Positions 1 through 64,000 of a DNA stretch of 64,000 nucleotides are shown piece after piece. This DNA is from Gemmatimonadetes bacterium T265. Lineage in GTDB: Bacteria > Gemmatimonadota > Gemmatimonadetes > Gemmatimonadales > Gemmatimonadaceae. The stretch covers positions 62,001-126,000 of the forward strand of contig BPUI01000004.1 of NCBI GenBank assembly GCA_019973575.1, in the 5' to 3' direction. The translations under genes were made by a program, and so were the position numbers. Within the stretch, counting starts at the first letter, position 1; each line of letters opens with the position of its first letter. The notes beneath the pieces are model-generated. The model was not told the DNA's origin, did no database searches, and saw nothing but the letters and a program-made list of their open reading frames with translations.

Positions 1-122
1 TCTTCGTCCGGCTCGCACGCGATCACCTCGACGGCGGCGTGGGTCGTCAGCCGTCGCGCCTTCTCGTCCGAGATGGCCCGGACGAGCGTGCCGTAGTGCG
101 CGGGAAACGTGTACGGTTGCAT
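1..122 (-). CDS. Hypothetical protein, N-terminal 40 codons only
   Basis: An open frame starts at the ATG at 122 on the minus strand and runs off the left edge. The visible peptide begins MQPYTFPAHYGTLVRA and has a normal mixed composition, unlike the Arg/Pro/Ala-rich shadow frames of this GC-rich DNA. A weak GAGAG purine stretch lies upstream. No family is recognised from 40 residues. A terminator-like hairpin at 344-373 separates it from the permease gene upstream. Confidence 0.5.
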   Translation of the reverse strand, partial: MQPYTFPAHYGTLVRAISDEKARRLTTHAAVEVIACEPDE

Positions 123-570
123 GGGGGGTCGCTCTCGGGGGATTGCCCTGCGCGCGGGCGGTGGCACCGCGTCGACGGCCCGACGACAGGCAGGGCCACG
201 CCGCGCAGACGGTGTGCGCTTGGCCGGCGCCCGGGCGTGGGTGTCCGCGTGGCACATGTCCAAGGGCCCGGTCCGGACGCGCCACAGTCGTGCTACAATG
301 GCGCACTGTCACGCTCGGTAGCTGCGAAGATTTCCTGTGCAAAGGGAGCCCAGACGCTCTGTTCTGGGTTCCCAATTTTGGTAAACAGTCTCCACCACAG
401 GTCGCCTGAGTCGCGCGGCGCGGCCGTGCGGCAACTGGGTCGCGCCGGCGCACCAGCCCACACGCGTTCAACATCGGACCGGACGTACGCTGGCCGCCAC
501 GCGTCCCAACTAGCGCGATGGTGAGTTGACAGCGCCGTTGGCCGTCGGAGCCGTCTAAACCTACATGTCC
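123..570. other. Gene-free region between partial gene and ADOP permease
   Basis: No convincing coding frame. The stretch around 285-400 is clearly lower in GC than its surroundings. It holds a TACAAT hexamer at 293-298 and the hairpin annotated separately. Nothing else is recognised. Confidence 0.5.
344..373 (-). terminator. Probable intrinsic terminator downstream of the ADOP permease
   Basis: An 11-nt arm GGGAGCCCAGA (344-354) pairs with TCTGGGTTCCC (363-373) with one G-T mismatch and an 8-nt loop. A short T-rich run (AATTTTGG) follows on the plus strand and TTTGC follows on the minus strand, so it could work in either direction. It lies about 200 nt after the minus-strand permease stop at 571. 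Confidence 0.5.
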
Positions 571-3090
571 CTACTCACTCCGGAGTGCGACCATCGGGTC
601 GACGCGGGTCGCGCGCCGCGCCGGCACGGCTGCCGCGAGGAGCGCCGTCGCGCCGAGCACGCCGACCACGCCCACGAGCGTCAGCGGGTCCCCGCCCTCG
701 ACCCCGTAAAGCTGGTGCCGCAGCAGCCGCGCGGCCGCGACCGACAGCGGCAGCCCCGCCGCGGCCCCGCCCGCGACGAGCACCGCGGCCTCCCGCAGCA
801 CGAGCCCCAACACGTGCCGCGCGTCCGCGCCCAACGCCATGCGCAGCCCGAACTCGTTCGTGCGGCGGAGCGTGGCGTGGGCGAGCACGCCGTACAGCCC
901 GAGCGCCGCCAGCCCGAGCGCGAGCGCGCCGAAGAGCGTGACCACGCGCGCGACCAGGAGGTCCTCCCCCACCGAGTCGCGCACCAACGCGTCGAGCGGG
1001 CTCGCGTCCAGCACCACGGCCGACGGATCGGCCGCGTGCAGCGCCTGCCGCACCGGCCCGGCGGCGCGGGCCGGGTCGCCGGCGGTGCGCACGAGCAGGG
1101 AGTAGCGGTCCAGCCGGTCCGGGGCTTGGGCGACGGGCACGTACAGGCGCCGCGTCGGCGCGTCGCGCACCCCCTGCCCCTGCACGTCGGCGACGACGCC
1201 CACGATCGCGTACGTCGCGCTGTCCATCGTGACGTGCCGGCCGATCGGGTCCTGGCCCGGGAAGAAGAAGCGCGCCATCGACGCGTTGACGAGCGCGGCT
1301 TTCGCGCCCGACTCGTCGTCACTCGCCAGGAGATCCCGTCCGCGGACGAGGCGCGCGCCGACCGTGCGCGCGTAGTCCGGCCCCACGACGTCGTACTGGA
1401 CGACGGTGTCCGCGTCTGCCGCCGCCCGAAACCCCTCGACTTGGAGCGTGGTGCCGCTCTCGGTGCCGCTGAACAGCCCGTTCTCCGACGGCGTCGCCGC
1501 CAGCACGCCGGGCACCTGCCGCGCCCGCTCGGCCAGCGCACGCATCCGCGCCAGTCGCCGCGCGGCGGCGGTGTCGGTGCGCCCGACGTCGAGCGTGACG
1601 ACGAGCAGGCGGTCGCGCGCGACGCCGAGGTCCGCGCGCTCCACCCCGCGCATGCTGCGCCCGAGCATCCCCGTCGCGGCGAGCAGGACGGCGGAGAGGG
1701 CGACCTGCGCGACGACGAGCAGCGGGCCCGCCGTCAGGCCCCGCAGGCGCCCGCCCCCGCGCGCTGTCCCCGTCAGGCCGCGCCCCTGCGTGCGCAGCGC
1801 CGACGCCAGCTCGACGCGCGAGGCGTGGAGCGCGGGCGCGAGGCCGAACAGGAGCGCCGCGGCGAGGGCGAGGGCGGCCGTGAACAGCAGCGCGCGCGCG
1901 TCGAGCCCCGCGCCCAACGGCAGCGGCCGCGGCCCCCGGCTCGCCAGGCGGAGGAGGAGCGCGGTCGCGCCCGCGGCGACGACGAGCCCGAGCGCGGCGC
2001 CGCCGAGCGCGAGCACGACGCTCTCGACGCCGAGCTGGCGGAGGAGGCGCCGCCGGTCGGCGCCGAGCGCCAGGCGCACGCTCATCTCGCGGCCGCGCGC
2101 CGCCGCGCGGGCCAGCAGCAGGTGGGCGACGTTCGCGCACACGAGCAGGAGCACGAGCCCGACGGCGGCGCCGAGCACGCGGAGCGCGGGCCCGAACGCC
2201 TGCCGGTCGGCGGAGAACCCGCGGCCGCCCGGCTCCACGCGCACCGGGTGGCGCCGCAACTCGCGCGCGACGCCGCCGGCGTCGGCGGCCGGGACGTGGT
2301 CGGCCAGCGAGCGCGTGACCAACGGGACGAGCTCCGCACGCGCCCGCTCCGCGGTCCCGCCCGGCGCGAGCCGCCCCATCAGGAGGAGCCAACTCACCGA
2401 ACGGCTGGTGAGCCGGGTGTGGGTGGCCGCGAGCACGGGCTGCATCGTGATCGGGATCCAGAGCTCGGCCGGCTGCCCGACGACGTCGCCGGTGAACCCC
2501 GGCGGCGTCACCCCGACGACCGTGAGCGGCGTGCCGTTGACGACCAGCGGGCGGCCGACGGCCGCGGGGTCCCCGCCGAGGCGGCGCGTCCAGTAGCCGT
2601 GGCTCACGACCACCACCGGCGCGCCGCCGGCGACCCGGTCCTCGGCCTCCGTGAACGTCCGACCGCGGAACGCCGGCACCTCGAGGACGCCGAAGAAGTT
2701 CCCCGAGACGTAGCGGGCGCGCGGATGTTCGGCCTCGCCCGCCGCGGTAGCCGGGCCCTGCCGCACGATGACGTCCAGCCGTTCGGCGCGCCCGGTCGCG
2801 TAGAGCCCCGCGACCGTGCGCGCGGCGTCGCGCACGTCGGCGTACGCCGGGTAGGAGAACAGGTCGGCGCGCGGCGTCCCCTCCGACAGCCCGCCCGGGC
2901 GGGCCGGGTCGCCGACGCTGACGAGTTGCTCGGGGTGCGGCACCGGCAGCGGACGGAAGAGGAGCGCGTCGGCGAGCGAGAACAGCGCCGTGTTGGCGCC
3001 GATCCCGAGCGCGAGGACGAGCAGGAGCACGGCCGTCGCGGCCGGCGTGCGCCGGAGGGCGCGCAGGGCGAAGCGGAAGTCGGCGGGCAT
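571..3090 (-). CDS. ADOP-type duplicated ABC transporter permease (MacB_PCD/FtsX)
   Basis: This 839-aa inner-membrane protein has the ADOP (Acidobacterial duplicated orphan permease) layout. A first MacB-like periplasmic core follows an N-terminal membrane helix at about residues 18-40 ([13 protein letters not shown]). An FtsX domain lies near 260-410 with CANVAHLLLARAA, then a second core, and a C-terminal FtsX domain ending in DPMVALRSE. Family members are thought to work in MacB-like export or transenvelope mechanotransmission; the substrate is unknown. It lacks the N-terminal permease-prefix domain seen in the paralogs at 44920 and 48490, and no PadR gene sits beside it, so it is an orphan. 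The ATG at 3090 has only a weak AGG-type ribosome site. The frame is intact. Confidence 0.9.
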   Translation of the reverse strand: MPADFRFALRALRRTPAATAVLLLVLALGIGANTALFSLADALLFRPLPVPHPEQLVSVGDPARPGGLSEGTPRADLFSYPAYADVRDAARTVAGLYATGRAERLDVIVRQGPATAAGEAEHPRARYVSGNFFGVLEVPAFRGRTFTEAEDRVAGGAPVVVVSHGYWTRRLGGDPAAVGRPLVVNGTPLTVVGVTPPGFTGDVVGQPAELWIPITMQPVLAATHTRLTSRSVSWLLLMGRLAPGGTAERARAELVPLVTRSLADHVPAADAGGVARELRRHPVRVEPGGRGFSADRQAFGPALRVLGAAVGLVLLLVCANVAHLLLARAAARGREMSVRLALGADRRRLLRQLGVESVVLALGGAALGLVVAAGATALLLRLASRGPRPLPLGAGLDARALLFTAALALAAALLFGLAPALHASRVELASALRTQGRGLTGTARGGGRLRGLTAGPLLVVAQVALSAVLLAATGMLGRSMRGVERADLGVARDRLLVVTLDVGRTDTAAARRLARMRALAERARQVPGVLAATPSENGLFSGTESGTTLQVEGFRAAADADTVVQYDVVGPDYARTVGARLVRGRDLLASDDESGAKAALVNASMARFFFPGQDPIGRHVTMDSATYAIVGVVADVQGQGVRDAPTRRLYVPVAQAPDRLDRYSLLVRTAGDPARAAGPVRQALHAADPSAVVLDASPLDALVRDSVGEDLLVARVVTLFGALALGLAALGLYGVLAHATLRRTNEFGLRMALGADARHVLGLVLREAAVLVAGGAAAGLPLSVAAARLLRHQLYGVEGGDPLTLVGVVGVLGATALLAAAVPARRATRVDPMVALRSE

Positions 3091-3901
3091 GGGGCCTGGT
3101 GCCGCACGGGGAGGGATGGCGTGTGACCTCGTCCGCCGCGCGATCCGGCGCGGCGCGCGGTCGCCGGGGCGGCGGGCCGGGACGAGGCACGGCGCCGGGC
3201 GAGCGCGCCCTCGCCCGCGCGCCCGCCGAGCGGGCGGCTGAACCCATAGCGAGGCAGCGGGCGCGCGCGGTGGACATGGCGGACGCGGTGCTCGAGGGGG
3301 ACGCGGTCACGAGCGGTGGCCCGACACGTGGTCGGGTCATGGAAGAAGCGTCCCAACCCCGCAGGGCCGCACGACGCGCCGACGCGCGTTGTGCCACAAT
3401 GACTTACGCGTTGGGCGCCGATGACTTGGGCGCGGCGGGGCGTCCGCGCGCGGGACGCCGCTGTCCGGAAACGGACAGTCCGCGGGCCGACGGTCGGAAT
3501 CGTGCCGGGTGCTGTGAAGGCTACGCCGTCTGGAGACGCGGTCGGTGTTGAGCACGCTGCCGGCGCCGCGCCGCGCACCCGCGCACGGGCCGGGGGCACG
3601 GGCTCGGCACTCGGAGCCAACAGCACCGTCTCCCGCTCGCGTCCCCCGCCGGCGCGTGCGACCGCCGCGAGCGGGCGGCGCGTCCCCCGAGGGCTGCGTC
3701 GATCGCGTGTCGCGGTCCGGGTGTCGCGGTCCGCGCGTCGGTGGACCGCGCCGACCGGTGCGAGCGCGGCGGAGCGGGTGGCCCCCGCGCCGGCGCGGGG
3801 GCCGACGATGATGCCGCGCGGGCGGGCCCGTCCGGGCCCGGGCGTTAGGCGTACCCGGCGCGGTCCTCCGACGCGCGGACCGCCGCCGTGCGCGCGAGCG
3901 C
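3091..3901. other. Long region without a recognisable gene
   Basis: About 800 bases of extremely GC-rich DNA. Open frames on both strands encode only Arg/Pro/Ala-rich peptides without motifs. It contains a CCCGAC-ACGTG-GTCGGG hairpin at 3320-3336, the long palindrome at 3780-3803 and one copy of the CGTTAGGC octamer at 3843. Confidence 0.5.
3780..3803. terminator. Perfect 24-bp GC palindrome, possible terminator of the DoxX-like gene
   Basis: GGCCCCCGCGCC (3780-3791) is followed directly by its exact reverse complement (3792-3803). It lies about 100 nt downstream of the minus-strand DoxX-like gene. There is no T-run, so a terminator role is only an inference. Confidence 0.35.
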
Positions 3902-4263
3902 CTAGGCGACCAGCGCCGGCTCGAAGAACAGCGGCCGAGACGCTTCCGGTCCGTGTCCAGCCCGAACGCGGTCCGGCGGTGGACGTACGGCGACACGTTG
4001 CCGGGGAACACCGCGACGAAGAACGCCGCTGACAGCCGCCCGACCGCGGCCCGGCGCTGGCCCCCGGCGAGGACCAGCGCGGCGCCGAGCGCGACCTCGG
4101 CGACGCCGGAGGCGAGCACCGTGACGTCTTTGTCGAGCGGCACCCAGTCCGGCCCCTGCGCCCGGAACGCCCGGCGCGCGACCGTCAGGCGGCCGAGGCC
4201 GGCGAGGACGAGCAGGCCGCCCAGTGCCGTGCCGGCGCCCGTCCGGCGGGTCGGGTCGGGCAT
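3902..4263 (-). pseudogene. DoxX-like membrane protein gene with a C-terminal frameshift
   Basis: The ATG at 4263 opens a small DoxX-like integral membrane protein. Hydrophobic segments include GTALGGLLVLAGLGRLTV and ASGVAEVALGAALVLAGG, followed by FVAVFPGNVSPYVHRRTAFGL, typical of DoxX relatives. After FGLDTDRKRLGR the original frame becomes Ser/Arg-rich and continues for hundreds of codons. One base over, the expected family ending LFFEPALVA followed by TAG (stop at 3902) appears. The shift is near 3930. This is either a recent frameshift or a sequencing error; with one base corrected the protein would be about 120 aa, the usual size. Confidence 0.7.
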
Positions 4264-4379
4264 GGCGCCGTGTGGCCTCGAGCGTTCGTGGCACGTGGGC
4301 GCGTGCGGTGTGCGGCCTCGCGTCGCCGCCCGTGTTGGGCCACTCGTTGGGCCGGGCAACCGCCGGGCCGCCAGGCCCC

Positions 4380-5792
4380 TCAGCCGCTCGCGGCCGACGG
4401 GGCGTACAGGCGGACCGTCACGCGCGCCGGCGGCCCGACGGCGTCCTCCACCACCAGGCGCACCCGGCGCAGCGGGGGCGCCGGCGCGAGCGGCACGAGC
4501 CGCGCGACGCCGACCGTCGTCCCGCGGGCGAGCGGGCGCCACCCGGCGCCGTCGTGCCCGTACAGCGCGAACCGCGCGACGCGCTGGCCGGCGCGTGCCA
4601 CGTCCTCCGCGAGCCGCACCATCCCGACGGGCGTCGCCGCGGGCAGCGCGACGAGCAGTTCGGCCGTCCGCGGACCGGTCGGCCGCCAGGTCGCCCGCGC
4701 GCCCCGGATTTCGGCGGCGTCCAGCGCCGCCCGGCGCGCCCCGAGGCCGGCCAGCCGGGCCACGTCGGTCGGGTGGAACACGCCGTCCCGCGTAGGCGGC
4801 ACGTTGAGCAGCAACTTCGCGTTCCGCCCCACGCTCCCCAGGTAGAGCGCCATCAGGTCGTCGACCGCCCGCACGCGCGCGTCCTCCGCCGGGTGGTAGA
4901 ACCACCCGGGGCGGATCGACACGTCGACCTCCGCGGGGCGCCAGACCGCGCCGAACGGGTCGCCGTGCCGCAGCATCGCGTCCACCGCCGGCCCCGACGC
5001 GCCGGGCGCGGGGACCGCGGCCGGGTCGACGGCGGCCCAGTTCGGGGCGCCCACCTCGCCCCGCTCGTTCCCGCACCAGCGCACGTCGGGACCGGCGTCG
5101 GAGAAGATCACCGCCCCGGGCTGGAGCCGGCGCACGGTGGCGAACACGCGCGGCCAGTCGTACACCTGCCGCCGCCCGGTCGGCCCCTCGCCGTTCGCGC
5201 CGTCGAACCAGACCTCGGCGAGCGGGCCGTAGCGGGTGAGGAGCTCGGCGAGCTGGGCGACATAGACGGCGTTATAGCGCGGCGAGTCGCCGTACGCCGG
5301 GTGGTGGCGGTCCCACGGCGAGCAGTACAGGCCGGGGCGCAGCCCCTCGGCGCGGCACGCGTCCACGAACTCGCGGACGACGTCCCCCGCGCCCCCGCGC
5401 CAGGGGCTGTGCGCGACGGTGTGCGTGGTCGTCGCGCTCGGCCACAGGCAGAAGCCGTCGTGGTGCTTGGCCGTGAGCACCATCGCGCACGCGCCCGCCG
5501 CCCGCGCCGCGCGGGCCCACTGGCGCGCGTCGAGGCGGGCGGGCGCGAACACCGCGGGCGCCTCGCGCCCGTCGCCCCACTCGCGGTCGGTGAACGTGTT
5601 CGGGCCGAAGTGGACGAACAGCGCGAGCTCGTCCTCCTGCCACGCGAGCTGCGCGAGCGAGGGGCGGGCGAGCGCGGCCTTCCCAATGGCGTGTCCCGCC
5701 CCGGGGGCCCGGGACGGCGCCCCGGTCGCGAGCCAGCCGGCGGCGCCCGCCGCGGTCCGGACGAATGTGCGGCGGTCCATGCGCGGATCCAT
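4380..5792 (-). CDS. Alpha-L-fucosidase, GH29, Tat-exported
   Basis: A 470-aa glycoside hydrolase family 29 enzyme releasing alpha-L-fucose from glycans. The N-terminus carries a twin-arginine signal (DRRTFVRTAAGAAGWLATGA, residues 6-25), so export to the periplasm or outside is likely. Family signatures are HFGPNTFTDREWGDG (61-75), KHHDGFCLWPS (109-119), YCSPWDRHHPAYG (156-168) and AEVWFDGANGEG with the catalytic nucleophile Asp at about 197. The last 100 residues look like the usual C-terminal beta-sandwich. Translation could also start at the inner ATG four codons later. It is a stand-alone gene with no sugar transporter next to it. Confidence 0.93.
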   Translation of the reverse strand: MDPRMDRRTFVRTAAGAAGWLATGAPSRAPGAGHAIGKAALARPSLAQLAWQEDELALFVHFGPNTFTDREWGDGREAPAVFAPARLDARQWARAARAAGACAMVLTAKHHDGFCLWPSATTTHTVAHSPWRGGAGDVVREFVDACRAEGLRPGLYCSPWDRHHPAYGDSPRYNAVYVAQLAELLTRYGPLAEVWFDGANGEGPTGRRQVYDWPRVFATVRRLQPGAVIFSDAGPDVRWCGNERGEVGAPNWAAVDPAAVPAPGASGPAVDAMLRHGDPFGAVWRPAEVDVSIRPGWFYHPAEDARVRAVDDLMALYLGSVGRNAKLLLNVPPTRDGVFHPTDVARLAGLGARRAALDAAEIRGARATWRPTGPRTAELLVALPAATPVGMVRLAEDVARAGQRVARFALYGHDGAGWRPLARGTTVGVARLVPLAPAPPLRRVRLVVEDAVGPPARVTVRLYAPSAASG

Positions 5793-6130
5793 GCGCGCGC
5801 AAGATCACGCCCGCCCCCGCGGGCCGCCACCGCCCGGGGCGTACGTGGTCGGGAATGACGCCCGGACTGGGAACGGTTCCCTGCGTTCCGAGCCCCAGGG
5901 GCGCGCGCGGGAGCGCCGGCCCCGCCCCGACCGCACCCGGCCGTCCGTGCCTAACCACTGTCGAGCAGCTGCCTAACGAGAGCCGCCCCTTCTCACTACC
6001 CGATCGAGCCCCCCAGTCCCCATTCTCGCTATTGGTTTGCTCGCCCTAATCCGGGCTGGGAACGGTAGGTTCGAGGGCCGCCGAATTTGACGGTCAACCT
6101 CTGGCGCGCGCCCGTGAGGGGTCCGCCGCC
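5793..6130. other. Intergenic region before the helix-turn-helix gene
   Basis: No gene seen. It holds two GCCTAAC motifs (5949-5955 and 5971-5977) and a short low-GC patch at about 5990-6060. AACGGTTCCCTGCGTT near 5873 resembles AACGATTCCCTGCGT near 7068 on the far side of the next gene. Confidence 0.4.
6087..6097. promoter_or_regulatory. 11-bp palindrome upstream of the HTH gene
   Basis: TTGACGGTCAA is a perfect palindrome about 33 nt before the GTG start at 6131. It could be an operator for that gene or simply a -35-like TTGACG. No clear -10 follows. Confidence 0.3.
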
Positions 6131-7021
6131 GTGCCGCGCCGCCCACCAACCCGTTCCCCCGCCGAGACTTCGGCCGCCCTGGCCGACCGCCCGACGCCCG
6201 CGCGCCCCCACGTCGTCGACCGTGCGCTGGCGGTGCACCGGCTGCGGGCCGCCGGGCAGTCGTCGGCCGAGGTGCAGCGGCGGCTCCAAGTGTCGAAGAG
6301 CACCGTGTCGGTGCTCGGGTATCTCGGCGCCGCGCGCGCCCGCATGGAGCCCGCGAGCGTGGCCGAGCTCCGCACGCCCGCGGTGACCGCCCGCGACGTG
6401 TGGCGGCTGGCCACTGCCGCGCAGAAGGCGGAGCGGGACGCCCGCGGCGCGCTGACGGGCGACGCGGAGCGCGACCAGGCGCGCCGGCGGGCGGTCGTGG
6501 GCCTCCGCGCCGCGTTCCGCGACCACCTGGCCCACGCACGCCTAACGTCCGCGGTGGCGCGCCGGCGCGTTAGACAGGCGGCGGGACGGCGCGTCGCCGA
6601 CCGGCAGGTTGCCGGGCGCAGCGCGGCCACCCGCGCCGTCGGCTGGTCGCACGCGGCGTGGGCCGACGACCCGACCGCCTTCGCCGAGGCACACCTGGCC
6701 GCCCGCGCGGCCGAGCACGCGCTCGCCGGTCAGGTCGCCGCGGCCGGCGAGGGCAGCCTCCAGCGGCTCGGCGGGACGCGGTGGCGGGCGCTGGCGGCCG
6801 CCGCGCGCGGCGCGCGCACCCCGACCGGGACCCAAACGTTCGCCGCGCGGGCCGTCGTCACCCGCAAGCTGCGCGAAGCACACGACGAGCTGGCGCGACT
6901 GCGCCTGTCACCGACCGGTGCCGCGTTAGACACCGCACCGCCGGACGTGGCTCCGGCTGACCCGCCTGGCCCGCACGACCCGGTGCGGTGGGAGGACGTC
7001 GAGGAGGATCTGCGCGACTGA
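6131..7021 (+). CDS. Helix-turn-helix DNA-binding protein of unknown role
   Basis: A 296-aa Arg/Ala-rich protein starting at GTG. Residues about 28-62 (ALAVHRLRAAGQSSAEVQ, then RLQVSKSTVSVLGYL) form a helix-turn-helix similar to the recognition domain of ParB/KorB-like proteins. The rest is charged and helical with WSHAAWADDPTAF and a C-terminal acidic tail WEDVEEDLRD. It is followed by no partition ATPase, so a replicon-partition job is only a guess. The coding strand has three rare-codon spots tied to CTAACG/GTTAG strings (6540, 6570, 6924). The ribosome site is weak and the start uncertain. Confidence 0.6.
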   Translation: MPRRPPTRSPAETSAALADRPTPARPHVVDRALAVHRLRAAGQSSAEVQRRLQVSKSTVSVLGYLGAARARMEPASVAELRTPAVTARDVWRLATAAQKAERDARGALTGDAERDQARRRAVVGLRAAFRDHLAHARLTSAVARRRVRQAAGRRVADRQVAGRSAATRAVGWSHAAWADDPTAFAEAHLAARAAEHALAGQVAAAGEGSLQRLGGTRWRALAAAARGARTPTGTQTFAARAVVTRKLREAHDELARLRLSPTGAALDTAPPDVAPADPPGPHDPVRWEDVEEDLRD

Positions 7022-7278
7022 GTCCGGGCGCGGGCCGCGGCTTGTGGAATGGTGCTGTGGTCGGAAAACGATTCCCTGCGTCCCCACCCGCAACCCCGAT
7101 CTTGCCGAACGCTCCACGCGGCCCCACGACGCCGGTGCAGAACGCGTCGGCGTCGGCCGCCGTGGGACGTAGCTTCTGATGCCGAGTATTGCGACGCCCG
7201 CCCAGGCCGGCCAGCCGTGGTGAGGTCGGGACGGGTCGAGAGTTCGGAAAGGGCCGGTGGTTTGGAGGGTCCCGCCCG

Positions 7279-8178
7279 CTACAACCGTTGGCCCAGCCGC
7301 GCCTCCAGGGCGGGGCGGTAGCTTCGACTGAGCGTCAGCACCGTGCGGTCGCGGAGCCGCACGGCGAAGGCCCCGTGCGAGTCGGCCTGGAGCTCCGCCA
7401 CGTAGTCGAGGTTGACCACCGCCGAGCGGTGGATGCGCACGAAGCGCCGCGGGTCGAGCGCGGCCTCGAGCTCCCCGAGCGGCGCGCGATGCAGGTGCGC
7501 CGCGCCGCCGGCCGTGTGGAGCCGCACGTACACGTCGTCGGCCTCGATCCACGCGACCTCCTCGACCGGCAGGAGGCGCACGCGCCCCCGGGTCTTCAGC
7601 ACGATGCGGTCGAGGTACGGCGGCCGCGCGGGGGGTTCGGGTGCCGCCGCCGAGCCCACCGGGCGGCGCCGGACGTCGGCGAGCAGCGCCTCCAGGCGCC
7701 GAACCGCGGCCTCGGCCCCGTCCGCCTGGGCACGGTCCGCGTGGGCGCGCCCGGCGGCCCGGCCGAGCGCCGCGCGGAAGCGCGCATCACTGTATGGCTT
7801 CAGCAGGTAGTCGGCGGCGTGCGCGTCGAACGCTCGGAGCGCGTACTGGTCGTAGGCAGTCACGAACACGACGGCGGGCAGCGCCGCCGGTCCGCGGGCG
7901 GCCGCCACCGCGTCGAGCACAGCGAAGCCGTCCACCTCGGGCATCTGCACGTCCAGAAACAGCACGTCGACTGGCTGCCCGGCGCGCGCCGCCGCGTCCA
8001 GGGCGCGCACCGCGTCCCGCCCCCCGGCGCACGCCCCGGCCAGCGCGACCTGCGCCTCGCCCTCCAGCAGCTCGAGCAGGCGCCGCCGGGCGGGCACCTC
8101 GTCGTCGACAACGAGTACTCGGACCGGGGACTTCCCGCCGACGGTTCCGGTGCCGGCGGTTCCGCCGTCGGCCGTCAC
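7279..8178 (-). CDS. LytTR-family response regulator
   Basis: A 299-aa two-component regulator. The receiver domain (about residues 19-140) shows VLVVDDE, the phospho-acceptor Asp76 in DVLFLDVQMP, FVTAYDQYA and the KPYSD lysine motif. A Pro/Ala linker leads to a LytTR DNA-binding domain (about 190-298) with IEADDVYVRLHTA, RFVRIHRSAVVNL and LSRSYRPALE. It overlaps the upstream sensor kinase by 4 nt (ATGA), so the two are translationally coupled partners. It probably binds direct-repeat sites at target promoters; none could be assigned. Confidence 0.95.
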   Translation of the reverse strand: MTADGGTAGTGTVGGKSPVRVLVVDDEVPARRRLLELLEGEAQVALAGACAGGRDAVRALDAAARAGQPVDVLFLDVQMPEVDGFAVLDAVAAARGPAALPAVVFVTAYDQYALRAFDAHAADYLLKPYSDARFRAALGRAAGRAHADRAQADGAEAAVRRLEALLADVRRRPVGSAAAPEPPARPPYLDRIVLKTRGRVRLLPVEEVAWIEADDVYVRLHTAGGAAHLHRAPLGELEAALDPRRFVRIHRSAVVNLDYVAELQADSHGAFAVRLRDRTVLTLSRSYRPALEARLGQRL

Positions 8179-9446
8179 GTGGCGGCCCCCGCGTGGTCCG
8201 TCGGCGACGGGTCGGGCCGGAACGGCACCTCGACTTCCGCGAGCACGCCTCCGTCGGGGGCCGCGCGGACGGAGAAGCGGTGGCGGCCCGGGTACAAGCT
8301 CTCCAACCGGGCCGCGGCATTGCGCAGGCCCACGCCGCCGTGCGCGGGCAGCCGCCAGCCGCCGGGCAGCCCGACGCCGTCGTCGCGCACTCGCAGCACG
8401 AGCCGCACATCACCGTCGGACGTTCCGCCGTGCGCCTCCCCGGGGTGCTCTACCGACGCCTCCACGCGCGCCTCCACCGCGACCAACCCTGGGGCGTCCC
8501 GGGGCGTGATCCCGTGCTTAATCGCGTTCTCGACGAGCGGCTGGAGCACGAAGGCCGGCACCCGCGCGCCAAGGGCGGCGGCGTCGGCCCGCACCGTCAC
8601 GGTCAGCCGGTCCGCGAAGCGGGCCCGCTCGGTGGCGAGGTAGGCGTCGAGGAAGCGGAGCTCCTCCGCCAGCGTCACCTCCGGCCGGGCCGCGTGGTCG
8701 AGCGAGGCGCGCAGCAGCTCGCCGAGCTGCGCCATGAGGTCCCGCGCCCTGGCGGGCTCGCGCGCGGTGTAGGCGCTCACCGTGTTGAGGGCGTTGAAGA
8801 GGAAGTGGGGGTGGAGCTGCGCCCCGAGGACGTGGAGGCGCGCCTCCGCCAGGCCCGCCTCCAACCGCGCCGCCCGCACCGCGAGCGCGGCCGCGTCGCG
8901 CTCCCGCCGCCGCGCCTCGGCGGCGGCGGCGAGGGCGGCCGCGGCGCCCGCGATGGCCCCGTACACGAGCACGTCCCAGGGGTAGCGCACGGCCACGAAC
9001 CGCAGCCACGACGGCGGGGGCGGCGCCCCGATCACCGGCCGGAGAGCGGCCTGGGCCGCGAGCGCGACGGTGGTCCAGCCGAGCGCGAGGGGCAGGTGGC
9101 GGAGGAGCCGCGCCGTCGGACGCCGGCCGGCGCCGAGGCGGCCGGCGAGCCAGCAGTCGACGCGACGATCGACGCGCGCTACGAGCGGGGCGACGAGGCC
9201 CCACACCCACCACCGCGGCATGGTCTCGCGGAGCGCCCCGGCCCAGCCGGTCGCCGGGCTCCGGACGTACCAGTGGCCGGCGAACAGCAGGCCAATCAAG
9301 GTGCCCGCCCCGACGCCCGCGCCGGCCGTCGCCCACGCCGGCCGGGGGTGTGCGGCCGCCGGCGGCCGGGTGGGCCCCGGCTGGGCCGGCGTCGGGCCAT
9401 CGTCCAGCACGCTGCTAGGCACGTCGTGCGCTCCGTCGGTCGTCAC
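8175..9446 (-). CDS. LytS/YehU-type sensor histidine kinase
   Basis: A 423-aa membrane kinase. The N-terminal third has a Pro-rich cytoplasmic leader then four hydrophobic segments (about residues 40-58, 80-92, 118-135, 158-178) and no large extracytoplasmic domain. The His_kinase module follows, with the phosphorylated His214 in LHPHFLFNALNTV. The HATPase_c domain has LQPLVENAIKHG (N box) and DDGVGLPGG and GGVGLRNAAARL (G boxes). It lies directly upstream of the LytTR regulator with a 4-nt overlap. Such kinases often sense membrane or small-molecule cues; the signal here is unknown. Confidence 0.94.
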   Translation of the reverse strand: MTTDGAHDVPSSVLDDGPTPAQPGPTRPPAAAHPRPAWATAGAGVGAGTLIGLLFAGHWYVRSPATGWAGALRETMPRWWVWGLVAPLVARVDRRVDCWLAGRLGAGRRPTARLLRHLPLALGWTTVALAAQAALRPVIGAPPPPSWLRFVAVRYPWDVLVYGAIAGAAAALAAAAEARRRERDAAALAVRAARLEAGLAEARLHVLGAQLHPHFLFNALNTVSAYTAREPARARDLMAQLGELLRASLDHAARPEVTLAEELRFLDAYLATERARFADRLTVTVRADAAALGARVPAFVLQPLVENAIKHGITPRDAPGLVAVEARVEASVEHPGEAHGGTSDGDVRLVLRVRDDGVGLPGGWRLPAHGGVGLRNAAARLESLYPGRHRFSVRAAPDGGVLAEVEVPFRPDPSPTDHAGAAT

Positions 9447-9518
9447 GTTACCCGGGAGGACTCGGCGACCACGCCATCCTCAGAGGCCGCCCGGGCGACG
9501 CCTGGCGGGCCTCACGGC

Positions 9519-10709
9519 TCACGGCGCCCCGGGCTCGGATCCGGGCACGAGGCGGGCGACGAAGCCCCACCCGCCGTTCCGGTCACCGTACGTGTTACCG
9601 GTCGTGACCACCACGAGGTCGTTGCGGCCCGCCCGGAGCGGGAGCGGGACGGTGTCGCGCGCCAGCATGCGCGGGAAGTCCCCGCCGCGCCGCAGCGGGA
9701 GCGTGCCGGCGAACACGCGCTGGCCGTTCAGGAAGACGGCGGCGCGGTCGCAGTACCCGAACGCCAGGCGCGCCGCCCCGGCGCGGCCGCGCGTCAGCAC
9801 GGTGCGCGCGGCGACCGGCGTGACGTGCCCCTCGCTCGCCAGCGCCGAATAATACCGCGACACGTTGACCAGCCCGTCCGCGTCAGCGGTGATGGGGCGC
9901 CACCCGCGCGCGCTGTCCCTCGCCGGGGCGCGGTACCCGTCGAGGGTGGCCCCGATGAGGAGCGGCGACAGCCCCCACGCGGTGAGGGCCCCCGGGGCGG
10001 CCGGGCCGGTCCGCGCGAAGTCGGCCTCGGCTTTCGGCGCCCCCGACAGCGCTGCATAGCGGAAGTGCGAGAAGCGCTGCGTGCCGCTCGAGTTCCACAC
10101 GCCGACCGCGCCGCCCTGGGCCGGGTGCCGCAGCGCGACGACGAGCTGCGGGGCGGCGGCGCGGTCGACGGTCACGCGCGCCGTCCGCCCCCGCACCTCG
10201 AGCCGCACGTGGGTGGGGCGGGCCGTGTCGAGCGGGGCGGCCGCCTGCCCGTCGGGGTACAGGCGCCACGGGAGGAAGCGGCGGAACACGGGACTGTACT
10301 GGAGCGCGTCCGGCTGGCCCGACCGGTCCATCCGCAGGTACACGGTCTCGTACTCCTCGGGGGAGTGGGCGTGGAAGACGACGGCCGGGAAGGTCGTCGA
10401 GCGCACGTCGAACTCGACGAGGCCGTCCGCGAGATCGACGTCGGGCAGGAGGGCGAACCCCGGGACCGTCCAGGTCGTGTCGCCCTCGACCACCGTGCGC
10501 GTGGCTGGGCCGCCAACGAACGTCCACCGTTTGGAGTCGAACCCGACCTCGGTCAGCGCGGGGGTCGGCGCGGTAGCGGGCGCACTCGCGGGAGCCGCGG
10601 GGGCGCGCGGGCTCGTCCCGGAAACGGCGGCGAGGGCGGCGACGCCGAGGGCCGCCGGCGCGGCGCGGCGACCGGCGCGGACGAGGGAGGAGGGGTGCGG
10701 ACGTGCCAT
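9519..10709 (-). CDS. Secreted protein with concanavalin/LamG-like beta-sandwich
   Basis: A 396-aa exported protein. The ATG at 10709 is chosen because GGAG sits about 6 nt upstream and the peptide starts with a classical signal (ARPHPSSLVRAGRR then a hydrophobic Ala/Leu/Val stretch). An upstream in-frame extension to 10904 is Arg-rich and unlikely. Residues about 50-200 resemble the DUF1080/LamG-type jelly-roll (DVDLADGLVEFDVRS, FHAHSPEEYETVYLRM, WRLYPDG, THVRLEVRGRTARVTVD, GVWNSSGT), a fold used for sugar or glycan binding. A second beta-rich region contains FLNGQRVF and GWGFVARLV. Catalytic residues are not evident. The nearby fucosidase makes a carbohydrate role plausible. Confidence 0.7.
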   Translation of the reverse strand: MARPHPSSLVRAGRRAAPAALGVAALAAVSGTSPRAPAAPASAPATAPTPALTEVGFDSKRWTFVGGPATRTVVEGDTTWTVPGFALLPDVDLADGLVEFDVRSTTFPAVVFHAHSPEEYETVYLRMDRSGQPDALQYSPVFRRFLPWRLYPDGQAAAPLDTARPTHVRLEVRGRTARVTVDRAAAPQLVVALRHPAQGGAVGVWNSSGTQRFSHFRYAALSGAPKAEADFARTGPAAPGALTAWGLSPLLIGATLDGYRAPARDSARGWRPITADADGLVNVSRYYSALASEGHVTPVAARTVLTRGRAGAARLAFGYCDRAAVFLNGQRVFAGTLPLRRGGDFPRMLARDTVPLPLRAGRNDLVVVTTGNTYGDRNGGWGFVARLVPGSEPGAP

Positions 10710-11075
10710 GCGGGGCTCCGAAGGGGAGGGGCCGGGCGCACGGCAACGCACCGCGCGCAGGACACCGGCAGCGTACGCGCGCCGGTCGCGTCCGGGCCAG
10801 CCATTTGTGGCGAACGCCGGATGTGTGTCGCGAGCCGGCGCGGGCGCGAGCGGATCCCGGCCCCGCCCCTTCACGACGCGGTTAGCCGGGGCGAATCGTC
10901 GCAATGACGCTCGTGTTCTGCAGCGGATGTGCGCCTGGTTCAGCGCGTCAGGGTCTCACACGGTGGCGGATTCGGAGGCGAGCCGGCCGGGGGTGCGTAC
11001 CTGCGCCCGAACTCGTTTCGGCCTCCATTCGACCTAACGGGTGAGACACCTTGCCGGCCCTCGCAGAACCGACCG
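10710..11075. other. Intergenic region, no gene seen
   Basis: Between the secreted-protein gene and the dioxygenase gene. Frames here are short and Arg/Pro-rich. It holds the likely promoter area of the secreted-protein gene and one GGTTAGCC variant of the recurrent octamer at 10878. Nothing further is recognised. Confidence 0.4.
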
Positions 11076-11843
11076 TCACAGCGCCAGCACGTGGCGTGCG
11101 AGGGGGCCGAGGCGCGCTACCGTCTCCGGTCGCATCCGCGCCCCCAGGTCGAACCCGGACGGGACGTCGCGCGCGACGAAGTAGCCCTGCACCGAGCGCC
11201 GCGGCGCACCCGACGGATTCGCGGTGTGCCCGTGCCACGCGGACGCGTCGAAGACGACGAGCGACCCGGCCGGCCCGCACGCGAGCACCTCGCCCGGGTA
11301 CGCGGCCAGGCGGTCGGGGATGACGTCGTCCTCCGGCAGGTGCGGCCACCGGTGCGAGCCCGGCACGAACCGGGTGGCGCCGGTGTCCGGGCGGAACGCG
11401 TCGACCATGTAGATGAAGCCGGCCATCGGCCGCGCCGGGTCGTCGCGGCCGAGGTCAGCGTGGAGCGCCTGCGCCGCGGCGCCCGGCCGGAGCGTGCGCG
11501 CGAGCGTCGCGCTGAGCCGGAACGGCCGGCCGATCACGTGCGCCGCGGCCGCGAGGAGGGGCGGGTAGACGTACAGGGTGTCGAACGCGGCGCCGCGGTT
11601 GACGAGGTCGTACAGGCGCGCCGTCGTTCCGCCGGCCTTGAAGTCGGCCGAGCCCTCCCCCGCCGCCATCACCGCATCGTACGCCGCGGACAGGGGCGGC
11701 AGCCCCTCCGGCGCGAGCGGCCCGGGGAGGACCACGAAGCCCGCCTCGTGGAGCGCGTCTGCCGCACGCCCCGGCAGGTGATGGCCCGCGTGGAGTGCCT
11801 CGAACCAGCCGTCAGGGGAGCGCGTGTCCGCCGAGCCGTTCAC
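11076..11843 (-). CDS. Phytanoyl-CoA dioxygenase (PhyH) family protein
   Basis: A predicted non-haem Fe(II)/2-oxoglutarate oxygenase of about 255 aa with the double-stranded beta-helix pattern. The proximal iron ligands are His and Asp in ALHADLGRDD, the distal His is in FDASAWHGHTANPSG, and the 2-oxoglutarate Arg is probably in RRSVQGYFV. GFIYMVDAF and GATRFVPGSHRW are typical of PhyH relatives. The GTG at 11843 is preferred: translation from the far upstream ATG (12020) would add an Arg-rich shadow of the VOC gene that ends at 11869. It lies 25 nt after that VOC gene, probably in the same minus-strand transcript. The substrate is unknown. Confidence 0.85.
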   Translation of the reverse strand: MNGSADTRSPDGWFEALHAGHHLPGRAADALHEAGFVVLPGPLAPEGLPPLSAAYDAVMAAGEGSADFKAGGTTARLYDLVNRGAAFDTLYVYPPLLAAAAHVIGRPFRLSATLARTLRPGAAAQALHADLGRDDPARPMAGFIYMVDAFRPDTGATRFVPGSHRWPHLPEDDVIPDRLAAYPGEVLACGPAGSLVVFDASAWHGHTANPSGAPRRSVQGYFVARDVPSGFDLGARMRPETVARLGPLARHVLAL

Positions 11844-11868
11844 CGGGGGGGCCGCCTGGCGCCGTGCC

Positions 11869-12309
11869 TCAGCGCGCCGCCGCGGTGTCCGGGAGCGGGC
11901 GGCCGATCTCCCACGTGTGCCCAAAGGGGTCCACGACGCGGCCGAGGCGCCAGCCGTGCGCCTCCTCGACCGGGGCGACCTCGCGCGCGCCCGCCGCGAC
12001 CGCCCGCGCGACCGCCGCATCCGGGTCCGACACCGTGAGCACCAGACGCGCCGAGGCGCCGCCTAACGTCTCCGGGCTGGCAGCACCGTGCTCCGGTGCC
12101 TCGTCCGCCACCCAGAACTCCGCCCCACCGGCGGCGTCCCCGACGGCGAGGCGGGCCACCACCGCGCCGTCGGGCGCGTCCACGCGGTACACCGCGCGCG
12201 CGCCGAGCGCGGCCCGGTAGAAGGCGACCGCCCGTGCGCCGCCGCGTACGGCGAGCAGCGGGGCGAGCGAGGTGCCGACCGGTATGCTGCCTAACACCGG
12301 ATCACTCAC
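11869..12309 (-). CDS. VOC superfamily protein (PhnB/glyoxalase-like)
   Basis: A 146-aa vicinal-oxygen-chelate fold protein with two beta-alpha-beta-beta-beta halves: LAPLLAVRGGARAVAFYRAA and the second half ARLVLTVSDPDAAVARAVAAGA, ending VVDPFGHTWEIGRPL. The PhnB-like subgroup often acts on or sequesters small molecules; function is not predictable. It overlaps the small membrane-protein gene by 8 nt and is 25 nt before the dioxygenase gene, so an operon is likely. Two rare TTA Leu codons sit in octamer copies at 12061 and 12289. Confidence 0.88.
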   Translation of the reverse strand: MSDPVLGSIPVGTSLAPLLAVRGGARAVAFYRAALGARAVYRVDAPDGAVVARLAVGDAAGGAEFWVADEAPEHGAASPETLGGASARLVLTVSDPDAAVARAVAAGAREVAPVEEAHGWRLGRVVDPFGHTWEIGRPLPDTAAAR

Positions 12310-12544
12310 GGGTCGTCCGGGCGCGCGCCGTCCGCCGCACGACCACGCCCGCCCACACGCTCAACGTCGGGGAGGCGGCGGTGATCAGCACGAACCACGG
12401 GTCGCGCGCCAACGCCGGGGTTTCGGCGACGATGCGCCAGAGATGGGCGGCGGTGAGCAGGGCGAAGACCACGCAGGTGGTCAGCAGGTACGCACGCGTG
12501 TACACGCGCGTGGCGTTCGAGGCGGAGTCCGGGGCGGAGGGCAT
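12302..12544 (-). CDS. Small two-helix membrane protein
   Basis: An 80-aa protein with two hydrophobic segments: YLLTTCVVFALLTAAHLWRI (about 19-38) and WFVLITAASPTLSVWAGVVV (50-69), ending in a basic tail. No family name is recognised. It overlaps the start of the VOC gene downstream by 8 nt, which suggests translational coupling. Confidence 0.7.
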   Translation of the reverse strand: MPSAPDSASNATRVYTRAYLLTTCVVFALLTAAHLWRIVAETPALARDPWFVLITAASPTLSVWAGVVVRRTARARTTRE

Positions 12545-12611
12545 GGGCGCGTCGCGTTGGGGACGGTGGCGATTCTCAGGGCGGGTCGGCCGACGTCGCC
12601 CGCGGGGCGGC

Positions 12612-13016
12612 TCAGCCCCGCGGGGGGCTGACCGCCTGGCCGATGCGCAGCAGGTTGCCGTCCTCGTCGACGACGGCGAACTCGCGCATGCCCCACGGCG
12701 CGTCGCCGATCGGGTCCAGCCGCGGGATCCCGGCCCGCGGGAGCCCGGCGTCGGAGGCCGCGGTGAACCACGCGTCCGCGTCGCCCACTCTTATGTAGCA
12801 GCCGGCGTGCGACTCGGCGGGCCGCAGGGCGGGGTGCGCGAAGAAGTGCAGCTCGACGTCGCCGCGCGTGAGGATCGCGTACCCGTCGTCACTGGCCGGG
12901 TGCACCGCGCCGTCGAAGCCGAGCCGGCGGTAGAAGGCGAGCGTGGACGCGAGCGAGCGGCTGGGCAGCGTCGGGATCGCGAGGGCGGCGGCGGGCGGCG
13001 TGGCGACGGGCGGCAT
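12612..13016 (-). CDS. VOC superfamily protein (bleomycin-resistance/glyoxalase fold)
   Basis: A 134-aa single-chain VOC protein starting at the ATG at 13016. The pattern is ATPSRSLASTLAFYRRLGFDG-like at the N-terminus (residues 15-35), DVELHFFAHP in the middle, and FAVVDEDGNLLRIGQ at the end, matching bleomycin-resistance-like family members with the metal/ligand Glu or Asp in the EDGN turn. It lies 44 nt downstream of the VOC gene at 13061-13444, and a further small membrane gene follows. The fold does not allow the substrate to be named. Confidence 0.85.
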   Translation of the reverse strand: MPPVATPPAAALAIPTLPSRSLASTLAFYRRLGFDGAVHPASDDGYAILTRGDVELHFFAHPALRPAESHAGCYIRVGDADAWFTAASDAGLPRAGIPRLDPIGDAPWGMREFAVVDEDGNLLRIGQAVSPPRG

Positions 13017-13060
13017 GGCGGGAAGCGGGCGGCGGCGGAACGGTGGGGGGACCGCGGCGG

Positions 13061-13444
13061 TCAGGGAGCGGCCGGCGGCGGCTCCTGGTAGAGGCCGATC
13101 ACGTTCCCCGCGGGGTCGGCGATCCGCACGGTGAGCTCGGGCGCGTCGGCGCCTAACGGCTGGACGACCCCGGCGCCCTGCGCCACCGCGGCGTCCACGG
13201 CGGCCGCGACGTCGTCGACCATGACGTAGAGCAACAGCCCGACCTCGGCGGGGCGGCGGCCGGGCACGAAGGCGCCGCTCACCTGCCCCGTGGCGTCGTC
13301 GAAGGCCAGGCGGCCGTCGCCGCGGCGGCGCGTCCGCCACCCAAACACCGCGGCGTAGAACGCGGCCGAGCGCGCGACGTCGGCGTCGGTGTCGCCGGCC
13401 GGCAGCTCGACGTAACAGATCTTACCGTGCGTCGGCGAAGGCAT
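13061..13444 (-). CDS. VOC superfamily protein
   Basis: A 127-aa VOC-fold protein: GKICYVELPAGDTDADVARS, FYAAVFGWRTRRRG (the classic FYxxVFGW signature), LLLYVMVDDVAAAVDAAVAQG, and the ending RIADPAGNVIGLYQEP. It resembles the putative-glyoxylase CDCs of actinobacteria and Gemmatimonadota. The octamer at 13151 puts a TTA codon into the Pro-Leu-Gly-Ala stretch. It is the first of three VOC genes on this strand within 1.6 kb. Confidence 0.88.
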   Translation of the reverse strand: MPSPTHGKICYVELPAGDTDADVARSAAFYAAVFGWRTRRRGDGRLAFDDATGQVSGAFVPGRRPAEVGLLLYVMVDDVAAAVDAAVAQGAGVVQPLGADAPELTVRIADPAGNVIGLYQEPPPAAP

Positions 13445-13480
13445 CGTGCGTGAGGTGCAGACGGTGGGAGGAAGGCCGTG

Positions 13481-14230
13481 CTATTCCAGGCGCAACGCGA
13501 CGAGCGGGTCCGCGCGCGCCGCGCGGCGCGCCGGCCGCCAGCTCGCGACGGCGGCGACGTCCAGGAGCAGCGCCGGCACCCCGAGGAAGACGACGGCGTC
13601 GGGCGCGCGGCCGCGCGCCAGGTGCAGCTGGACGAGGAGCGCCAGGCCCCACCCCGCGCCGGCGCCGCGCCCGGCCACGCCGAGCGTCTCGCGCACGATC
13701 TGCCGCACGAGCCGCCGCGGCGTCGCGCCGAGCGCGAGCCGCAGGGGGCCGAGCACGGCGAAGAGGGGCGCGAAGAAGCGGCCGCGGGCCGGCGTGAGGC
13801 CGAGCGCCCCGAAGAAGTTGGCGGAGGCGAGCCGCCCGTACGTGCGCTCGGCGCGGTCGGGGGCGCCGACGTTGAGCGGCGTCATGCGGAACGCGACCAG
13901 GTCGCGGTACGTGCGCAGCCGCCCGCGCTGGTCCTGGTACTCGGGCCACGAGACGCGCGGGTACGACCCGTCGGCCGCGCCGCGGGGCTCGACGAAGTGG
14001 AAGTCCGCGCCGCCGCGCACGCCCGGCAGCGGCCGGAGCACCACGGCCTCCAGCCACGAGAAGACCGCCGTGTTGACCCCGACGCCGACGCCTAACGACA
14101 GGACGACGACGAGCGCGAGCCCCGGGATCCGCCGGACGGCGCGCCACGCGTGGCGGACCTCGCGGCGGGCCGTCTCGAACGCGCGACCGAACCCCTGCGC
14201 GACCCTCTGCTCGAACCGCGACATGCGCAT
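13481..14230 (-). pseudogene. ADOP permease with a large in-frame internal deletion
   Basis: The ATG at 14230 begins a normal ADOP N-terminus: a first transmembrane helix (LALVVVLSLGVGVGVNTAVFSW) and periplasmic start with SANFFGALGLTPARGRFF. The sequence then jumps straight to the far C-terminal FtsX domain (LALGATPRRLVRQIVRE to RADPLVALRLE). About 500-600 residues of the usual 800-900 are missing, including the first FtsX domain and second periplasmic core. The reading frame stays open over 249 codons, so a shortened protein could still be made, but it is unlikely to transport. It follows a prefix-domain membrane gene and a PadR gene, so this was once a complete PadR-ADOP operon. Confidence 0.8.
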
Positions 14231-14291
14231 GCCCCCGGGCACAGGTGAGACGACGACGGCAGGCCTGTGGTGCGACGGCGCGACGCCCGCG

Positions 14292-14990
14292 CTACACCGC
14301 CGACCCGAACCGGCGGACGAAGGCGAGGTCGACCCGCGCGACGATGGCCACGGCCGCCACCCACGCCGCGACCGTCGCCGCGGTGCGGAGGAGCACCTGC
14401 GCGGGCGCCAGCACGTCGTGGAGGGCCGTGTGCGTGACGGTGACCGCCGCGAGGAGCGCCGCGAACGTGGCCAGCAGCCGGGCCGGCCGGCGGTCGAGCC
14501 GCACGCAGAGCGGGGCGACGTCGAGCTCCCAGGCGGCGACGGCGACGAGGACGAGGCCGACCGCGGCGCGGACCGCGGGCGCGTGCCACGGCGGCAGGCG
14601 CGGGCCGTCGGGGCCGAACGCAAGGCCGGGGTGCGCGAGCGCCTGGAGCGCCACCGCGGCGGCCAGCGACGCCGCGCCCGAGGCGAGCACCTTGGCCGCG
14701 TAGAGCGCGGCCCGCCCCGGCCGGTGGGCGCGGCGCAGCCCGGCGGCGACGGCCGGGACGTCGCCGAACCGCGCCAGCGCCGCCTCAAGGGCCTCGGCCG
14801 GCGCGATGCCGCGCGCCTCCGCGGACGCGAGCGCGTCCTCGAAGTGCGCGGTCAGCTCGCGCCGGAGGTCGGCGCGCGCCGGCGCGCTCGGCAGGCGCGC
14901 GTCGCGCACCAGCCGCTCGACGAGGGTCTCGACCGGCGTCCCGGCGGGCGCCTCGCCCGGATCGTTAGGCACGTCAGACACGTGAGGCAT
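14292..14990 (-). CDS. Membrane protein with permease-prefix-like N-terminal domain
   Basis: A 232-aa protein. The soluble helical N-terminus (ADLRRELTAHFEDALASAEA, ALEAALARFGDVPAVAAGLR; residues 37-88) matches the permease-prefix/HAAS-like domain that is fused to the ADOP permeases at 44920 and 48490. Four hydrophobic helices follow (about 97-117, 134-152, 167-185, 196-220). It overlaps the PadR gene by 17 nt and precedes the deleted ADOP gene by about 60 nt. Here the prefix module seems to be encoded as a separate membrane protein of the same operon. Confidence 0.75.
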   Translation of the reverse strand: MPHVSDVPNDPGEAPAGTPVETLVERLVRDARLPSAPARADLRRELTAHFEDALASAEARGIAPAEALEAALARFGDVPAVAAGLRRAHRPGRAALYAAKVLASGAASLAAAVALQALAHPGLAFGPDGPRLPPWHAPAVRAAVGLVLVAVAAWELDVAPLCVRLDRRPARLLATFAALLAAVTVTHTALHDVLAPAQVLLRTAATVAAWVAAVAIVARVDLAFVRRFGSAV

Positions 14991-15348
14991 CGGCGTCCCC
15001 CGCGGCCGGGGTGGCCGCGCGTGGCACCGCGAGGATGGCGCCCACGGCCGCGGCGAGGGCCGCCCACTGCCGCCGCTTGGACGCCGCCGTGCGCCGGCCC
15101 TTGGGCGTCAGCGCGTAGTACTTCCGCGCGCGCCCCGTCTCGCCCTCGCGCCACTCGGCGACGAGGAGCCCGGCCCGCTCCATCTGGTGGAGGGCCGGGT
15201 AGATGGTGCCCTCCTTGAGCTGGAACTGCTGCGCACTCCGGCGCTCCGCCTCCTGTACCAGCTCGTAACCGTACATCGCCCGCTCGCCCAGGAGCGAGAG
15301 GATGAGGAGGCCGACGGTGCCGGTCAGGAACTCGCGGTCGTAATCCAT
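14974..15348 (-). CDS. PadR-family transcriptional regulator
   Basis: A 124-aa winged-helix regulator of the short PadR type. GLLILSLLGERAMYGYELVQE, the recognition region LKEGTIYPALHQMERAGLLVAEW and the wing RKYYALTPKGRR are characteristic. It probably represses its own operon (this gene, the prefix-domain membrane protein and the deleted ADOP permease). A double palindrome at 15374-15413 lies just upstream of the ATG at 15348. The C-terminus (residues 90-124) is Ala-rich and overlaps the next gene. Confidence 0.93.
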   Translation of the reverse strand: MDYDREFLTGTVGLLILSLLGERAMYGYELVQEAERRSAQQFQLKEGTIYPALHQMERAGLLVAEWREGETGRARKYYALTPKGRRTAASKRRQWAALAAAVGAILAVPRAATPAAGDADASRV

Positions 15349-15373
15349 GCGGTGCAGGCGCGGGGCGGACGGG

Positions 15374-15413
15374 GTACCTTGTTCGGCAAGGTACTATGCC
15401 TTGCTGAGCAAGG
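15374..15413 (-). promoter_or_regulatory. Double palindromic PadR operator
   Basis: GTACCTTG-TTCGG-CAAGGTAC (15374-15394) is a perfect inverted repeat, and CCTTGCT-G-AGCAAGG (15399-15413) is a second one sharing the half-site CCTTG. They lie 26-65 nt upstream of the PadR start. A -35-like TTGACC on the minus strand (15412-15417) overlaps the outer site. PadR proteins typically bind such sites, so autoregulation is a strong inference. Confidence 0.7.
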
Positions 15414-15644
15414 TCAACGGGTCGGCCGCCGACGTGTGCTCGGTCGCACCTGGGCGACCCCGCACGAGCGGAATGTTTGGGCTCGCCTCGCCACCCCGGC
15501 GCGAGCCCTAACGGCGCGCCGCCCGTCGAGCTGCTCCCGCGCAGCTCGGGGAGGTGTCCGACCCTCGCCGACGAGCCTCCCTCGAAACCCCTCGATCCAC
15601 GATCCACCCTCGAAACGATCAGAGTATCAATAAGTACGTATGTA

Positions 15645-15673
15645 TTGACCTGGGTTCTGGCCTAGCATATGAT
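15645..15673 (+). promoter_or_regulatory. Sigma-70-type promoter of the epoxide-hydrolase-like gene
   Basis: TTGACC (15645-15650), a 17-nt spacer and TATGAT (15668-15673) stand in a locally AT-rich patch. The predicted start is near 15680, giving a leader of about 40 nt before GTG 15721. Directly upstream, TACGTATG (15635-15642) repeats the 8-mer found inside the TetR promoter at 18570-18577, suggesting control by that TetR protein. Confidence 0.6.
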
Positions 15674-15720
15674 CCCGCTTCCGAGAAGGGGTAAATCACC
15701 CACGGCGACGCAGCGGACCT

Positions 15721-16653
15721 GTGAAGCACCACCGGATTGACACGAACGACGTCATCCTGCACGTGGCGGAGCTGGGTGAGGGCCCGGCTGTGCTGTTCGT
15801 GCACGGGTTCCCCGATACCTGGCGCGGCTGGCGGCGGCAGATGGAAGCGGTCGCCGGGGCCGGATACCGCGCTCTCGCGCTCGACAACCGCGGCTATGGC
15901 GAGAGCTCCCGGCCGGACGACCCGGCGCGCTACACACAGTTTTACTCGGTCGGGGACCTCGTCGGGGTGCTGGCCCTGCTCGGCGTCGAGCACGCGACCC
16001 TTGTCGGGCACGACTTCGGCGCGGCCACGGTGTGGAGTGCGGCCATGATGCGCCCCGATCTGTTCCCGGCGGTATTCGCCTTAAGCGTGCCCCCGCTAGT
16101 GCCGGGCGGGACGAGCTTTCTCCAACAGATGCGGGACCAGGGGCTCACCGACTTCTACATGTTCCGCCAGATGCGCCCCGAGGCAGAGGTGGAGTGGGCC
16201 GACGCCGCCGTCTCGGTCCCGGGCATGTTGTACTGGACCTCGGGGCTCGCCCCAGCGGACGGGCGCTGGGACCCGGTCGACCCCGCCCGCGGGCTGGTCC
16301 GCCCCTCCCCGATCGGCGTCCCGCCGTTCGCGGACGCCGACGACGTGGCGGCGGCCGTGGGCGAGTTCACGCGGCACGGGTTCCGCGGGCCCCTCAACTA
16401 TTACCGCGCTATCCAGCCCTACTTCGACGAGGCGGGCGCCTTCGCGGGGGCCCCGATTCGGCAGCCGTCCTTCTTCACGGTTGGCGCCGTGGACGGCATG
16501 CAGCGCCTGCGGGCGGCCACCGAGGCGGGGCTGCGCCCCACGCTCCCGGGCCTGCGCGGCTTCGTGGAGCTGCCTGGCGTCGGGCACTGGCCGCAGCTGG
16601 AGGCCACGGCGGTGGTGAACGACGCCCTCCTCGGCTTCCTGCGTTCGCTCTGA
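15721..16653 (+). CDS. Alpha/beta hydrolase, soluble epoxide hydrolase-like
   Basis: A 310-aa alpha/beta-hydrolase starting at GTG. FVHGFPDTWRGW (residues 26-37) is the epoxide-hydrolase-type oxyanion motif, the nucleophile is Asp98 in LVGHDFGAA, and the catalytic His lies in GVGHWPQLE near residue 291. An Asp nucleophile favours epoxide hydrolase or haloalkane dehalogenase chemistry over esterase. A cap domain occupies the middle (FYMFRQM to LNYYRAIQPYF). Family length is normal and the frame intact. A good promoter lies at 15645-15673. The neighbouring genes at 16985-18552 (DUF4345, NTF2-like, TetR) are convergent and may belong to the same regulon. Confidence 0.9.
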   Translation: MKHHRIDTNDVILHVAELGEGPAVLFVHGFPDTWRGWRRQMEAVAGAGYRALALDNRGYGESSRPDDPARYTQFYSVGDLVGVLALLGVEHATLVGHDFGAATVWSAAMMRPDLFPAVFALSVPPLVPGGTSFLQQMRDQGLTDFYMFRQMRPEAEVEWADAAVSVPGMLYWTSGLAPADGRWDPVDPARGLVRPSPIGVPPFADADDVAAAVGEFTRHGFRGPLNYYRAIQPYFDEAGAFAGAPIRQPSFFTVGAVDGMQRLRAATEAGLRPTLPGLRGFVELPGVGHWPQLEATAVVNDALLGFLRSL

Positions 16654-16984
16654 AAAGGCAGACGTTCTCCTCCTCCACAAGGCTGCTCGGACTGCGGCGT
16701 CGGTCATACCCGCGGGTGCCGCCGGCGGCACGCGCGTCCTGGCGCGCAGCCCGGCTACGCAGACGGCGGACGTGTTAGCCTTGGTGCCGCGGTCAAGCGC
16801 GCCGGCCCGGGGCGAGCGCTGTATGTGCTAGGTGCGCGCGCCAATGTCCCCGCGCGCACCCCGATGCCCGCCGCGGCGAGAACAGGTCTGCAAAATCGGC
16901 ACGGCTCCGTCAGGTGCGCCACCTCGCCGAGTTGCTGCCCCGTCGGCGGTAATTTGGCGGTGCCCCACCGGGCGTGAGTGATCC
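16654..16984. other. Intergenic region between convergent genes
   Basis: No gene seen. It separates the hydrolase gene from the convergent DUF4345 remnant. Base composition is mixed, with a lower-GC patch at 16900-17000. No clear terminator hairpin was found. Confidence 0.35.
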
Positions 16985-17379
16985 TCACTGCTGACGCACG
17001 ACGGCAACACACCACATGGCGAGGAGTAGCGCGCCGATGATCTCGAGGTCCATGGCGCCGATCAGGGGTGCCGGGGGAAGGCCGAACCTGGCCGCCGTGA
17101 CCGCCCACTGCCGCTCAGGAAAAGCACCTCGCACAGTAGATCGGACCAGTCGCGGCTTGCTACCAAGTCCGACGAGCACGTCCACAGGAGCAGGCCGAAG
17201 CCGAACCACATGGCTCCCCAAAACCCAATCTGGCTGTTCAGGGCCGGACTGCGCACGGCGTTGTCGGAAAGCTTGACCCCTGTCGCGCCGAAGATGCCAG
17301 CGCCGAACAGGAGGTCGCCGAGCCCGGTCGCGAACGGCACGATGCACGACAGCCTCACCACGCTCGTTAGCGTCTTCAC
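16985..17379 (-). pseudogene. DUF4345-like membrane protein gene, frameshifted
   Basis: A GTG at 17379 preceded by GGAAGGA opens MKTLTSVVRL followed by LGDLLFGAGIFGATGVKL and NSQIGFWGAMWFGFGLLLW, the pattern of small DUF4345 membrane proteins. The frame stays family-like to LCEVLFLSGSGR near 17100, then turns Arg/Pro-rich and stops at 17062. In the next frame the expected ending appears: AARFGLPPAPLIGAM and IIGALLLAMW, stopping at 16985. A single-base indel near 17095 would restore about 130 residues with four helices. It is upstream-linked to the NTF2-like and TetR genes on the same strand. Confidence 0.7.
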
Positions 17380-17572
17380 CGCTTCCTTCCAAGCTTCAAC
17401 TCGCCGGCGGGCCAGTCAGCGCGCGATTGCGCGCGGCGCGGTAGTAGTTCAGGGCCGCATGCACACCGGTGCACTGAGATTCGGCGACGGCGTGCACTGC
17501 GTCATCTCGGACGTCAGCAAGTGGGTGGTGGGCGCGGGCGGGCCTTTAGGCCCTGGGTCCGAAGGCGCCGCC

Positions 17573-17953
17573 TCAGCGGCGCACCACGGCGGGGGCGCGC
17601 TCGTCCATGTAGACGAAGTGGCCGATCGCGGATCGGACGACCTGGCCGGTGTCGCGTAGCGTGGCCACGAGTTCGCCGCGCAGGACCTTGACCGGCCCGC
17701 CGTCCCAGAATCCGTGCACCTAGTGCCGGGTGTCGGCGCCCGTGTCGGGCGCGCGCAGGCCCTCGCGGGTGGCCTCGCGCCCGCGCCACCGATGCACGCC
17801 GAGCTGCACGTCGACGTCGTCGGCGAGGATGTCGAAGCCGGTGCCGTACATGCGGCCGTCCAGCTCCCGGAAGAACGCCGTCACCCAGTCGGGCGTGAGG
17901 GCCAGGCGGAGGGTCGCCGCAGGCGTCGGTGGCGGGGGCGCGTCCGGGGTCAT
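17573..17953 (-). pseudogene. NTF2/SnoaL-like protein gene with an in-frame amber codon
   Basis: The ATG at 17953 overlaps the TetR stop (ATGA). The peptide has WVTAFFRELDGRMYGTGFD and DVDVQLGVHRWRGREATREGL, a SnoaL/NTF2-fold pattern. After GADTRH comes TAG (codon 78), and the same frame continues with VHGFWDGGPVKVLRGELVA and IGHFVYMDERAPAVVRR to a proper stop at 17573, 126 residues in all. The protein continues on both sides of a single stop codon, so a CAG-to-TAG change (or error) is likely. The intact form would be a small NTF2-fold enzyme or binding protein co-transcribed with TetR. Confidence 0.7.
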
Positions 17954-18552
17954 GCGCGCCCGCCATCAGGGGCGGCGAGGAGCGCGGGGAAGAGGACGCG
18001 CCGGAACCGGTCGAGCGGCACGGGGCTGCGCTCGACTTTCATCCGCAGCAGGGCGCCGTGCCACGCCGCGACCAGCACCTCCGCCGCCTCATCGGCGTCC
18101 AAGTCGGCGCGGACTTGGCCGGCCGCCTGCGCGGCGCGCACGGCCTCGGCGAACGGCTGCGTCAGCGCGCCGAAGACCTGCGCGAGGCGCCCGCGCAGAG
18201 CCTCGCTGTGCTCCGGCGCCTCGAGGCTCATGTTGCTGACCAGGCAGCCATGGCGCCATCCGACCCCAGCCAGATAGTCGGTGATCGCGTCGAAGTAGGC
18301 GTGTAGCCGGTCGAGCGGCGCGCGGGTGTGGTCGCGGAGGGTGGCGTCCGCCACCGCCTGCAGCTTCTCGAAGTAGCGGTCCAGGACCGCGACCCCGAAG
18401 GCCTCCTTGGACCGGAAGTGGTTCGTGAACGAGCCCTGTGGGACGCCGGCGGCGCTAGTGATCTCGCGGACGCCGCACGCCGCGAACCCACGCTTGTGCA
18501 GGGTCGTGACGCCGGATTCGAGAAGTTGCTCGCGGAGGGAGGGACGGCTCAT
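17950..18552 (-). CDS. TetR-family transcriptional repressor
   Basis: A 200-aa TetR protein. The N-terminal helix-turn-helix is LREQLLESGVTTLHKRGF, then VREITSAAGVPQGSFTNHFRSKEAF (within residues 6-54). The ligand-binding helical domain follows with VGWRHGCLVSNMSLEAPEHSE, typical of the TetR_C group near QacR/YxaF-like proteins. It is followed by the NTF2-like gene with a 4-nt overlap. A strong promoter at 18559-18587 is placed so that transcription would start at the ATG itself, which predicts a leaderless mRNA. A TACGTATG core in the spacer is a candidate operator, suggesting autorepression. Confidence 0.93.
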   Translation of the reverse strand: MSRPSLREQLLESGVTTLHKRGFAACGVREITSAAGVPQGSFTNHFRSKEAFGVAVLDRYFEKLQAVADATLRDHTRAPLDRLHAYFDAITDYLAGVGWRHGCLVSNMSLEAPEHSEALRGRLAQVFGALTQPFAEAVRAAQAAGQVRADLDADEAAEVLVAAWHGALLRMKVERSPVPLDRFRRVLFPALLAAPDGGRA

Positions 18553-18558
18553 CTGTTT

Positions 18559-18587
18559 ATAATACGCTCATACGTATAAGTTTTCAA
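18559..18587 (-). promoter_or_regulatory. TetR promoter/operator, probably leaderless
   Basis: On the minus strand TTGAAA (18582-18587), a 17-nt spacer and TATTAT (18559-18564) make a near-consensus promoter. The expected start falls at about 18552, which is the A of the ATG. The spacer contains the 8-bp palindrome ATACGTAT (18570-18577), a likely TetR half-site cluster, which recurs as TACGTATG upstream of the hydrolase promoter. Confidence 0.6.
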
Positions 18588-18591
18588 TACC

Positions 18592-19061
18592 AACTGCCCC
18601 AGTCGCCAGCGCTGATGCGTTACGCACACTCCCCACAAGCGGCTGCGCCCCAGTGCATGGGCGTCGGCCTGGGTGGCCTGGGTTCCGAGATCTGAGTCCG
18701 GGCCCCTGGGGACCCAGGCCGGTCTGGCGCATCATCGACATGCCGGTCGTCTATCGTTGGGACGCGTTGCAGCCCCAGAACCCCGCCCAGCGCGTAGTTG
18801 TCGACGACGAAAGAATCGGCGAGGCCCGCAGCAGCTACGCCTTTCAGGCGTACCTTCGTCGTCTGGCGGGCTCGCCAATCCCAGACGACCTGCTTGGGCA
18901 GGATAGACCGGCGGACGTCGATCACATGATGCAACAAAACGCGACCTGGCTGGCGGACGGTCGAGGCTGATCGCCGAAGACGCGCGCGGGTCAGGAGCAA
19001 GCGGCGCGGTGGGTGGCTTTCCGCAGGACCCGAGCCGGCGCACAACCGACGCGGAAGGAAC
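18592..19061. other. Lower-GC stretch with no recognisable gene
   Basis: About 470 bases, visibly less GC-rich than the surroundings. Frames on both strands stay open: a plus-strand one from 18653 to 18970 and a minus-strand one through the same bases. Neither has a family signature, so this may be a gene remnant or acquired DNA. GGAAGGA just before 19062 is the ribosome site of the next gene. Confidence 0.35.
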
Positions 19062-19658
19062 GTGAGCGTGGCGCGGCAGGACAGCATCCGTGCTGGAAAC
19101 GTCAGGGGAGAGTCGATGTCACAGCAGGGCCATGACGCGCATGCGCGCTCGCTGACCACCGCCGCACCCGTCGACGCAGACGCGATCAACTTCGCGTTTG
19201 GCCGGACGGACGAGAACGATCTGAGTGCAGCGGACACGAGCCTGCCGCTGCGGGCGCGCGAGCTCATCCGGGTTGGAAACGAAGGCATCGCCCGCGAGAA
19301 CATCCCGCTGATGGAGGCGTTCTTCCATCCGCGCTACCGGTTCCACGGCCCTGGCGGCGCCGAGCTGGATCGCGAGGGGCTGTGGGCCTACTTCGCCGCC
19401 TGCCGCGCCGCCCTCGACGAGTTCACCGTGACCCGGCAGGCGATCGTGTCCGACGGCGGCGACTACCTCGCCAGCCGCACCAGGTTCGCCGGCGTCTTCG
19501 CCCGTCCGTTCACCGGCGCGAGCGAGGGCAGGCTGCAGCCGAACGGCAGGCGCGTCGAGTACCGGGTGGTGAACATTTTCCGGTACGCGCCTAACGGCCA
19601 ACTCGTCGAGGAGTGGGTGCAGTACGACGTGCAGGCGTTCCTCGCGCAGCTGCGGTGA
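19062..19658 (+). CDS. SnoaL-like / NTF2-fold protein (ester cyclase type)
   Basis: Up to 198 aa. GTG 19062 has a GGAAGGA site; the inner ATG at 19116 also has a good GGGGAGAG site and would give about 180 aa, so the start is open. The fold signature is LIRVGNEGIARENIPLMEAFF, then HPRYRFHGPGG, and the ending VVNIFRYAPNGQLVEEWVQYD, as in SnoaL-like ester cyclases. No catalytic assignment is possible. It is convergent with the dehydrogenase gene cluster at 19777-22181. Confidence 0.8.
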   Translation: MSVARQDSIRAGNVRGESMSQQGHDAHARSLTTAAPVDADAINFAFGRTDENDLSAADTSLPLRARELIRVGNEGIARENIPLMEAFFHPRYRFHGPGGAELDREGLWAYFAACRAALDEFTVTRQAIVSDGGDYLASRTRFAGVFARPFTGASEGRLQPNGRRVEYRVVNIFRYAPNGQLVEEWVQYDVQAFLAQLR

Positions 19659-19776
19659 GGGCGGGCAGGGAACGAGGTGACGAGCCGCGGACGGCCCTGG
19701 CGGACGGGCTCCTCGTTCGGCGCCTAACGTTCGCTGACGTGGCCACGCGCGAGTGCCCGGCCGCTGATCGTCCTCG

Positions 19777-20520
19777 TCAAACCCGGAAGCCGGCGGTGAC
19801 CTCGAGGTGATGAGCGGTGACGAGGCGGGCCCCGTCCGAGAGGAGAAACGCGACCGCGCCGGTGAGGTCCTCCGCCTTCGGCAGTCGGCCCATCGGCGTC
19901 GACGCCTCAAAGGTCTTGCGCAGATCGTCCGCCATGTCGGTGAACATGCCCGACCCCTGCACCGCGCCCGGGTCGAGGGAGTTCACGGTGATCCGACGAG
20001 CACCCAGTTCCAACGCCAGCACTTCGACCATAAGCCGGACCGCCGCCTTGGAGGCGGCGTAGGCGCCTGATCCGGGAGGAGGGTAGCGCGCGATCGTCGA
20101 AGCGGTGGCGACCACCCGGCCCCCGTCGACGACGTGACGCGCGGCCTGCTGGAGCGTGAAGAAGGTGCCCTTGACGTTGATGTCGACGATACGGTCGAGG
20201 TCTTCCTCCCGCATCTCGGCGAACGGCGACGCCGTGTTCTCGAGCCCGGCGTTCGCGAACACGGCGTACAGGGCGCCGAACCGGTCTCTGGCCTGCTGGA
20301 ACAGGGCATCCACCTCGGCGGAGCGACGGCTGTCGGCGCGGACTACGAGGCACTCCGCGCCGGTCTCGCGGACCAGCGCCTCCGTTTCCTTCGCCGCCTG
20401 GTCGTCGCTGCTGTAGCTGATCGCGAGCTTGTAGCCCCGCGTCGCGAGGTGCGCGGCGACGGCGCGCCCGATCCCCTTGGTGCCGCCGGTAATGACTACG
20501 ACCTTGCCGGAGCCTTCCAC
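19777..20520 (-). CDS. Short-chain dehydrogenase/reductase (SDR), FabG-like
   Basis: A 247-aa classical SDR. The Rossmann motif is TGGTKGIG (residues 11-18), the structural motif NAG is in FANAGLEN, the catalytic Ser is in VATASTIARY and the YxxxK pair is in GAYAASKAA. ITVNSLDPGAVQGSG follows as in 3-oxoacyl-ACP-reductase-like enzymes. GTG 20520 has GGAGA upstream. It is the last gene of a three-SDR minus-strand group starting at 22181, with gaps of 67 and 19 nt. The physiological substrate is unknown. Confidence 0.93.
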   Translation of the reverse strand: MEGSGKVVVITGGTKGIGRAVAAHLATRGYKLAISYSSDDQAAKETEALVRETGAECLVVRADSRRSAEVDALFQQARDRFGALYAVFANAGLENTASPFAEMREEDLDRIVDINVKGTFFTLQQAARHVVDGGRVVATASTIARYPPPGSGAYAASKAAVRLMVEVLALELGARRITVNSLDPGAVQGSGMFTDMADDLRKTFEASTPMGRLPKAEDLTGAVAFLLSDGARLVTAHHLEVTAGFRV

Positions 20521-20587
20521 GACTCGTTCTCCTCTGCTTGGAAGTTCTTGCCGCTACTGGGGCTGACCACGTGTCCTCCGAAGCGGG

Positions 20588-21361
20588 TCACCCGCCGGCC
20601 TGCGCCCGAGCGGCGGCTGCCATCTCGTTCATCTTCTTCAGCGTCGCGTCGAAGCGGTTCTCACGCTCGGCGAAGCGCTGCATGGCGACCCGCTCCACCA
20701 GCAGCTCCGGCGGCGTCGGCTGTCGGCCGAGCAGCTCCATGACCTCGTCGATGAACTCTGAAAGTGGCATGTAGCCGGGCCGCTTCGACTGGCCGGGTGT
20801 CAGCTCGGTCGCGACCGCCGGGGGGACCAGCTCGATCACCTCGACCTTGCCGCGCAGCTGCTCTCGCAGCGCGACCGTGTAGAAGTGGATCGCCGCCTTC
20901 GACGCGGAGTAGGTCGGCGTCGTCGTGAGCGGCACGAAACCGAGTCCGGACGAGACGTTGATGATCGCCGCGTTCGCCGCCCCGGTGAGCTGGTCGATGA
21001 GCGCGTCCGTCATCCGGATCGGACCCATGAGGTTGGTCGCTATCGTCGCCTCGGCGTCGTCGAGCGACCGCTTGGACGTGGCGTCCTCGAACTTCATGAT
21101 CCCCGCCATGTTGACCAGGACGTTGAGCGCCGGATGGTCGCGGACTACCTGGTCGGCCGCCGCCCGGATCGAGTCCGGGTCCGCCACGTCGAGGACCAGG
21201 CCGCTCATCCGCTCCTGTGCCCGAACTACCTTGTCGAGCGCGTCCTGACGCCGCCCGGCGACGATCACGTGGTTGCCCACGTCGCGCAGCCGCTGCGCCA
21301 GCGCCGCGCCGATGCCGGACGTCCCGCCGGTGATGAGGACGGTGTTGCCGTCGATTTTCAT
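20588..21361 (-). CDS. SDR oxidoreductase, DltE-like
   Basis: A 257-aa SDR starting at the ATG at 21361 with GGAG six nt upstream. Motifs are LITGGTSGIGAALA, VLVNMAGIMKF (NAG replaced by NMAG), INVSSGLGFVP and TYSASKAAIHFY (Tyr/Lys catalytic pair). The C-terminal part with LVPPAVATELTPGQ matches DltE/YdfG-like short-chain enzymes. It lies 19 nt downstream of the next SDR gene in the same operon. Confidence 0.93.
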   Translation of the reverse strand: MKIDGNTVLITGGTSGIGAALAQRLRDVGNHVIVAGRRQDALDKVVRAQERMSGLVLDVADPDSIRAAADQVVRDHPALNVLVNMAGIMKFEDATSKRSLDDAEATIATNLMGPIRMTDALIDQLTGAANAAIINVSSGLGFVPLTTTPTYSASKAAIHFYTVALREQLRGKVEVIELVPPAVATELTPGQSKRPGYMPLSEFIDEVMELLGRQPTPPELLVERVAMQRFAERENRFDATLKKMNEMAAAARAQAGG

Positions 21362-21380
21362 GTAGGGCTCCTTACCGCAG

Positions 21381-22181
21381 TCAGGTTGTCCGTGCAGCGT
21401 CCGACTTCTCGGCGTGGCCGCCACCGGGACGCATCTGCTCCGCGTTCATCTCGGCGAGCGTGTCGCCAGGCAGGACGCGCACGATCGCGCGCTGGAGCGT
21501 GCTGATCCAGCCCGGGGACACGTCGCCCTTCCCCGCTTTCATCGCGTCCCAACCGGCCTTGGCCGGAGCCTCGGGCGGGTCCTTCTTGCCCGCGCCGGCC
21601 TTGGTATCGAGCGTGCCGGCGCGCTCCCAGAACTCGCTCTCGGTGACGTTCGGCATCAGGCACGTGACCGTGACGCCCGTATCTTTCAGCTCGTTGCGAA
21701 GCGCGAAGCTGAAGCTGTCAAGGAACGCCTTCGAGGCGTTGTAGGCGGCTTGGTAGGCGCCGGGGATCAGGCCGGCGATCGAGCCGGTGATCAGGATCTT
21801 GCCCTCGTTGCGGTCGCGCATCCGGCGGCCGACACGCTGGAGCAGGTCGATGGTGCCGATGACGTTGGTCTCGACGAGGTTGCGGACCTCGGCGAAGTCT
21901 TCGTCGAGGAACGCCTTGCCGAGTCCATGCCCGGCGTTGGCGCACAGCACGTCGACGGGGCGGCCGCCGATCCGCTCGTCCAGGGCAGCGACGCCCTCGG
22001 CCGTGGACAGGTCGACGTGGATCGTGTCCACCGACGCCTGCCCGAGCTGTTCCAGCGCCTGGGTGAAGGGGCGGTCCGCAGCGAGCAGCAGCGTGTAGCC
22101 GTCCGCGGCGGCTAGCTTCGCGAGCTCGAGCCCGATTCCGGACGACGATCCGGTGATGACGGCGAAGAGCGCTTGGGACAT
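21381..22181 (-). CDS. SDR oxidoreductase
   Basis: A 266-aa SDR. The ATG at 22181 is preferred to an upstream in-frame ATG (22247) because the domain starts at once (SQALFAVITGSSSGIGLELA). Cofactor and active-site motifs are TGSSSGIG, CANAGHG, ILITGSIAGLIPG and YNASKAFLDSF. The C-terminus (from residue 190) is longer and charged. It is first in the three-gene SDR operon and divergent from the XRE/MmyB regulator at 22465, which is probably its regulator. Confidence 0.92.
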   Translation of the reverse strand: MSQALFAVITGSSSGIGLELAKLAAADGYTLLLAADRPFTQALEQLGQASVDTIHVDLSTAEGVAALDERIGGRPVDVLCANAGHGLGKAFLDEDFAEVRNLVETNVIGTIDLLQRVGRRMRDRNEGKILITGSIAGLIPGAYQAAYNASKAFLDSFSFALRNELKDTGVTVTCLMPNVTESEFWERAGTLDTKAGAGKKDPPEAPAKAGWDAMKAGKGDVSPGWISTLQRAIVRVLPGDTLAEMNAEQMRPGGGHAEKSDAARTT

Positions 22182-22464
22182 GATCTGGTTATTACGAGTC
22201 GAAAGGTGGGTGGTGGCGAGGAAGAGCGGCTCGTGGGCCGGACCCACGCGTGTTCGTGGGGCATGGCGCGGAGGATTGCTGCGTCGCCGCGGCGCGCGAG
22301 CGGGGCACCCCCGCAGGTCGGCACTCCGCCGCCCCGCCAGTCTGCGAGCGTCACCGAGCTTGGCGTTCCGGGTAGATTCGGGTCGTTCTCACGACGGCGT
22401 CCACGCCGTCTCGGGCGGCGCGGCGGCCCGCGTTGGGTATGGCGGCTCCTTTCCGGAGGACCTC

Positions 22465-23406
22465 ATGACGGACCTGCTGCGGACACCGCAGTCTCTCACG
22501 GGCGCGCGCAAGGAGCCAGGCACGGGCGATCCGGGGATCGCTGGTCCCAGGCTGCGGCCCTGGGGCGACCCGGACCGCGCACAACTGGCCGACTTCCTCC
22601 GGCGGCGGCGCGCGGCGCTCCGCCCGGCGGACGTCGCCCTCCCGCCGGGCGCGCGCCGCCGCACGCACGGGCTGCGGCGCGAGGAGATCGCCGCGCTGGC
22701 GGGAATGTCCGCAGACTATTACAGCCGCCTCGAGCAGCAGCGCGGCCCGCAGCCGTCGGAGGCCGTCCTCGCAGCAGTGGCAGCTGCCCTGCGGCTCTCG
22801 CCGGACGAGCGCGACCATCTGTTCCGGATCGCTGGGCACAGTGCCCCCGGCCGACCGGCAGACGCGGCGCGCCCCGGGTCGGGACTGGTCCGCGTGTTGG
22901 AGTGCGTGCGTGACGTGCCCGCCCAGATCGTCACCGAGCTGGCCGAGACCGTTCGGCAGAACCGCCTCGCCGTGGCGCTCCTCGGCGTGCAGACGCACTT
23001 CCAGGGGCTGGACCGCAGCTTCGCGTATCGGTGGTTCACCGACCTGCCCACGCGGCGGCTCTACCCCGAGGAGGACCACGCCGAGCGCGGCCGCATCATG
23101 GTCGCCGACCTGCGGCTGAGCTACTCGCGCGCGGGCCCAGGCTCCCGCGCGGCGGCGCTGGTGCAGGCGTTGCTCGCGCGCAGTCCGGAGTTCGCCACCC
23201 TGTGGACGCGCCACGAGGTCGCGCGGGTGCCGAGCGGGCGCAAGCGCATCTACAACCCGCAGGTGGGCGTCGTGGAGATCGACTGCCGGGTGCTGTTCGA
23301 GCCCGACCAGGCGCATGCGCTGCTCGTCTACACCACCGACCCCGGCAGCGAGGCCGAGCGGCAACTCGCGGTCCTCGCCGAGTCTGTCGACCCGGGCGCG
23401 CGCTGA
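22465..23406 (+). CDS. XRE-type regulator with MmyB ligand-binding domain
   Basis: A 313-aa one-component regulator. The ATG at 22465 has a perfect GGAGGA site. The helix-turn-helix covers about residues 33-105: LADFLRRRRAALRPADVALP, HGLRREEIAALAGMSADYYSRLEQ, followed by LRLSPDERDHLFRIAG. The C-terminal half (RVLECVRDVPAQIV to LLVYTTDPGSEAE) matches the MmyB-like ligand-binding domain, which in known family members binds small molecules or fatty acids. It is transcribed away from the three-SDR operon, the common arrangement for this family, so control of those genes is likely. Confidence 0.92.
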   Translation: MTDLLRTPQSLTGARKEPGTGDPGIAGPRLRPWGDPDRAQLADFLRRRRAALRPADVALPPGARRRTHGLRREEIAALAGMSADYYSRLEQQRGPQPSEAVLAAVAAALRLSPDERDHLFRIAGHSAPGRPADAARPGSGLVRVLECVRDVPAQIVTELAETVRQNRLAVALLGVQTHFQGLDRSFAYRWFTDLPTRRLYPEEDHAERGRIMVADLRLSYSRAGPGSRAAALVQALLARSPEFATLWTRHEVARVPSGRKRIYNPQVGVVEIDCRVLFEPDQAHALLVYTTDPGSEAERQLAVLAESVDPGAR

Positions 23407-23582
23407 GGCCGGCGCGTCGGCCACAAGCGCGGCGTAGAAGCCGGCCTGGGGTCGGCGCGGACGAGTGAGCAGGACGTGCGTGTGCAGCGGGTCCTGCCCG
23501 CCCGCGGCACGCGGCCGTGCGCGTCGACGGCCCCGCCGAGCAGTAGCCGCCGGGCCCCCTGCAGGCGCAGCCACTCCTGGCA

Positions 23583-23737
23583 CGGCATTGTCACATTACG
23601 TGTTAGGCAGGCGCGGGGCGGGCGTTCGGCGCCTCGATCGGCGGCGTTGATGGCCCGATGGCGCGAGGAACATCTGGCGCGGCACGTCGGCCACCCCCGA
23701 AACGGCCGGTCCGCGCGTCAACAATGTGACAATGCCG
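23583..23737. repeat. 155-bp segment bounded by perfect 15-bp inverted repeats
   Basis: CGGCATTGTCACATT (23583-23597) returns as its exact reverse complement at 23723-23737. The 125 bases between hold a GTTAGGC copy and no convincing gene. The right arm abuts a fragment of an HxlR gene. This could be a small non-autonomous (MITE-like) element or a pair of operator sites. No target duplication was seen. Confidence 0.5.
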
Positions 23738-23840
23738 CCGCGCGTGGAGTACGCCCTGACGCCGGTTGGGCGGGACCTCCACCCCGTGATCGCGGCGGTG
23801 GCGGCTGGGGCGCGCGGCAGGAGCTGGAGGTGTACGGAAC
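23732..23840 (+). pseudogene. HxlR-family regulator remnant (C-terminal tail)
   Basis: Directly after the inverted-repeat arm the plus strand encodes MPPRVEYALTPVGRDLHPVI, the hallmark C-terminal wing and helix of HxlR regulators. One base later the expected Trp-Gly is only available in the next frame (WGARQELEV), so there is also a frameshift near 23808. No N-terminal HxlR sequence precedes it. It is a dead fragment. Confidence 0.6.
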
Positions 23841-24010
23841 CGTGACGCGGTATGCCGTCCCGCCCGCGGAGGCCGTCGGATGACGCCGTGACAACGCTGG
23901 CTGCTCTCCGGCACACCCCAGTCAGCTCGCGCACCCTCGACCGCCGGCGGGCTGGCGCAACGCGCGTCGCACGCCACCCCGAGACCGTTAGGCACGCGCA
24001 GGCGCGGCTT

Positions 24011-24979
24011 TCACGTCGCCAGCATCCGACGCATCGCCGCCCGCACGTCCGCGGCGAGCTGCTCGCGCAGTGGGCCGGGGAACAAGTCGAACCCGTGCAC
24101 GCCGCCGTCGTAGACGTGCAACTCGACCGGCACGCCCGCCCGCGACAGCCGCAGCGCGTAGGCGACGCTTTCCTCGAGGAACAAGTCGACCGACCCCACC
24201 GCGATGAAAGCCGGCGACAGCCGCGTCACGTCCGCGGCGAGCGCCGGCGAGTAGTGGCCGCGGCGCTCGGGCGGGATCGCGTCGGGGCCGGCGTCGCCGC
24301 CGAGCGCCCCCCACCCGAATCGGTTCATTGGCCGGGTCCACTGGAAATTCCCGGTCGTCGGGTTGTCGACCGGGGCCGCGGGGGTGCCCGTGCGCGCGTC
24401 GAGCATCGGGTAGATCAGCACCTGTCCCGCGAGGGCGTACACGCCTCGGTCACGCGCGAGCAGCGCGAGCGCGGCGGCAAGCCCGCCGCCCGCGCTGTGG
24501 CCGACGACCGCGATGCGCGACGCGTCGACGCCGAGCGCGTCCGCCTGCGCGACCAGCCAGGTGAGGGCCGCGTAGCAGTCCTCCACCGGCCCGGGAAAGG
24601 GCGTCTCCGGCGCCAGGCGGTAGTCCACCGCGACCACGACGGCCCCGTGCTCGTCGGCGAGCGCGCGGCTGAACGCGTCCATCATGTCGGGCGTGCCGAC
24701 GACGAACCCGCCCCCGTGTAGGTAGAGCACGGCCGGCGCCTTCGCCCCGGCCGGGCGCGTCGCGGCCGGCTGGTAGACGAGGACGCGAACGCCGGGCGCG
24801 CCCGCGGGGCCGGGCACGGTCCGCACCTCGGGCGGGGTCGGCCCGGGCGGGGCCAGCTGCGCGTACGCCGCAAGGACGGCCGACCGAAACTCCGGCAGCG
24901 TGTCGCGGTCGAGGTCGAACGGCGGCGTCTGCGCGACGGCGCCGCGCGCGGCCGAGTCGACCAGGTGGAGCGTCTCCAT
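24011..24979 (-). CDS. Alpha/beta hydrolase of the hormone-sensitive-lipase group
   Basis: A 322-aa esterase or lipase of bacterial family IV. The oxyanion motif is HGGG (residues 88-91), the nucleophile Ser162 is in VVGHSAGGG, YRLAPETPFPG is typical, Asp is in AVGSVDLFLEE and the catalytic His is in GGVHGFDLFPG near the C-terminus. It should hydrolyse short-chain acyl esters in the cytoplasm. The ATG at 24979 gives the usual family length. It stands alone, about 170 nt after the SnoaL gene on the same strand. Confidence 0.94.
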   Translation of the reverse strand: METLHLVDSAARGAVAQTPPFDLDRDTLPEFRSAVLAAYAQLAPPGPTPPEVRTVPGPAGAPGVRVLVYQPAATRPAGAKAPAVLYLHGGGFVVGTPDMMDAFSRALADEHGAVVVAVDYRLAPETPFPGPVEDCYAALTWLVAQADALGVDASRIAVVGHSAGGGLAAALALLARDRGVYALAGQVLIYPMLDARTGTPAAPVDNPTTGNFQWTRPMNRFGWGALGGDAGPDAIPPERRGHYSPALAADVTRLSPAFIAVGSVDLFLEESVAYALRLSRAGVPVELHVYDGGVHGFDLFPGPLREQLAADVRAAMRRMLAT

Positions 24980-25146
24980 TGTTTGTGCGGTGTGCAGTTC
25001 GGGGAGTCAGAATCGGGGGAAGATTCCGCGCGCTCGCGAGTCGGTAGCAGGTAGCGAAGAATTCCCCACCGCTTGCACCCGCGTCCGCGTACCGCGGGCG
25101 GAACGCCGTGTGATCGGTGGAGAAGGGCCGTGAGCCCGGGATGTCC

Positions 25147-25533
25147 TCACCCCGCCAACTGGGCCCGGACCGCCGCGTCGTCCAGCACGAACCACATCTC
25201 GGCGATCTTGCCGCCGCGGAACCGGTAGAACGCGAGCTCCTGCGTCGTGAACGAGCGGCCGGTCGGCCCGATCCCGAGCCACGTGCCCCGCGGCGTGCCG
25301 GTATCCGTTAGGCGGACCGCGACGGTGTCGTGGGTCGCGACCAGATCCTCGACCTCCCAGCGGAAGTCGGGCACCGCGGCGATGTTCGACGCGATCGCGC
25401 CGGCGTAGTCCGCCAGCGACGTCACCGCGCCGTTGAACCGGAGCGGGTCGTGCACGAACTCGCCGAGTTCGCCGAGGCGTCGGTCGTTGCAGAGCGCGAG
25501 GTAGCGCCGCCAGACGTCTTCCAAACCAGCCAT
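25147..25533 (-). CDS. SnoaL-like ester-cyclase-type NTF2-fold protein
   Basis: A 128-aa protein: VWRRYLALCNDRRLGELGEF, FVHDPLRFNG, then VAVRLTDTGTPRGTWLGIGP, and the ending ELAFYRFRGGKIAEMWFVLD. This is the complete SnoaL/ester-cyclase pattern with the usual short length. Its role may be cyclase, isomerase or binding protein. The gene is divergent from the broken XRE regulator at 25693. Confidence 0.87.
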   Translation of the reverse strand: MAGLEDVWRRYLALCNDRRLGELGEFVHDPLRFNGAVTSLADYAGAIASNIAAVPDFRWEVEDLVATHDTVAVRLTDTGTPRGTWLGIGPTGRSFTTQELAFYRFRGGKIAEMWFVLDDAAVRAQLAG

Positions 25534-25692
25534 CAGAGTGTTGTCCGCATCAGGGGAGGAGCCCGCCGCCGGAGCGGCGTACGGCCACGCGGCCGCGACG
25601 AGGAGGACAGTGTGCGACGGTCGTGCATCGGCTAGCCAGGCAACCGGGTATCCTGGGATTCTCAGTCCCCGTTTCGGGCGTCACGTGACTGC

Positions 25693-26100
25693 ATGCGCGT
25701 ACTTGCCATCTCTCCACTCCTCCCGCGTGCGGACTGGAGCCGCGCGACCGAGCAGGTCGCGGCTCGAGCCGACGCCGATCCAGACGTCGGCTCGGACGTC
25801 GGGCGGCGCCGCGCCCTCGGGCAGTTCCTGCGCGCGAGGCGCTCGCGCCTCGCGCCGGCGCTGGCGGCGCTACCCCACGCACATCCTGCGGGCAGCCGTC
25901 GCCGGCGCACACCCGGGCTGCGCCGCAAGGAGGTGGCCGAGCGCGCCGGCGTGAGCGTGGCCTGGTACACCTGGATCCACCTGGATCGAGCAGGGGCGCG
26001 ATGTGCGCACCTCGGCCGCCACGCTCGGCCGAGTAGCCGACGCGCTCCAGCTCGCGGCGGCCGACCGCGCCTACGTCGCGGAGGTGTGTACGCGCTGCCC
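25693..26100 (+). pseudogene. XRE/MmyB regulator broken by a 10-bp tandem duplication and truncated
   Basis: The N-terminus is a typical MmyB-group HTH: RRRALGQFLRARRSRL, RRRTPGLRRKEVAERAGVSVAWYTW. At 25968-25987 the decamer CACCTGGATC stands twice in tandem. Removing one copy joins WYTW to IEQGRDVRTSAATLGRVAD, the family consensus, which now lies in the next frame. The regulator sequence ends at about 26100, where an ISL3-type transposase end begins, so the ligand-binding half is gone. It is divergent from the SnoaL gene at 25533, which it may once have controlled. Confidence 0.75.
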
Positions 26101-26387
26101 GGCGCTGGCGGAGGCGCGCGCGCTTGCGCACGGCTTCCGCCGCATGCTCCGCGAGCACGACAGGGCCGCGTTCCTGCCCTGGCTCGCCGCGGCGCACCGG
26201 AGCGTGCTCGAGCCGTTCGTGCGCGGCTTGCGCTACGACGTCGAAGCGGTGTACGCGGGCGTCGCCCTGCCCTGGTGCCAGGGGCAGGTCGAGGGCCAGG
26301 TGCACCGCCTCAAGTTGCTGAAGCGCAGCATGTACAGGACGGGCGAGCTTCGCCCCGCTCAGGCAGCGCATGCTCGCCGCGGCGTGA
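26090..26387 (+). mobile_element. ISL3-family transposase remnant (C-terminal end)
   Basis: In the frame that continues the broken regulator, residues read GFRRMLREHDRAAF, LEPFVRGLRYDVEAVYAG, then GQVEGQVHRLKLLKRSMY, the conserved C-terminal block of ISL3 transposases. After MY the frame slips: dropping one A at about 26336 gives GRASFAPLRQRMLAAA and a stop at 26385-26387, the usual ending. Only about 95 of more than 400 residues remain. It is inactive and forms a chimeric frame with the regulator. Confidence 0.75.
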
Positions 26388-26462
26388 GCGGGCCCCCTGG
26401 AGTTGCCCCGCTGAAACGGACGCCTCGATAAGCTCTGCTATGCTGCAGGGCGGAGGTGGACG

Positions 26463-26789
26463 ATGGCGGGAGAGCCGAAGACGCGGCGCGCGTTCAGTGC
26501 CGAATTCAAGATCGAAGCGTTGCGCCGGATGGCGGAGCGGCGCGCAGCCGGGGTGTCGCTGAAGCAGATCGGCCGCGAGCTGGATGTACGAGACGACCTG
26601 CTGCGGAAGTGGCAGCGCCAAGCCAAGGAGCGCGCCGGGGCGCCGCCCGCCGACGTGTTCCCCGGGCAGGGGCGGTTGCCGGCGGACGAGGCCGAGTTGA
26701 AGCGCCTGGAACGGGAGAACGCGCGGCTGAAGCAGGAGGTCGCGTTTCTAAAAACCGCGGCGGTGTACTTCGCGAGGGAGTCGCGGTGA
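26463..26789 (+). CDS. IS3-family transposase OrfA
   Basis: A 108-aa DNA-binding subunit. It has the HTH_Tnp_1 domain (RAFSAEFKIEALRRMAER, GVSLKQIGRELDVRDDLLRKW) and a C-terminal leucine-zipper helix (LKRLERENARLKQEVAFLKTAA) used for multimerisation with OrfAB. Its stop codon overlaps the GTG of orfB (GTGA at 26786-26789). Confidence 0.93.
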   Translation: MAGEPKTRRAFSAEFKIEALRRMAERRAAGVSLKQIGRELDVRDDLLRKWQRQAKERAGAPPADVFPGQGRLPADEAELKRLERENARLKQEVAFLKTAAVYFARESR

Positions 26790-27676
26790 GCGACAAGTAC
26801 GCCGTGATCGCGGCCGAGCGCGGGACGTACCCCGTGCGATGGATGTGCGCGCTGTTGGGCGTGAGCGTGGCCGGCTTCTACGGCGCACAGCGCCGGCCGC
26901 CGGGCACGCGCGCCGCCGCGGACGAGCGGGTGCGGGTGGAGGTGCGCGCCGCACACGCGAAGAGTCACCGGCGCTACGGGGCGCCGCGAGTGCATCGCGA
27001 GCTGCGCGCGGCCGGCGTACGCGTCGCCAAGAAGCGCGTCGCGCGGCTCATGCGCGAGGACGGCCTCGTGGCGCGCCGCGCGCAGCGCCGCGTACGCACG
27101 ACCGACTCGGCGCATGCGCACCCGGTCGCGCCGAACGTGGTGGCGCGCGACTTCGCGGTCGCGGACCAGCCCGGGCTCGACCGCGTTTGGGTCGCCGATT
27201 TCACGTACATCCCCACGCGCGAGGGCTGGCTGTTCCTGGCGGTCGTGCTCGACCTGGCGAGCCGCCGCGTGGTGGGGTGGGCGGTGCGCGAGACGATGGA
27301 GACCGAGCTCGTGCTCGCGGCCCTGCATGCGGCGCTCGCCGACCGGCGCCCCGCGCCCGGGCTCGTGTGTCACTCGGATCGTGGGTCGCAATACGCGAGC
27401 GCGGCCTACCAGGTGCTGCTCGCTGCGTCTGGCGCGGTGCCGAGCATGAGCGCAAAAGGCGATTGCTACGATAATGCTGTTGCCGAGGCCTTCTTCGCGA
27501 CGCTCGAACACGAGCTACTGGCTGATGTCACCTTCGTGTCGCGCGCGGCGGCGCGGCCCGCGATCTTCGACTTCCTCTTCTGGTACAACGGCGAGCGGCG
27601 CCACTCGAGCCTCGACTACGTGAGTCCCGTCGCCTATGAGCAGCACCTGACCGCGCGCCCCGCGCGAGCAGCCTAA
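26786..27676 (+). CDS. IS3-family transposase OrfB (DDE integrase core)
   Basis: A 296-aa catalytic subunit. The N-terminal HTH_21 region has RYGAPRVHRELRAAGVRVAKKRVARLM. The rve integrase core shows the three acidic residues: Asp in RVWVADFTYIP, Asp in VCHSDRGSQYAS and Glu in NAVAEAFFATLEHE, with the following WYNGERRHSSLDYVSP. As in other IS3 members, a functional OrfAB fusion might form by frameshifting, but here the four-base overlap GTGA would also permit coupled re-initiation. Confidence 0.94.
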   Translation: MSDKYAVIAAERGTYPVRWMCALLGVSVAGFYGAQRRPPGTRAAADERVRVEVRAAHAKSHRRYGAPRVHRELRAAGVRVAKKRVARLMREDGLVARRAQRRVRTTDSAHAHPVAPNVVARDFAVADQPGLDRVWVADFTYIPTREGWLFLAVVLDLASRRVVGWAVRETMETELVLAALHAALADRRPAPGLVCHSDRGSQYASAAYQVLLAASGAVPSMSAKGDCYDNAVAEAFFATLEHELLADVTFVSRAAARPAIFDFLFWYNGERRHSSLDYVSPVAYEQHLTARPARAA

Positions 27677-27947
27677 ACTCCGCGTCCGTTCCTCGGGGTC
27701 AGCTCCACCGTAAGTCCAACCCTCCATCATTGCGTCAGCAAGTTCGGCCATGAGCCCGCTTTCGCCCGCCATTGACACTGACCCCCCGGCGCGGATCGTT
27801 TGCGCCCACTCCGGCGCCCCCACGCGCGGCGTCTAGGGGTCACCGCACTCTCGCGGCGGAGCACGCGGGACGCAAAGCCGCAGGCGTGTGCCGCGTCCGG
27901 CGGTTACGCTGTGCCCGCGTGAGGTCTCGACGGTCACAGGGGGAGCC

Positions 27948-28754
27948 ATGCAGAAGCCGCCGTTGGAGGAACGCAAGGCACTCGGCGCGTTCGTGGCGCG
28001 CCGGAGGCGCCAGTTACCGCCGGCGGACTTCGGCCTGCCGACCGGGCGGCGGCGTACGCCCGGGCTGCGGCGCGAGGAGGTCGCGGTCCTCACCGGCGTC
28101 AGCGTGAGCTGGTATACGTGGCTGGAGCAGGGGCGCGACATCTGGGTGTCGGCCGCCACGCTCCGACGGCTCGCCGGCGTCCTGCGGCTCAGCAGGGTCG
28201 AGACGGAACACCTGCTCGCCCTGGCGTCGCGGCAGCCGGTACGCGTGGCGGCCGACGAGGCAGCCATCGACACGCTCGTCGAGCTCGTCCAGGCCGTCGA
28301 CCCCGTGCCCGCCTACGTCCGCAACGCGCGCCTCGACATCCTCGCGTGGAACCCGGCGGTCGCGGACCTCCTCGCCGACTACGGCGCGCTCGCGCCGCAC
28401 GAGCGCAACACGCTCTGGCTGGCGTTCCTCCATCCGCCCTACCGCACGCTGATCCGCGACTGGGAGCAGTTCGCGCGCGGCACCCTCCGCGTCTTCTCCG
28501 CGGCCCGCGCCCGGGCGGCGGACAAAGCCCCGTTCGACCGCCTGGTCGAGGAGATCGGCGCCAAGAGCGCCGAATTCCGGGCGTGGTGGCCCGAGGGCGG
28601 GGTGCAGGAGTTCGAGGAGGGCATCAAGCGGCTGCGCCACCCCGCGCGTGGCCTGATCGATCTCACCTACGTGGCGCTGACGCCCGAGGGGCGCCCGGAC
28701 CTGTCGCTGGTGACCTACCTCCCGCGGCCCGGAGGGGGGGACCCGGCGTCATAG
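27948..28754 (+). CDS. XRE-type regulator with MmyB ligand-binding domain
   Basis: A 268-aa regulator starting at the ATG at 27948 after GGGGGAG. The DNA-binding half reads LGAFVARRRRQLPPADFGLP, TPGLRREEVAVLTGVSVSWYTWLEQGRD, then SAATLRRLAGVLRLS. The second half has the complete MmyB-type core: ILAWNPAVADLLADYGALAP, RNTLWLAFLHPPYRTLIRDWE, and the ending DLSLVTYLPRPG. It lies about 100 nt before the SDR gene at 28851 on the same strand. It is intact, unlike the related fragment at 25693, and may regulate the SDR/DJ-1 genes downstream. Confidence 0.94.
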   Translation: MQKPPLEERKALGAFVARRRRQLPPADFGLPTGRRRTPGLRREEVAVLTGVSVSWYTWLEQGRDIWVSAATLRRLAGVLRLSRVETEHLLALASRQPVRVAADEAAIDTLVELVQAVDPVPAYVRNARLDILAWNPAVADLLADYGALAPHERNTLWLAFLHPPYRTLIRDWEQFARGTLRVFSAARARAADKAPFDRLVEEIGAKSAEFRAWWPEGGVQEFEEGIKRLRHPARGLIDLTYVALTPEGRPDLSLVTYLPRPGGGDPAS

Positions 28755-28850
28755 GATACCGACATCGCTCCCGCGGCGGTCGGCGCATGCCTAACTCGTG
28801 GTGCAACGCGGACGCGAGTCGTCCCGCCGAACACCCACAGGAGAGCGCAC

Positions 28851-29708
28851 ATGCAAACCGTCTTGATCACCGGCGCGGGCACGGGCTTCGGCAACGAGGC
28901 GGCGATGCGGCTGGCCGAGAAGGGGTTCGACGTCATCGCCGCGGTCCAGATCTACGCCCAGGTCGAGGCGCTGGAGCGCCAGGCCAAGGACCGCGGCGTC
29001 GCCGTCCGCGTCGAGAAGCTCGACGTGACGCACAGCGGCGACCGCCGGAAGGCGCTGCGGTGGGACGTGGAGATCCTCGTCAACAACGCGGGCGTGCTGG
29101 AGGGCGGGTCGGTGCTCGACATCCCCGGCGCGAACATGCGGCACGAGTTCGAGGTGAACGTGGTCGGCCCGCTCCTGCTGACGCAGGGGATCGCCAAGCA
29201 GATGGTCCGGCGCGGGCGGGGCCGGATCGTCTGGGTGTCGTCGCGCGAGGGGCTGAACGTCAACCCGTTCACCGGCCTCTACTCGGCCTCCAAGCACGCG
29301 ATCGAGGCGATCGCCCAGACGATGAGCCTCGAGCTCCAGGAGTTCGGCGTCGAGGTCGCGACCGTCAACCCCGGCCCCTTCCTCACCGGGTTCAACGACC
29401 GCGGGTTCGACACGTGGCAGAGCTGGGAGGACGACCCGGCGGAGCGGCTCTACGACTACGCCCGGCTGGCGTTCCCCCGCGCGCAGTTCGACCCGGAACC
29501 CGTCTACGCCACGCTGACCGCGGTCGCGGCCGGGGAGGTGGACTCCTTCCGAAACCTCGAGCCCACGTCGATGATCGACGAGACGAAGGCCAACATCGAC
29601 AAGGTCTGGACCAAGAAGACCCGGGACGGCCTGGGCACGCGCCCGCCCGAGCTCCAGCAGTCGTACGCCATGCGGCCGGAGACCTCGGCCGGTCCGGCCC
29701 CCGCGTGA
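28851..29708 (+). CDS. SDR oxidoreductase
   Basis: A 285-aa SDR preceded by AGGAGAG. Motifs are VLITGAGTGFGNEAA (cofactor), VNNAGVLEGG, IVWVSSREGLN and LYSASKHAIEAIAQ (catalytic Tyr and Lys), then TVNPGPFLTGFND. Residues 190-285 extend beyond the core and end SAGPAPA. It follows the MmyB-type regulator and precedes the DJ-1/PfpI gene by 84 nt on the same strand. Substrate unknown. Confidence 0.93.
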   Translation: MQTVLITGAGTGFGNEAAMRLAEKGFDVIAAVQIYAQVEALERQAKDRGVAVRVEKLDVTHSGDRRKALRWDVEILVNNAGVLEGGSVLDIPGANMRHEFEVNVVGPLLLTQGIAKQMVRRGRGRIVWVSSREGLNVNPFTGLYSASKHAIEAIAQTMSLELQEFGVEVATVNPGPFLTGFNDRGFDTWQSWEDDPAERLYDYARLAFPRAQFDPEPVYATLTAVAAGEVDSFRNLEPTSMIDETKANIDKVWTKKTRDGLGTRPPELQQSYAMRPETSAGPAPA

Positions 29709-29792
29709 GGCGCCACGTCAGCGCCCGTCGCCGCGGCCGGAAATAGCCGACCACACGCGACTCACTCCCGACGCGGCATAGGAGGTATCACC

Positions 29793-30518
29793 ATGGATCA
29801 AAAGATTCTGATCGTCGTCACCAACGGCGGCGAGTTCCGGAAGGTCGGGTGGCGAACCGGCCTGTGGTTCAGCGAACTCACCCATTTCTGGGACGTCGCC
29901 GAGGCAGCGGGCTACGCGATGGACATCGCGAGCCCCGCCGGCGGGAACGTGCCGATCGACCCCGAGAGCCTCGTGATCAGCGAGATGGCGACCGCGTTCG
30001 GACTCGAAGGCGCGGTGTCGAAACACTACCGCGACCGGGCGTACATGGATCGCCTGGAGCACACGCTGCGGGTCGCCGACGTCGAGCCGGCCGACTACGC
30101 CGCGATCTACTTGGCCGGCGGCCATGGGGCGCTGTTCGACTTCGCCGACAGCCCCGACCTCGCGAAGCTGGTTGCCGACTTCTACGAAGCCGACCGGATC
30201 GTCTCGGCCGTCTGCCACGGGCCCAGCGGGCTCCTCAACGTCCGGCTGAGCAGCGGAGACTACCTCGTCGCGGGCAAGCAGCTGACCGGCTTTTCCTGGA
30301 GCGAGGAGAAGGGCGTCAAGCGCGACGCGGCTGTGCCCTTCAGCCTGGAAGAACGGTTGCAACGCGCCGGAGCCGATTACCGCAAGGCCGTGATCCCCTT
30401 CGTCAGCTACGTCGTCGAGGACGGCCGACTGATTACTGGCCAGAACCCCGGGAGCGCGCACGCGGTGGGTGAGGCGGTGGTCAAACGGCTCCGGGCGGAC
30501 GGGGCGTTGTCAGGTTGA
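29793..30518 (+). CDS. DJ-1/PfpI-family protein (type 1 glutamine amidotransferase-like)
   Basis: A 241-aa DJ-1/PfpI-superfamily member of the Hsp31/HchA-like branch. The nucleophile elbow is SAVCHGPSG with Cys141 and His142. GGEFRKVGWRTGLWFSELTH near the N-terminus and AIYLAGGHGALFDF match these proteins, which act as glyoxalase III, deglycase or chaperone. A strong AGGAGGT site stands before the ATG. It may help with reactive aldehydes made or used by the neighbouring dehydrogenases, which is an inference. Confidence 0.92.
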   Translation: MDQKILIVVTNGGEFRKVGWRTGLWFSELTHFWDVAEAAGYAMDIASPAGGNVPIDPESLVISEMATAFGLEGAVSKHYRDRAYMDRLEHTLRVADVEPADYAAIYLAGGHGALFDFADSPDLAKLVADFYEADRIVSAVCHGPSGLLNVRLSSGDYLVAGKQLTGFSWSEEKGVKRDAAVPFSLEERLQRAGADYRKAVIPFVSYVVEDGRLITGQNPGSAHAVGEAVVKRLRADGALSG

Positions 30519-30530
30519 CCACGAGGGCCG

Positions 30531-31259
30531 GTGGCGCCTCGACTGCAAGATGAGATGCCGGGCGGTGGCCGGGTCCGCGAGGCGGCGGGAGAAGATCGGG
30601 GGCTGAGCCGCCTCGGCAGCTTTATGGACGGCAGGTTCGCCATCGCCATCACCCTGCCGGTCGTCCAGCTCACGCCGCCGGCGGTCTGCCCCGGCCGCGA
30701 CCTGGCCGCCGCCTACCGGGGCCTAGCGCCCGAGTGCGTCGCCTACCTGCTGGGCTTCGTCGTGATCGGGGTGTTCTGGAACCACTCGCATTCCGGTGCG
30801 ACGCTGCTCAAGAAGACGGACCACGGCTTCAACCTGCTGACGTTCCTGCTCCTCGCGTGCGTGAGCCTCGCCCCGTTCCCGGCGCGGCCGTACGTCGCGC
30901 ACGTCGATGACCCCGCGAACGTCGGGGCCGCGGCCCTGGTGTACGGGTGCGTCCTGGCCGCGCCGAGCGTGGTCTGGTTCGTCCGCTGGTGTTGGGGCGT
31001 GTCGCGCGGGCTGTACGACCCGGCGCTGGCCGGCCGTTCCGTCCGGGCGATGACGATCCGGTACGCGGCGGCTACGCTGGTCGTGCTGCTCGGGGTCGTG
31101 CTGCTACTCCTCGGTCACCCCGCCGGCGGCCTAGCGGCCGTCGGGCTGGCCACGGCGAGCTTCCTGCTGCCGCCCCGCCGCCCGTCAACCTGTCGGTTAT
31201 CGAGATCGGCGGCCGGCGTCTCCGTTAGGCCTGCACCACGTTATCGCGACACCAGGTAG
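30531..31259 (+). CDS. TMEM175-like (DUF1211) potassium channel protein
   Basis: Up to 242 aa from GTG 30531; inner starts are possible, since homology begins at LSRLGSFMDGRFAIAITLPV, a variant of the TMEM175 pore helix signature (usually FSDGVFAIAITLLVL). Six hydrophobic segments follow, including YLLGFVVIGVFWNHSHSG, NLLTFLLLACVSLAPFPA and AATLVVLLGVVLLLLGH. Bacterial members are tetrameric potassium-selective channels. Two substitutions in the signature (Met for Ser, Arg for Val) may affect selectivity. The C-terminal 25 residues are Arg-rich and could reflect a lost stop. Confidence 0.8.
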   Translation: MAPRLQDEMPGGGRVREAAGEDRGLSRLGSFMDGRFAIAITLPVVQLTPPAVCPGRDLAAAYRGLAPECVAYLLGFVVIGVFWNHSHSGATLLKKTDHGFNLLTFLLLACVSLAPFPARPYVAHVDDPANVGAAALVYGCVLAAPSVVWFVRWCWGVSRGLYDPALAGRSVRAMTIRYAAATLVVLLGVVLLLLGHPAGGLAAVGLATASFLLPPRRPSTCRLSRSAAGVSVRPAPRYRDTR

Positions 31260-31345
31260 CCGTCCGCCAAACGACCCCGGTCGCTACAGAATGACTCCGG
31301 CCGAAACGGAAAGTTGACTCACCAGGACAGGGTCACCCGGTCGTG

Positions 31346-31841
31346 TCACGCGACGAAACCGGTGGCACTGCGCTCCATAATACGAGCCGTCGCGCGCAGC
31401 CGCGCCACGTCGCGGAGCGGAGGCGCGCCGAACAGCCGCCGGTACTCGCGGCTGAACTGCGAGGGGCTCTCGTAGCCCACGTGCCGGCTCGCCGTGCCCG
31501 CGTCGGCGGCCTCGGCGAGCACATGAGACGGCGGGCCTCGTGCAGCCGGAGCTGCGTCCGGAACTGGAGCGGGCTCATCCCGGTGACCGCCCGGAACCAC
31601 GTGTGCATCGTGGAGGGGCTCATCCCGACCTCGCGCGCGAGGTCGGCCATGCGCACCGGGCGCGCGGCGTTCCGCCGGAGCCAGTCGAGCCCCGTCGCGA
31701 TCCGCCGCGCCGGCCCGCCCGCGGCGGACAGGCGGCGCAGCAGCCCGCCGTGCGCGCCCAGGATCAGGCGGTAGAACACCTCGCGCCGGGTGAGCGGGGC
31801 GAGCACCGGGATCGCGGCCGGCATCGCGAGCAACTCGACTA
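31346..31841 (-). pseudogene. AraC-family regulator, C-terminal half (split by IS, frameshifted)
   Basis: This half begins at the IS junction with [20 protein letters not shown] and [19 protein letters not shown], followed by the AraC DNA-binding domain: [40 protein letters not shown]. After ARRLM (about 31525) one base is missing; the family sequence goes on in the next frame as [20 protein letters not shown] and [11 protein letters not shown], ending at 31346. The other half lies at 33242-33746. Joining the halves at the target site restores [13 protein letters not shown] exactly. Before both lesions this was an AraC regulator of about 300 aa with the AraC_N domain. Confidence 0.85.
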
Positions 31842-31898
31842 AGGCGTGTGTGCAAAGCGGCCGTGCCGGGGTAGGCAGAGGGGTGTAGCCGTGAGGAG

Positions 31899-32699
31899 TT
31901 GACCGACGCGCAGTGGGCCGAGTTCGCGCCACTGTTGCCCCCGCAGCGGCCCCGGACGGGGCGTCCGGCTCGCGATCACCGCACCGTGCTCGGCGCGATT
32001 CTGTGGGTGCTTCGCACTGGGGCGCCCTGGCGCGATCTGCCCGAGCGGTTCGGCCCGTGGTCGACGGCGTGGAGCCGGTTTCGGCGCTGGACCGCCGCGG
32101 GCGTGTGGGCGCGGGTGCTCGCCGTGCTCCAGCGTGCGGCCGAGCGGGCGGGCCGGCTGGACTGGGCGACGCATTACATCGACGGCACGGTCGTGCGCGC
32201 CCACCGGCACGCGGCCGGTGCGGTGGGCGGCCAAGCGCACGAGGCGCTGGGCCGAAGCCGCGGCGGGTTCTCGACCAAAGTGCACCTGCGCGCCGAGGGC
32301 GGCGGCAAGCCGCTCGCCTTCGTCGTCTCAGGGGGCGAGCGCCATGAGTCCCGCTACGTGGAGGCGCTGCTCGCGCGCGGCCACGTGCGGCGCGTCGGGC
32401 GCGGGCGTCCACGGGTGCGGCCCGACCGGCTCGTGGGCGATAAGGGCTACAGCTACCCGACCGTACGTCGACTCCTCGCCCGGCGCGGGATCCGCGCGGT
32501 GATCCCGCGCCGCACCAACCAGCGGCCCGACGACCGCCGGCACGGCCCGTTCGACGGGGCGGCCTACCGCGACCGCAACCGGGTCGAACGCCTCATCAAC
32601 CGCATCAAGCAGTTCCGGCGCATCGCCACCCGCTACGAGAAGCGCGCCTTGCACTACGTCGCCATGCTCACGCTCGCCGCGTGGCACCTGTGGCGGTGA
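31899..32699 (+). CDS. IS5-family DDE transposase
   Basis: A 266-aa transposase. The DUF4096-type N-terminus is [20 protein letters not shown] and [20 protein letters not shown]. The DDE domain has Asp in [16 protein letters not shown], Asp in [14 protein letters not shown] and Glu in [20 protein letters not shown]. The only start in frame after the stop at 31872 is TTG 31899, with AGGAG abutting it; relatives usually begin a few residues earlier (RRELTDAQW), so the start codon may be damaged. Otherwise full length. Confidence 0.92.
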
Positions 32700-32721
32700 C
32701 GCACCGCGCCGTCGTCAGCGG

Positions 32722-33150
32722 TCAGGCAGTGCCGGCCGCGAGGCGTCGGCGGGCCTCCGCGACGCCGTGTCGGACGACGTCGCCGTAGGGCCCTTCGGGG
32801 GCGTCCGCGAGTCGCGCCTCGGCGAGCTCGTAGAAGCGCGTCGCACCGCTCACGTCGCCGAGCACCTCGCACGAGTGGCCCATGTTCAGGTAGAGCGACG
32901 GGTAAAAGCCGCGCACGCGGTCGTCGCCCACGGCGTCCGCCTGCGCCAGCGCCTCGGCGTTCCAGCGGTGCGCCTCCTCGGGGGTGTCCTGGTGGCGCGC
33001 GACGTAGTGCGCCGCCACGCACGCCTCGAACGCGTCGCCGCGGCTCTCCCAGGCGCGCAGGAAGGCGTCCCGCGCCTCGTCCGGCCGCCGCTGCATTTCG
33101 GCCTGCATGCCCTCCGCACACAGCTTCACCACCGGATTGTTCGGATCCAT
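32722..33150 (-). CDS. TPR-like passenger protein inside the IS5-family element
   Basis: A 142-aa all-helical protein: RRPDEARDAFLRAWESRGDA, FEACVAAHYVARHQDTPEEA, ALAQADAVGDDRVRGFYPSL, NMGHSCEVLGDVSGATRFYE. The helix pairs resemble tetratricopeptide repeats. Similar stand-alone proteins occur in actinobacteria and soil phyla without known function. AAGGGA precedes the ATG at 33150. The gene ends 23 nt from the convergent transposase stop and lies wholly between the element's inverted repeats, so it moves with the element. No resistance, toxin or regulator motif is visible. Confidence 0.8.
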   Translation of the reverse strand: MDPNNPVVKLCAEGMQAEMQRRPDEARDAFLRAWESRGDAFEACVAAHYVARHQDTPEEAHRWNAEALAQADAVGDDRVRGFYPSLYLNMGHSCEVLGDVSGATRFYELAEARLADAPEGPYGDVVRHGVAEARRRLAAGTA

Positions 33151-33241
33151 GCGCGTCCCTTGTCCTCGCGATCAGCCCACGTGCTTATGGTCATGACTCG
33201 GGGCCAAACCTACGCCGCCGAGGCGGCTTTGCGCACGCGCC

Positions 33242-33746
33242 CTAGGCGCGTGAGCGCGTCGAGCAGCGCGCCGTCGAGCGCGGTCACCGTCAGCCCGCCC
33301 GCGGATCCGGCAGCCGACGGTCGCACCGGCGCGGCCGCCACCCCCGCGCCGCGCGGCCCCGCGGGGGATACGTCCCTGCCGGACGCCTCGACGTGGAGCG
33401 CGGCGAGTTCGGCGGGTTCGGCGAGTTCGGCGAAGTCCAACTCGAGACTGAGGCCGAGGCACGGGTGCTCGGGCGACGCCGCGGCGATCTGCCCCACGAG
33501 CGGCAGGTCGAGCGGGAGCACGAAGTAGCTGCCGCGGCCGTACACGTGGCGCGCGGCGTCCTGCAGCACGCACTTCGCGCCCTGCGCCACCACGCACAGG
33601 ATGGCGCGGTCGACCGCGTGCCGCGGGGCCGTCGTGCGCGTGTAGCGCGACAGGTAGAGCCCCGGCACCGCCGTCGGGGTGATCCCCTCACCCGTGCTGT
33701 GCGCGGCGATGGCCATCGCCAACCGCTGCATCGCCACCTCGTCCAT
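33242..33746 (-). pseudogene. AraC-family regulator, N-terminal half (split by IS)
   Basis: From ATG 33746: MDEVAMQRLAMAIAAHSTGE, then VPGLYLSRYTRTTAPRHAVD, ILCVVAQGAKCVLQ, YFVLPLDLPLVGQIAAASPE and CLGLSLELDFAEL. This is the AraC_N cupin-like ligand domain found in regulators of alcohol dehydrogenase and SDR genes. It runs into the IS at TALDGALLDALTRL. The remainder is at 31346-31841. It is divergent from the zinc alcohol dehydrogenase at 33934, its probable former target. Confidence 0.85.
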
Positions 33747-33795
33747 CGGCTCCACACGTGTCCTCGGTCCCGGGCTGCTAATCGTGTCCTCGGTG

Positions 33796-33900
33796 CGAAG
33801 TATCACCCCCGGCTGGGCCCGGTGAGTGCGCGTCGGCGGATCGGACAAGAATCGCGGCGGACTGCCCAACGCGCGCGGGAGGCCGGCTGGTGATACTTCG
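33796..33900. promoter_or_regulatory. Inverted repeat in the araC-alcohol dehydrogenase divergent promoter
   Basis: CGAAGTATCACC (33796-33807) and its exact reverse complement GGTGATACTTCG (33889-33900) flank 81 bases between the divergent starts at 33746 and 33934. The spacing fits an AraC-type pair of half-sites joined by looping, or two promoter-proximal operators. With the regulator destroyed, the sites may be orphaned. Confidence 0.55.
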
Positions 33901-33933
33901 GCACAGCCCTCCACCCGTTCCCGACAGCATCGC

Positions 33934-34950
33934 ATGACCGTCCACGCCTACGCCGCCGCGTCTCAGCACGCCCACCTCGAGCCGTTCGCCTACGACCCCG
34001 GACCCCTCGGCCCCGAAGAGGTCGACATCGCCGTGACCCACTGCGGCATCTGCCACACCGACGTCGCCATGGTCGACAACGAGTGGGGGTTCAGCGCCTA
34101 CCCGGTCGTGCCCGGGCACGAGGCCGTCGGCACCGTGGCCGCCGTGGGTGCCAACGTCGACCGCAGCCGGCTCGACGTGGGGCGCCGCGTGGGGCTGGGG
34201 GCGCTCTGCGGGTCGTGCATGCGCTGCGAGTGGTGCCTGAGCGGCCGCCAGCACGTGTGCCCGCAGGTGGTGGGCACGGTGATGGGCGGGCACCGGGGCG
34301 GCTTCGCGACGCACGTCCGGGCGAGCAACTGGCAGTTCGCGCATCCTATCCCCGACGCAATCGCCTCGGAGCACGCGGGTCCGCTCCTGTGCGCGGGGAC
34401 GACGGTGTTCACCCCGTTCCTGCGCTACGGCGTGCGGCCGGTTGATCGCGTGGCCGTCGTCGGGGTCGGCGGGCTCGGCCACCTCGCGCTCCAGTACCTC
34501 GCGGCGTGGGGGTGCGACGTCACCGCGATCACGTCCACGCCCGACAAGGCCGAGCAGGCGCGCGGCTTCGGAGCCGCCCGCGTGATCGCCACGCGCGACA
34601 CGGACGAACTCGCGCACGCCGCCTCGACCTTCGACTTCATCCTGAGCACCGTATCGGCCGACCTACCATGGGATCAGTACGTCGCCGCACTCCGCCCCGG
34701 CGGGACGCTCTGCGTGGTCGGCATCCCGCCGCACCCGGTCGCCGTCGCGCCCTTCGGCCTGATCGGCGGCGAGAAGCGGGTAGTGGGCGGCCAGCCCGGG
34801 TCGCTCGTCGAGACGGCGCAGATGCTCGACTACACCGCGCGGCACCGCATCAAACCGGCGGTCGAGCTGTTCCCGATGGCCGACGCCGACCGCGCGCTCG
34901 ACCACACGCGCCGGGGCGCGGCCCGATTCCGCGCGGTGCTCGCGGCCTAA
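33934..34950 (+). CDS. Zinc-dependent NAD(P) alcohol dehydrogenase
   Basis: A 338-aa medium-chain dehydrogenase of the cinnamyl-alcohol-dehydrogenase group (YahK/AdhC-like). The catalytic zinc ligands are Cys37 (HCGICHTD), His62/Glu63 (PGHEAVG) and the Cys in GPLLCAGTTV. The structural zinc is bound by Cys92, 95, 98 or 101 and 109 (LCGSCMRCEWCLSG). The Rossmann motif is VVGVGGLGHLALQ. It should reduce aldehydes or oxidise primary alcohols with NADP. The stop codon lies in an octamer copy (GCC-TAA-CG). It is divergent from the interrupted araC gene. Confidence 0.95.
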   Translation: MTVHAYAAASQHAHLEPFAYDPGPLGPEEVDIAVTHCGICHTDVAMVDNEWGFSAYPVVPGHEAVGTVAAVGANVDRSRLDVGRRVGLGALCGSCMRCEWCLSGRQHVCPQVVGTVMGGHRGGFATHVRASNWQFAHPIPDAIASEHAGPLLCAGTTVFTPFLRYGVRPVDRVAVVGVGGLGHLALQYLAAWGCDVTAITSTPDKAEQARGFGAARVIATRDTDELAHAASTFDFILSTVSADLPWDQYVAALRPGGTLCVVGIPPHPVAVAPFGLIGGEKRVVGGQPGSLVETAQMLDYTARHRIKPAVELFPMADADRALDHTRRGAARFRAVLAA

Positions 34951-35055
34951 CGAGCCGCACGGGCGCTCGCATGGGTGCTCGTCAATACTGTGAGGTTGCG
35001 GTGCCACGGAGGTCGTGACGCCCAACGCTGACGAGTCTGAACACGAGGTCGAGGC

Positions 35056-35919
35056 ATGACCAAAGTCTGGTTGATCACGGGCAGTGGGAGCGGACTGGGA
35101 CGCGAGTTCGCGGAAGCCGCGCTCGCCGCGGGCGACCGCGTCGTGGCGGGGGCGCGGCGGCCGGGCGAGCTCGACGCATTGGTGGAGCGGTACGGCGCGC
35201 GCATCACGCCGGCGGAGCTCGACGTGCGCGACGAGGTGGCGGCACGGGCCGCGGTGCAGCGCGCCGTGGACGGGTACGGGCGCCTCGACGTGCTGGTGGA
35301 CAACGCGGGATACCAGTACAACGCCCCGTTCGAGCAGATCACGCCCGAGGCGTTCCGCGACGTCATCGAGACCTGCCTGTTCGGCGTCGTGTACACGACA
35401 CGCGCGGCCGTGCCAGTCATGCGCCGGCAGCGGCGCGGGCACATCTTCCAGGTGTCGTCGATCGGGGGGCGCGTGACGATCCCGGGCAACTCGCCGTACC
35501 ACGCGGCGAAGTGGGGGGTGGGCGGCTTCAGCGACTCGCTCGCCGACGAGGTGGCGCCGTTCGGCGTGAAGGTGTGCACCCTGGAGCCGGGCGGCATCCG
35601 GACAAGCTTCGCGCGGCGGGCGGGCGAGACGCTGCCGCCGCTGCTACCGGACTATGAGCCGTCGGTCGGCCCGACCTACGCGATGATCGCGGCGGCGCGC
35701 GGCACCGCGGAGAGCGACCCGAAGCGGATCGCCGACGTCGTGGTGCAGCTGGCGAATACCGCGGACGTTCCGAAGCGGCTGATCCTCGGTACGGCCGCGG
35801 CGACGTACGTGCAGCAGACCGAGACCGCGCGGGCGGCAGAGGCGGCCCGGTTCCGCGACCTGACGCTCTCAACGGGGTTCCCGGACGCGTCGACGATGCC
35901 GGATTCGCCGAAGCGCTAA
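35056..35919 (+). CDS. SDR oxidoreductase
   Basis: A 287-aa SDR of the group often regulated by AraC or XRE neighbours. The cofactor motif is LITGSGSGLGREFA, then LDVLVDNAGYQY, IFQVSSIGGRV, and the active pair in PYHAAKWGVGGFSD (Tyr and Lys; note HAAK). CTLEPGGIRTSFA matches the ketoreductase-like members. It follows the alcohol dehydrogenase by 105 nt on the same strand and may be co-regulated. The IS30 element begins 127 nt downstream. Confidence 0.93.
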   Translation: MTKVWLITGSGSGLGREFAEAALAAGDRVVAGARRPGELDALVERYGARITPAELDVRDEVAARAAVQRAVDGYGRLDVLVDNAGYQYNAPFEQITPEAFRDVIETCLFGVVYTTRAAVPVMRRQRRGHIFQVSSIGGRVTIPGNSPYHAAKWGVGGFSDSLADEVAPFGVKVCTLEPGGIRTSFARRAGETLPPLLPDYEPSVGPTYAMIAAARGTAESDPKRIADVVVQLANTADVPKRLILGTAAATYVQQTETARAAEAARFRDLTLSTGFPDASTMPDSPKR

Positions 35920-36045
35920 GTGTTCGATCCGAGAATGTCGTGGTCTGACCTGCGCGACGCGTGAGCTGTCTGTATGCGGGACAGCGGAAGCGCGATGCTG
36001 GGCGGCGGCGACCACCGCAGTCAAGAGGCGACGTGCAGCGCGCGA

Positions 36046-37369
36046 GACGGCGGTCTCAACGAGTCGCTGCACCACCGGCTTGGTGGAGAGCATACGGGCC
36101 GGCCGCGTTAGGCGCTACCCGGCCCCGGCCAGCTCGGCGAAGCGCTCGGCGGGGTTCCGCCAGCCCAGGGTCTCGCGCGGGCGCCCGTTGAGCTCCGCGG
36201 CGATCACGTCGAGGTCGGTCTGCGCGTACGCGCGGAGGTCGGCGCTTTTCGGCAGGTACTGCCGGAGCAGCCCGTTCGTGTTCTCGTTCGTGCCGCGCTG
36301 CCACGGACTGCGCGGGTCGCAGATGTAGACCTGCACGCCCGAGTCGACCGTGAACCGGACGTGCTCGCTCAGCTCCTTCCCGTTGTCCCGAGCGTACGCA
36401 CGTGAGCGAGCGCCGCAGCTGCTCCGGGAGCCGCGTGATCGCGGCCGCCCGGGACGCCGTAGGCGCCGCCTCGCGCGCCGGCCCGCCCTTGTAGCCGGCC
36501 GGCAGGGGGTAGAGCAGCACGTAGCGGCTCGTGCGCTCCACCAGGGTGCCGACGGCCGAGTGGTGGCGCCCGTACACGAGGTCGCCTTCCCAGTGCCCCG
36601 GCACCGCCCGGTCTTCCACCTCCGCGGGCCGGTCGCGGATCGACACGGTGTCGACGAGCTGCCCCCGGCCCTGCCCGCGGCGGGTGCGGGCGCCGCGCGG
36701 GAAGCGCATCGCCCGCCCGGTGCGCAGCTGCTTGGTCAGCTCGCGCTTGAGCGCGCCGCGCGCCTGCACGAACAGCGAGAGGTAGATCGTTTCGTGCGAC
36801 ACGCGCATGCTTGGGTCGTCGGGGTAGGCCCGCGGCCGCCAGTGCGCGATCTGCTCCGGCGACCAGCGCGCCCCGAGCTTGGCCTCGACCACGGCCCGCA
36901 GCGCCGGCCGCCGGGCGAGCCGGCGCGGCTTGGGCCGCTTCGCGCGCCGCCACGCCGCGGCGTCGGCGTCCCCCGCCCGATAGTGCGCGACGCCGCCGTT
37001 GCGCGCCACCTCCCGCGACACGGTCGTGTGGCTACGACCCAGGTGCGCCGCGATGGCGCGGCACGAGGCGCCCGCGGCCAGCCCGCGCGAGACCTCCTCG
37101 CGCTCGGCCGCGCTCAGCTGCCCCGCAGCGCGCTGACCGGGCGGTAGGCGCCGGCCGCCGGTGTGCGCCAGGACGCGGCGCACGTAGGCCATGTCGGTGC
37201 CGAAGTGCCGCGCGATGGTGCGCAGCGCCTCGCCCCGCCGCCACCGCGCCCAGATCTCCTCCTGCTCGGCGGCCGTCCAGCCGCCGGGTACCCGCTCGTC
37301 CACGACCCACCGCCGGAGCGCTCTTCATCTACCCGCGAGGTGGTGCAGCGACCGGTTGAGACCACCGTC
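36046..37369 (-). mobile_element. IS30-family insertion sequence with damaged transposase
   Basis: About 1.32 kb. The left end GACGGCGGTCTCAAC plus GAGTCGCTGCACCACC (36046-36076) and the right end read inward GACGGTGGTCTCAAC plus CGGTCGCTGCACCACC (37339-37369) agree in 28 of 31 positions. The minus-strand transposase inside is frameshifted, so the copy is probably immobile unless complemented. No clear target duplication. Confidence 0.85.
36115..37303 (-). pseudogene. IS30-family transposase, frameshifted by an apparent 10-bp insertion
   Basis: From 37303 the frame encodes an IS30 transposase: double HTH region (LSAAEREEVSRGLAAGASCR, IAAHLGRSHTTVSREVARNG), and the rve core start GHWEGDLVYGRHHSAVGTLV with its first Asp. 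After LRRSLT (about 36405) the frame turns Arg-rich. In the next frame, NGKELSEHVRFTVDSGVQVY, ICDPRSPWQRGTNENTNGLL and RQYLPKSADL follow to a stop at 36115. Compared with the IS30 consensus LTWDxGKE, ten extra bases lie at the break. The catalytic residues are thus divided between two frames. Confidence 0.85.
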
Positions 37370-37493
37370 CTTTCTGCTGAGTGAGACGCCGCGCTTCAAT
37401 ACGGACCCCGGGTTTCAGCCACGATCGAGTTCTGGCACACGTTCGTGGTCGGTGGGGCGTGCCTCAGAACGCGGCGAATGGCGCCGGTCGCGC

Positions 37494-38108
37494 CTAACGC
37501 AGCGGCCCGCGCCGCAGCCGGCCGGCGCGCTCGGGCGGGGCCGTGCGGGCCGGCCAGCTGCCGCTCGGCACGTAGCGGTACAGGGTCGCCCGCGACACAT
37601 GCAGCGCGGCGCACACCTCGTCGATGGGGCGGAGCGGGTCGGCCAGCAGCACGCGCGCCATCTCGACGCGCTCCGGGCTGAGCACGCGCGGGCGCCCGCC
37701 CATGCGGCCGCGGGCCCGCGCGGCCGCCAACCCGGCGCGGGTGCGCTCGCGAATCAGGTCGCGCTCGAACTCGGCGAGCGCCCCGAAGATATGGAACACG
37801 AGCTTGCCACCGGTCGTCGTGGTGTCCATGGCCTCGGTGAGCGACCGGAAGCCGACACCCCGCGCGTCCAGGGCGGTCACCTGCGCGATCAGGTGCCGGA
37901 GCGTGCGGCCGAGGCGGTCGAGACGCCACACCACCAGCGTGTCGCCCTCGCGCACGTAGTCGAGGGCGGCGGCCAGCCCCACACGGTCCTCGACGGCCCC
38001 GCTCACGACGTCGCTGAATGTGCGGCCGCAGCCGGCCTTCGCGAGCGCGTCCTGCTGGAGCGCGAGCGACTGCTCGGCGGTCGAGACCCGCGCGTAGCCG
38101 ACCAGCAC
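37494..38108 (-). CDS. Serine site-specific recombinase (resolvase/invertase)
   Basis: A 204-aa small serine recombinase from GTG 38108 with GGGAGG upstream. The catalytic Ser is in GYARVSTAEQ (residue 9), followed by LVVWRLDRLGRTLRHLI and FHIFGALAEFERDLIRERT. The C-terminal HTH has IDEVCAALHVSRATLYRYV. Such enzymes resolve transposon cointegrates or invert DNA. No transposase of Tn3 type and no obvious res or inversion sites were found close by, so it is either a solitary resolvase or a leftover of a larger transposon beside the IS30 copy. The TAG stop lies in the CGTTAGGC octamer. Confidence 0.92.
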   Translation of the reverse strand: MLVGYARVSTAEQSLALQQDALAKAGCGRTFSDVVSGAVEDRVGLAAALDYVREGDTLVVWRLDRLGRTLRHLIAQVTALDARGVGFRSLTEAMDTTTTGGKLVFHIFGALAEFERDLIRERTRAGLAAARARGRMGGRPRVLSPERVEMARVLLADPLRPIDEVCAALHVSRATLYRYVPSGSWPARTAPPERAGRLRRGPLR

Positions 38109-38140
38109 CAAACACCTCCCGCGGGCGTGGGCGACCGCAC

Positions 38141-38917
38141 TCAGAATTGGCGCCGGACGCCGAGCGCCGGGTACACGACGGCCCGGTCGTCCGCGGCGAA
38201 CACGTTCTCCGAGACGATCACCCGCGCCCCGAGCGCGGCGCGCGGCCCGCATCGGTACCAGACCCCGTGCTCGACGAGGAGCGCCGCTCGCTTGCCGCGC
38301 AGGGCGGCGGTCCACGCGTCGCCGCGGTTCCGGTTCTGCGTCCAGGCCACGCCCGTCGACGCGAGGTCCCAGGCGCGCCACCGGCCGCCGAGGGTGCGCC
38401 CCCAGTAAAGCGAGAGCTGCGGGTCGTGGCTGGCGCGGGGCGTGTTCGTGTACCGATACGCGACGTACGCGCTCGCCCACGCCCCGCCCCAGCGGAACGG
38501 GTGCGCCGCGCCGACGAGGTACGCGTTGTCGAGGTAGTACCCGCCCGCCGCGCGGTCGAAGAGCCCGAGCCCGCTCGTGTACTCGAGGTGCAGGAACACC
38601 GCGGGCTTCCAGAACTTCACCGTCTGCGTGGCCTCGACGTAGACCTTCGACATGTTGTGGCGGCTGCCGTCGAGGTCGCCCTGGGCCTTGAGCAGGAAGG
38701 CCCCGTTCGCCGAGCCGTGGTACGTCTGGTACGTCACCGTCGGGAAGTCCCGGCGGTTATTGCGCGGGTCCACGCTGTGCCGCCAGTCGTAGAGCACCTG
38801 CAGCTCCTGCGCGCGCGCCGCGCGGACGGGGGCGCACGCGGCGCCGATCACCGCGACGGAGGCGAGGAGCGGGAGCGTACGCGGAGACGTGCGCGGGCGT
38901 GTGCGTAGCAGCGGCAT
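38141..38917 (-). CDS. Outer-membrane beta-barrel candidate (DUF5020/Tsx-like)
   Basis: A 258-aa exported protein. The start at ATG 38917 gives a signal peptide (TLPLLASVAVIGAACA). The mature part is rich in aromatic amphipathic strands: RRDFPTVTYQTYHGSANGAF, MSKVYVEATQTVKFW, VFLHLEYTSGLGL, YYLDNAYLVGAAHPF, and it ends with Phe (ALGVRRQF), as outer-membrane barrels do. The pattern resembles DUF5020 proteins related to the Tsx nucleoside channel; that family call is tentative. It ends 32 nt before the resolvase gene and is not clearly operonic with other genes. Confidence 0.65.
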   Translation of the reverse strand: MPLLRTRPRTSPRTLPLLASVAVIGAACAPVRAARAQELQVLYDWRHSVDPRNNRRDFPTVTYQTYHGSANGAFLLKAQGDLDGSRHNMSKVYVEATQTVKFWKPAVFLHLEYTSGLGLFDRAAGGYYLDNAYLVGAAHPFRWGGAWASAYVAYRYTNTPRASHDPQLSLYWGRTLGGRWRAWDLASTGVAWTQNRNRGDAWTAALRGKRAALLVEHGVWYRCGPRAALGARVIVSENVFAADDRAVVYPALGVRRQF

Positions 38918-39197
38918 CGACGTTGGTCCCGGCGTGCAGGATGATGGACGCGCCGCGCGACCGGCGTGCGCGCGGCCGAGCGGTCGGTCGTTAGGCGGAC
39001 CGCCGGCGCCGCGGCGGACCGCGCCGGCGCCGCGGTGGGGCGCCGCCGCGTGGGCGTGACGCGTAGTTACGGGGGCCACGCGGCCGCGCACAACGGCCCG
39101 CGGACCGGCGGGACTCTGCGCGTGACGGGGCGGACGACGACCGCCCGCCGGCCGCCCGGGCGACCCGCCTAACGCGGCCGCGGTGCGGGCGGTGCGC

Positions 39198-40037
39198 TCA
39201 GCCCAGCAGCCGCTCGAGCGCGGCGCGGAAGCGCCGGCTGGCGCGCACCCGCTCGCCGCGGTCGAGCGTGAGCGTGGCGTCGCCGTGCCCCTCCGACGCC
39301 ACCCGCCGCACGCAGTCGAGGCGCACGATCGCCGACCGGTGGACGCGCGCGAACGCCGGCGGCAGCCGCCGGGCGAGGTCGTCGACCGTGCCGGCCACGA
39401 GGTGGACGGCGCCCCGGGCGTCGTGCACCTCCAGGTAGTTGCCCTGCGCGGCCACCCAGCGGATCTCGGCGAAGGGGATCACGCTCAGCTCCCCGTACCT
39501 GCGCGCGACGAGGCGGGGCGGGAGCGCCGGCCCGGCGGCGGCGAGCACGGCGTCGACGTCGCGCGCGGGCGTGCCGAAGCGGAGCGCCCGATCGACCGCC
39601 GCGAGCAGGCGCGCGTCGGCGTACGGCTTGAGCACGTAGTCGACCGCGCCCGCCTCGAACGCGTCGAGCGCGTGGCGGTCGTAGGCCGTCAGGAACACGA
39701 CCGGCGGCAGCGGCGCCGGCGTCCGTCGCGGGTCGCGGGCGCCCCCCAGCGCGTCGCCCGGCGAGCCCTCGCTCGGCGAGGGCTCGCGGACGGCGGCGAG
39801 CACCTCGAATCCGGTCAGGCCCGGCATCTGGATGTCCAGCAGGATCACGTCCGGCACGTCCGGCGGCGCGCCGCCCGCCCCGCCGGCCAGGGCGCGTCGG
39901 AGGTACGCGGCGGCGGCCAGGCCGTCGCCGCACTCGGCGACGATCTCGACGTCGCCGCGGCCCCGGAGCACGTCGGCCGCGCGCTCGCGCGCGAGCGCCT
40001 CGTCGTCGACGATCGCGACGCGGATTGCGCGACTCAT
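39198..40037 (-). CDS. LytTR-family response regulator
   Basis: A 279-aa regulator. The receiver shows VAIVDDEALARERA, phospho-acceptor Asp68 in DVILLDIQMPG, FLTAYDRHA and LKPYADA. Between the beta3 Asp and the Thr motif it has an unusually long insertion (EPSPSEGSPGDALGGARDPR). The LytTR domain (about 170-278) has IRWVAAQGNYLEVHDA, FARVHRSAIVRLDCV and RASRRFRAALERLL. Its kinase partner lies 40 nt upstream. It is a paralog of the pair at 7279-9446. Confidence 0.95.
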   Translation of the reverse strand: MSRAIRVAIVDDEALARERAADVLRGRGDVEIVAECGDGLAAAAYLRRALAGGAGGAPPDVPDVILLDIQMPGLTGFEVLAAVREPSPSEGSPGDALGGARDPRRTPAPLPPVVFLTAYDRHALDAFEAGAVDYVLKPYADARLLAAVDRALRFGTPARDVDAVLAAAGPALPPRLVARRYGELSVIPFAEIRWVAAQGNYLEVHDARGAVHLVAGTVDDLARRLPPAFARVHRSAIVRLDCVRRVASEGHGDATLTLDRGERVRASRRFRAALERLLG

Positions 40038-40077
40038 GGGCGCCTCACGAGCAGATCACGCGCGAGCCACGAGCGCC

Positions 40078-41331
40078 TCACGCGACCGGTGTAACCCGGT
40101 CCCCCACGTGCGCCACCACGTGCGCCACCGCGTGGTCCACCGTGCGGTCCATCGCGCGCTCCGGTGGCGGCTGGCGTCGCGCCGCCGGCCGCGCCAGGCG
40201 CCGCCAGGGTAGCGTCACTCGCACGCAGAAGCCCCGGCCCGGCGCGCCCTCGACGACGAACGTCTGGGCCGCGCCGTAGAGCTGCGTGGCCCGCGCGCGG
40301 ACGTTCCCGAGACCGACGCCGAGCCGGAGGTCCGCGACCGTCGCGCCCTGGCCGTCGTCTTCAACGAGGAGGTGTAAGCGATCCTCCACCCGGGAGGACT
40401 CCCGCCGCGCCGCGATCCGGAGCGTGCCCCCGGCGACGACCGGCGCGATCCCGTGCCGCACCGCGTTCTCGACCAGCGGCTGGAGCAGCAGGGCCGGCAC
40501 GGCGGCGTCGAGCAGGCCCGGATCAATCTCGCGCACTACGCGGAGCCGGTCGCCGAGGCGCGCCTGCTCAATGGCGAGGTAGGCGTCGGCGAACGCGAGC
40601 TCGGCGCCGAGCGTCGTCTCGTCCGCCCCGTGGTGGTCGAGCGACAGCCGGAGGAGCGCGGCGAGATCGGCGATGAGCGCCTGCGCGTCGCGCGGCCGCT
40701 TCGGGACGAGCGACGCGATCGCGTGCAGGGTGTTGAAGAGGAAGTGCGGCTGCAGCTGCTGGCGGAGCGCCGCCGTCTCGGCCCGCGCCAGGCGCGCCTC
40801 GAGCGTGAGCGCCTCGACCTCGCGCCGGTGCAGCGCGCGCGTCGCCTCCACCACGGTCGTGCCCCCCGCGACGAGGGCGTAGACGAGAACGGCGTGGAGG
40901 AACCCCCCGTAGAGCTCCTTGCGGAAGAGGCTCAGGCGGTCGGGGAACGCGCCGTTGGCGTTAAACAGCGACCAGTAGATGAGTGCGAACCCGGCGCACT
41001 GCGCGAGCGCCACGGCGGCGCCGGCGAGCCCGTGGCCCGCGACCCGCCGCCAGTCGCGCTGGCGCCGGAGGCGGTGCGTGACCCAGGCCGTCAGGGGCCC
41101 GAGCGCGAGCCACAAGGAGAAGCACGCGAGGTAGTAGCCGACCACCCACCACCACGGCTCGGGGCGGCCGATCGAGAGGCTCGAGAGGTACGAGGTGGCG
41201 GAGAACCCGAAGGCGACCGCCGCCCACGTGGCGCAGTGCGCCACGGCGAGGAGCGCGCCGCGGCGCACGCGGCGGCGCACCCGCACGCGGTCACTCAGGA
41301 GGCGCTCCCAGCGGTCTCGTCTCGTGCGCAT
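40078..41331 (-). CDS. LytS/YehU-type sensor histidine kinase
   Basis: A 417-aa kinase starting at ATG 41331. Four hydrophobic segments (about 25-50, 60-82, 100-122, 142-160) precede the phospho-acceptor His196 in LQPHFLFNTLHAIASL. The HATPase domain has LQPLVENAVRHGIAP, EDDGQGATVADLR and GVGLGNVRARATQ. The last 25 codons are built from near-repeats of 12 bp (CACGTGCGCCAC twice exactly at 40105-40128, then two degenerate units), giving VDHAVAHVVAHVGD; that tail is absent from the paralog. It is upstream of its LytTR regulator. Confidence 0.93.
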   Translation of the reverse strand: MRTRRDRWERLLSDRVRVRRRVRRGALLAVAHCATWAAVAFGFSATSYLSSLSIGRPEPWWWVVGYYLACFSLWLALGPLTAWVTHRLRRQRDWRRVAGHGLAGAAVALAQCAGFALIYWSLFNANGAFPDRLSLFRKELYGGFLHAVLVYALVAGGTTVVEATRALHRREVEALTLEARLARAETAALRQQLQPHFLFNTLHAIASLVPKRPRDAQALIADLAALLRLSLDHHGADETTLGAELAFADAYLAIEQARLGDRLRVVREIDPGLLDAAVPALLLQPLVENAVRHGIAPVVAGGTLRIAARRESSRVEDRLHLLVEDDGQGATVADLRLGVGLGNVRARATQLYGAAQTFVVEGAPGRGFCVRVTLPWRRLARPAARRQPPPERAMDRTVDHAVAHVVAHVGDRVTPVA

Positions 41332-41618
41332 GAGGACAGGGGGACCGAACGTCAACACCGCGGTGCCGACCGCGCGCGTCCGCGGGGTCGCGTCGGGTGA
41401 GCGGCCTCCGGGACCGGCCGTCCGGCGCCCGAAGGGTGGCGTTCGGCGACCGCCGGAGACAAGCGGCGGCGTGTAGGCGGGACTCGCCACATGACGGGCG
41501 GGCGCGGGGCTGGCCGGGAGCGGCGCCGAGCGGCACCTGCACCGCACGCGCGTGCTCCGTGTCCGCGCGTGGGTTCTGCGCCGAGCGCGGAGCGTCTCGG
41601 AACCGTGAGGCGGTTCCG

Positions 41619-42650
41619 TCAGGCCGCCCCGTGGACCGTGAGGATCACCTTGCCGCGCGCGTGCCCCGCCTCGACGTACCGGACGGCCGCGGCGGCGTCG
41701 GCCAGCGCGTACCGGCGGTCGAGGACCGGCGTCACGCGGCCGGCGGCGAGGAGGTCCCGCAGCAGCCGGAGGTCGTCCGCGCTCCGCCGCGTGACGAGCG
41801 GGACGCGGCGCCGGCCGCCGGCGGCGGGCCGCGCCCGCACCGCCAGCATGCGCGGGAGCGGGCCGACCCAGCGGCCGTCCGGCCCCCCCACGGCCACGTA
41901 GGTGCCGCCCGGCCGGAGCACGCGCGCGCACGCCGCGAGCGGCCGATTGCCCACGCAGTCGAGCAGCAGGTCGTAGCGCCCGCGGTGCTCGGCGGCCGCC
42001 GTGACGTCGTCGCGCGTGTAGTCCACCACGTGCTCGGCGCCGAGCGAGCGCACCAGCGCCGTGTTGGACGTGCTGCACACGCCGGTGACCGCGGCGCCGA
42101 ACGTCCGCGCGAGCTGCACGGCGAACGTGCCCACCCCGCCCGCGGCGCCATTCACGAGCACACGTGGGGTGGGCGGTTGCCCCGCGGGGAGCCCGCCGGC
42201 GCGGAGCCCCTGCAGCGCGGTCAGCGCCGCCGTGGGCACGGCCGCCGCCTGCGCGAAGGCAACGGCGGGCGGCAGCGGGACCAGCGCCGCTTCGGCCGCG
42301 CACGCATACTCGGCGAACGCGCCGCGGGCCGTCCCGAACACGGCGTCGCCGGGCGCCAGGCGTGTCACGCCGCGCCCGACCGCCGCGACCACGCCGGCCG
42401 CGTCGACCCCGAGCCGGCGGGCCCGGGGGCGCGCGAGGCCGAAGAGCGGGCGGAGCGCGTAGGGCGTGCCGCGCACGAAGTGCCACTCGCGCGGGTTCAC
42501 GCCGGCGGCGTGTACGGCCAGGAGCACCTCGCCGTCGCCGGGTGCCGGCACGGGCGCGTCCTCGCACCGCAGCACCTCGGGCGGGCCGTAGCGGTCGTAG
42601 ACCACGGCGCGCATGCGGGCCGGGGGGGCGGGGGGCGCGGTCGGCGGCAT
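41619..42650 (-). CDS. NAD(P)-dependent zinc-free dehydrogenase, quinone reductase-like
   Basis: A 343-aa medium-chain reductase of the quinone oxidoreductase/ reticulon-4-interacting-like group. It starts at ATG 42650 after AGGGGG. Motifs are RAVVYDRYGPPEVLRCEDAP, AGVNPREWHFVRGTPYALRP, GVDAAGVVAAVGRGVTRLAP, and the nucleotide-binding VLVNGAAGGVGTFAVQLA. No structural zinc cysteines are present. It probably reduces enones or quinones with NADPH. Its ending YVEAGHARGKVILTV is typical. No partner gene is adjacent. Confidence 0.93.
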   Translation of the reverse strand: MPPTAPPAPPARMRAVVYDRYGPPEVLRCEDAPVPAPGDGEVLLAVHAAGVNPREWHFVRGTPYALRPLFGLARPRARRLGVDAAGVVAAVGRGVTRLAPGDAVFGTARGAFAEYACAAEAALVPLPPAVAFAQAAAVPTAALTALQGLRAGGLPAGQPPTPRVLVNGAAGGVGTFAVQLARTFGAAVTGVCSTSNTALVRSLGAEHVVDYTRDDVTAAAEHRGRYDLLLDCVGNRPLAACARVLRPGGTYVAVGGPDGRWVGPLPRMLAVRARPAAGGRRRVPLVTRRSADDLRLLRDLLAAGRVTPVLDRRYALADAAAAVRYVEAGHARGKVILTVHGAA

Positions 42651-43114
42651 GGCGCCCCCTACGCATGCCGCCCCGGGTCGGTGTCGCCCGCCGCCCCCTG
42701 GCCTGCGTCCGTCCGGCGCGCCGGACACCGAGAGGCAACTCGCTCCTGCCGTCGTTAGTTGAACGTGCATGGGGCGTCTCGATAACGTCGATCGGGCCTA
42801 ACGTGAGACTCGAGCCCGTGTCTGATCAGGGGATGAGTTCCGGGTGTTTCACCGGGCATGATCTTGGGGGTGGACACCTGGAACTGGTCCCAGGTCGCGC
42901 GGCGCGACGGTCCGCGAGCCGGGTACGTTTCGCGCCGGAGGCGCCCCGGTCGCGGCACCGCACCGGTACGGTACCGGCACCGTACGGGTGCTGCATGTCC
43001 CGCGCGAGCGGCGGCCGACACCGGCGGTCGGCCGCTCACGCCGACCGCGACCGCGCTCCAGTCCCGACGGACCGGCGCCGGGACCACACGTCCACTCCAC
43101 GACCCCCACGCACG
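42651..43114. other. Divergent intergenic region with palindromes
   Basis: Between the minus-strand reductase and the plus-strand beta-propeller gene. It holds an octamer copy at 42796, a lower-GC stretch at 42770-42880 and the palindrome at 42963-42977. No gene is recognised. Confidence 0.4.
42963..42977. promoter_or_regulatory. 15-bp palindrome CCGGTAC-G-GTACCGG
   Basis: A perfect inverted repeat, with a further partial repeat CACCGTACGG just after it (42979-42988). It stands about 140 nt before the ATG at 43115. It could be an operator for that gene; no matching regulator is next to it. Confidence 0.3.
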
Positions 43115-44089
43115 ATGCACGAGCCTACGCCCCCGGCCTCGCCCCCGACCGTCCTCGTCGCGACGTGGGACGACGGCCTGTTCGTCGTCTCCGCGGGCAC
43201 GGTGCTGCACGAACTGCCCGGGCACGCGGTGTCGACGCTCGCGCCGGACGGGCGGGGCGGCGCGCTCGCGATCGTGGACGGCCGCTCGCTGCGCCGCCGC
43301 CGCGCGGCCGGGGCGTGGCACCCGATCACGGGGGCCGCTCCGGAGGGCGCGTGCTGCGTGGCGGTAGGCGACGTCGTGTACGTCGGCACCCACGACGCGG
43401 CGGTCCTGCGCGTCCGTGCCGACGGCACCGACGCTGCCATCGAGCGCCTGCGCGGCTTCGAGCAGGTCGCGGGTCGGGACCACTGGTACGCGGGCGCGGC
43501 CGTGATCGACGGTCGGCGTGTGGGACCGCCGCTCGGCGTGCGGTCCATGGCGGTGACCTGCGACGGCACCGTGCTGCTGGCGAACGTGCACGTCGGCGGG
43601 ATCCCGCGATCGCTCGACGGGGGCGCCACGTGGCAGCCCACGATCGCGATCGACACCGACGTGCACGAGGTCCGCGCGCACCCGACGCGGGCGAACCTCG
43701 TGGCCGCGGCCGCCGGCGCCGGGCTGTGCCTCAGCCACGACGGGGGCGCGACGTGGGCGTGCACGGACGCCGGTCTGCACGCGCCGGCGTGTTTCGCCGT
43801 CGCGTTCGCGGGCGACGACGTCCTCGTGTCCGCGGCGGAGGGCCCCTTCGCGCCCCGGGGCGCGGTCTACCGCCGAGCCGTGGACGACCCCGGGCCGCTC
43901 GTCCGGGTCGCCGGCGGGCTCCCCGCATGGCTCGCGGGCGGCGTCGACACGGCGTGCCTCGCGGTGAACGGCCCGGCGATCGCCGTCGCCGACCGGCAGG
44001 GTACGCTCTATGTCTCGCCCGACATGGGGCGGACCTGGTCGCGGGCCGCGGATGGCCTGCCGACCCCGAGCAGCGTTGTGATCGTGTGA
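43115..44089 (+). CDS. BNR/sortilin-type beta-propeller protein
   Basis: A 324-aa protein with repeated four-strand blades carrying Asp-box (BNR) motifs: PRSLDGGATWQPTIAI, LSHDGGATWACTDAGL and VSPDMGRTWSRAADGL. This predicts a beta-propeller like sortilin/YCF48 or WD40/YVTN-like proteins. No signal peptide is visible, so it may be cytoplasmic. Starts in the same frame upstream exist but are Arg-rich. Its role (binding scaffold, glycosidase-like) cannot be told. It is a single-gene unit. Confidence 0.82.
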   Translation: MHEPTPPASPPTVLVATWDDGLFVVSAGTVLHELPGHAVSTLAPDGRGGALAIVDGRSLRRRRAAGAWHPITGAAPEGACCVAVGDVVYVGTHDAAVLRVRADGTDAAIERLRGFEQVAGRDHWYAGAAVIDGRRVGPPLGVRSMAVTCDGTVLLANVHVGGIPRSLDGGATWQPTIAIDTDVHEVRAHPTRANLVAAAAGAGLCLSHDGGATWACTDAGLHAPACFAVAFAGDDVLVSAAEGPFAPRGAVYRRAVDDPGPLVRVAGGLPAWLAGGVDTACLAVNGPAIAVADRQGTLYVSPDMGRTWSRAADGLPTPSSVVIV

Positions 44090-44500
44090 GGCGCCTGGTG
44101 AGAGCGCGGCGCGCCCGGCTCCGTTTCCACCACCGGCGCGCCCGACACGCGTGCGGAGCACCCGATGGCGCAAGACACGCGTCTGACCGGTCGTTGCCGG
44201 GTCACGGCGTGGATCACCAGCGCTGGAGCGTCACGCGGCGCCGCCGCGCGCGAGGCCGACCGTGGAGGGCCGGCGGGACCCGCCCCGGGTTCCCACAGGC
44301 GCCGGACAGCGGCTCGCTCTCGGTGCGCTGATCGTCGATTGAGCGACGGCCGCCACGCCGTCTCGGCATGTGAGGCGGAATCGGAGCGCGGACGGGTTCT
44401 GGAACCCGCCTCAAGCGCGGGCCCGTGCGGAACAGAACTCGTCGTCCTGCACTGACGGCAGGCCGCGGGCCGTGTGCGTGCGCGGGTTCGACGCCCAGGC
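44090..44500. other. Intergenic region upstream of the first PadR-ADOP operon
   Basis: No gene or clear repeat recognised. Short frames on both strands are Arg/Ala-rich. The 3' end leads into the promoter at 44501-44529. Confidence 0.35.
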
Positions 44501-44560
44501 TTGACGGCGAGGGCGCCGGCGTGCATCGTAGACCTCAGACACTGTACCCCTTGTCTGAGG
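44501..44560 (+). promoter_or_regulatory. PadR-ADOP operon 1 promoter and PadR operator
   Basis: TTGACG (44501-44506), a 17-nt spacer and CATCGT (44524-44529) form a promoter that is repeated in the same layout before the paralogous operon at 48075. Directly downstream, CCTCAGAC (44533-44540) and its exact complement GTCTGAGG (44553-44560) make a 28-bp dyad with a 12-nt centre. It ends 5 nt before the PadR ATG, a position where binding would block transcription and translation. Confidence 0.65.
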
Positions 44561-44565
44561 ACCAC

Positions 44566-44904
44566 ATGGCTGACGTGCTGCCGCTGGTGAAGGGGACGCT
44601 CGACGCGCTCATGCTCAAGGCGCTCGCCTGGGGGCCGATGCACGGCTTCGAGGTCACCACCTGGCTCGAGCGGCAGTCAGGCGGGGCGCTCGGCGTGCAG
44701 GACTCGGCGCTCTACCAGGCGCTGCACCGGCTGGAGACGCGCGGGCTCGCGGTGGCCGAGTGGGGCGTGACGGGAAACCACCAGCGCGCGCGCTACTACC
44801 GGCTGACCGCGGCCGGCACCGCCCACCTGGCGGCCGAGACCGCGCGCTGGGTGCGCTACGCCGAGGCGGTCACCGGCATCCTCACCGCCCCCGCCCCCGC
44901 CTGA
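44566..44904 (+). CDS. PadR-family transcriptional regulator
   Basis: A 112-aa Pad[55 protein letters not shown], and wing [18 protein letters not shown]. It is the first gene of an operon with the ADOP permease that begins 15 nt downstream. It is a close paralog of the PadR at 48137 (most residues identical), while the operator sequences differ. It should be an autorepressor responding to the cargo or stress handled by the permease. Confidence 0.94.
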   Translation: MADVLPLVKGTLDALMLKALAWGPMHGFEVTTWLERQSGGALGVQDSALYQALHRLETRGLAVAEWGVTGNHQRARYYRLTAAGTAHLAAETARWVRYAEAVTGILTAPAPA

Positions 44905-44919
44905 TCGAGGCGCCGGCCC

Positions 44920-47640
44920 GTGCCCCCCCACCGGTTCGGCTCCGGCGAGGTCCGCCCCGGCGTCGCCCGCCTGTTCCGCCTGGCCGCGCGCCGGCCCGGG
45001 GCCGCGCGCGCCGGGGTCGACGCCGACGTGGACGACGAGATCGCGCTGCACCTGGGGCTGCGCGCCGCGCAGTTCGCCGCGGAGGGGATGCCTCCGGAGG
45101 CGGCGCGGGCCGAGGCCGAGCGGCGCTTCGGCCCCCTGGACGAGGCACGAGAGCGCCTCCACGCCTCGGCAATGCGCCGGGAGGACCGCATGCGGCGACG
45201 AGAGTGGTGGAGCGGGGTCCGGCAGGATGTGCGCGTAGCCCTGCGCGGCCTGCGCCGCGCGCCCGGGTTCACCGCCGTGATCGTGCTCACCCTGGCGCTC
45301 GGCATCGGCGCCAACGCGATGATGTTCGGCATCGTCGACCGGCTGCTGCTGCGGCCGCCGGCCTACCTGCGCGACGCCGATCGCACCGGACGCGTCTAAT
45401 TCACGCGCACGATGAACGGCCGCGAGCGCACGACCGCCGCCGTCAGCTTCGCGACGCTCCGCGAGGTGCGCGAGGCGGCGGCCGGCGTGCTCGACGTCGT
45501 CGGCGTCGCGACGGGTGCTGGAGTGATCGGCGACGGCGTGGCGGCGCGCAGCGGCGTCGTGGGCAAGGCGTCGGGGGCGTTCTGGTCGCTGTTCGACGCG
45601 CTCCCCGCGTTGGGCCGGTTCTTCGGGCCGCAGGACGACCGCCTGCCGGCCGGCGTGCCGGTCGCGGTGCTCGGCTACGAGTACTGGCGGCGCGAGCACG
45701 GCGGCGACCCGTCGGTGCTCGGCCGCGCGATCCGCGTCGGCGGCGGCACGTACACCGTGGTCGGCGTCGCGCCGAAGGGATTCACCGGCGTCGGGCTGCA
45801 GCTCGTCGACGTGTGGGTCCCGCTCACCGCCGGGTCGGCGCGCGAGCTCGGGGCGGGCTTCGCGACGCGCTCCGAAGTGTTCTGGCTCGAGCTCGTCGCG
45901 GCGCGGCGCCCCGGGGTGAGCGAGGCCGCGGCGCACGCCGCACTCGCGCGCGCCCTGCAGCACCGCGCCTCCGCGCGGCCGGCGCCGCGCGCCACCCTCT
46001 ACCCCGTGCTGCCCGACCGCGGGCCCGACCGGAGCAGCGGCGCGCGCGTGTCGCTGTGGGTGCTCGGCGTGACCGCGGTGGTCCTGCTGGTCACCTGCGC
46101 GAACGTGGCGAACCTGCTGCTCGCCCGCGCGCTCCAGCGCGAGCGCGAGGTGGCGGTGCGCGTGGCGTTGGGCGTCGGGCGGGCGCGGCTCGCGCGGCAG
46201 GTCCTCGCCGAGGTCGGCGTGCTCGCCGCGCTCGGCGCGGCGGCGGGGCTGCTGGTCGCGCGGCTCGGCGGCACGCTCGTGACGCGGCTGCTCATCCCCG
46301 ACGTCGCGTTCGGCGACGCGCTCGCCAGCGGACGCACGCTCGCGGTCACGGGCGCGATCACCGTCGCGGCGGGGCTCCTCGCGTCGCTCGCGCCGTCGCT
46401 GCGCGCCCTGCGCCCCGACGCGGCGGCGCGGCTCCGGGGCGGGGCGCGCGGCGGCGAGCGCCACGGGCGCGCGCGTGCGACGCTCGGACTCGTGCAGGCG
46501 TCGCTCTCGACGCTGCTGCTCGTGGGCGCCGGGCTGTTCGTGCGCTCGCTCTGGCACGCGCGCGCCGTCGACTTCGGGTTCGCGCCGTCGCGCGTGCTGT
46601 ACGCGTCGGTGGAGCGGCGCGGCGAGACGGTCGACAGCGCGGGGACCGCCGCGCTCTACGCCCGGATGGCCGGGCGCGCCGCCGAGCTGCCCGCGGTGGA
46701 GGCGGTGGGGACGACGTTCGAGCTGCCGTACCAGAGCGGGTTCACGACCAACCGCGTCCGCCTCCCCGGCCGCGACTCGGTCACGGCGAGCGCCGAGGTG
46801 CACCACAACACGGCGGGGCTCGACTACTTCCGCGTGATGGGCACCCGGGTGCTGCGCGGCCGCGTGTGGGACCCGCGCACGCCCGGCGTCGACGCCGACG
46901 CCGTGGTGCTGAGCGCGGCGCTCGCGCGGCTCCTGTACGGCACCGACGACGCGGTGGGGCGGTGCGCGATCGTGGACGACGCGCCGGACGCGCCGTGCCG
47001 GCCGGTGATCGGCGTCGTGCAGGACGTCAAGCGCGGCGACCCGCGCGAGCCCGGCGCACCCGCGTTCTACCGCCCGCTGCCGCCGCACCCCGGACGCTTC
47101 GACCTGGGCGGCCTGGTGGTGCGCACCCGCGGCGACGCGGCGGCGCAGCTCGCCGCGGTGCAGCGCGCGCTGCAGCCGCTCGCGCCGGGCGCGTCGTACG
47201 GGCGCGTGCGCGCGATGGCCGACCTCGTGGCGCCCGAGCTCCGCCCGTGGCAGATGGGCGCGACGCTGTTCACGGCGTTCCGCGGGCTGGGCCTGCTGGT
47301 CGCCGCCGTGGGGCTCTACAGCGTCCTCGCCTACGATGTCGCCCAGCGACGGCGCGACTACGGCATCCGCCTCGCGTTAGGCGCGCGGCGCGGCGACGTG
47401 CTCCGGCTCGTGCTGCGGCGCGGCCTCGGCGTCGTGGCCGGCGGGCTGGCGCTCGGCCTGGCGCTCGCGAGCTTCGCCGGCCGAGCGGCGGCGGGCCTCC
47501 TGTTCGGCGTCTCGCCGTACGACCCGTTGACGTTCGGCGGCGTGACGGCGCTCCTGGCCGCCGTGGCGCTCGCGGCGGGCGTCGTGCCCGGCTGGCGCGC
47601 GGCGCACGTCGACCCCGCGGTGAGCCTGCGCGCGGAGTGA
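44920..47640 (+). pseudogene. ADOP permease gene with an in-frame TAA
   Basis: From GTG 44920 the frame encodes a permease-prefix domain ([40 protein letters not shown]) and the first ADOP membrane helix ([20 protein letters not shown]). At codon 160 (45397-45399), after DADRTGRV, there is TAA. The same frame continues without a shift: FTRTMNGRERTTAAVSF and the rest of the ADOP protein (TCANVANLLLARAL, VEAVGTTFELPYQSGF, second FtsX domain, ending DPAVSLRAE at 47640). Relatives have Tyr-Phe there, so TAC/TAT to TAA is likely. Readthrough, split-protein function from ATG 45412, or sequencing error are alternatives. Total 906 codons. Confidence 0.85.
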
Positions 47641-48074
47641 ACGACCAGAAGGTGGAGGCGCCGGGCGCCTGGCGCTCCCGAACCGCGCCGTGTCCTCCGC
47701 CTCACGACGCGCCGCCACGCGACACCTCGAGATTACATGTCCAGGTCGGTCCTTTCTGCGGCGTGTGGCCGGGTGTCTCACACGTGAGGCCAGGCCGGAG
47801 CTCGGACGAGATTCGATCCGAGGGCACCGCGCCGACCCGCGCGTCTCGACACTCGCCCGCGTTCGTGGAGGGTGAAACGCTCACGCCGCGCGCCGGCTTC
47901 ACATCCCTCACAGCACCTGAGCCTTTAGCAGACGCGCGCTCGGGAACACACGCGCGTGGCTGACTCCTCCTCTAAGCTCGGGGCGGTTCAGAGCGTTGGT
48001 GCTCGAACCCCGAGCACAGGGGTGAGAGGAGGCTGACGAACCTAACGCCCCGGGGCTGCCTGGGCGTACGGCGC
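47641..48074. other. Intergenic region between the two PadR-ADOP operons
   Basis: No gene is recognised. It contains a set of nested hairpins at 47966-48032 (separate entry). It carries the regulatory region of the second operon at its end. Confidence 0.4.
47966..48032. repeat. Nested inverted repeats (possible structured element or terminator)
   Basis: Outer arms CCTCCTCT (47966-47973) and AGAGGAGG (48025-48032) enclose an inner GCTCGGGG/GAACCCCGAGC pairing. A compact hairpin GTGCTCG-AACCC-CGAGCAC lies at 47999-48017. It could end the upstream permease transcript or form an RNA leader-type structure; no T-run is present. Confidence 0.4.
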
Positions 48075-48132
48075 TTGACGGCGCCCAGGCGTGTGCGCAT
48101 TGTACTCAGAGTCTGTACACATACTCTGGAGT
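48075..48132 (+). promoter_or_regulatory. PadR-ADOP operon 2 promoter and operator
   Basis: TTGACG (48075-48080), a 17-nt spacer and CATTGT (48098-48103) match the layout before the first operon. Downstream, ACTCAGAGT (48104-48112) faces ACTCTGGAGT (48123-48132), an inverted repeat with a one-base bulge centred on TGTACA. It ends 4 nt before the PadR GTG at 48137. The half-site differs from operon 1. Confidence 0.6.
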
Positions 48133-48136
48133 CCAC

Positions 48137-48475
48137 GTGGCCGACCCGCTGCCGCTCGTCAAGGGGACGCTCGACGCGCTCGTGCTCAAGGCGCTCGCCT
48201 GGGGCCCCATGCACGGTTTCGAGGTCACGACGTGGATCGAGCGGCGCTCGGGCGGCGCGGTGGGCGTGCAGGACTCGGCGCTCTACCAGGCGCTCCACCG
48301 CCTCGAGGCGCGCGGACTTGCCGCCGCCGAGTGGGGCGTGACCGAAAACAACCAGCGCGCCCGCTACTACCGGCTGACCGACGCCGGGTGGGCGCACCTC
48401 GCGGCCGAGACCGCGCGCTGGGTGCGCTACGCCAACGCCGTCACCGGCATCCTGACCGCCCCCGCACCGGCCTAA
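48137..48475 (+). CDS. PadR-family transcriptional regulator
   Basis: A 112-aa PadR starting at [43 protein letters not shown] and [18 protein letters not shown] are nearly identical to the PadR at 44566, showing a recent operon duplication. It heads an operon with the intact ADOP permease 14 nt downstream. The stop codon lies in a GCCTAAC motif. Confidence 0.94.
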
Positions 48476-48489
48476 CCGGGAGCGAGCCG

Positions 48490-51288
48490 ATGCCCAGCGG
48501 TCCGCGCGGCCCCGGCGAGGTCCGCCCCGGGGTCGCCCGCCTCTTCCGGCTCCCACTCCGGCGGCCGCAGGACGTCGCGGGCGAGGTGGACGAGGAGATC
48601 CGCCTGCACCTCCAGCTGCGCGCGGCGCAGCTCGCCGCCGAGGGGATGCGCCCCAACGCGGCGCGGGCCGAAGCCGAACGGCGCTTCGGCCCCCTCGACG
48701 AGGCGCGCGAGCGCCTCCACACCTCGGCCCGGCGCCGGGAGGGACGAATGCATCTCCAAGCGTTACTCGACGCCCTCCGGCACGACCTGCGGGTGGCCGT
48801 GCGGGGCCTGCGGCGTGCCCCCGGGCTCGTCGTGACCGCCGTGCTCTCGCTCGCCCTCGGCATCGGCGCGAACGCGGCGATCTTTTCGCTCTTCAATCAG
48901 CTGCTTCTGCGCCCGCTCCCGGTGCCGCATCCGGAGCGCCTGGTCAAGCTCGTCGCGCCGGGCCCGCGGTCGGGCTCGAACTCGTGCGGCGAGGTCGGGG
49001 GCTGCGAGGAGGTGTTCAGCTACCCGATGTTCCGCGACCTCGAGCGCGCGCCGCGGACCGGGCTGACCGGCGTCGCCGCACACGTCGTGGTCCCGGTGAA
49101 CCTCGCCCTCGGCGGCCGGACGCTCCACGCCCGCGGCGTGCTGGTCTCGGGCGCGTACTTCCCGGTGCTCGGCATCCGCCCCGCGCTGGGCCGCCTGCTC
49201 GGGCCGGACGACGACCGGTCGCTCGGTGGCCACCCGGTCGCCGTGCTGAGCTACGGCTACTGGCAGGCGCAGCTCGGGGGTGACCCCGGGGTGCTCGGTC
49301 GGACGCTGGTCGTCGACGGTCAGCCGATGACCGTCGTGGGCGTGGCGCCGCGGGGCTTCGAGGGCACCACGCTCGGGGTGCAGCCCGAGATGTTCCTGCC
49401 GTTGGCTATGACGGCGCAGGTGGGGCAGGCGATCCCCGGGATGAACGGCTTCGACACGAGCCGCCGGCGCTATTGGCTCTACCTGTTCGGCCGGCTCGCG
49501 CCGGGCGTTCGGGTGGAGGAGGCGCAGGCCGCGCTCAACGCCGTCTACCGTCCCATCATCGTGGGGGTGGAGGCGCCCCTCCAGGAGGGGCTGACGGCGC
49601 GCGAGATGGCCGAGTTCCGCCGGGCGGCGCTCGACCTGGCGCCCGCCGGCCGCGGGCAGAGCGCGCTCGCGGGGCAGGTGCGCACGCCGCTCGTGCTGCT
49701 GTCCGCCGTCGCGGCCGTGGTCCTGCTCATCGCGTGCGCGAACGTCGCGGGCCTCCTGCTCGCGCGCGGCGCCACCCGCGAGATGGAGGTCGCCGTGCGC
49801 GTCGCGTTAGGCGCCGGGCGGCGGCGCGTCGTGGCGCAACTCTTGGCCGAAGCGCTCACGCTCGCCGCGCTCGGCGGGGCGGCCGGGCTCCTGGTCGCGC
49901 GCGGCACGCTCTCGCTCGCGGGGGCGATCCTGCCTCCGGAGGCCGGCTCCGCCGTTCGGCTCGGGCTGCATTGGCCGATGGTGGCGTTCGCCGCGGCGCT
50001 GGCGACGGCGACGGGGCTCGTCTTCGGGCTGTTCCCCGCGCTGCACAGCACGCGCGCGGACCTCGTGACCGCGATCCGCGCGAACGCGGGGCAGATCGCG
50101 GGGGCGCGCGTCGCTGCGCGCTTCCGCACGACGCTCGCGGCCGGCCAGATCGCCCTCTCGATGGTGCTGCTCGTGGCGGCGGGGCTCTTCTTACGCAGCC
50201 TGCGCAATGTCGCCCGCGCCGACCTGGGACTCGCCGCCGACCACCTCCTCACTTTCACCATCGCGCCCGAGCTGAACGGCTACGCGCCCGCACGCCGTCA
50301 ACTGCTGTTCCAGCGCGTCGAGGAGGAGCTGGCCGCGGTCCCCGGGGTGGTTGGCGTGGCCTCCTCGCGCGTCCGGCTCTTCGCCGGGGAGAGCTGGGGC
50401 AACGGCATCCGGGTGGAGGGGGTCCGGACGGAGCCCGGCGCCGACAATGGGGCGCTGATCAACCTCGTCGGCCCCGGCTACTTCCGCACCCTCGGGATCC
50501 CGCTGCTCGCCGGTCGCGAGTTCACGCCCGCCGACCGCGTTGGCACGTCGGGCGTCGCCGTCGTGAACGCCGCGTTCGTGAAGAAGTTCGGCCTCGGCCG
50601 CGCGGCCGTCGGCCGGCGCGTGGCGGTGTGGGGCGAGCCGGAACCCAACCTGCAGGTCGTTGGCGTAGTCGGGAACGCGAAGTACGACGGGGTCAAGGGC
50701 GAGCTGCAGCCGAGCGTCTACATCGCGCACCGGCAGGACCCGGCGACCGGAACGCTGAGCTACTACGCGCGCACGGGCGGCGACCCCGCGCGCGTGCTGC
50801 GCCAGATCCCCGCGGCGGTGGCCCGCGTCGACCCGAACGTCCCGGTGCAGGACCTCAAGACGCTCCCGCAGCAGATCCGCGAGAACGTCTCCCTCGACCG
50901 GATGATCGGCACGCTCGCCGCCGCGTTCGCCGCGCTCGCGACGCTGCTCGCCGCCGTCGGGCTCTACGGCGTACTCGCCTACACGGTGGCCCAGCGCACG
51001 CGCGAGATCGGCGTGCGCATGACGCTCGGGGCCGACGCGCGGCGGGTGCGCGCCCTCGTGCTCCGGCAGGTGGGCCGGATGACGCTCGCCGGCGGGGTGG
51101 TCGGTCTCGCGGCCGCGCTCGCGCTCGGCCGCGCCGCGCGCGCGCTCCTCTTCGGGCTCGGGCCGCACGACCCGGCGACGGTGACGGCCGCTGCAGCGGT
51201 GATCGCGGCGGTGGCCCTCGGCGCCGCCTACGTCCCGGCGCGCCGGGCGGCGCGGATCGACCCGATGCGCGCGCTCCGCGCCGAGTAG
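48490..51288 (+). CDS. ADOP-type duplicated permease with fused permease-prefix domain
   Basis: An intact 932-aa inner-membrane protein starting at ATG 48490 after GGGAGCGAG. Residues 1-80 form the permease-prefix domain ([34 protein letters not shown]). Then come a first helix ([18 protein letters not shown]), MacB-type core, FtsX domain with [15 protein letters not shown], second core ([16 protein letters not shown]) and C-terminal FtsX domain ([20 protein letters not shown]) ending [10 protein letters not shown]. Paralog of the broken gene at 44920. Function is thought to be MacB-like efflux or envelope signalling; no ATPase gene lies next to it. Confidence 0.94.
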
Positions 51289-51628
51289 CACGCCCCCGAG
51301 GTGCGCGAGGCGCGCGATCCCCCGCGTCGTACACGGCACCGCCCCCGGGACGTCCGGCGTGCGGGGGCCAACGCGGCCGGACGAGGTGTCCGGTGGTGAC
51401 CGCGCCGGTGGCAGAGTGCGGTCTGCTCCGCGTCTCGCCGGGTCGTTGGTGAGAGTCGCAATACCCATCTCAGAACGCCTAACGGTCGGCGCGCCCGCCG
51501 CTCCCGGCCAATCTCGCAACGGCACGGCTTCTCGGCGTCTCAGCTTGGGGCGCCCCCCGGCCGATTGTCTACACACCGTGTAGACAATTCCTGCCCGCGC
51601 CGTGGTGGCGACGCGGTAAACTGCGGGC
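51289..51628. other. Intergenic region after the second permease
   Basis: No gene seen. It contains an octamer copy at 51477 and the AT-rich dyad at 51564-51588. No terminator hairpin with a T-run was recognised. Confidence 0.4.
51564..51588. promoter_or_regulatory. Perfect 11-bp-arm dyad ATTGTCTACAC-ACC-GTGTAGACAAT
   Basis: The arms 51564-51574 and 51578-51588 are exact complements separated by ACC. This low-GC dyad stands out in its surroundings, 40 nt before the ATG of the YhcG-like fragment. It looks like a repressor operator; a short terminator hairpin (without T-run) is the alternative. Confidence 0.45.
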
Positions 51629-51928
51629 ATGCCCTCGAAGCGTCCGGCGGGCCGGCGCCCGGCCGCCCCGCCCCCCTCTACCGCCGCCGCGTCGCCTCCC
51701 GACACGCCGCCGGGCGGTGATCGGGCCGCCGGCGGGGCCGTCGTGCCGACCGCCGCCGGCGGCCAGACCGGCGCCGGCGTGCTCGACGCCGTCATCCTGG
51801 ACGGCGAGCTGCTCGCGTCGGTGCGGGCGCTCATCGCCGCGGCCCGGCAGCACGTCGCCCAGCGCGTCAACACCACCCTCGTCCTGCTATGGGTCGCGCG
51901 CGTCAGCGGCGCCGGAGGGCGCGCGTGA
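51629..51928 (+). pseudogene. YhcG/DUF1016-type nuclease gene, N-terminal fragment
   Basis: After a Pro/Ala/Arg-rich start (residues 1-50) the frame reads LASVRALIAAARQHVAQRVN and TTLVLLW, which matches the start of the DUF1016 N-terminal domain of PDDEXK nucleases (usually followed by YWxIGRRI). Instead the sequence becomes VARVSGAGGRA and stops, overlapping the 3' end of the convergent UPF0178 gene. The remaining 300 or so residues of such nucleases are missing, so this is a truncated remnant. Confidence 0.6.
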
Positions 51929-52361
51929 GCGCCCGGTCGAGCGCGTTGGCGAACGCCTGCTTCTCGCGCGGGCCGTACGTGCCGTGCCCGCCGGTCTCGA
52001 CGCCGGCCCCGCGGAGCCCGTCCATGAAGTTGCGCACGGACAGGCGCTCCCCGACGCGCTCGGCGGTGTACTCCTCGCCCCGCGGGTCGATGACGGTCAC
52101 GCCGCGGGGCGCGAGGAGCGCCGCGAGCGGGATGTCCGCCGTGACCGCCACGTCGCCGGCCGCCGCGTGCTCCGCGATATGGCGGTCCGCCGTGTCAGGG
52201 CCGCCCTCGACCCGGACGGACGTCGCGTACGCGTAGCCCGGCGGCAAGAGCAGCCGCTGGTTCGCCACGAGGACGGCGTCGATCCGCAGCCGCTCGGCGG
52301 CGCGCAGGCAAATGTCCTTCACGTCGCGGGGCGCGGCGTCGGCATCGAGCCAGAGCTTCAT
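51903..52361 (-). CDS. UPF0178/YaiI-YqxD family protein
   Basis: A 152-aa DUF188 protein related to PIN/NYN-like nuclease folds. KLWLDADAAPRDVKDICLRA, GDVAVTADIPLAALLA, RGVTVIDPRGEEYTAERVGE, and DGLRGAGVETGGHGTYGPRE with FANALDRALTRALR are the conserved blocks. Conserved Asp residues in DAD and TADIPLA are the presumed metal ligands. The cellular role is unknown. The length is normal. The gene is convergent with the truncated nuclease gene. Confidence 0.93.
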   Translation of the reverse strand: MKLWLDADAAPRDVKDICLRAAERLRIDAVLVANQRLLLPPGYAYATSVRVEGGPDTADRHIAEHAAAGDVAVTADIPLAALLAPRGVTVIDPRGEEYTAERVGERLSVRNFMDGLRGAGVETGGHGTYGPREKQAFANALDRALTRALRRR

Positions 52362-52530
52362 CGCCGTTGGGGGCGGTTAGGGGGCGCTCAGGGGAGGCGC
52401 TCCGGGCGAGTCGGCCCGGCGGAAGGTTACGACGGCACTACGCGCGGCGCCGAGGGGCACGCCGACGAGACGTGCGCGAAGTCGCGCGACGGCGGTCGCG
52501 CCGCGGGCCGACGGTCGTCCGGTCGACGCG
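52362..52530. other. Spacer before the minisatellite
   Basis: This holds the upstream region of the UPF0178 gene (ATG at 52361) and a GGTTAGGG string at 52375. No gene is recognised; together with the minisatellite it forms a 490-base gap before the small gene at 52850. Confidence 0.3.
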
Positions 52531-52740
52531 GCAGGCGGCGCGGCAGGCGGCGCGGCAGGCGGCGCGGCAGGCGGCGCGGCAGGCGGCGCGGCAGGCGGCG
52601 CGGCAGGCGGCGCGGCAGGCGGCGCGGCAGGCGGCGCGGCAGGCGGCGCGGCAGGCGGCGCGGCAGGCGGCGCGGCAGGCGGCGCGGCAGGCGGCGCGGC
52701 AGGCGGCGCGGCAGGCGGCGCGGCAGGCGGCGCGGCAGGC
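52531..52740. repeat. 12-bp tandem repeat, about 17.5 perfect copies
   Basis: The unit GCAGGCGGCGCG is repeated head to tail over 210 bases with no visible variation. All six frames are open across it (Arg-Gln-Ala-Ala, Arg-Arg-Arg-Gly, Pro-Ala-Ala-Pro and so on), so it is not evidence for a protein. Perfect identity between copies implies recent slippage expansion. Confidence 0.95.
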
Positions 52741-52849
52741 CCGGCGCGGTATGCGCGGCCACCGGCGTTATCGTACCCCGGCGACCGCGCGCGACGCGGC
52801 GCGGCACCGGCCCGCGCGCGGTCGCCCGCCCCACCCCCGTCGCCGACCG

Positions 52850-53149
52850 ATGGCCGACGCGCCCGACCTCCGGACTGCCACGGCCGAGTGGCCCGACGAC
52901 GCGGCGTATGCGTGGTGGCTGAGCACACACCCGGACGGCTACGTGCTGGCCGTCAGCCCAAAGGACCCCCCGCTGCTGCACCGGGCGCGCTGCCCGGAGG
53001 TCGACCGGGATCGCCACCCCAAGCGGCTGCGCGCGGTGGGGCGGCGGCAGATCTGCGCGGAGGCGCCGGGGGCGCTCCGGGCGTGGGTGGCGCGCGAGCA
53101 CCCGGGGGCCGGCCCCGTGGTCGCCCGCTGCCCGAAGTGCGGCCCGTAA
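52850..53149 (+). CDS. Small protein with a conserved Cys/His motif
   Basis: A 99-aa protein starting at ATG 52850. DDAAYAWWLSTHPDGYVLAV, PPLLHRARCPEV, RRQICAEAPGALRAWVAREH and the C-terminal ARCPKCGP resemble a small domain (LHRAxC... KxCA... CxxC) seen at the C-termini of some hypothetical and nuclease-like proteins. Two Cys pairs and a His suggest a metal site. No close family name can be given. It follows the minisatellite by about 110 nt. Confidence 0.65.
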   Translation: MADAPDLRTATAEWPDDAAYAWWLSTHPDGYVLAVSPKDPPLLHRARCPEVDRDRHPKRLRAVGRRQICAEAPGALRAWVAREHPGAGPVVARCPKCGP

Positions 53150-53672
53150 CGGCGCGCGGCCGACCAGCGCGTTCACGGCCACGTGCGAGCACCCGTGCGA
53201 CACGGCGCGGCCGCCCTCGCCCCGCGCCGGCGCGAGGGGGGCCGCGACGTCCGCCGCGGATCACGCCGGCCTCGCCCGCGGCGTCGACGCCCGGGGTCAG
53301 GGCCCCGGACGTCCGCGCGCCGCGGCCGGCCGTCGGAGAACGTTAGGCGCCGCCGATCCGGTCGTTGGCCGGACGCGGGTGGACGGGCTCGAAATTCGGG
53401 TACGCTCCGCACGGGCGCGCGGTACACCAGCCGCACCAACGCCCGAGTTCCGGCGGTCTCACGCGAGGGGTCCTGGCACGTGACCGGGCGTGCGGCGGAG
53501 GCGACCGCCGCGGGCCGGGCCGCGCGTCCAGGCCGTGTCCGGTCCGGCCGCCGTGCGGTGTCGCCGCGGCCGCGGGTGTGGTTTGCGCGCGCGACTGGGG
53601 CGGCTCCGCGGGCCGCCCGTTGGGCGTTAGGCGTCGCCGAAACTCCGTCGCCGTCGGCGCCGTACCGGCGTC
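53150..53672. other. Gene-free region
   Basis: About 520 bases without a credible gene on either strand. Frames are Arg/Pro-rich and without motifs. It contains octamer copies at 53342 and 53626. Confidence 0.4.
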
Positions 53673-54110
53673 ATGCGCCTGCGCACCCTCGCCCGCACCT
53701 GCGTCGCCCTGTTCGCGGTCTCGGCCGCGTTCCCCGTGGGCGCCGGGGCCGCCAACCAGCAGCGCCCGCTCGGCTGGCTCGGCGTCGTCGACGTCGCCTT
53801 CGCGGCGGCCCTCGTCGGCGCCGCCGCGGTCCTGGTCGCCCGGACCCGGGGCGCGGTGGCCGACCGCCACCGCCTCGCGGCCTTCCGGGCGACGCAGGGG
53901 GTCGCCGGCCTGATCCCGGCGCTCCTCGCGGCGTACTTCGTCGCGCGCCCGCGCGTCAACTGGCCCGTGCTCGTGATCGGGCTCGCCTGGCGCGCGTGGC
54001 TGCTCGTCGCGACCCTGCCGTCGCTGGCCGCGGCGCTCGCGCCCGCGGGACCGCGGCACGCCGGCCCAGGGTACACCGGGGCCGGCGGGCGGCGGCCCGC
54101 GGACGCCTAA
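53673..54110 (+). CDS. Four-helix membrane protein of unknown function
   Basis: A 145-aa protein. The first segment (TLARTCVALFAVSAAFPVGA) can be a signal or first helix. Further hydrophobic segments are LGVVDVAFAAALVGAAAVLV, GVAGLIPALLAAYFVA and VLVIGLAWRAWLLVATLPSL. The C-terminus is Gly/Arg-rich. No named family is recognised. The stop codon is in GCC-TAA-CG, an octamer copy. Confidence 0.7.
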   Translation: MRLRTLARTCVALFAVSAAFPVGAGAANQQRPLGWLGVVDVAFAAALVGAAAVLVARTRGAVADRHRLAAFRATQGVAGLIPALLAAYFVARPRVNWPVLVIGLAWRAWLLVATLPSLAAALAPAGPRHAGPGYTGAGGRRPADA

Positions 54111-54496
54111 CGAACGAGTGCGCGACCCAGCCTCGCTCAGGCCGCGGCGGCGCCCCCGTCGGTCGATTTCGAGACGTTAGGCGTGCGCGCATCAGAACTC
54201 GCCTAACAACAGGCCTCGGGTCCTCGCGTCACTCTAGGTTTCGATACTCGTCCGCCGCGGTCCGGAGAGCTGGCCGTCGCGCAAACGCGTGAGTTCTGCG
54301 CGTCTCACACGACGGCGAGTAAGAACGGACTGCTCGGTGTCGGGGCTCTGTCTCTTCGGGACTTCGACCAGAGTTACGAGCGGGCGGCGCGCGCAGGTGG
54401 TAGGGGCGGTCGCGGTCGGCGTTCGGGGCTCGCGACGTCATCCGGCCGGCGAACGCCGGTGGCCACGCCGGCCGCCCCGTGCACGCGGCGGGCGTG
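54111..54496. other. Intergenic region rich in the recurrent octamer
   Basis: Between the small membrane-protein gene and the damaged sensor kinase. Four copies or near-copies of the octamer lie between 54105 and 54502 (54105, 54176, 54201, 54496). No gene is recognised. Confidence 0.4.
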
Positions 54497-56744
54497 TTAG
54501 GCGGACCCCGCGGCCTCGGCGGGGCGGTCTCCCCCCCCGCCGCCCGGCCCCGCCGCGCGCCGCAGCGCGACCGTGAAGGTGGACCCCTCGCCCAGCACGC
54601 TCTGCACCCGCAGGTCCCCGCCCATCCCGCGCGCCAGGTCGCGGCTGATGGCGAGGCCCAGCCCCGTGCCGTCGCCCGTCCGCGCGTAGCCGGTCGCCAC
54701 CTGCACAAACGGTTCGAACACGGCTGCCAACTTGTCGCGCGGGATGCCCACGCCGGTGTCGGCCACCCGGAGGAACACGGCGCCCGCGGCGGCCCCGGGC
54801 CGCGTGGCCACCGTCATGGTCACGCGCCCGGGCGCGCCCGTCGCCGGGTTGCGCGCGGCGGTGAACTTGGCCGCGTTCGAGAGCAGGTTGAGCAACACCT
54901 GTCCGAGCTTGTCCCGATCAGCCCAGACCTCACAGGGGCCGTCGGGCAGCCGCACGTCGAGCGCCAGGCCCTTGCCCGAGAGCTGGGGCTCGATCAACGG
55001 GGCCACCTCGGCGATCACCGCGCGCACGTCCACCACGCCCAGTGCGTACTCCACGCGCCCGCCCTCCAGCTTGGCGTAGTTGAGGACGTCGTTGATAAGG
55101 CCGAGGAGCCGCCGCTGCGCGTCCCGTACGCGGGCGAGCGCGGCGATCTGGGCGTCCGTCACCGGGCCGTGCAGCCCCAGCTCCAGCAGCTGCGCGTAGC
55201 CGCCGAATGGCGTTGAGCGGCGTGCGGAGCTCGTGGCTCATCACGGCCAGGAACTCCGCCTTCGCCTGGTTGGCCTGCGCCGCGCGCTCGCGCTCGGCGT
55301 CCGCGCGCGCCCGCTCCGCCTCGGCCTCCGCGCGCGCCCGCTCGCTCTCCGCCAGCAGCGCCTCCACCTGCCGGCGCGCCCGCACCTGGTCGGTCACGTC
55401 GACGGCGAAGTTGAGGAGCCCGACCACCGGCCCGGGGGCGCCGTCGACCCCCGGCTCCCGCACGGGCTCCAGGCGGAGGTCCAGCCACGTGTCGACGACG
55501 CCCGTCCCGTCGCGGTCGTAGCGCGCCAGCGTCTCGGGGCCCGCCCACGACTCGCCCGTCCGGTACACCCGCTCGAACAGCTCGTAGAAGCCCTGCCCCG
55601 CGAGTTCCGGGAACGCCTCGCGGTGCGTGCGCCCCACCAGCGGGCGCCCCGCGCACACGCGGGTGTACGCCGCGTTCACCAGCTCGTAGCGGAGCCCGCC
55701 CGCGTCGCCGGCGAGCAGCGCGACGGGCGCCGGCATGTGCAGCACGAGCGACCGCAACCGCTCCCGCTCGGCGGCCACCGCGGCCTCGGCCTGCCGGCGC
55801 GCCGCGACGTGCTCGGTGACGTCGGTGCCGTGGCCGAGGATGCGCGTGCACGCGCCGTCGGCGTCGAACAGCGGCAGGTACACGAGGTCAACGAGGCGCT
55901 CCTCGGGCGGGGCGCCCGGGGTGCGGGCGAGCGTCACGGGGAGCTCGCGCCCGTAGAACGGCTCGCCCGTGGCCAGCACGCCGGCGAGGCGTTCCTCGAA
56001 GCCGCCGGCGGCCGCCTCGGGCAGCGCCTCGAAGGCGGGCCGGCCGAGCAGCTCGCGGTGGCCCCGAGCTGGTAGTACGCCGCGTTCACGAACTCGAAGA
56101 CGAACTTCGGGCCGCGGAGCACGTGGAGGAACGACGGCGAGCGGCGGAACACCTCCTCCAGCAACGCCGTGCGCTCGGCCTGCAGCGCGACGGCGAGTTG
56201 CGCCCGCTCGGCTTCGGCGCGCCGTCCCCCCACCTGCGCGGAGGTCTCGAACACGCTCACGAGGACGCCGCCCACCCCGCCCGCCCCGTCGGGGACGCCG
56301 CTGTAGGCGAGCGTGAAGTACGTCTCCTCGCGCCCGCCGTGGCGCTCCAGCACGAGGCGCTGATCCTCGAAGCGGAACGCCTGGCCGCGGTGCAGCACCG
56401 CGTCGTAGATGGGCCCCGTGAAGTCCCACACCTCGGGCCAGCAGTCGCGATTGCGCTGCCCGAGTGGCCGGGTGCTTGGCCCCCATCACGACCGCGTACG
56501 CGTCGTTGTAGAGCTGCACGAGCTCCGGCCCCCACAGGAGGATCATCCCCACGGGGGCCGCGAGGACCAGCCCCACCGCGGTGCACAGACTCGGCTGCCA
56601 CGTGTCCACGGGGCCGAGCGGCGTCGACGCCCAGTCGAAGGCGCGGCATCGCGCCGCCATCGCGCCGGCGCCGGCGAAGACGGTCGCGGCGACGTCGGCC
56701 GACGGAGCGCGCGGGGCCGCGGCGGCGCGAGGAGTCGAAGGCAT
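54497..56744 (-). pseudogene. Multi-PAS sensor histidine kinase with three single-base frameshifts
   Basis: From ATG 56744 the protein shows a PAS-like domain (FDWASTPLGPVDTWQPSLCT, WGPELVQLYNDAYAVVMGAK), then a frame change near 56465. The next frame has DCWPEVWDFTGPIYDAVLHR and FEFVNAAYYQLG, and a second change occurs near 56065. A third PAS region (HRELLGRPAFEALPEA to LNFAVDVTDQVRARR), a coiled coil and HisKA VMSHELRTPLNAI follow. A third change lies near 55205. The last part is YAQLLELGLHGPVTDAQIAA and an HATPase with DTGVGIPRDK and GTGLGLAIS, ending at 54497. Correcting one base at each site gives a soluble hybrid-type kinase of about 750 aa. Confidence 0.8.
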
Positions 56745-56961
56745 GAACGACGCAGGGGCGCGGGGTGGACACCCGAGGCCCACGGACGCCACGAACGGGG
56801 CGGCAGGCGCAGTGGACAGCGCGGGCGGGCGTCGACGCGCGCCGATGGGCCGCGCAATGCGCTCGGCAATGTATGCGTAGGGCCCGACCGGGCCCGTGCG
56901 GCTGCGCGGTCCGGAGAATCGGCCCCGGCGGACGGCGACGGCGGCTTGCTATGACGACTCG

Positions 56962-57246
56962 CTACGGCGTGACCTCCACCGCCCCGTACCGATCGGGGTC
57001 GCCGTACATTGCGCACAGAAGCCGCTCGACCGGGCCGAACTCTCCCGTCGCCCCCGGACCGGCTGCGCCGAGGTGCCGCGCGAGCCCGGCATACGTGACG
57101 CACACGGCCCGTGTCCCCTCCCCCTCGCCGCGGAGCGTGACGACGGCCGCGTTCGCGTCGTAGCGCAGGCGCAGGACGTGGTCGTGACAGTGGACGCCCC
57201 GGTCGTGCATCGCGTCCAAGCGCTGGTCGAGTTCGCGGTCGTACAT
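56962..57246 (-). CDS. Small hypothetical protein
   Basis: A 94-aa protein: ELDQRLDAMHDRGVHCHDHV, LRYDANAAVVTLRGEGEGTR, YAGLARHLGAAGPG, and RLLCAMYGDPDRYGAVEV. Alternating beta-strand and helix signals are visible, but no family is recognised. It begins 12 nt after the truncated kinase gene on the same strand, so it is probably the third gene of the fasciclin-kinase transcript. Confidence 0.6.
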   Translation of the reverse strand: MYDRELDQRLDAMHDRGVHCHDHVLRLRYDANAAVVTLRGEGEGTRAVCVTYAGLARHLGAAGPGATGEFGPVERLLCAMYGDPDRYGAVEVTP

Positions 57247-57258
57247 GGCAGGCCTCTG

Positions 57259-57939
57259 CTACAGCCCGCGCGGCAGGTGGACGGTGAACGTGGTCCCCGC
57301 CTCGGCCGACGACGCGACGGCGATGCGCGCCGTGAGGGCCGCGTGGAGTTCGGGTAGCTCGCCGGTGTCGAGCATGAAACGCGACGCCATGATGATGGCG
57401 CCGAGCAGCGTGCGCAGATCGTGGCCGAGGATGGCGAGGAACATCTCGCGCGACTCATCGAGGTCCTGGGTGTAGCGCGTCACCGACTCGGCGAGCGCCT
57501 GGTCGACGGCCTCGTTGAACCGGATCAGGTCGTCCCGGTCGGCGCCGGTGAGGCTGCCGTTGGCGGCGGTCCACAGGCGGATCACGCTGGCGCGCAGCGC
57601 GCGGTACTCCGCGACCATGGCGCCTAACGTGAAGCCACTCTCCGCGCGCCCCGCGCCGTGCACCTCGGCGGCGGTGTCGGCGGGTTCACGGCCGACCGGG
57701 CCCGCGCAGTGCGCGTCCGCACCGTACGACCGAGCGGCGCCCCTGGACTCCGCGGCCTGCGCGGCGCCGGTCTGCGGGGTGCGCAGGTCCGCCGCGATGT
57801 CGGCGAGCATGGCCGCGGCGTGGTCGCGCAACGCCTCGACGTCCATCCCCGCGCCGGCCGGACCCGAGCCGCCGGCAAACGCCACCCACTCGGCGGGGAT
57901 GGATGCCGCTTCCGCCTCGAGGAAGTCAGCCAGCCGCAC
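57259..57939 (-). CDS. RsbRD-type sensor kinase lacking most of its ATPase domain
   Basis: A 226-aa product from GTG 57939 with AGGAG 5 nt upstream. An N-terminal RsbRD-like domain (LADFLEAEAASIPAEWVAFA, LRDHAAAMLADIAADLRTPQ, MVAEYRALRASVIRLW) leads to a phospho-acceptor helix with MFLAILGHDLRTLLGAIIMA. The HisKA helix is then joined after ALTARI directly to the last strand of the HATPase domain (AEAGTTFTVHLPRGL). The N and G boxes are missing, so it cannot bind ATP in the normal way. The frame is intact; this is an in-frame deletion or an evolved sensor without kinase activity. Confidence 0.8.
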   Translation of the reverse strand: MRLADFLEAEAASIPAEWVAFAGGSGPAGAGMDVEALRDHAAAMLADIAADLRTPQTGAAQAAESRGAARSYGADAHCAGPVGREPADTAAEVHGAGRAESGFTLGAMVAEYRALRASVIRLWTAANGSLTGADRDDLIRFNEAVDQALAESVTRYTQDLDESREMFLAILGHDLRTLLGAIIMASRFMLDTGELPELHAALTARIAVASSAEAGTTFTVHLPRGL

Positions 57940-57962
57940 AGGACTCCTGCTGTCAGACGACG

Positions 57963-58004
57963 CACGGCGGGGGGGCCGGCGCACGCGCCGGCCCCCCCGC
58001 CGTG
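57963..58004 (-). terminator. Perfect 20-bp GC hairpin downstream of the fasciclin gene
   Basis: Arms 57963-57982 and 57985-58004 are exact complements separated by two bases (AC), one of the strongest hairpins in the window. It lies between the fasciclin stop at 58021 and the kinase start at 57939 (minus strand). No T-run follows, so it may terminate, attenuate or protect the upstream mRNA end. Confidence 0.6.
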
Positions 58005-58020
58005 TGGCGCCGTGAGGCGG

Positions 58021-58500
58021 TTAGCGGCTCGAGGGCGCCGCGGCCGCCGTCGGCATCAGGACCGCGTCGACGACGTGGATCACGCCGTTGGACGCCGGGA
58101 GGTCGGCCGTGATCACGTTGGCGTCGTTCACGGTAACCTTGCCGCCCGCGACCGCGATGTCTAGCGTCTGGCCGTTGACCGTCGCGGGCGTCGCGCCGTT
58201 GGTCTTGACGAGGTCCGCCGCCGACACGCGGCCGCTGACCACGTGGTACGTCAGGATCGACGCGAGCTCGGCCTTGTCGGCCAGCAGCCCGTCGACCGCG
58301 CCGGCCGGGAGCTTGGCGAACGCGGCGTCGTTCGGCGCGAACACCGTGAACGGCCCGGCGCCCTGCAGTGTCTCGACGAGGCCGGCCGCCTGCGCCGCCG
58401 CGAGCAGGGTCTTGAACGTGCCCGCCTCGGTGGCGACCTGCACGATGGTCTTGTTGCCCGACGTGCTGCTCTGCGGGCCGTTCTGCATCGGGGTCGTCAT
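58021..58500 (-). CDS. Fasciclin (FAS1) domain protein
   Basis: A 159-aa single FAS1 domain. KTIVQVATEAGTFKTLLAAA, the H1 motif GPFTVFAPNDAAFAKLPAGA, ILTYHVVSGRVSAADLV, and the H2-type ending ADLPASNGVIHVVDAVLMP are complete. No signal peptide is seen (the first 15 residues are polar), unlike most secreted FAS1 adhesion proteins, so it may act in the cytoplasm or be exported by another route. It has a TTGACA promoter in the divergent region shared with the MerR regulator at 58710. Confidence 0.94.
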   Translation of the reverse strand: MTTPMQNGPQSSTSGNKTIVQVATEAGTFKTLLAAAQAAGLVETLQGAGPFTVFAPNDAAFAKLPAGAVDGLLADKAELASILTYHVVSGRVSAADLVKTNGATPATVNGQTLDIAVAGGKVTVNDANVITADLPASNGVIHVVDAVLMPTAAAAPSSR

Positions 58501-58625
58501 GGGATGGGGCTCCAGCTGTAGGTGTGGTCGGGATCGCCCGCTTGGTCCACGGCGAGGGCGGTCCCACCATCACGGCGCGCCAGCGCGCCGACCATCCAGG
58601 CTTCGTGTCTATGGATCGTCCAGCA

Positions 58626-58692
58626 ATAGTGGTCTGATTCCGCCTATTTGTCAAGCTTATTGGCCGAGTAATCTTGACATCGCCTGTACAAG
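58626..58692. promoter_or_regulatory. Divergent fasciclin/MerR promoter-operator region
   Basis: On the minus strand TTGACA (58649-58654), 17 nt and CACTAT (58626-58631) make the fasciclin promoter. On the plus side CTTGACA (58673-58679) faces TGTACAAG (58685-58692), an imperfect dyad about 17 nt before the MerR ATG at 58710, of the kind bound by MerR/CarA regulators. The region is AT-rich in a GC-rich setting. Confidence 0.6.
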
Positions 58693-58709
58693 GGCGCAAC
58701 GTCTGTCGC

Positions 58710-59768
58710 ATGACCGCCAACCCGCCGCCGCCCGCACCACCGGCTGACGTCACGTCGCCCGAGCCGGGCCACCCGATGGCCGTGGTGGTTACGCGGACCG
58801 GTGCGTCGGAGCACCTCTTGCGGATGTGGGAACGGCGGTACGGGGCGGTCACCCCCACGCGCGGCGAGGGCGGCCACCGCCGGTACTCGGACGCCGACAT
58901 CCTGCGCGTGCGCCTCCTCCAGGCGGTCACGCGCGCCGGCCGCCCGATCCGGCAGGTAGCCCGCCTTTCGACCGACGCCCTGGCCCGGATGGCCGCGGAC
59001 GATGCGGCGGCGCAGGGTGGGCCACCCGCCGAGGTGCCGCCGGCCGCGGCTGCCGAGCCGGGCGACGTGGTGGGGCAGGCGATGGCCCTGACCTGGGCGC
59101 TGAATGCCCCCGCGCTCGACGCCGTGCTCCGCCGCGCCGCCGCCCGGTTCGGCGTGCCCGCGTTCCTGGACCAGGTCGTCGCGCCGCTCGTGCGTGCGGT
59201 CGACCAGGCGTGGCAGGCGGGGCACGTCAGCCTGGTGCAGGAGCGCCTCGTCGCGTCGACCACGCACGACCTGCTCGTCGAGACCATGCGGGCGCTGGCG
59301 CGCGTGCACGCGGCGGAGCGCCTCGTGCTTGCCACCGCGCCCGGCGTGCCTGGCGGACAGGGGGGAGACCGCGACCGGTACGCGCCCGGCGTATCGGCGG
59401 TCGAGGCGGCGGCGGCCGGGGCCGCGGCCGCCGCCGACGGCTGGGCGGTGGTGTACCTCGGTCCCGACCTGCCTGCGGGCGAGGTCGCGGCGGTGGCCGC
59501 CGCCACCGCGGCACGCGCCGTGGCGGTGCACGCGCCCGGATACCTCGCCGCCGCCGGCGACGACGACCGCGCGCGGGTCGCCGACGCGGTGCGGGTGCTC
59601 CGCGCCCGGCTCCCGGCCGCGGTGCCGGTGCTGGTGGGCGGGGCGGGCGCGCCGGCCCTCGGCGCGGCCATCGCGGGCCCGGGCGTCCGCGTCGGCGCGG
59701 GCTGGGCCGACCTCCGCGCGGGGCTGGATGCCACCCTCGGGCCTGTCACCCCCCCGCCCACGCGGTAA
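58710..59768 (+). CDS. MerR-family regulator with degenerate B12-binding fold (CarA/CarH-like)
   Basis: A 352-aa protein. The MerR wing-HTH is ASEHLLRMWERRYGAVTPTR, GGHRRYSDADILRVRLLQAV (about 30-75). A four-helix B12-cap domain follows (VDQAWQAGHVSLVQERL), then a Rossmann-like domain (GWAVVYLGPDLPAGEVAAVA). In photoreceptors of the CarH type the cap has Trp-x9-Glu-His and the Rossmann part Asp-x-His-x-x-Gly. Here Glu-Arg and Asp-Leu-Pro-Ala-Gly stand instead, so cobalamin binding is doubtful. It is divergent from the fasciclin gene and probably controls it. Confidence 0.88.
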   Translation: MTANPPPPAPPADVTSPEPGHPMAVVVTRTGASEHLLRMWERRYGAVTPTRGEGGHRRYSDADILRVRLLQAVTRAGRPIRQVARLSTDALARMAADDAAAQGGPPAEVPPAAAAEPGDVVGQAMALTWALNAPALDAVLRRAAARFGVPAFLDQVVAPLVRAVDQAWQAGHVSLVQERLVASTTHDLLVETMRALARVHAAERLVLATAPGVPGGQGGDRDRYAPGVSAVEAAAAGAAAAADGWAVVYLGPDLPAGEVAAVAAATAARAVAVHAPGYLAAAGDDDRARVADAVRVLRARLPAAVPVLVGGAGAPALGAAIAGPGVRVGAGWADLRAGLDATLGPVTPPPTR

Positions 59769-60005
59769 GGGCGCGGTAAGGGCAACGCCGCCCCGCGGGC
59801 CGTGGCCGCCCTAGGCCGCCCAACCCGCCACCTGGTGGGGCAGTACGCACGAGTGGAGACGTGCCACGCGCCGGCCACTTCGGGTGGAGCCCGCCGGCCC
59901 TGTGGTCGTCGGCAGCGCGACTCGGGCTACTGCGCGTCGAGCCCCCCCGTTCCGGCGCTCGCGAGCCGCCGTCGTTCCGCCCAGCAGCCTGTCCGAAGCC
60001 CCGTG

Positions 60006-60692
60006 TCAGCCCCGCCACTCGGACGGTCGCCCGCCGTCCCTCATCAACCACCGGGCGATCGCGAACGAGTCGGCGGGCGGCGCCGGCTCCCCCCGCCGGG
60101 CCCGGCCCTCGATGGTCAGCTCCCGGGCGACCGCGCGCGGCTCGGCGCGCTCGGTGGCGGGGTGCGCGCGTCTCGCCCGGAGCTGGCCGAGGTCGCCCCA
60201 CGGTTCTCGTGCTCGTGCGCGCGGCGCGTCCGGCGGGTCGTGGGGACCGTCACTCATGTCGGCTCCACGCTGCACGATTTCCGCCGCCGCCGCGCACGAT
60301 CGGGGCACGGCGACGGGCGCGTCGCGCTCACGATCGCCGTGCTGACGCGCGTGCTGGCGCGCGTACACGCGCTGCGCGAGCTCGGCCACGTCCGCCCGCA
60401 GCGTCGCGGCGCGCCGCCCGAGGTCGCGCACCGCCGGCCGGAGCCCGACCACCCTGGTCGCGAGGGCGGGCGGGACCGGGGGCCCGGGGCACCGCGCCAT
60501 CGTGCGCCGGAGCGCGTCCCCCTCGGCCCGCAGCGCGCGGGCGTAGGCGGTGAGCGCGGCCGACTCGCCGCGGAGCTGCGCGCCGCGCGCGAAGAGGGCG
60601 GCGCTCCGGGCTGCGAGGCCCGTGCGGGCGTGCGTCGTTCGAGGGTGCGGGTCGGGTGAGCCGTGGGCGGCGTCAGGCAGTTGTGGGCACAT
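60006..60692 (-). CDS. Hypothetical charged helical protein
   Basis: Weakly supported. From ATG 60692 about 228 residues with a plausible helical core (RSAALFARGAQLRGESAALT, AYARALRAEGDALRRTMA, RAATLRADVAELAQRVYARQ) and a C-terminal patch SFAIARWLMRDGGRPSEWRG. Much of the rest is Arg/Pro-rich. No family is recognised. A ribosome site was not found. It may be a genuine lineage-specific gene or a chance frame. Confidence 0.35.
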   Translation of the reverse strand: MCPQLPDAAHGSPDPHPRTTHARTGLAARSAALFARGAQLRGESAALTAYARALRAEGDALRRTMARCPGPPVPPALATRVVGLRPAVRDLGRRAATLRADVAELAQRVYARQHARQHGDRERDAPVAVPRSCAAAAEIVQRGADMSDGPHDPPDAPRARAREPWGDLGQLRARRAHPATERAEPRAVARELTIEGRARRGEPAPPADSFAIARWLMRDGGRPSEWRG

Positions 60693-60809
60693 GCGGGCAT
60701 ATGCGGGCACGTGGCAAGGTGAGCGGACGCGCGCCGGCGCGTCTGGCGGGCCCGGTCTTCTCCCCTCCACCCCATCCCCGTACCGGGGCCGCCTATGGTT
60801 GGTGACCAA

Positions 60810-61131
60810 ACGGTATGCTCCCGCACCCCGCGCGCCAGCCCGGGACCTCGGCGCCGACTACGCGGCACGCTCAACCCTGCCACAACGCGCTCGACCGCCC
60901 GCGTCCCGCACGCCCGCCAGTTGTCGGTCCGGGGCCGTCCAGAGGCGGCACCCGCGGCGGCGGCGTCACCGGCCGCCCGCCCGCCGGCCGGCCCCCCAGC
61001 CGCATCCCGGGCCGTTACTGCGGCGGGCCCGAGCAGGGCGCGGACGAGCGTTTTCGGGCCGGGGTCGGCCGCAGCGTTGCAAGGGGCAGCCCCGGCCGAG
61101 CTGGGGTACCCCGCGCGGCCCGCCCGCCGGG
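60810..61131. other. Intergenic region, no gene seen
   Basis: Between the doubtful hypothetical gene and the amidohydrolase. Frames are Arg/Pro/Ala-rich. No repeat or promoter was recognised. Confidence 0.35.
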
Positions 61132-62607
61132 CTACCGCCCGGCGGCGCTCGTCCCGCCAGGCGGGCGCGCGCGGGCGCAGTCCGCACCACTGCGCACCGC
61201 GGTGCCGACGTCGGCGAGCAGCGTGTCCAGCTCGGCCTGCTCGAACAGGCGACCGCCGAGCAGGACCGCGCGGATGCGCCGCGTGTTGCGGATGTCCGTC
61301 AGCGGGTCGGCGGCGAGGACCACTAGGTCCGCATGCGCCCCGGGCGTGACGCCAAACGCCTGTGCCTGCCCGAAGAAGGCGGCCGGCGCCGTCGTCGCGC
61401 TCGCGAGCGCCTCGCGCGGGGTGAGCCCGACGTCGCGCACAAGCAGCGCGAGCTCCTCGTGCAGCCCCGCACCGGCGTAGAGCCCCGTCGCGCTGCCGAA
61501 ATCGGTGCCCGCCAGGAACGGCATCCCCGCGGTGCGCGCGAGGCGCATGTCGGCCGTCTGACGTCGGTAGAGCGCAGGCCAGTCGGTGGTCCCGTCGGCG
61601 CCGCGCGCGTTCAGCTCGAGCGCGTGGGCCCAGGCGCGCAGCTGCCGGGCGCTCACGTACTGGCGCTCGGGGTCGCGCGCGCCCGCCGAGTCGGCGAGCA
61701 CGGCTCGCGCGACGCTGGCCGGCGTCAGCCAGAGTGTGCGCTCGGTGACGAGCGTGGGCGTCACCATCAGGCCGGCCCGCGCCGCGACGCGGAACTGCTT
61801 GCGGCGGATGCTGTCCGGCGCCGCGCCAAGGGCGAGCGTCACGGTCTCGGCGTGCTCCACGCTGCCGAGCCCGGCTGCGGCAGCCTCCGCGAGCGTCGTC
61901 CCTTTGGGCGCATGTCCTGCGAGGCGCAGCCCGCGCCGGCGCGCCGCGGCGGCGAGCGCCAGGAAGCTCGCGCGCGGCAGGTTGCGGAACTTGACCACGT
62001 CGACGCCGAGGCGCGCCAGGGAATCGGTGATCGCCGCGGCGTCTGCCGGCCCTTGCATCCGCAGCCGCGGGCCCCACGCCCACATGGAATCCGTCGGCGG
62101 CGAGAGCGCGTGCGCGGCGTCGAGCCACGCCGCGCTCTCGACGTCCGGCCCCGCCGCCCAGATGCGCGGCGCCACGAGTGCCTGGCGGGCCGCCGCAGCC
62201 CGCCAGGCGCGGACCTCATCGAGCCGCGCCCCGAGGTCGCGCACGCTCGTGATGCCGTGCGCGACGAACACCGGCAGCGCGCACGCGCCGGCGTACGACA
62301 GGTGCACGTGCGCGTCCCACAGGCCCGGGATGACGTACGCGCCGTCGGCGTTGACCACGCGGACCCCGGCGGGGAGTCGCGTCACGCCGCTCGGCGCAAC
62401 GGCGACGATACGGTCGCCGCGCGTGACGATGGTCTGGTCGTCGCGCACCACCCCGGTGCGCGGGTTGACCACGTGGACGTGGGCCAGCGCGAGGCCGCGC
62501 GAGGTACCCGCCGCCGCCGCTTGGGCCACGGCCGTGGTGGCAGGAACGCACAGGGCTGCCGAGAGCGTCAAGAGGGCGGCGACCCGGTGCAGCGCGGATG
62601 GGAGCAC
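61132..62607 (-). CDS. Exported amidohydrolase (imidazolonepropionase/prolidase-like)
   Basis: A 491-aa metal-dependent hydrolase with a signal peptide (HRVAALLTLSAALCVPATTA). The TIM-barrel metal ligands are His-x-His in PGLWDAHVHLS, His in LAGHAPKG, His in VEHAETVTL and Asp in FLAGTDFGSA. The N- and C-terminal beta-sandwich pieces (HVHVVNPRTGVVRDD, GAHADLVVLAADPL) complete the fold. Secreted members in this phylum often act on peptides or lactams; the substrate cannot be named. A carboxylated Lys would be in DVVKFRNL. Stand-alone gene. Confidence 0.92.
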   Translation of the reverse strand: MLPSALHRVAALLTLSAALCVPATTAVAQAAAAGTSRGLALAHVHVVNPRTGVVRDDQTIVTRGDRIVAVAPSGVTRLPAGVRVVNADGAYVIPGLWDAHVHLSYAGACALPVFVAHGITSVRDLGARLDEVRAWRAAAARQALVAPRIWAAGPDVESAAWLDAAHALSPPTDSMWAWGPRLRMQGPADAAAITDSLARLGVDVVKFRNLPRASFLALAAAARRRGLRLAGHAPKGTTLAEAAAAGLGSVEHAETVTLALGAAPDSIRRKQFRVAARAGLMVTPTLVTERTLWLTPASVARAVLADSAGARDPERQYVSARQLRAWAHALELNARGADGTTDWPALYRRQTADMRLARTAGMPFLAGTDFGSATGLYAGAGLHEELALLVRDVGLTPREALASATTAPAAFFGQAQAFGVTPGAHADLVVLAADPLTDIRNTRRIRAVLLGGRLFEQAELDTLLADVGTAVRSGADCARARPPGGTSAAGR

Positions 62608-62901
62608 GGGCGTGCGGGGTGGGAGTCGGGGCGCGCTGGCCGGGCGAAGGCGCCCGCACGCGGCCGGTATGCGCGAGTCTAGCCGCCGGGCGCCCGGCGT
62701 GTGGGCGCCCGACCCCCCGTCCGTAGGGCGGGGCTACGCGCCGTACCTGAGCCCAGGCGGGAGTCAGGGGCGCTTCCGGTGGTTTCTGAGCACGAACCGC
62801 TCGGGTCCTGGAACGCGGAGCACAACCGGTCCCGCGCCACCACGTGTTGATTGCCGGAACGCCGGGCTTTTCCGAGCCATCGGTGCTCGCGCCGCAGCGG
62901 C
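62608..62901. other. Intergenic region between divergent amidohydrolase and ArsR genes
   Basis: No gene seen. It should hold the amidohydrolase promoter; none could be pinpointed. The right part is lower in GC and leads into the ArsR promoter. Confidence 0.35.
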
Positions 62902-62931
62902 TTGACAAGTATTCCCATATGGGAATATATA
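62902..62931 (+). promoter_or_regulatory. ArsR promoter with embedded operator, probably leaderless
   Basis: TTGACA (62902-62907), an 18-nt spacer and TATATA (62926-62931) form the promoter. The 18-bp perfect palindrome TATTCCCATATGGGAATA (62910-62927) fills the spacer and overlaps the -10. Transcription should begin at about 62938, the first base of the GTG start, so the mRNA would be leaderless and the gene autorepressed. Confidence 0.75.
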
Positions 62932-62937
62932 GACCCC

Positions 62938-63309
62938 GTGGCGCGCCTCGCGACGACGGCCGACGTCTTCACCGCGATCGCCGAGCCCCGGCGGCGCGAG
63001 ATCCTCGACCTGCTCAGCGACGGCCGGGCGCGGGCGGTCGGCGACGTCGTCGCGCGGCTGGCGCTCGCGCAGCCCGCGGTCTCCAAGCACCTCGGCGTGC
63101 TGCGCGCCGTCGGGCTCGTGTCGGTCGCGAAGGCCGGCCAACACCGACTGTACCGGCTCGACGCGGCGCCGCTCGCGTCCGTGCGCGACTGGCTGCGCAC
63201 GTACGACCGCTACTGGGGGCACCAGCTCGACCGCATCAAGGCGCGGGCCGAGCGGAACGCGGGTCTACCGCCCGCGGGCCCGCCGACGCGCCCGGACCCC
63301 ACACACTGA
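62938..63309 (+). CDS. ArsR-family winged-helix regulator
   Basis: A 123-aa regulator from GTG 62938: DVFTAIAEPRRREILDLLSD, LAQPAVSKHLGVLRAVGLVS, and the wing GQHRLYRLDAAPLASVRDWL. It belongs to the SRPBCC-linked ArsR subgroup (no metal-site cysteines). It is first in an operon with the SRPBCC gene 16 nt downstream. The palindrome in its promoter predicts autorepression. Upstream in-frame starts (62851) would put the palindrome inside the gene and are rejected. Confidence 0.94.
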   Translation: MARLATTADVFTAIAEPRRREILDLLSDGRARAVGDVVARLALAQPAVSKHLGVLRAVGLVSVAKAGQHRLYRLDAAPLASVRDWLRTYDRYWGHQLDRIKARAERNAGLPPAGPPTRPDPTH

Positions 63310-63325
63310 CCGAGGAGGGACCGGA

Positions 63326-63829
63326 GTGGCTGCAACCGTCACCGAACGGGCGGTACACGCGCTGGAGATCGTGCGCGAGGAGGTGATCGCGGCGCCGATC
63401 GCCGGCGTCTTCGACGCCGTGCTCGCGCAGCTCGGGCCGGAGAACGAGACGCCGGGCACGGGGCGCATGCCGATGGTGCTCGAGGCGTGGCCCGGCGGCC
63501 GCTGGTACCGCGACCTGGGCGACGGTGCCGGGCACTTCTGGGGCTCCGTGCAGGCGATCCGGTCGCCCGTGCTGCTCGAGATCTGTGGGCCGCTCTTCAT
63601 GTCGTACCCGGCCGTCTCCAACGTCCAGTTCCGGCTCGCCGAGGACGGTGGGACCACGCGGCTACGTTTCGTGCACCGCGCCATGGGGCAGATCGCGCAC
63701 GACCTGCAGCGCGTGCAGGGGTGGGACTACATCGAGGGCGGCTGGGAGAGCCTGATCGCGCGCGTGCGCGCCGCCGTCGAGCGCGTCGCGCGGCGCGACG
63801 CCGCACACGCCGGGAGCGGGCCGGCATGA
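63326..63829 (+). CDS. SRPBCC (AHSA1/START-like) domain protein
   Basis: A 167-aa START-fold protein from GTG 63326 after GAGGAGGGA. LEIVREEVIAAPIAGVFDAV, VLEAWPGGRWYRDLGDGAGH, FWGSVQAIRSPVLLEICGPL and LQRVQGWDYIEGGWESLIAR match the activator-of-Hsp90-ATPase-homolog-1-like SRPBCC proteins usually paired with ArsR. It binds hydrophobic ligands in a deep pocket; the ligand is unknown. Its stop overlaps the next ATG (ATGA). Confidence 0.93.
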   Translation: MAATVTERAVHALEIVREEVIAAPIAGVFDAVLAQLGPENETPGTGRMPMVLEAWPGGRWYRDLGDGAGHFWGSVQAIRSPVLLEICGPLFMSYPAVSNVQFRLAEDGGTTRLRFVHRAMGQIAHDLQRVQGWDYIEGGWESLIARVRAAVERVARRDAAHAGSGPA

Positions 63830-64000
63830 CCGGCGTGCCGCACTTGTTCGAGGCCGCGGCGTCCACCGAGGTTACCGCGCGCATCGCCCGGCTCCGGCCG
63901 GACAGCGCGCGGCTGTGGGGGCGGATGGACGTCGCGCAGATGCTGGCCCACTGCACGGCGGGCTTCGCCATGGCGCGCGGCGAGATCACCCCGCCGCGCC
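63826..64000 (+). CDS. DUF1569-like (DinB-fold) protein, 5' part
   Basis: The ATG at 63826 overlaps the SRPBCC stop by 4 nt, and the frame is open to the right edge. HLFEAAASTEVTARIARLRP, SARLWGRMDVAQMLAHCTAG matches the start of DUF1569/DinB-like metal-binding four-helix proteins (His in MLAHC being a typical ligand). Third gene of the ArsR operon; 58 codons are visible. Confidence 0.75.
   Translation, partial: MTGVPHLFEAAASTEVTARIARLRPDSARLWGRMDVAQMLAHCTAGFAMARGEITPPR

Follow-up and report, generated by a model that had tools for sequence, protein, structure and literature searches.

What kind of gene lies between positions 25693 and 26387 of the window (the whole stretch of 64,000 nucleotides of Gemmatimonadetes bacterium T265 DNA analysed here)? 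A sequence-only reading had proposed two decayed gene pieces next to a complete IS3 copy, and on this the alignments and the profile searches agree. Very probably, the locus is a decayed chimaera, produced in an IS-rich contig by an illegitimate join that linked a regulator gene to an ISL3 transposase tail, plus frameshifts. Dead genes of this sort are unremarkable. The locus clearly illustrates, on a small scale, how genes decay where several IS elements share a contig, and it matters little beyond annotation, where a gene finder could call an unreal protein of 289 aa or 142 aa. The features are the following.

24011-24979, minus strand: alpha/beta hydrolase gene, divergent from the broken regulator
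25147-25533, minus strand: SnoaL-like gene, divergent from the broken regulator
25804-25977, plus strand: N-terminal part of an XRE/MmyB-type regulator, with a partial HTH_31 domain (HTH_31 profile, protein alignment)
25968-25987, plus strand: frame-shifting tandem duplication, two copies of the decamer CACCTGGATC (repeat scan, DNA alignment, 20-mer count)
25988-26053, plus strand: remainder of the regulator helix-turn-helix region (alignment with ten regulators, DNA alignment with two)
26045-26080, plus strand: junction zone, where the regulator-like part overlaps the ISL3-like part (base matches over 36 bases)
26060-26387, plus strand: C-terminal remnant of an ISL3 transposase, last ~110 codons (NF033550 profile, DNA alignment)
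26398-27707, plus strand: IS3-family element of 1310 bp (domain profiles, copy comparison)
26463-26789, plus strand: orfA of the IS3 element (HTH_Tnp_1)
Frame ending at 27676, plus strand: orfB of the IS3 element (rve)
27948-28754, plus strand: intact MmyB-type regulator, downstream (MLTR_LBD, E 2.4e-44; HTH_31, E 1.1e-11)
28851-29708: short-chain dehydrogenase gene, downstream

The regulator piece and the duplicated decamer

The regulator frame opens at the ATG at 25693, and likeness to its relatives starts at residue 16 to 42, depending on the relative. The HTH_31 profile matches P0002 (25693-26004) over positions 1-34 of 64 (E 0.0012, 19.5 bits), below the cut-off of 27, which is thus not reached in a single frame. 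Identity to the intact regulator at 27948-28754 is 55% over 58 residues; that gene serves as a comparison and is not the missing half. Past the decamer, regulator sequence runs on to about 26053 in the frame of the ORF 26003-26431, and the likeness stops where the helix-turn-helix ends, near 26050. The piece resembles MmyB-like (MLTR) regulators (HTH_31 plus PF17765) in its N-terminal helix-turn-helix, with 45-60% identity, depending on the alignment, to two intact regulators of the same genome. In contrast to them, the copy described here is interrupted by the 10-bp duplication and lacks the ligand-binding domain, since a genome-wide profile search places no PF17765 match at 25693-26387. Before its decay, the broken regulator may have controlled the two divergent genes.

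The exact duplication claimed at 25968-25987 is indeed present, and a count of the duplicated 20-mer across the 5.63-Mb genome gives a single occurrence. The further claim that the extra copy breaks the regulator is borne out by DNA alignments with two intact MmyB-type regulators that this genome also encodes, both of which (2/2) open a net gap of 10 bases at the decamer. The corresponding region is uninterrupted in all ten regulator loci aligned, as it was in the seven loci (six genes) of an earlier set; these loci, among which L022 and L053 are one gene, were picked by a motif with normal spacing and none of those given was dropped (7/7, 10/10), so that a relative bearing an insertion would go unreported. 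The broken copy has one more difference, a gap of 5-6 residues before an RRTPG-like stretch in 9/9 non-self alignment rows (seven genes).

An exact period-10 repeat alone is not rare in the GC-rich sequence of this window: 0.45 are expected per window from 40 first-order Markov simulations, and exact tandem repeats of period 8-60 number 12 in the window versus 6.3 in the simulations. The decamer is therefore read as an insertion relative to the relatives on account of the 10-base gap that the aligned regulators need, and not on account of the repeat alone. A chance repeat as the sole account was rejected because the aligned relatives do not have those ten bases, and a hairpin-driven duplication was rejected as well, given that the DNA fold of 25940-26010 is not unusual (z 0.50). 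The duplication probably arose by replication slippage. Elsewhere in the window, an exact 12-bp tandem array (unit CGCGGCAGGCGG, ~18 copies, 214 bp) occupies 52527-52740, and a second exact tandem duplication, of period 11, is found at 59761-59783.

The ISL3 tail

An ISL3 transposase C-terminus with a 1-base lesion near 26336 had also been claimed, and both are found. The tail matches NF033550 over profile positions 253-355 of 370 (E 1.2e-16; residues 16-111 of P0001, the 142-aa product of the ORF 26003-26431), and from 26060 its DNA is 77% identical to a complete ISL3 gene elsewhere in this genome (aligned part G000:C4:141311-141633). Relative to that gene it carries one extra base at 26336, beyond which the ISL3 ending lies in the third frame and reaches its natural stop, TGA, at 26385-26387. 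The locus thus shares with ISL3-family transposases the last ~110 codons through the natural stop, but is a remnant without the front part and with one frameshift, scoring 60.8 bits against the NCBIfam cut-off of 180 and so falling short of a full-length ISL3 transposase. The Pfam DDE_Tnp_ISL3 profile gives 13.1 bits (E 0.081), under its cut-off of 23.

Differences between the tail and the intact gene number 22/12/32 at first, second and third codon positions (92 codons), and those between the regulator piece and two regulators 12/10/19 (47 codons) and 16/13/25 (50 codons); control gene pairs lean less towards the third position (37/32/45 over 109 codons and 31/32/36 over 89 codons). Although these differences are unpolarised and the pairs vary in distance, the lean fits a gene that first diverged under selection and decayed recently.

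Relative to the relatives, the decamer duplication and the single inserted base near the ISL3 end both shift the frame. Faulty assembly could account for either indel, and a reading in which the duplication, and perhaps the extra base too, arose by faulty sequencing or assembly gains from the finding that a search of 149 genomes, with three candidates scored in each, turned up no second one with the locus for comparison. We nevertheless consider this reading unlikely: the usual error is of the homopolymer type and not an exact 10-bp tandem copy, a protection that does not extend to the single extra base. Even if both indels were errors the chimaera would stay, still lacking the ligand-binding half and the front of the transposase.

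The join and its reading frames

The requested alignments with intact MmyB-type and ISL3 homologs support the two-piece reading. Nine ISL3 loci were given for alignment, of which L078, L083, L059 and L063 were dropped for failing the pattern; a pattern search of a collection of genome contigs returned at least five ISL3 relatives. Over the 36 bases of the junction zone there are 16-23 matches to each of ten regulators and 21-23 to each of five ISL3 genes. Regulator-ISL3 pairs, placed in register manually, are more alike here than at most in-frame offsets, though weakly so (median fraction 0.072; 9/50 pairs at or below 0.01). We suggest that illegitimate recombination, such as a deletion, brought the helix-turn-helix end up against the ISL3 tail, and that the MmyB-type regulator would have lost its ligand-binding half in the same event. 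The join is in register and may possibly have used a short stretch common to both gene kinds; it cannot be placed exactly, because the direct parents were not found.

The claim that one frame turns from regulator into ISL3 transposase holds if the duplication is disregarded, but not for the real frame: 25693-26562 (289 aa) reads neither the remainder of the regulator nor the ISL3 tail, and its residues after the decamer are unrelated. The tail is missing from it because the ISL3 part is in the frame of the ORF 26003-26431, which also carries the regulator remainder, and the last codons are in the third frame. A single actual open frame bearing both pieces thus does not exist. The locus as it stands should yield neither a working regulator nor a working transposase.

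Apart from the window itself, no match spanning both pieces was found in 149 genomes including its own, with three candidates scored in each. In protein searches covering 179 genomes of the family, again including its own, the regulator piece has matches in 4 and the ISL3 tail in 7, and no match spans both. Plasmid records match in 70 cases, with neither a spanning match nor 80% query coverage among the 20 listed of these 70, and viral contigs hold no relative of either piece and no copy of the duplicated 20-mer. That a helix-turn-helix-ISL3 fusion once worked as an in-frame protein, a transposon-derived regulator that decayed later, is hardly credible, for while the join is in register but for two indels and substitutions lean to third codon positions, no spanning match is among those listed for the genomes and plasmids searched, the tail holds the transposase end only, and the register may stem from a stretch that both genes share there, or arise by chance in one case out of three.

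A search elsewhere for the missing ligand-binding half had been proposed. Across this genome it returned three MLTR_LBD matches, none of them orphaned: the three open frames concerned (285-435 aa) all bear the regulator front as well. ISL3 matches in the genome number four, and contig C4 carries all of them: a complete gene, one with an internal TGA (G000:C4:188340-189887), a tail beside another IS3, and 26060-26387. None of these four is an orphan front half, in a search that can miss short pieces.

The neighbouring IS3 element and other IS copies

The complete IS3 copy claimed alongside is present at 26398-27707, begins ten bases past the ISL3 stop, and is identical to other copies; at least nine identical 1310-bp copies occur in the genome, which suggests recent spread. 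With IS3-family insertion sequences it shares an orfA with HTH_Tnp_1, an orfB with rve, inverted, related ends beginning TGGAG and the nine identical copies, while orfA alone scores 43.3 bits on the NCBIfam IS3 model, below the whole-protein cut-off of 160. Plasmid records match the element in 116 cases, none covering 80% of it.

An exact 3-bp target repeat flanks 5/9 copies. The copy at 26398-27707 departs from the family in having none (CCC on the left, CCG on the right); three more identical copies, in L010, L011 and L015, are also without one. Among these four, no left and right 3-bp flanks match as partners, and the DNA to the right of the IS3 element occurs nowhere else in the genome. 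Because the target repeat is lacking, adjoining DNA has probably been removed or rearranged, perhaps together with the right end of the ISL3 element. ISL3 elements have terminal inverted repeats and 8-bp target repeats. Of the 125 inverted repeats that surround the intact ISL3 gene, the 25 longest include no clear pair, and at 26060-26387 there is the gene tail alone.

The intact ISL3 gene (4019-5638) belongs to an IS cluster at 4019-8002 of L009 (G000:C4:136000-149000). A second, opposed ISL3 gene in this cluster, whose tail is the third of the four ISL3 matches, is interrupted by a further copy of the identical IS3, flanked by the target repeat TAG. Its middle piece lies across the IS3 copy (41% identity over 83 residues) and went unlisted in the search, hence short ISL3 remnants can escape it. 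Given this middle piece and the TAG repeat, the gene was split by a plain insertion.
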